DNA of 10,388 nucleotides from Planctomycetes bacterium RBG_16_41_13 (lineage in GTDB: Bacteria; Planctomycetota; Brocadiia; Brocadiales; Brocadiaceae): the NCBI GenBank assembly GCA_001828295.1, contig MHYI01000002.1:1-10388 (forward strand), read 5' to 3'. Positions within the stretch are counted from its first letter, which is position 1; every line of letters begins with the position of its first letter. Below are positions 1-10,388 of this stretch, one piece after another. The notes beneath the pieces are model-generated. The model did no database searches, was not told the DNA's origin, and worked only from the letters and a program-made list of their open reading frames with translations. The position numbers were made by a program, and so were the translations under genes.

Positions 1-126
1 GTCTTTGTCACAAACACACATGTCGCAGCCACAGAAACACATGTCTTTGTCACAAACACACATGTCGCAGCCACAGAAACACTTGTCTTTGTCACAAACA
101 CACATGTCGCAGCCACAGAAACACAT
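1..126 (-). other. Cysteine-rich heptad ORF within the array, partial, doubtful
   Basis: Read leftward from an ATG at 126-124, the minus strand gives 42 codons open to the window edge. They form alternating heptads MCFCGCD and MCVCDKD, with five or six cysteines per 14 residues in CxC and CxCxC spacing. This looks like a small metal-binding repeat protein divergent from the peptidase gene, but a 21-bp repeat gives open frames by chance. No convincing ribosome binding site precedes the ATG, and the end lies outside the window. It may equally be non-coding repeat DNA. Confidence 0.15.
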
Positions 127-168
127 GACTTTGTCACAAACACATATCACTTTGCAATAAACACGAAA
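1..168. repeat. Tandem array, 21-bp half-units in 42-bp units, truncated at the left edge
   Basis: Three nearly identical 42-bp units fill 1-126; the second differs from the first by one base near its end. Each unit is two related 21-bp halves, one starting GTCTTTGTCACAAACAC and the other GTCGCAGCCACAGAAAC, which match at about 15 of 21 positions. The next two half-units (127-147 and 148-168) keep the register but decay toward the downstream gene, so eight half-units are visible. Because 21 is a multiple of 3, five of the six reading frames stay open through the three conserved units. The forward frame from base 1 runs to a TGA at 190-192 that overlaps the ATG of the peptidase gene. I see no spacers, so it is not a CRISPR array. 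Function unknown. Confidence 0.9.
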
Positions 169-188
169 ATCAGCATAAAAACAACATT

Positions 189-2705
189 ATGAAAATATTT
201 CTTCCTATTTGTATTGCTACCCTGAGTATAGTCGAAGGGTCTGTATGTTTCTCCCAGCAAAACATTTCCTGCAAACACCTCAAACAAATGGATAATGTAA
301 AATGGCTAATGGCTAATGGAAATACATCAACCATTAACCATCAACCATTAACCATTGAACACCCTTCTCTCCTTGCCGATTCCCTCCGCAGCGACACCAT
401 CAACATCCTCAAATACACCATCAATCTTCAGATAACCGATTTCTCCGCGCCCGATACCATCTGGGGAAACACACAGGTTCAGTTCACTCCTTTAGTAAAT
501 AACATCAGCACACTTTCTTTGGACCTTCTCCGCATGACCATTGATTCCATTTCTCAGAACAATACCCTTCTTACCTATTCATATAACGATACACTGCTCA
601 TTGTAAACCTTCCTTCCGTTCATAACATAGGAGATACTTCAGTAGCAACCGTGTATTATCATGGCGACCCCGTAATGGATGCTTCCGGCTGGGGCGGATG
701 GTACAATCAAAGCGGTTATGCTTTCAATCTCGGAGTCGGTTTTGCGGCAGACCCGCACAATTACGGAAGAGTTTGGTTTCCCTGCTTCGATAATTTTGTA
801 GAGCGCAGCAAATACGAGTTCAACATAAAAACCAATGGCGGAAAAATTGCCTACTGCAATGGCGCGCTCACAAAAGACACTACCGATGTAAATGGATTCC
901 GCACCCGCACCTGGAAGCTGAATGAAGAAATTCCCACTTACCTCGCCTGTGTGAACGTAGCCGCTTACACGCACGTGAACCAAACTTTCAACGGAATCAA
1001 CGGAGCGGTTCCCGTAATGCTCACAGCTCTTCCTGCCGATACCGCAAACATGAAAAACTCTTTCGTCAATCTTGCTGGCGCTTTTGCCGCTTATGAAAAT
1101 CGTTACGGTTCTTTCTTGTGGAACAAAGTGGGCTACTCGCTCGTTCCCTTTTCTTCCGGAGCCATGGAACACGCCACCAACATTGCTTATCCGCGCATTG
1201 CTGCGCTCGGAAATCTCACGTATCAGGACATCATGGCGCACGAGTTTTCTCATCACTGGTGGGGCGACCTCGCCACCTGCGATAAGCAAGAAGATATGTG
1301 GATTAACGAAGGCATGGCGGTGTTTTCAGAATACATTTTTGAAGAATGGGTGAACGGAATAACCGCTTACAAAAATCAAGTCCGCGCCAATCACGATGAT
1401 ATGGTTCATTACGTGCACATTCGCGAAGGTGGATACAGAGCAATTTCAGGAATACCCGGTTCCCTCACCTATGGCGACCACGTTTATCTGAAAGGTTCTG
1501 ATGTGGCTCACACCATGCGCGGTTACCTGGGCGATTCTCTTTTCTTTCTCGGGCTGAAATATGTGTTGGCAAATCATCAGTTCACCGATATCAACAGCGC
1601 CAAGTTCCGCGATTTCATGACCACGGCAACAGGCGTGAACATGACAGATTTTTTCAGCGGATGGGTGTTCAACGGTGGCTGGCCTCACTTCTCCGTTGAC
1701 TCTTTCACTTCTTTTCCCAACGGTGGAAATTATGACGTAACAATTTATATCAAACAGAAACTGGATGGAGCGCCTTCTTTCTTCAACAATGTTCCGCTCG
1801 AAATCACTTTCAAAGATGCAAGCTGGAACGAAGTTGCGAAAACAATAAACGTATCAGGACAAAACACAACTGCAACGGTTACCATTCCCTTCAATCCCGC
1901 CTTTGTCGGAGTGGACCTCAACGAAAAAATTTCTGATGCAATTACTTCGGATACAAAAAAGATAAAAACAACCGGAACTTCCTTTGGCACTACGGCAAAC
2001 GGCAGAATGCAAATCAGCGTGCTGGCAATCACACCGGGCGATTCTGCTTTCGTTCTTGTAGAACACAACTGGGCTGCGCCCGATTCTTTCAAAACACCAA
2101 ACCCTGATTACAAACTTTCTCCTTATCACTATTGGAAAGTAAGCGGATTATTTCCGGCTCTTTTTGATGCAACCGGAACTATTACCTACGATGGAAGAAC
2201 AACAGGAACAAGCGGAGGGAACTATTACCTCGACCATCAGCTTATCACCGCCACCAATCAGGAAGACAGCATTGTTCTTATGTACCGCAAAGATGCTGCT
2301 GATGAGTGGAACTGGTTTCCTTATTACACTAAAACCATGGGCAATCTCACCGACAAGACAGGCACAATAAAAATTGATTCGCTCTTGCCCGGAGAATATA
2401 CTATTGCCTTCGCTTATCTTCTCAATAACGCAGTTGCAGAAAATGAAAATGAAACTTCAGTTCTCGTTTATCCGAATCCTTTCAGCACCTCAGCAACCCT
2501 AGAAATTAATTTCCCCTTAATAAAGGGAGCGAAGGGGGATGCTGTATTTGTGATGTATGATGTTTACGGAAGAGAAATGATGCGGTTACCGATTACTTGT
2601 TACCGATTACCGATTACACGGGGCAACCTCGCAAGCGGATTTTATTTCTACAAATTGCAGTCAAATGATGAAATGATTGGCTCAGGGAAAATTATTATTG
2701 AATAA
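189..2705 (+). CDS. Exported M1-family zinc metallopeptidase (aminopeptidase N-like) with T9SS sorting domain
   Basis: This 838-aa protein should remove N-terminal residues from peptides outside the cell or at the surface. It carries the M1 zinc site HEFSH at residues 351-355 with the third ligand Glu374 in INEGMA, 18 residues after the second His. The exopeptidase motif appears as GAMEH at 324-328 (usual form GAMEN), and Tyr433 in VYLKG fits the transition-state tyrosine. Residues 1 to about 22 form a signal peptide, 65-260 the N-terminal beta domain, and 270-500 the thermolysin-like catalytic domain. A T9SS C-terminal domain starts at YPNPF (761-765) and ends GSGKIIIE. The ATG at 189 is chosen because the signal peptide follows at once. 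Oddities are three in-frame low-complexity repeats, one within the signal peptide. The fold and family are clear; the substrate range is not. Confidence 0.93.
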   Translation: MKIFLPICIATLSIVEGSVCFSQQNISCKHLKQMDNVKWLMANGNTSTINHQPLTIEHPSLLADSLRSDTINILKYTINLQITDFSAPDTIWGNTQVQFTPLVNNISTLSLDLLRMTIDSISQNNTLLTYSYNDTLLIVNLPSVHNIGDTSVATVYYHGDPVMDASGWGGWYNQSGYAFNLGVGFAADPHNYGRVWFPCFDNFVERSKYEFNIKTNGGKIAYCNGALTKDTTDVNGFRTRTWKLNEEIPTYLACVNVAAYTHVNQTFNGINGAVPVMLTALPADTANMKNSFVNLAGAFAAYENRYGSFLWNKVGYSLVPFSSGAMEHATNIAYPRIAALGNLTYQDIMAHEFSHHWWGDLATCDKQEDMWINEGMAVFSEYIFEEWVNGITAYKNQVRANHDDMVHYVHIREGGYRAISGIPGSLTYGDHVYLKGSDVAHTMRGYLGDSLFFLGLKYVLANHQFTDINSAKFRDFMTTATGVNMTDFFSGWVFNGGWPHFSVDSFTSFPNGGNYDVTIYIKQKLDGAPSFFNNVPLEITFKDASWNEVAKTINVSGQNTTATVTIPFNPAFVGVDLNEKISDAITSDTKKIKTTGTSFGTTANGRMQISVLAITPGDSAFVLVEHNWAAPDSFKTPNPDYKLSPYHYWKVSGLFPALFDATGTITYDGRTTGTSGGNYYLDHQLITATNQEDSIVLMYRKDAADEWNWFPYYTKTMGNLTDKTGTIKIDSLLPGEYTIAFAYLLNNAVAENENETSVLVYPNPFSTSATLEINFPLIKGAKGDAVFVMYDVYGREMMRLPITCYRLPITRGNLASGFYFYKLQSNDEMIGSGKIIIE
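219..240. repeat. Short interspersed palindrome inside the signal-peptide coding region
   Basis: The segment ends ACCCT (219-223) and AGGGT (236-240) with an imperfect stem. The core CTGAGTATAGTCGAAGGG resembles the CCCTGAGC...GTCGAAGGG motif that I recall as scattered through many Bacteroidota and other bacterial genomes. Here it lies in frame and encodes TLSIVEGS (residues 11-18), putting a glutamate in what should be the hydrophobic core of the signal peptide. That it was inserted is an inference from the motif and the unusual residue. Confidence 0.5.
302..356. repeat. In-frame short tandem and inverted repeat after the signal peptide
   Basis: The left part (302-319) is ATGGCTA repeated at a 7-bp period. 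The right part (331-356) is CAACCATTAACCAT repeated at a 14-bp period. The second left copy (309-319) can pair with CCATTAACCAT (331-341), giving an 11-bp stem with one mismatch and an 11-nt loop. It encodes residues 38-56 of the peptidase, a low-complexity linker between the signal peptide and the first beta domain, so it is tolerated. Confidence 0.6.
2511..2618. repeat. Two low-complexity repeat insertions in the T9SS sorting domain
   Basis: At 2511-2538 a palindrome-like stretch (CCCCTTAATAAAGGG followed by AGCGAAGGGGG) encodes FPLIKGAKG near residues 775-783. At 2584-2618 the sequence repeats GTTACCGATTAC with a further ACCGATTAC, encoding the duplicated peptide RLPIT around residues 799-810. 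The second lies in the turn between the GREM strand and the GFYF strand. Both stay in frame and neither breaks the conserved strands of the domain. Confidence 0.6.
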
Positions 2706-2740
2706 TTTGTAACCTAACCACCTTCTTATCGTAAGCGCAA

Positions 2741-2787
2741 AATCAAAAGAGGTGCATTCTTTTTAATTTTTGATTATTGAGTGCACC
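2741..2787 (+). other. Interleaved inverted repeats after the peptidase gene
   Basis: Two perfect stems interleave. AATCAAAA (2741-2748) can pair with TTTTGATT (2768-2775), and GGTGCA (2751-2756) with TGCACC (2782-2787). The order of the four arms is that of an H-type pseudoknot or of two alternative hairpins. It begins 36 bp after the stop codon, so it may be the 3' end or terminator of the peptidase transcript, but the stems are short and AT-rich and no T-tract follows directly. Confidence 0.3.
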
Positions 2788-2829
2788 ACATTTGCTTTTG
2801 CTATAATCCTGCAAATAAAAAACATTCCA

Positions 2830-2837
2830 TACCTTTG
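2830..2837 (+). promoter_or_regulatory. Possible Bacteroidota -7 promoter box
   Basis: TACCTTTG matches the Bacteroidota primary-sigma -7 consensus TAnnTTTG exactly. No good TTG sits at the usual -33 spacing; CTG at 2809-2811 is the nearest, with an 18-bp spacer. If used, transcription would begin near 2844, ahead of the structured RNA candidate at about 2900. Confidence 0.35.
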
Positions 2838-2899
2838 AACACAATAACAAAAAAATATGTAATAGATTTTAATAAATAAAATATAGCGTTAGATATTCT

Positions 2900-3040
2900 C
2901 GCTTAGGAAACCGCAAATTTTCAGTTACACGAGGATAGATTCAAACGCTCACGAAAGGCGTGGGCTTTTGGTTTGTCTGTGTAACGAGTGCTTTGCGGTA
3001 CTTCTAAGCAGATGGGCTGAATGTCCCACGCTGTTTTTTT
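2900..3040 (+). ncRNA. Candidate structured RNA with pseudoknot-like pairing and T-tract end
   Basis: Long-range complementary arms nest in order. GCTTAG (2901-2906) pairs with CTAAGC (3004-3009), extendable by a G-U and an A-U pair. ACCGCAAA (2910-2917) pairs with TTTGCGGT (2992-2999), and GTTACAC (2924-2930) pairs with GTGTAAC (2979-2985). Inside this hairpin, GCTCACG (2947-2953) can pair with CGTGGGC (2959-2965) over an AAAGG loop. GCGTGGG (2958-2964) is also a perfect match to CCCACGC (3025-3031), which lies outside the main hairpin and just before a run of seven T (3034-3040). A local stem TGGG (3013-3016) with CCCA (3025-3028) competes for the same bases. Three nested perfect helices plus a mutually exclusive 7-bp pairing next to a T-tract suggest a folded RNA ending at an intrinsic terminator. 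I do not recognise the family. It could be a small RNA, a cis-regulatory leader or an omega-like guide RNA remnant. Confidence 0.6.
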
Positions 3041-3064
3041 ATTCCACCTCAAAAAAGTATTCAC

Positions 3065-3361
3065 ATGAAAACACGAATAACAATACTATGGGAAGAAATA
3101 AATTTCTATCAAAACCAAAATATAACATACAAAGCAGAAGATGTATCAAGAAAAAAAATACGAAAAGAACCACTGAATGAAAAAAAGATAAAGGAGAATG
3201 AAGAACGAATCGAAAAATTATTCTCTGCAATCATGAATTATTGAAGAAACTTGGTCGTTAAAAATCATTCATTCGCAGATGATTTTAATGAATCTGCCGA
3301 ATATATTGACAAAGCCTTGACTAATCAAAATTCATTACCAACCTTTACCCCCTCATTTTAG
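3065..3361 (+). pseudogene. Small ORF interrupted by one in-frame TGA, unknown product
   Basis: An ATG at 3065 opens a 59-codon frame (MKTRITILWEEINFYQNQ at the start, then a Lys/Glu-rich stretch) ending at TGA 3242-3244. The same frame continues without further stops to a TAG at 3359-3361, encoding another 38 residues, including the amphipathic segment FADDFNESAEYIDKAL. Read through, it would be a protein of about 98 residues, mostly helical and charged. Both halves look protein-like, so a decayed gene, a sequencing error, or just a 59-aa gene are all possible. The ATG has no clear ribosome binding site. It lies between the RNA candidate and the SBBP gene and resembles no family I know. Confidence 0.3.
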
Positions 3362-3386
3362 ATTAATAAACTTAAATCATCTCACC

Positions 3387-6374
3387 ATGAAAAAAATTTA
3401 CTCACTCATCGTGGCAGTTTTGTTTTGCAATGCAAATTTAAAAGCCCAATGCTCCTGCACCTGTGGCACGGCACTTCCTATTACTCCCGCAAACACTTGC
3501 AACTTCACAACCCATACCACTTCTTCCTCTGGAGATCAAATATGGTTTTCATTCACAGCGCAAAGCGCTGATGTATCCATCATGCTCATCAATCAAAATA
3601 TTTTCGGAGTAAATGCCCCGCACATTCACAACCTTGCATTGTACGGTGGCACATGCAGCAATCTCACGCCCATTGCCGATGACGAACTGCCTTTTGTAAA
3701 TAAAGCCGACACCCTTGCCATTGACCTTGATGCTTCCGGTTTAACAGTAGGCACTACCTATTATATACGTGCCTTGCGAACAACATCAGTGATAGGTCCT
3801 CAATGCCCCAAAGTAAACTGCACCACCAACGGCAGCACTACTCCCTCCACTTTTAATTTATGCGTAGAGAATGTTAATGTAATCATCCCAAAAGATTTCG
3901 GGTTGGAATTACCAGCCATGAGCCATGCGTATTATCAAAATCGCGGGCAGTTAGTAGATGTAAACGGCAACCCCCGCCCTGATATAAAACTCTACACCGC
4001 AAATTCTTCACCTGCCGTTTACATAGCAAATGATTTTGTTTCTTATGTGTATGCCTCAATAGATACTATTGCCACTACCGTAGATACCTTGCACCGTGTG
4101 GACATGACTTTAGTGGGAGCAAACCCCACCCGCACATTCAAAACAGAAAAAGTTCCTGACGTATTAAATTACTATCTCGCGCACATCCCAAAGGGAGTAA
4201 CAGGCAACAAAGGATTTTCTCGTGCTGTGCAAAACGATGTTTATCCCAACATTGATATGCAGTTTTACAGCAACAATACGGGCATAAAATTTTATTTTAT
4301 TGTAAAGCCCGGAGGCAATGCCGATAACATTGTTCTCAACTTTGCAGGTGCAAACTCAGTGAATGTAACAGCCAGCGGTGGCTTAGATGTTGTTACCTCT
4401 CTCGGCACATTAAACTTTGACCCCGCCCATGCCTATCAGATAAATCCCGCTGGTCAAATAGTTCCCATGCCCTGGCAGGCGGAGTTCATTCAACTCTCGT
4501 CCACTCAGGTAAAATTTGACATTCGCAACTATCCCGCAAACATGCCCCTCTTTATTCAGGTGGATAGGGGGCATGTTTACTGCAATACTTATTCCTCTAT
4601 GGATAATTTAAGATGGAGTACGTTCTATGGTGCACCATATCACGACCAGATTAATTGTTCCGCTACCAATGCCGCAGGTGAATTATTTGTTGCGGGATAT
4701 GACGAAAGCAATGTGTTTCCCGTTACAGGGGGTCAATCAAATACTTGGGGAGATAGAACAGCTACAATCTTAAAGTTTCTTGCTACAGGAGTAAGAACAT
4801 CGGCAACATATTATGGCGGTTCATCTAATGATGAAGCGCTTGGGATTACAGTAAGCGGAAACGGAGTAACAGTTGTCGGATACACCGGCAGCAGTGATTT
4901 TCCACCGCCAACAAACACAGGAGTTCAATATGCGCAAACTTATGTAGGTGGCGTGGATGGATTCATTATCAGGCTGACTTCAACTGGTTTGGTTTGGTCT
5001 ACTTTATATGGACTAAGTGGATTGGAAAAATTCAATGATGTAAAAGTTATTGGCGGAAATACGATTATTGTTGGTATGGCTGATTCATCCGAAGTCATGC
5101 AGGGGCAATTAGGCGCTTACAATCAAAACACCACATTCGGTCAACAATATGGAGGTATCATTCTTAAATTTAATTCCCAGGATTCATTGATATGGTCAAC
5201 TTTTTTGGGAGGAGAAGCCACTGCTTTAACCGCAAACGCTGCCAATTTTTATGTCACAGGAGTAGTTAAGGATAATAATCTGCCCAATAGAAATATCCTG
5301 GGTGGGTATCGAGACAGCACACTGAATGGAAACAGCGATGCTTTCTTTGCAAAATTTACTATGACCGATGATTTAACATGGTGCACCTATTATGGTGGTT
5401 CTTCCGATGAAACAGGGCAGGGAATCGCAGTGGACAGTAAAGGAAATATGTATGCCACAGGGTTCACAAAAAGCAATGACCTGCCACTGAAGGATGCGTT
5501 AGGCGGAGCATATTTTGATAATACTTTTAACGGAGGGAATTATGCTAATACCGACCCAATGCTTTTTAAATTTGATTCCAAAGACCTTCGCGTATGGGCT
5601 ACCTATTATAGCGGAGCAAGTGTGGGGAAAGCGGCTATAGCCGATGATGAAGGAATAGATGTGGCTATTGACGGTCACGACAACGTGTATTTTATGGGCA
5701 TCACCTACTCATGCTACGGTAGTAGCCCGACTGCTGGATTTGACCAATTAGCATATCCTCCATCAGTATTTCCTCAATGGTGGAATGGCCCATGTAGTTC
5801 TAATTTTTCTCCTCAGAATTCTGAAACATATCTTGCCATGTTCACTTCTTCGCTTAAATATACATGGGGTTCGGGTTTCGGAGGACCCTTTTATGAAGAT
5901 GGCGCTTCAATTTCAATTTCAGGCAATCAGTGGCTATATCTTGTTGGAGGGTCAAACAGTATGCAGGTTAATTATGCTGTTACCCCGCAAATTCCGGTGA
6001 CAAGCGTTTGGTACAAATGTGAAAATGCAGCATTAAGCACGGCATCAAAGGATGGATTCATTTGCCAATTCAATATCTCTGCTGCGCCTAATGGAATTGC
6101 AGAACTTTCTGACAATGACGAATCGCTAAACATATACCCAAACCCTGCGAATCAGCAAATAACAGTCGAGTTCAATTCCCAAGGCAGCGAAGATATTTAC
6201 ATAACCGCGTACAATAATTTAGGGCAGCAAGTGTTTACAGAAAAAGAAAAGTCACGAAATCCCGGAATAAAAAAGAAAAACATAAATGTAAACGGATGGA
6301 GCGAAGGCATGTATTTTATTCAGGTGAAAGAAGGTAGCAAAATAATATCCGGTAAATTGATAAAGATTTTATAA
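3387..6374 (+). CDS. T9SS-exported SBBP-repeat beta-propeller protein
   Basis: This 995-aa surface or secreted protein has a signal peptide at residues 1-20 (MKKIYSLIVAVLFCNANLKA). A Cys-rich CSCTCGT start and a beta domain resembling a pre-peptidase C-terminal (PPC) domain follow at about 25-165. A conserved region with YYQNRGQL (about 180-405) matches the DUF7948-type domain that usually precedes SBBP repeats. SBBP-like blades follow, opening WSTFYG, WSTLYG, WSTFLGG, WCTYYGG and WATYYSG at Trp410, 537, 603, 665 and 737, often with GNxYxxG strands behind them. The T9SS sorting domain starts at NIYPNPA (915) and ends SGKLIKIL. Proteins of this type are thought to bind surfaces or ligands; no catalytic residues are apparent. 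It lies 2 bp upstream of the next gene, so the two are probably co-transcribed. Its sorting domain is the only one of four here without a short tandem repeat. Confidence 0.88.
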   Translation: MKKIYSLIVAVLFCNANLKAQCSCTCGTALPITPANTCNFTTHTTSSSGDQIWFSFTAQSADVSIMLINQNIFGVNAPHIHNLALYGGTCSNLTPIADDELPFVNKADTLAIDLDASGLTVGTTYYIRALRTTSVIGPQCPKVNCTTNGSTTPSTFNLCVENVNVIIPKDFGLELPAMSHAYYQNRGQLVDVNGNPRPDIKLYTANSSPAVYIANDFVSYVYASIDTIATTVDTLHRVDMTLVGANPTRTFKTEKVPDVLNYYLAHIPKGVTGNKGFSRAVQNDVYPNIDMQFYSNNTGIKFYFIVKPGGNADNIVLNFAGANSVNVTASGGLDVVTSLGTLNFDPAHAYQINPAGQIVPMPWQAEFIQLSSTQVKFDIRNYPANMPLFIQVDRGHVYCNTYSSMDNLRWSTFYGAPYHDQINCSATNAAGELFVAGYDESNVFPVTGGQSNTWGDRTATILKFLATGVRTSATYYGGSSNDEALGITVSGNGVTVVGYTGSSDFPPPTNTGVQYAQTYVGGVDGFIIRLTSTGLVWSTLYGLSGLEKFNDVKVIGGNTIIVGMADSSEVMQGQLGAYNQNTTFGQQYGGIILKFNSQDSLIWSTFLGGEATALTANAANFYVTGVVKDNNLPNRNILGGYRDSTLNGNSDAFFAKFTMTDDLTWCTYYGGSSDETGQGIAVDSKGNMYATGFTKSNDLPLKDALGGAYFDNTFNGGNYANTDPMLFKFDSKDLRVWATYYSGASVGKAAIADDEGIDVAIDGHDNVYFMGITYSCYGSSPTAGFDQLAYPPSVFPQWWNGPCSSNFSPQNSETYLAMFTSSLKYTWGSGFGGPFYEDGASISISGNQWLYLVGGSNSMQVNYAVTPQIPVTSVWYKCENAALSTASKDGFICQFNISAAPNGIAELSDNDESLNIYPNPANQQITVEFNSQGSEDIYITAYNNLGQQVFTEKEKSRNPGIKKKNINVNGWSEGMYFIQVKEGSKIISGKLIKIL

Positions 6375-6376
6375 CT

Positions 6377-7747
6377 ATGCAAATGAAAACATTCTTATCG
6401 TCCCTGCTTTTTTTAATTACCCTTTTTGCCAATTCCCAAAACTGGCAGGGAGTAGGTGGAGGAATGAATTTTTGGGTGGAGAAATTATACGCTGACAGTG
6501 TTTCTGATGTGTTATATGCAACCGGTGCATTTAGCACCGCAGGAGGCACAAATGTAAACAGGATTGCAAAGTGGAATGATACTGCATGGTCTGCTTTAGC
6601 AACGGGAATCAGTAGTAACGCTAAAGATTTTTGTTGGTATAATAGTGAATTTTATGTGGGCGGAGGTTTTCTTTATGTTCAGGGAGGCACTGTTTGGTCG
6701 CCCGGTCTTGCAAAATGGGATGGCGTTAAATGGGACTCATTACCCATTCAACCGTTTCCAACAGGCAACGGAGCAATTCTCGATTTAATGGTATATAATA
6801 ATGAATTATATGTATCCGGCATCTTTGATACAATTGCAGGCATTCCGGCAAATAGTATAGCAAAATGGAATGGCAGCGCATGGTCAACCATAAATTTTCC
6901 TTATGGTCAACAAAATCCTGCCATTATAACTTCTATGGCTATGTACAATGGCGATTTATATATAGGAGGAAATATTGATGATACATTATATGGCGAGATG
7001 TATAGATATGATGGAGCAAATTGGTACGCTGTGGGCAACGGAATTTTTGGTGCGATGGCTCAGGTTAATAAATTGATTGTTTATAAAAATGAACTCTATG
7101 TTGCCGGCTCTTTTTCGCAATACGAATATTCGGGAAATCCCGGCAATACCATAGCAAAATGGAACGGAAGCACATGGTCGGATGTAGCAGGAGGTACTTC
7201 TTATATATGTCTCGGCTGTGCTCAAATTTTTGATATGACAATATTTAATAATAATTTATATGTAGTTGGCACTTTTGATAGCATTGGAGGTATTTATGCA
7301 TCTCGCATTGCCTATTGGGATAGCACTAAATGGTGCAGTCTTGGAACTACCTTCAATTATGGTTTAAGTTCAGTGGCAGTTTACAATAACGAACTTTACA
7401 TTGCTTGCGGAAAACTTATTGATACCGACACCATGAACTACATCGCCCAATGGACAGGCGGCAGTTTTACAGACACCTGCGGCAATACAAGCGCAGTGAA
7501 TGAAACTAATTCTTCTTCACAAATCTCCATCTACCCCAACCCCACCACCGGAATTTTCACAATCACATCCACAGAAAAAATTTCTTCAATAAGAATTACA
7601 AATATAATCGGACAAGAAATTTACCATTTAACCATTCAACCATTTAACCATTCAACCATTGATTTATCCACCCATCCCAAAGGCATCTACTTCCTAAAAG
7701 TTATTTCAGAAGGAAATATTTACACTCAAAAAATTATCATACAATAA
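6377..7747 (+). CDS. T9SS-exported propeller-like repeat protein
   Basis: This 456-aa protein has a signal peptide, MKTFLSSLLFLITLFANS, from Met3. The ATG at 6383 is a plausible alternative start to 6377, since MKT is the more typical beginning. The body is a tandem repeat of about 50 residues built on the strand N-E-L-Y-V-x-G-x-F and, later in each unit, IAKWNGSxWS. The first strand recurs near residues 91, 142, 192, 238, 292 and 338, which implies six or seven blades of a beta-propeller (galactose-oxidase/kelch-like architecture). A T9SS sorting domain starts with YPNP (386-389) and ends YTQKIIIQ. No enzyme motif is visible, so a binding or structural surface role is likely. The 2-bp gap to the SBBP gene suggests an operon of two surface proteins. 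Residues 418-427 derive from an 8-bp tandem repeat. Confidence 0.85.
   Translation: MQMKTFLSSLLFLITLFANSQNWQGVGGGMNFWVEKLYADSVSDVLYATGAFSTAGGTNVNRIAKWNDTAWSALATGISSNAKDFCWYNSEFYVGGGFLYVQGGTVWSPGLAKWDGVKWDSLPIQPFPTGNGAILDLMVYNNELYVSGIFDTIAGIPANSIAKWNGSAWSTINFPYGQQNPAIITSMAMYNGDLYIGGNIDDTLYGEMYRYDGANWYAVGNGIFGAMAQVNKLIVYKNELYVAGSFSQYEYSGNPGNTIAKWNGSTWSDVAGGTSYICLGCAQIFDMTIFNNNLYVVGTFDSIGGIYASRIAYWDSTKWCSLGTTFNYGLSSVAVYNNELYIACGKLIDTDTMNYIAQWTGGSFTDTCGNTSAVNETNSSSQISIYPNPTTGIFTITSTEKISSIRITNIIGQEIYHLTIQPFNHSTIDLSTHPKGIYFLKVISEGNIYTQKIIIQ
7622..7661. repeat. Five tandem 8-bp repeats inside the sorting domain
   Basis: The sequence alternates ACCATTTA and ACCATTCA at an 8-bp period (16-bp super-period) for five units. 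It is in frame and encodes HLTIQPFNHSTI, in the turn between the GQEI strand and the GIYF strand of the T9SS domain. It resembles the CAACCATTAACCAT repeat at 331-356 in the peptidase gene, which suggests that a shared repeat family has entered both genes. Confidence 0.65.
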
Positions 7748-7753
7748 ATTTCC

Positions 7754-7761
7754 TACTTTCG
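7754..7761 (+). promoter_or_regulatory. Possible -7 box for the downstream gene
   Basis: TACTTTCG, followed by C, is one base from the Bacteroidota TAnnTTTG box and would start a transcript about 30 nt before the ATG at 7798. No TTG is found at the expected -33 position, so support is modest. The 50-bp gap also holds ATTAATC repeated twice. Confidence 0.3.
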
Positions 7762-7797
7762 CGTTGCATTTGAATTAATCATTAATCATTACTCACT

Positions 7798-8724
7798 ATG
7801 GACAACACCCAATTCAACCACCTCAATATGTTCAGCACAGTGCTGAGACACGCATCAAAATTCCAAGCAATCACCGACCTGCTCGTTGCATTCAAAAACG
7901 GAATCCTCGCCCTCAAAGTAAAATACACCGCCATCCAAACCACCTCAGGCGAAGCCGACCTCGCCACCTCAGGCGTAACCACAGGAAAAAATCAATTGCA
8001 GGAAGCCCTCGTCCAAAGCACACATTCACACATCAGCCCCACAAAAGCGTATGCCCATTCCCTCGGCACCAGCGGAGAAGAATTAAAAGCACAAATGGAT
8101 CTCTCCCTCACCGAACTCCGCGAAAAAAACGATGACCAAATCGGACCAGACGCGCAAACATTACTCAACATCATAAATAATATAGTCGGCTCACTAAGCG
8201 ATTACGGAATAACACCCGCCACCGTCAACAGTTGGCAAACCGACATCAACAATTATCTTGCAGTGCTCGCAAACCCACGCATCGCAATCACACACCGCGC
8301 ATCACTCACCGAAGAACTCGTAACACTTTTCAAAGAAGCAAATGAAGTTCTCAACCAAACCCTCGACCCCGTTTCAGTTTCTTTCAAAACAAACGGCAAC
8401 AAACATTATCTAAGCGATTACGAAAAAGCACGAGTAATTATTGACCTCGGAAAAGGTTCAACCAACTGCAAAGGAAAATGCACCACACCCGATGGACAAC
8501 CAAAATACAATGTCAATATAAAAATCAACGAGCAGCCAGTTCAAACAAACACCGATGTTGACGGATTATTTATTGTTAAACCCGACACTGCCCCCGCAAC
8601 CATCACCCTCACCGCCACCGATACAGACGGAACACAACAAACAACACCACCCTTTCTACTCAAAAAAGGCGACTCCATCATCAAAAACTTCATCTTCCAA
8701 GCACCCGCAAACCCACCCGCCTGA
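7798..8724 (+). CDS. Uncharacterised helical protein with C-terminal carboxypeptidase-regulatory-like domain
   Basis: This 308-aa protein begins MDNTQFNHLNMFSTVLRH with no signal peptide or membrane segment, so it is probably cytoplasmic. Residues 1 to about 215 are predicted mostly helical by eye, with an amphipathic pattern such as LLNIINNIVGSLSDYG and SLTEELVTLFKEANEVLNQ. After GKGSTNCKGKC (about 220-230) comes a beta-rich segment with GQPKYNVNIKINEQPVQTNT, DVDGLFIVK and a closing KKGDSIIKNFIF, the pattern of the carboxypeptidase-regulatory-like or CNA-B fold. It resembles a group of uncharacterised Bacteroidota proteins with a helical bundle N-terminus; I assign no function. Its codons are strikingly rich in A and C and poor in G (CTC, ACC, CCC are common), unlike the AT-rich gene just upstream. 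The start is supported by a single in-frame ATG after a short leader. Confidence 0.75.
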   Translation: MDNTQFNHLNMFSTVLRHASKFQAITDLLVAFKNGILALKVKYTAIQTTSGEADLATSGVTTGKNQLQEALVQSTHSHISPTKAYAHSLGTSGEELKAQMDLSLTELREKNDDQIGPDAQTLLNIINNIVGSLSDYGITPATVNSWQTDINNYLAVLANPRIAITHRASLTEELVTLFKEANEVLNQTLDPVSVSFKTNGNKHYLSDYEKARVIIDLGKGSTNCKGKCTTPDGQPKYNVNIKINEQPVQTNTDVDGLFIVKPDTAPATITLTATDTDGTQQTTPPFLLKKGDSIIKNFIFQAPANPPA

Positions 8725-8729
8725 TTTTT

Positions 8730-8780
8730 CCCCTCCCTAATTGGGATAATTCCTCCCCAAATGGGGGAGGTAAGGAGGGG
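8730..8780. repeat. Nested palindromic element downstream of the helical gene
   Basis: Outer arms CCCCTCC (8730-8736) and GGAGGGG (8774-8780) enclose an inner perfect stem CCTCCCC (8752-8758) with GGGGAGG (8764-8770). It starts 6 bp after the stop codon. It resembles the G/C-rich interspersed palindromes that I recall from other Bacteroidota intergenic regions. It may help end or stabilise the transcript, but no T-run follows directly. Confidence 0.6.
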
Positions 8781-8957
8781 GCTGGCGGTGGATGTCATTT
8801 TTAACGAAAAAACACCACTTTACCCCATCTTGACCATACTTTACCCCATCTTGACCGTACTTTACCCCATCTTGACCATACTTTACCCAATCTTGACCGT
8901 ACTATAGCCCATCTTGCCTCTACGATAGCCAATCTTGTTGACACTATGTCATACCTG

Positions 8958-8975
8958 CCCCGCAGCATTGCGGGG
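8958..8975. repeat. GC hairpin in register with the array, copy 1
   Basis: CCCCGCA and TGCGGGG form a 7-bp perfect stem over the loop GCAT. It is flanked by CTG on both sides and sits where CTTGAC cores would be. The 21-bp register is unbroken across it. Confidence 0.8.
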
Positions 8976-9020
8976 TCTGACCGTACTTTGTCATATCTTG
9001 ACCATACTATAGCGCACCTG

Positions 9021-9038
9021 CCCCGCACTTTTGCGGGG
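9021..9038. repeat. GC hairpin in register with the array, copy 2
   Basis: It has the same stem as copy 1 with the loop CTTT, exactly 63 bp (three units) downstream. The conserved stem with a different loop, and the matching flanks, point to a diverged 63-bp higher-order duplication or to two insertions at the same unit position. Confidence 0.8.
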
Positions 9039-9232
9039 TCTGCCTCTACTATAGAACATCTTGACTCTACTATAGCGCATCTTGACTGTACTTTTGAACA
9101 CCTTGACTCTACTATAGCCCATCTTTTCCCGACTATTTCGCACATGGACAGTACTTTCGCCAATCTTGACCGCACTATAACGGATCTTCACTGGACTATT
9201 GAGCATCTATTTCTGACTATTAAGCATCTTGA

Positions 9233-9451
9233 CAAAACTTTCCCGCATCTAACGGTCAGTTTACAGTTTACAGTTTAAAGCTCACAGTATATGATGTTGA
9301 AATTTATAATACACTCGGAGAGGTTGTTTATCATAAAACCGTAAACAGTAAACAGGAGAGCATAAACCTGAATGTGCCTGGTGGCATTTATTTCTACAAG
9401 CTCCTATCTCCAGATGAAGAAATAGCGACTGGAAAGATGCTGATACAGTAG
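9233..9451 (+). pseudogene. Orphan T9SS C-terminal sorting domain, gene body missing
   Basis: This frame opens after a TGA at 9230-9232 and ends at TAG 9449-9451. It encodes VEIYNTLGEVVYHKTVNSKQ, then INLNVPGGIYFYKLL and ATGKMLIQ, the second half of a type-A T9SS sorting domain with its hallmark GxYF and basic tail. The first part (YPNP) and any catalytic or binding body are absent, and there is no start codon. It follows directly on the 21-bp array, whose heptad frame is one 7-bp repeat unit out of phase with it. It is most likely the 3' remnant of a secreted-protein gene whose front was lost or replaced. Confidence 0.7.
9257..9277. repeat. Three perfect copies of the heptanucleotide CAGTTTA
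   Basis: Three exact tandem copies join the array to the orphan sorting domain. A related but not identical heptamer, GTAAACA, occurs twice at 9341-9354 in the turn of the same domain. A 7-bp unit changes reading frame with each copy gained or lost, and one added copy would fuse the heptad frame to the sorting domain. Confidence 0.85.
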
Positions 9452-9570
9452 CACTGATATTCGATAGCGCTCCTCTTTTCAAAACTCTGTTGATAACTGA
9501 GATTGCTTCGTTTCATTTTTATTTATTTGCTTCTTAATTTCGCTTTGTGCTCTTTGTGTGATTTTCCTTC

Positions 9571-9609
9571 GTGCTCTTTGTGGTAAAAAAACTTAACCAC
9601 AAAGAACAC
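9571..9609. repeat. Inverted repeat upstream of the arginase-like gene
   Basis: GTGCTCTTTGTGGT (9571-9584) and ACCACAAAGAACAC (9596-9609) pair over 14 bp with one G-U, around an A-rich loop. A direct copy of the left arm, TGTGCTCTTTGTGTG, lies at 9546-9560. The motif resembles the widespread ACCACAAAGAACAC interspersed repeat of many bacterial genomes. It sits 34 bp before the ATG, so it could also act as a terminator for the sorting-domain remnant. Confidence 0.7.
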
Positions 9610-9643
9610 AAAACATTTCGCAAAGCCCACTAAGAAAAACTTT

Positions 9644-10388
9644 ATGGAAGACATCTCAGAATTCCTTTCTCCTGTAAATATAGAAGAAGAAAATTCATTT
9701 CCTGAAAATACCCTCGGCACTTCTATCCGAAAATTTGTTGACGGAAAACCTTTTCCTGAACTCAAAGGCGTTCATCTCGCCATCATTGGAGTAGAGGAGG
9801 AGAGAAGAGCAGTGAATAATGAAGGTTGCGGAGGAGCAGCAAACGCCATGCGTCCGTATTTATACAATCTTTTCAAGGGAAGTTACAAGCCAAGAATTGT
9901 GGATTTGGGAAATATCAAACAAGGGCATGCCGTGAAGGATTCTTATTTCGCGCTCACTTCGGTTTGCCACCAACTGATAAAAAATAAAATTGTTCCCATC
10001 GTTATCGGTGGCGGGCAGGATTTGACGTTCCCTATGTACAAAGCATTTGATAAAATCGAACCTACCATTAACCTTGTAGATGTAGATGCAAAGTTTGATA
10101 TTGGCGGTCCTGATTCTGAATTTAATTCTTCTGCCTATCTCGGAAAAATAATTCTTCACCAGCCAAACATACTTTTTAATTACAGCAACATCGGTTATCA
10201 GACCTATTTTGTTCAGCAAAAAGAAATTGAACTTTTCCACAAACTTTATTTTGACGCATATCGTTTGGGAGTGGTCCGCGATGCCATGGAAGAAGTAGAA
10301 CCCATCGTGCGCCATGCTGATTTGCTTTCGTTTGATATGTCTGCAATAAGAATGAGCGATGCGCCTGGTAACAACAACGCATCACCCA
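9644..10388 (+). CDS. Arginase/formimidoylglutamase-fold protein, 3' end outside window
   Basis: The first 248 codons of a ureohydrolase-fold protein are present, starting MEDISEFLSPVNIEEE with no signal peptide. The family motifs are recognisable but altered. GGGQD (122-126) stands where GGDHS is expected, D-A-K-F-D (148-152) where DAHxD is expected, and D231-M-S233 in SFDMSAIRMSDAPG where DxD is expected. Three canonical Mn ligands (His, His, Asp) thus read as Gln, Lys and Ser. Bacteroidota carry an arginase-like group, often annotated as formimidoylglutamase, with a similar DxKFD pattern, so this is probably a family trait rather than decay. Whether it hydrolyses formimidoylglutamate (histidine breakdown) or another guanidino or amide substrate, or is non-catalytic, cannot be told here. 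It has its own upstream gap and is not obviously in an operon with the preceding genes. Confidence 0.82.
   Translation, partial: MEDISEFLSPVNIEEENSFPENTLGTSIRKFVDGKPFPELKGVHLAIIGVEEERRAVNNEGCGGAANAMRPYLYNLFKGSYKPRIVDLGNIKQGHAVKDSYFALTSVCHQLIKNKIVPIVIGGGQDLTFPMYKAFDKIEPTINLVDVDAKFDIGGPDSEFNSSAYLGKIILHQPNILFNYSNIGYQTYFVQQKEIELFHKLYFDAYRLGVVRDAMEEVEPIVRHADLLSFDMSAIRMSDAPGNNNASP

Follow-up and report, generated by a model that had tools for sequence, protein, structure and literature searches.

Trp-type attenuators have leader regions that pair as 1:2, 2:3 and 3:4. In the UpxY system, a NusG paralogue is the first gene of its own operon, and HEARO/omega RNAs adjoin a gene for an IscB/TnpB-type nuclease. 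The part of PMC8040213 considered here presents HMP2_4205, HMP2_1032 and HMP2_1065 (132, 106 and 80 bp) as predicted Rho-independent terminators with a possible role in gene control.

The window (the whole stretch of DNA analysed, 10,388 bases) encodes Bacteroidota-type proteins, namely an M1 peptidase, T9SS-tailed proteins, an SBBP/DUF7948 protein and an arginase. A Pfam scan of seven window proteins returned M1 peptidase, T9SS tails, DUF7948, SBBP, DUF6242 and arginase, with three proteins without match. The gap that holds the RNA element is bounded by the genes for M1 peptidase (189-2705) and SBBP (3387-6374) (Table 1). Our preferred reading, with a probability of roughly 0.64, is that the element attenuates transcription in cis as part of the 5' leader of whichever gene follows; in the window this is a 59-aa ORF. 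A second hairpin (GGTGCATTC ... GAGTGCACC) is present at 2735-2806 between the M1 peptidase gene and the putative promoter of the RNA and is possibly the terminator of the peptidase gene; its Rfam matches were at E > 1 only. Tandem repeat arrays of 21 nt at 8795-9251 and 1-147 are readable as seven-residue repeats (ORFs 8946-9278 and 1-192), and a similar repetitive ORF was seen by eye near a related RNA copy in L063.

Table 1. Parts of the window copy and its flanks (window positions)
Feature	Position	Strand	Remarks
Putative promoter -7 box TACCTTTG	2830..2837	+	Bacteroidota consensus TAnnTTTG
Minimal upstream ORF ATGTAA (start-stop), of uncertain significance	2857..2862	+	
Core structured RNA element	2885..3033	+	Boundaries from models R1/R2; 132.9 bits with R2 (R1 and R2 were both built with the window copy among their sequences)
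Strand W (5' end)	2885..2901	+	Partner of X in the two-hairpin state
P2, 5' strand	2901..2908	+	Partner 3002-3009
P3, 5' strand	2910..2917	+	Partner 2992-2999
P4, 5' strand	2924..2930	+	Partner 2979-2985
Strand X (5' of apex)	2930..2953	+	Partner W or Y
Strand Y (3' of apex)	2958..2980	+	Partner X or Z
Pseudoknot strand a (AGT)	2987..2989	+	Partner a' across P3 3' strand
Pseudoknot strand a' (ACT)	3000..3002	+	Partner a
Strand Z (3' end)	3008..3031	+	Partner Y (terminator-like stem) or downstream strand D
U-tract of putative intrinsic terminator	3034..3040	+	
Strand D, weak candidate	3057..3062	+	GTATTC with GAATGT of Z
59-aa ORF	3065..3244	+	Start 31 nt past the RNA element

Homologues of the element

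The window arginase led to two relatives that are 88% identical in arginase, and a BLAST search of eight arginase-relative genomes recovered two clear copies of the RNA in one genome and a third (inner part) in another. Among the four first RNA sequences, 16 of 45 pairs carried two-sided changes. Model R1 matched in four of seven genomes of the family and model R2 (12 sequences) in at least 108 of 395 genomes sampled from the class, with only seven candidates scored per genome. With model R3 (92 sequences), a phylum-wide draw of 395 genomes gave 65 with matches. Of 24 genomes reached via named loci, Pedobacter species included, 15 had matches, with four in Pedobacter hiemivivus (L016). Deeper re-examination of 16 match-bearing genomes yielded 1-14 matches per genome, a range within which the G002 count includes one reverse-strand echo; three low-score reverse-strand matches of the palindromic model were removed by a stricter cut-off.

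BLAST of the element and its relatives against plasmids and phages gave nothing beyond one 37-base match (E 0.5), and a 20-base exact pattern had no match in the genome contigs. Two exact-pattern hits in viral contigs were taken as chance, one lying in an open frame by eye (L002) and the other being a 17-base match alone (L001). Short BLAST matches in L005 and L029 were dropped as apparent coding sequence, judged by eye.

Competing pairings and their covariation

The three nested helices reported by the first-pass annotation are present: GCTTAG (2901-2906) with CTAAGC (3004-3009), ACCGCAAA (2910-2917) with TTTGCGGT (2992-2999), and GTTACAC (2924-2930) with GTGTAAC (2979-2985). So is its pairing of GCGTGGG (2958-2964) with CCCACGC (3025-3031), which closes the Y:Z terminator-like hairpin at its base, and so are the seven T that follow, the last paired base lying two bases before them. 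CCCA (3025-3028) is able to pair with TGGG (3013-3016), as had been noted. The inner hairpin exists, but in a register one base from the one given (GCTCACG, 2947-2953, with CGTGGGC, 2959-2965), and the structured region is real, with a 5' start slightly earlier than the 2887 first proposed. Complementarity exceeds chance as claimed: the MFE of 2887-3042 is −57.9 kcal/mol (z −5.6), a value that none of 200 dinucleotide shuffles reached (mean −37.4, sd 3.65). W:X pairing in the window consists of AGCGTT:AACGCT and TATTCTCG:CGAGGATA, and Y:Z of 7+1+14 bp with −36.7 kcal/mol (isolated fold of 2958-3033). Many relatives have a stronger strand D pairing than the window copy.

Strand pairings were compared between matched and swapped partners in 92 discovery copies and 50 held-out copies. 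W:X reached a z of −15.6 (held-out, −13.0), Y:Z −17.6 (−13.4) and X:Y −15.2 (−10.2, which is not independent as X:Y is part of the search model). The strands of P2, P3 and P4 gave −37.3, −26.4 and −36.6, and −23.6, −16.2 and −21.6 in the held-out set. The helix pairings thus covary in homologues, and covariation in both sets backs the earlier observation that the terminator-proximal strand and the inner strand have two partners each. An attenuator is expected to have two mutually exclusive folds that are both under selection, one of them with a GC-rich hairpin followed by a U-tract, and both features were found. A closing stem between head and tail (W:Z), present in the consensus models, was rejected, being unsupported by the energy test in the discovery and held-out sets; in a cruder pairing count it came out just above its swaps.

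Both folds are of similar modelled energy: the energy sum of the two-hairpin state averages −46.9 kcal/mol, or −56.8 kcal/mol if a P3 kiss is included, compared with −60.4 as whole-element MFE. For window transcripts of increasing length, taken to start at 2844, the predicted order is W:X (to 2970), X:Y and P4 (2985), P3 (3000) and P2 (3012), an order that is thermodynamic and not kinetic.

The riboswitch, attenuator or pseudoknot logic proposed at first is supported in its structured RNA and exclusive partners, and left unnamed a pseudoknot-type pairing (AGT/ACT) that joins base triplets on either side of the P3 3' strand, a immediately 5' and a' immediately 3' of it. Of 92 copies, 89 had three Watson-Crick pairs with a spacer of 0-3 nt (49.6 on average after shuffling, at most 59), with eight pair types represented. 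The held-out set had Watson-Crick pairs in 42 of 50 copies (shuffled mean 27.0, max 37), and all 50 paired when G-U was included (shuffled mean 42.5, max 47). In isolated Y..Z folds the a:a' bases are part of a small stem within the terminator-like hairpin; this stem is predicted to be longer than a:a' and mostly leaves four loop bases. If this stem opens enough, the P3 3' strand may kiss the loop of the W:X hairpin, a three-dimensional step through which P3 could exist in both states.

Promoter, U-tract and downstream genes

A same-strand ORF starts 4-110 nt downstream of 78 of 90 copies, whereas the mirror control has 15 of 90; the start distances peak at 25-39 and 45-59 nt. Nearby downstream starts were found for 19 of 50 held-out copies (control, 2 of 50); 47 of these 50 copies have their first ORF on the same strand, with a start more than 200 nt away in 24 of 50, counts that have no mirror control. 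A position between a same-strand promoter and a start codon, as an attenuator would occupy, is the rule in the discovery set and a weaker one in the held-out set. One subset of the held-out copies (L187, L189, L190, L195, L201, L205 and L213) has its first start codon 215-250 nt downstream, and the ORFs there form one family of ~455 aa (open-ended) that begins MN.FSF.K.G.ALYCL.

These positions also bear on the small-RNA idea of the first-pass annotation, as a leader of the next gene is commoner than a stand-alone RNA, a trend weaker in the held-out set. A trans-acting, terminated sRNA would be an independent unit from promoter to U-tract, and its strand Z would pair with D-like sites in the leaders of its own or other mRNAs; we consider this unlikely, and the 24 held-out copies with a distant first start shift a little weight towards it from the attenuator.

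In 70 of 92 copies the 110 nt upstream contain TAnnTTTG, the Bacteroidota promoter consensus as given in the part of PMC9723704 considered; mononucleotide shuffles yield 6.3 on average and at most 14. Of the 78 motif positions, most (52) are 54-74 nt ahead of the element. The motif also precedes 35 of the 50 held-out copies (5.0 on average in shuffles, at most 11), where many boxes are only ~30 nt upstream. Mini-ORFs of the form ATG(X)stop were present in 33 of 92 copies against 12.8 in dinucleotide shuffles (sd 3.1, max 24), the enriched type lying ~30 nt before the element. The held-out count (12 of 50 against 8.0, sd 2.7, max 18) was not significant, and a sensor role of the mini-ORF was rejected.

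Downstream of the element, T makes up 81-92% at positions +2 to +7. In 64 of 91 copies a run of at least five T falls within 16 nt of the element, against 0-10 of 91 for five other 16-nt windows; the remaining 27 copies have none there, and 33 of 50 held-out copies have one. This layout, a GC-rich Y:Z stem at a conserved U-tract, is that of an intrinsic terminator and argues against control of translation or RNA stability, under which the folds would alter RNase III processing or the access of ribosomes, with the U-tract as a linker. The start codon, moreover, is mostly 25-60 nt past the element, so that most of the fold leaves it uncovered, and we regard such control as distinctly unlikely.

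Genes behind the RNA include type III Mod-Res operons (L062, L064), type IIG and type I methylases (L096, L100, L107), other methylases (L065, L104) and a NucS-like nuclease (L057). By eye, the restriction-type genes of L057 and L065 are near serine-recombinase-like ORFs, as on mobile islands. A leader confined to defence genes, raised by the first genomes, was rejected, since further copies precede secreted proteins, response regulators and others. Of 74 first genes, Pfam assigned four to response regulators, four to SBBP and two to laminin-G proteins, and a simple hydrophobicity rule called a signal-peptide-like N terminus in 32 of 49 first proteins of at least 150 aa, against 121 of 316 other ORFs. 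No common pathway is evident among the downstream genes; genes so different behind one RNA make it look like their shared on/off switch.

The window ORF belongs to a family of 58-59 aa proteins also encoded behind the RNA in L063 (6742-6918) and L064 (4367-4546, behind the L064(-) copy), so that RNA and ORF are kept together there. This 59-aa protein has no Pfam or PADLOC match and was found in the database with three proteins including itself, the other two being 61% identical. In L061 (3472-3622), an RNA 88% identical to that of the window precedes an unrelated 168-aa ORF, and the leader thus seems able to change downstream partners. A mobile DNA element (a MITE-, REP- or attC-like hairpin) instead of an RNA would fit this copy, the dispersal at 1-14 matches per genome and the recombinase-like ORFs seen by eye near some copies, but is very improbable given the strand-specific placement before start codons, the polarity of promoter and U-tract, the chained exclusive pairings with covariation and the absence, by eye, of the R-box symmetry that defines an integron attC site.

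Proposed mechanism and comparison with known systems

On the sequence features, the covariation of both pairing sets and the positions of U-tract, promoter and ORF, we propose an attenuator in which transcription would start from the TAnnTTTG promoter and the RNA would then adopt one of two exclusive folds. In the ON state, the X:Y duplex would continue through P4, P3 and P2 as one long hairpin, Z would be free or paired with D, and RNA polymerase would read through in the absence of a strong hairpin at the U-tract. In the OFF state, W:X and Y:Z would form, with Y:Z abutting the U-tract as an intrinsic terminator at which transcription would presumably end, and the a:a' stem within the Y:Z hairpin may expose the 3' strand of P3 to its 5' partner in the W:X loop. 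Conditions that favour W:X (ligand, protein, transcription speed or temperature) would switch the gene off and blocking of W would switch it on, so a factor holding W:X would lead to termination. We infer both the existence of a regulating signal and the default state; given the predicted folding order, the antiterminator may win without a signal. Strand D is made after the U-tract and could thus act only after readthrough.

It is conceivable, though on balance doubtful, that the copies form a phylum-wide class of Bacteroidota riboregulators, bistable pseudoknotted leaders with an exclusive chain of five strands that would answer one cellular signal (perhaps envelope stress or phage infection) as a joint termination switch for restriction-modification, secreted or surface proteins and regulators. 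If the attenuator reading is right, one RNA class would gate DNA restriction, secreted/lipoprotein and response regulator genes in a large share of Bacteroidota. Surface and defence genes would then have a common and testable layer of control, and the two competing folds of an attenuator would each be documented separately by evolution. Matches in several named Pedobacter genomes make bench testing feasible.

The Rfam 15 library, searched whole (HEARO, 6S-flavo, Flavo-1, Bacteroidales-1, Pedo-repair and others), gave no hit in the window at gathering score; below that threshold, 2700-3400 had three (best E 1.5), and 20 loci yielded one tRNA only, both at gathering and at E ≤ 1. HEARO, 6S and other Rfam families were accordingly discarded. 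The kinship with HEARO/omega RNAs floated at first found no support, as the seven Pfam-scanned window proteins also include no nuclease or transposase domain and hence no adjacent nuclease of that type. A literature search, with supplementary sequences outside the comparison, named no RNA recognisable as the element.

Among the closest known systems are palindromic Bacteroidetes candidates (HMP2_4205, HMP2_1032, HMP2_1065 and HMP_4078), although the part of PMC8040213 compared mentions no alternative folds and contains 'pseudoknot' and 'attenuat' 0 times, the comparison being by description only. The GUCCY-hairpin motif, likewise from Bacteroidetes, has a name that resembles the AUGUCCC tail of the element (compared by name and description only, from part of PMC2864571). 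Going by these descriptions, such short palindromic motifs could be parts of the element family.

Premature termination in a Bacteroidota 5' leader, proposed for the element, is also a feature of UpxY-dependent leader antitermination in Bacteroides capsule operons. The element differs in its diverse first genes, and no NusG domain was found among 25 of the 36 Pfam families listed for the 74 first genes. Transcriptional riboswitches likewise combine a conserved fold with expression-platform logic before genes; for the element, in contrast, no ligand is known and the downstream genes lack an evident common pathway.

Trp-type attenuators have the same exclusive pairing chain ending in a hairpin and U-tract before a gene, but the element is without a conserved leader peptide reaching region 1. 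In a scan limited to ATG starts, 60 of 92 copies had a closed uORF in the scanned stretch and 7 of 98 uORFs end inside the element, so the trp-type subtype is unsupported. Further differences are an antiterminator with a conserved P2-P4 core and a pseudoknot, a fifth strand (D) and the lack of a single pathway. The RNA is widespread and apparently undescribed, with a sequence and structure that have no Rfam match, and by its logic it is an attenuator.
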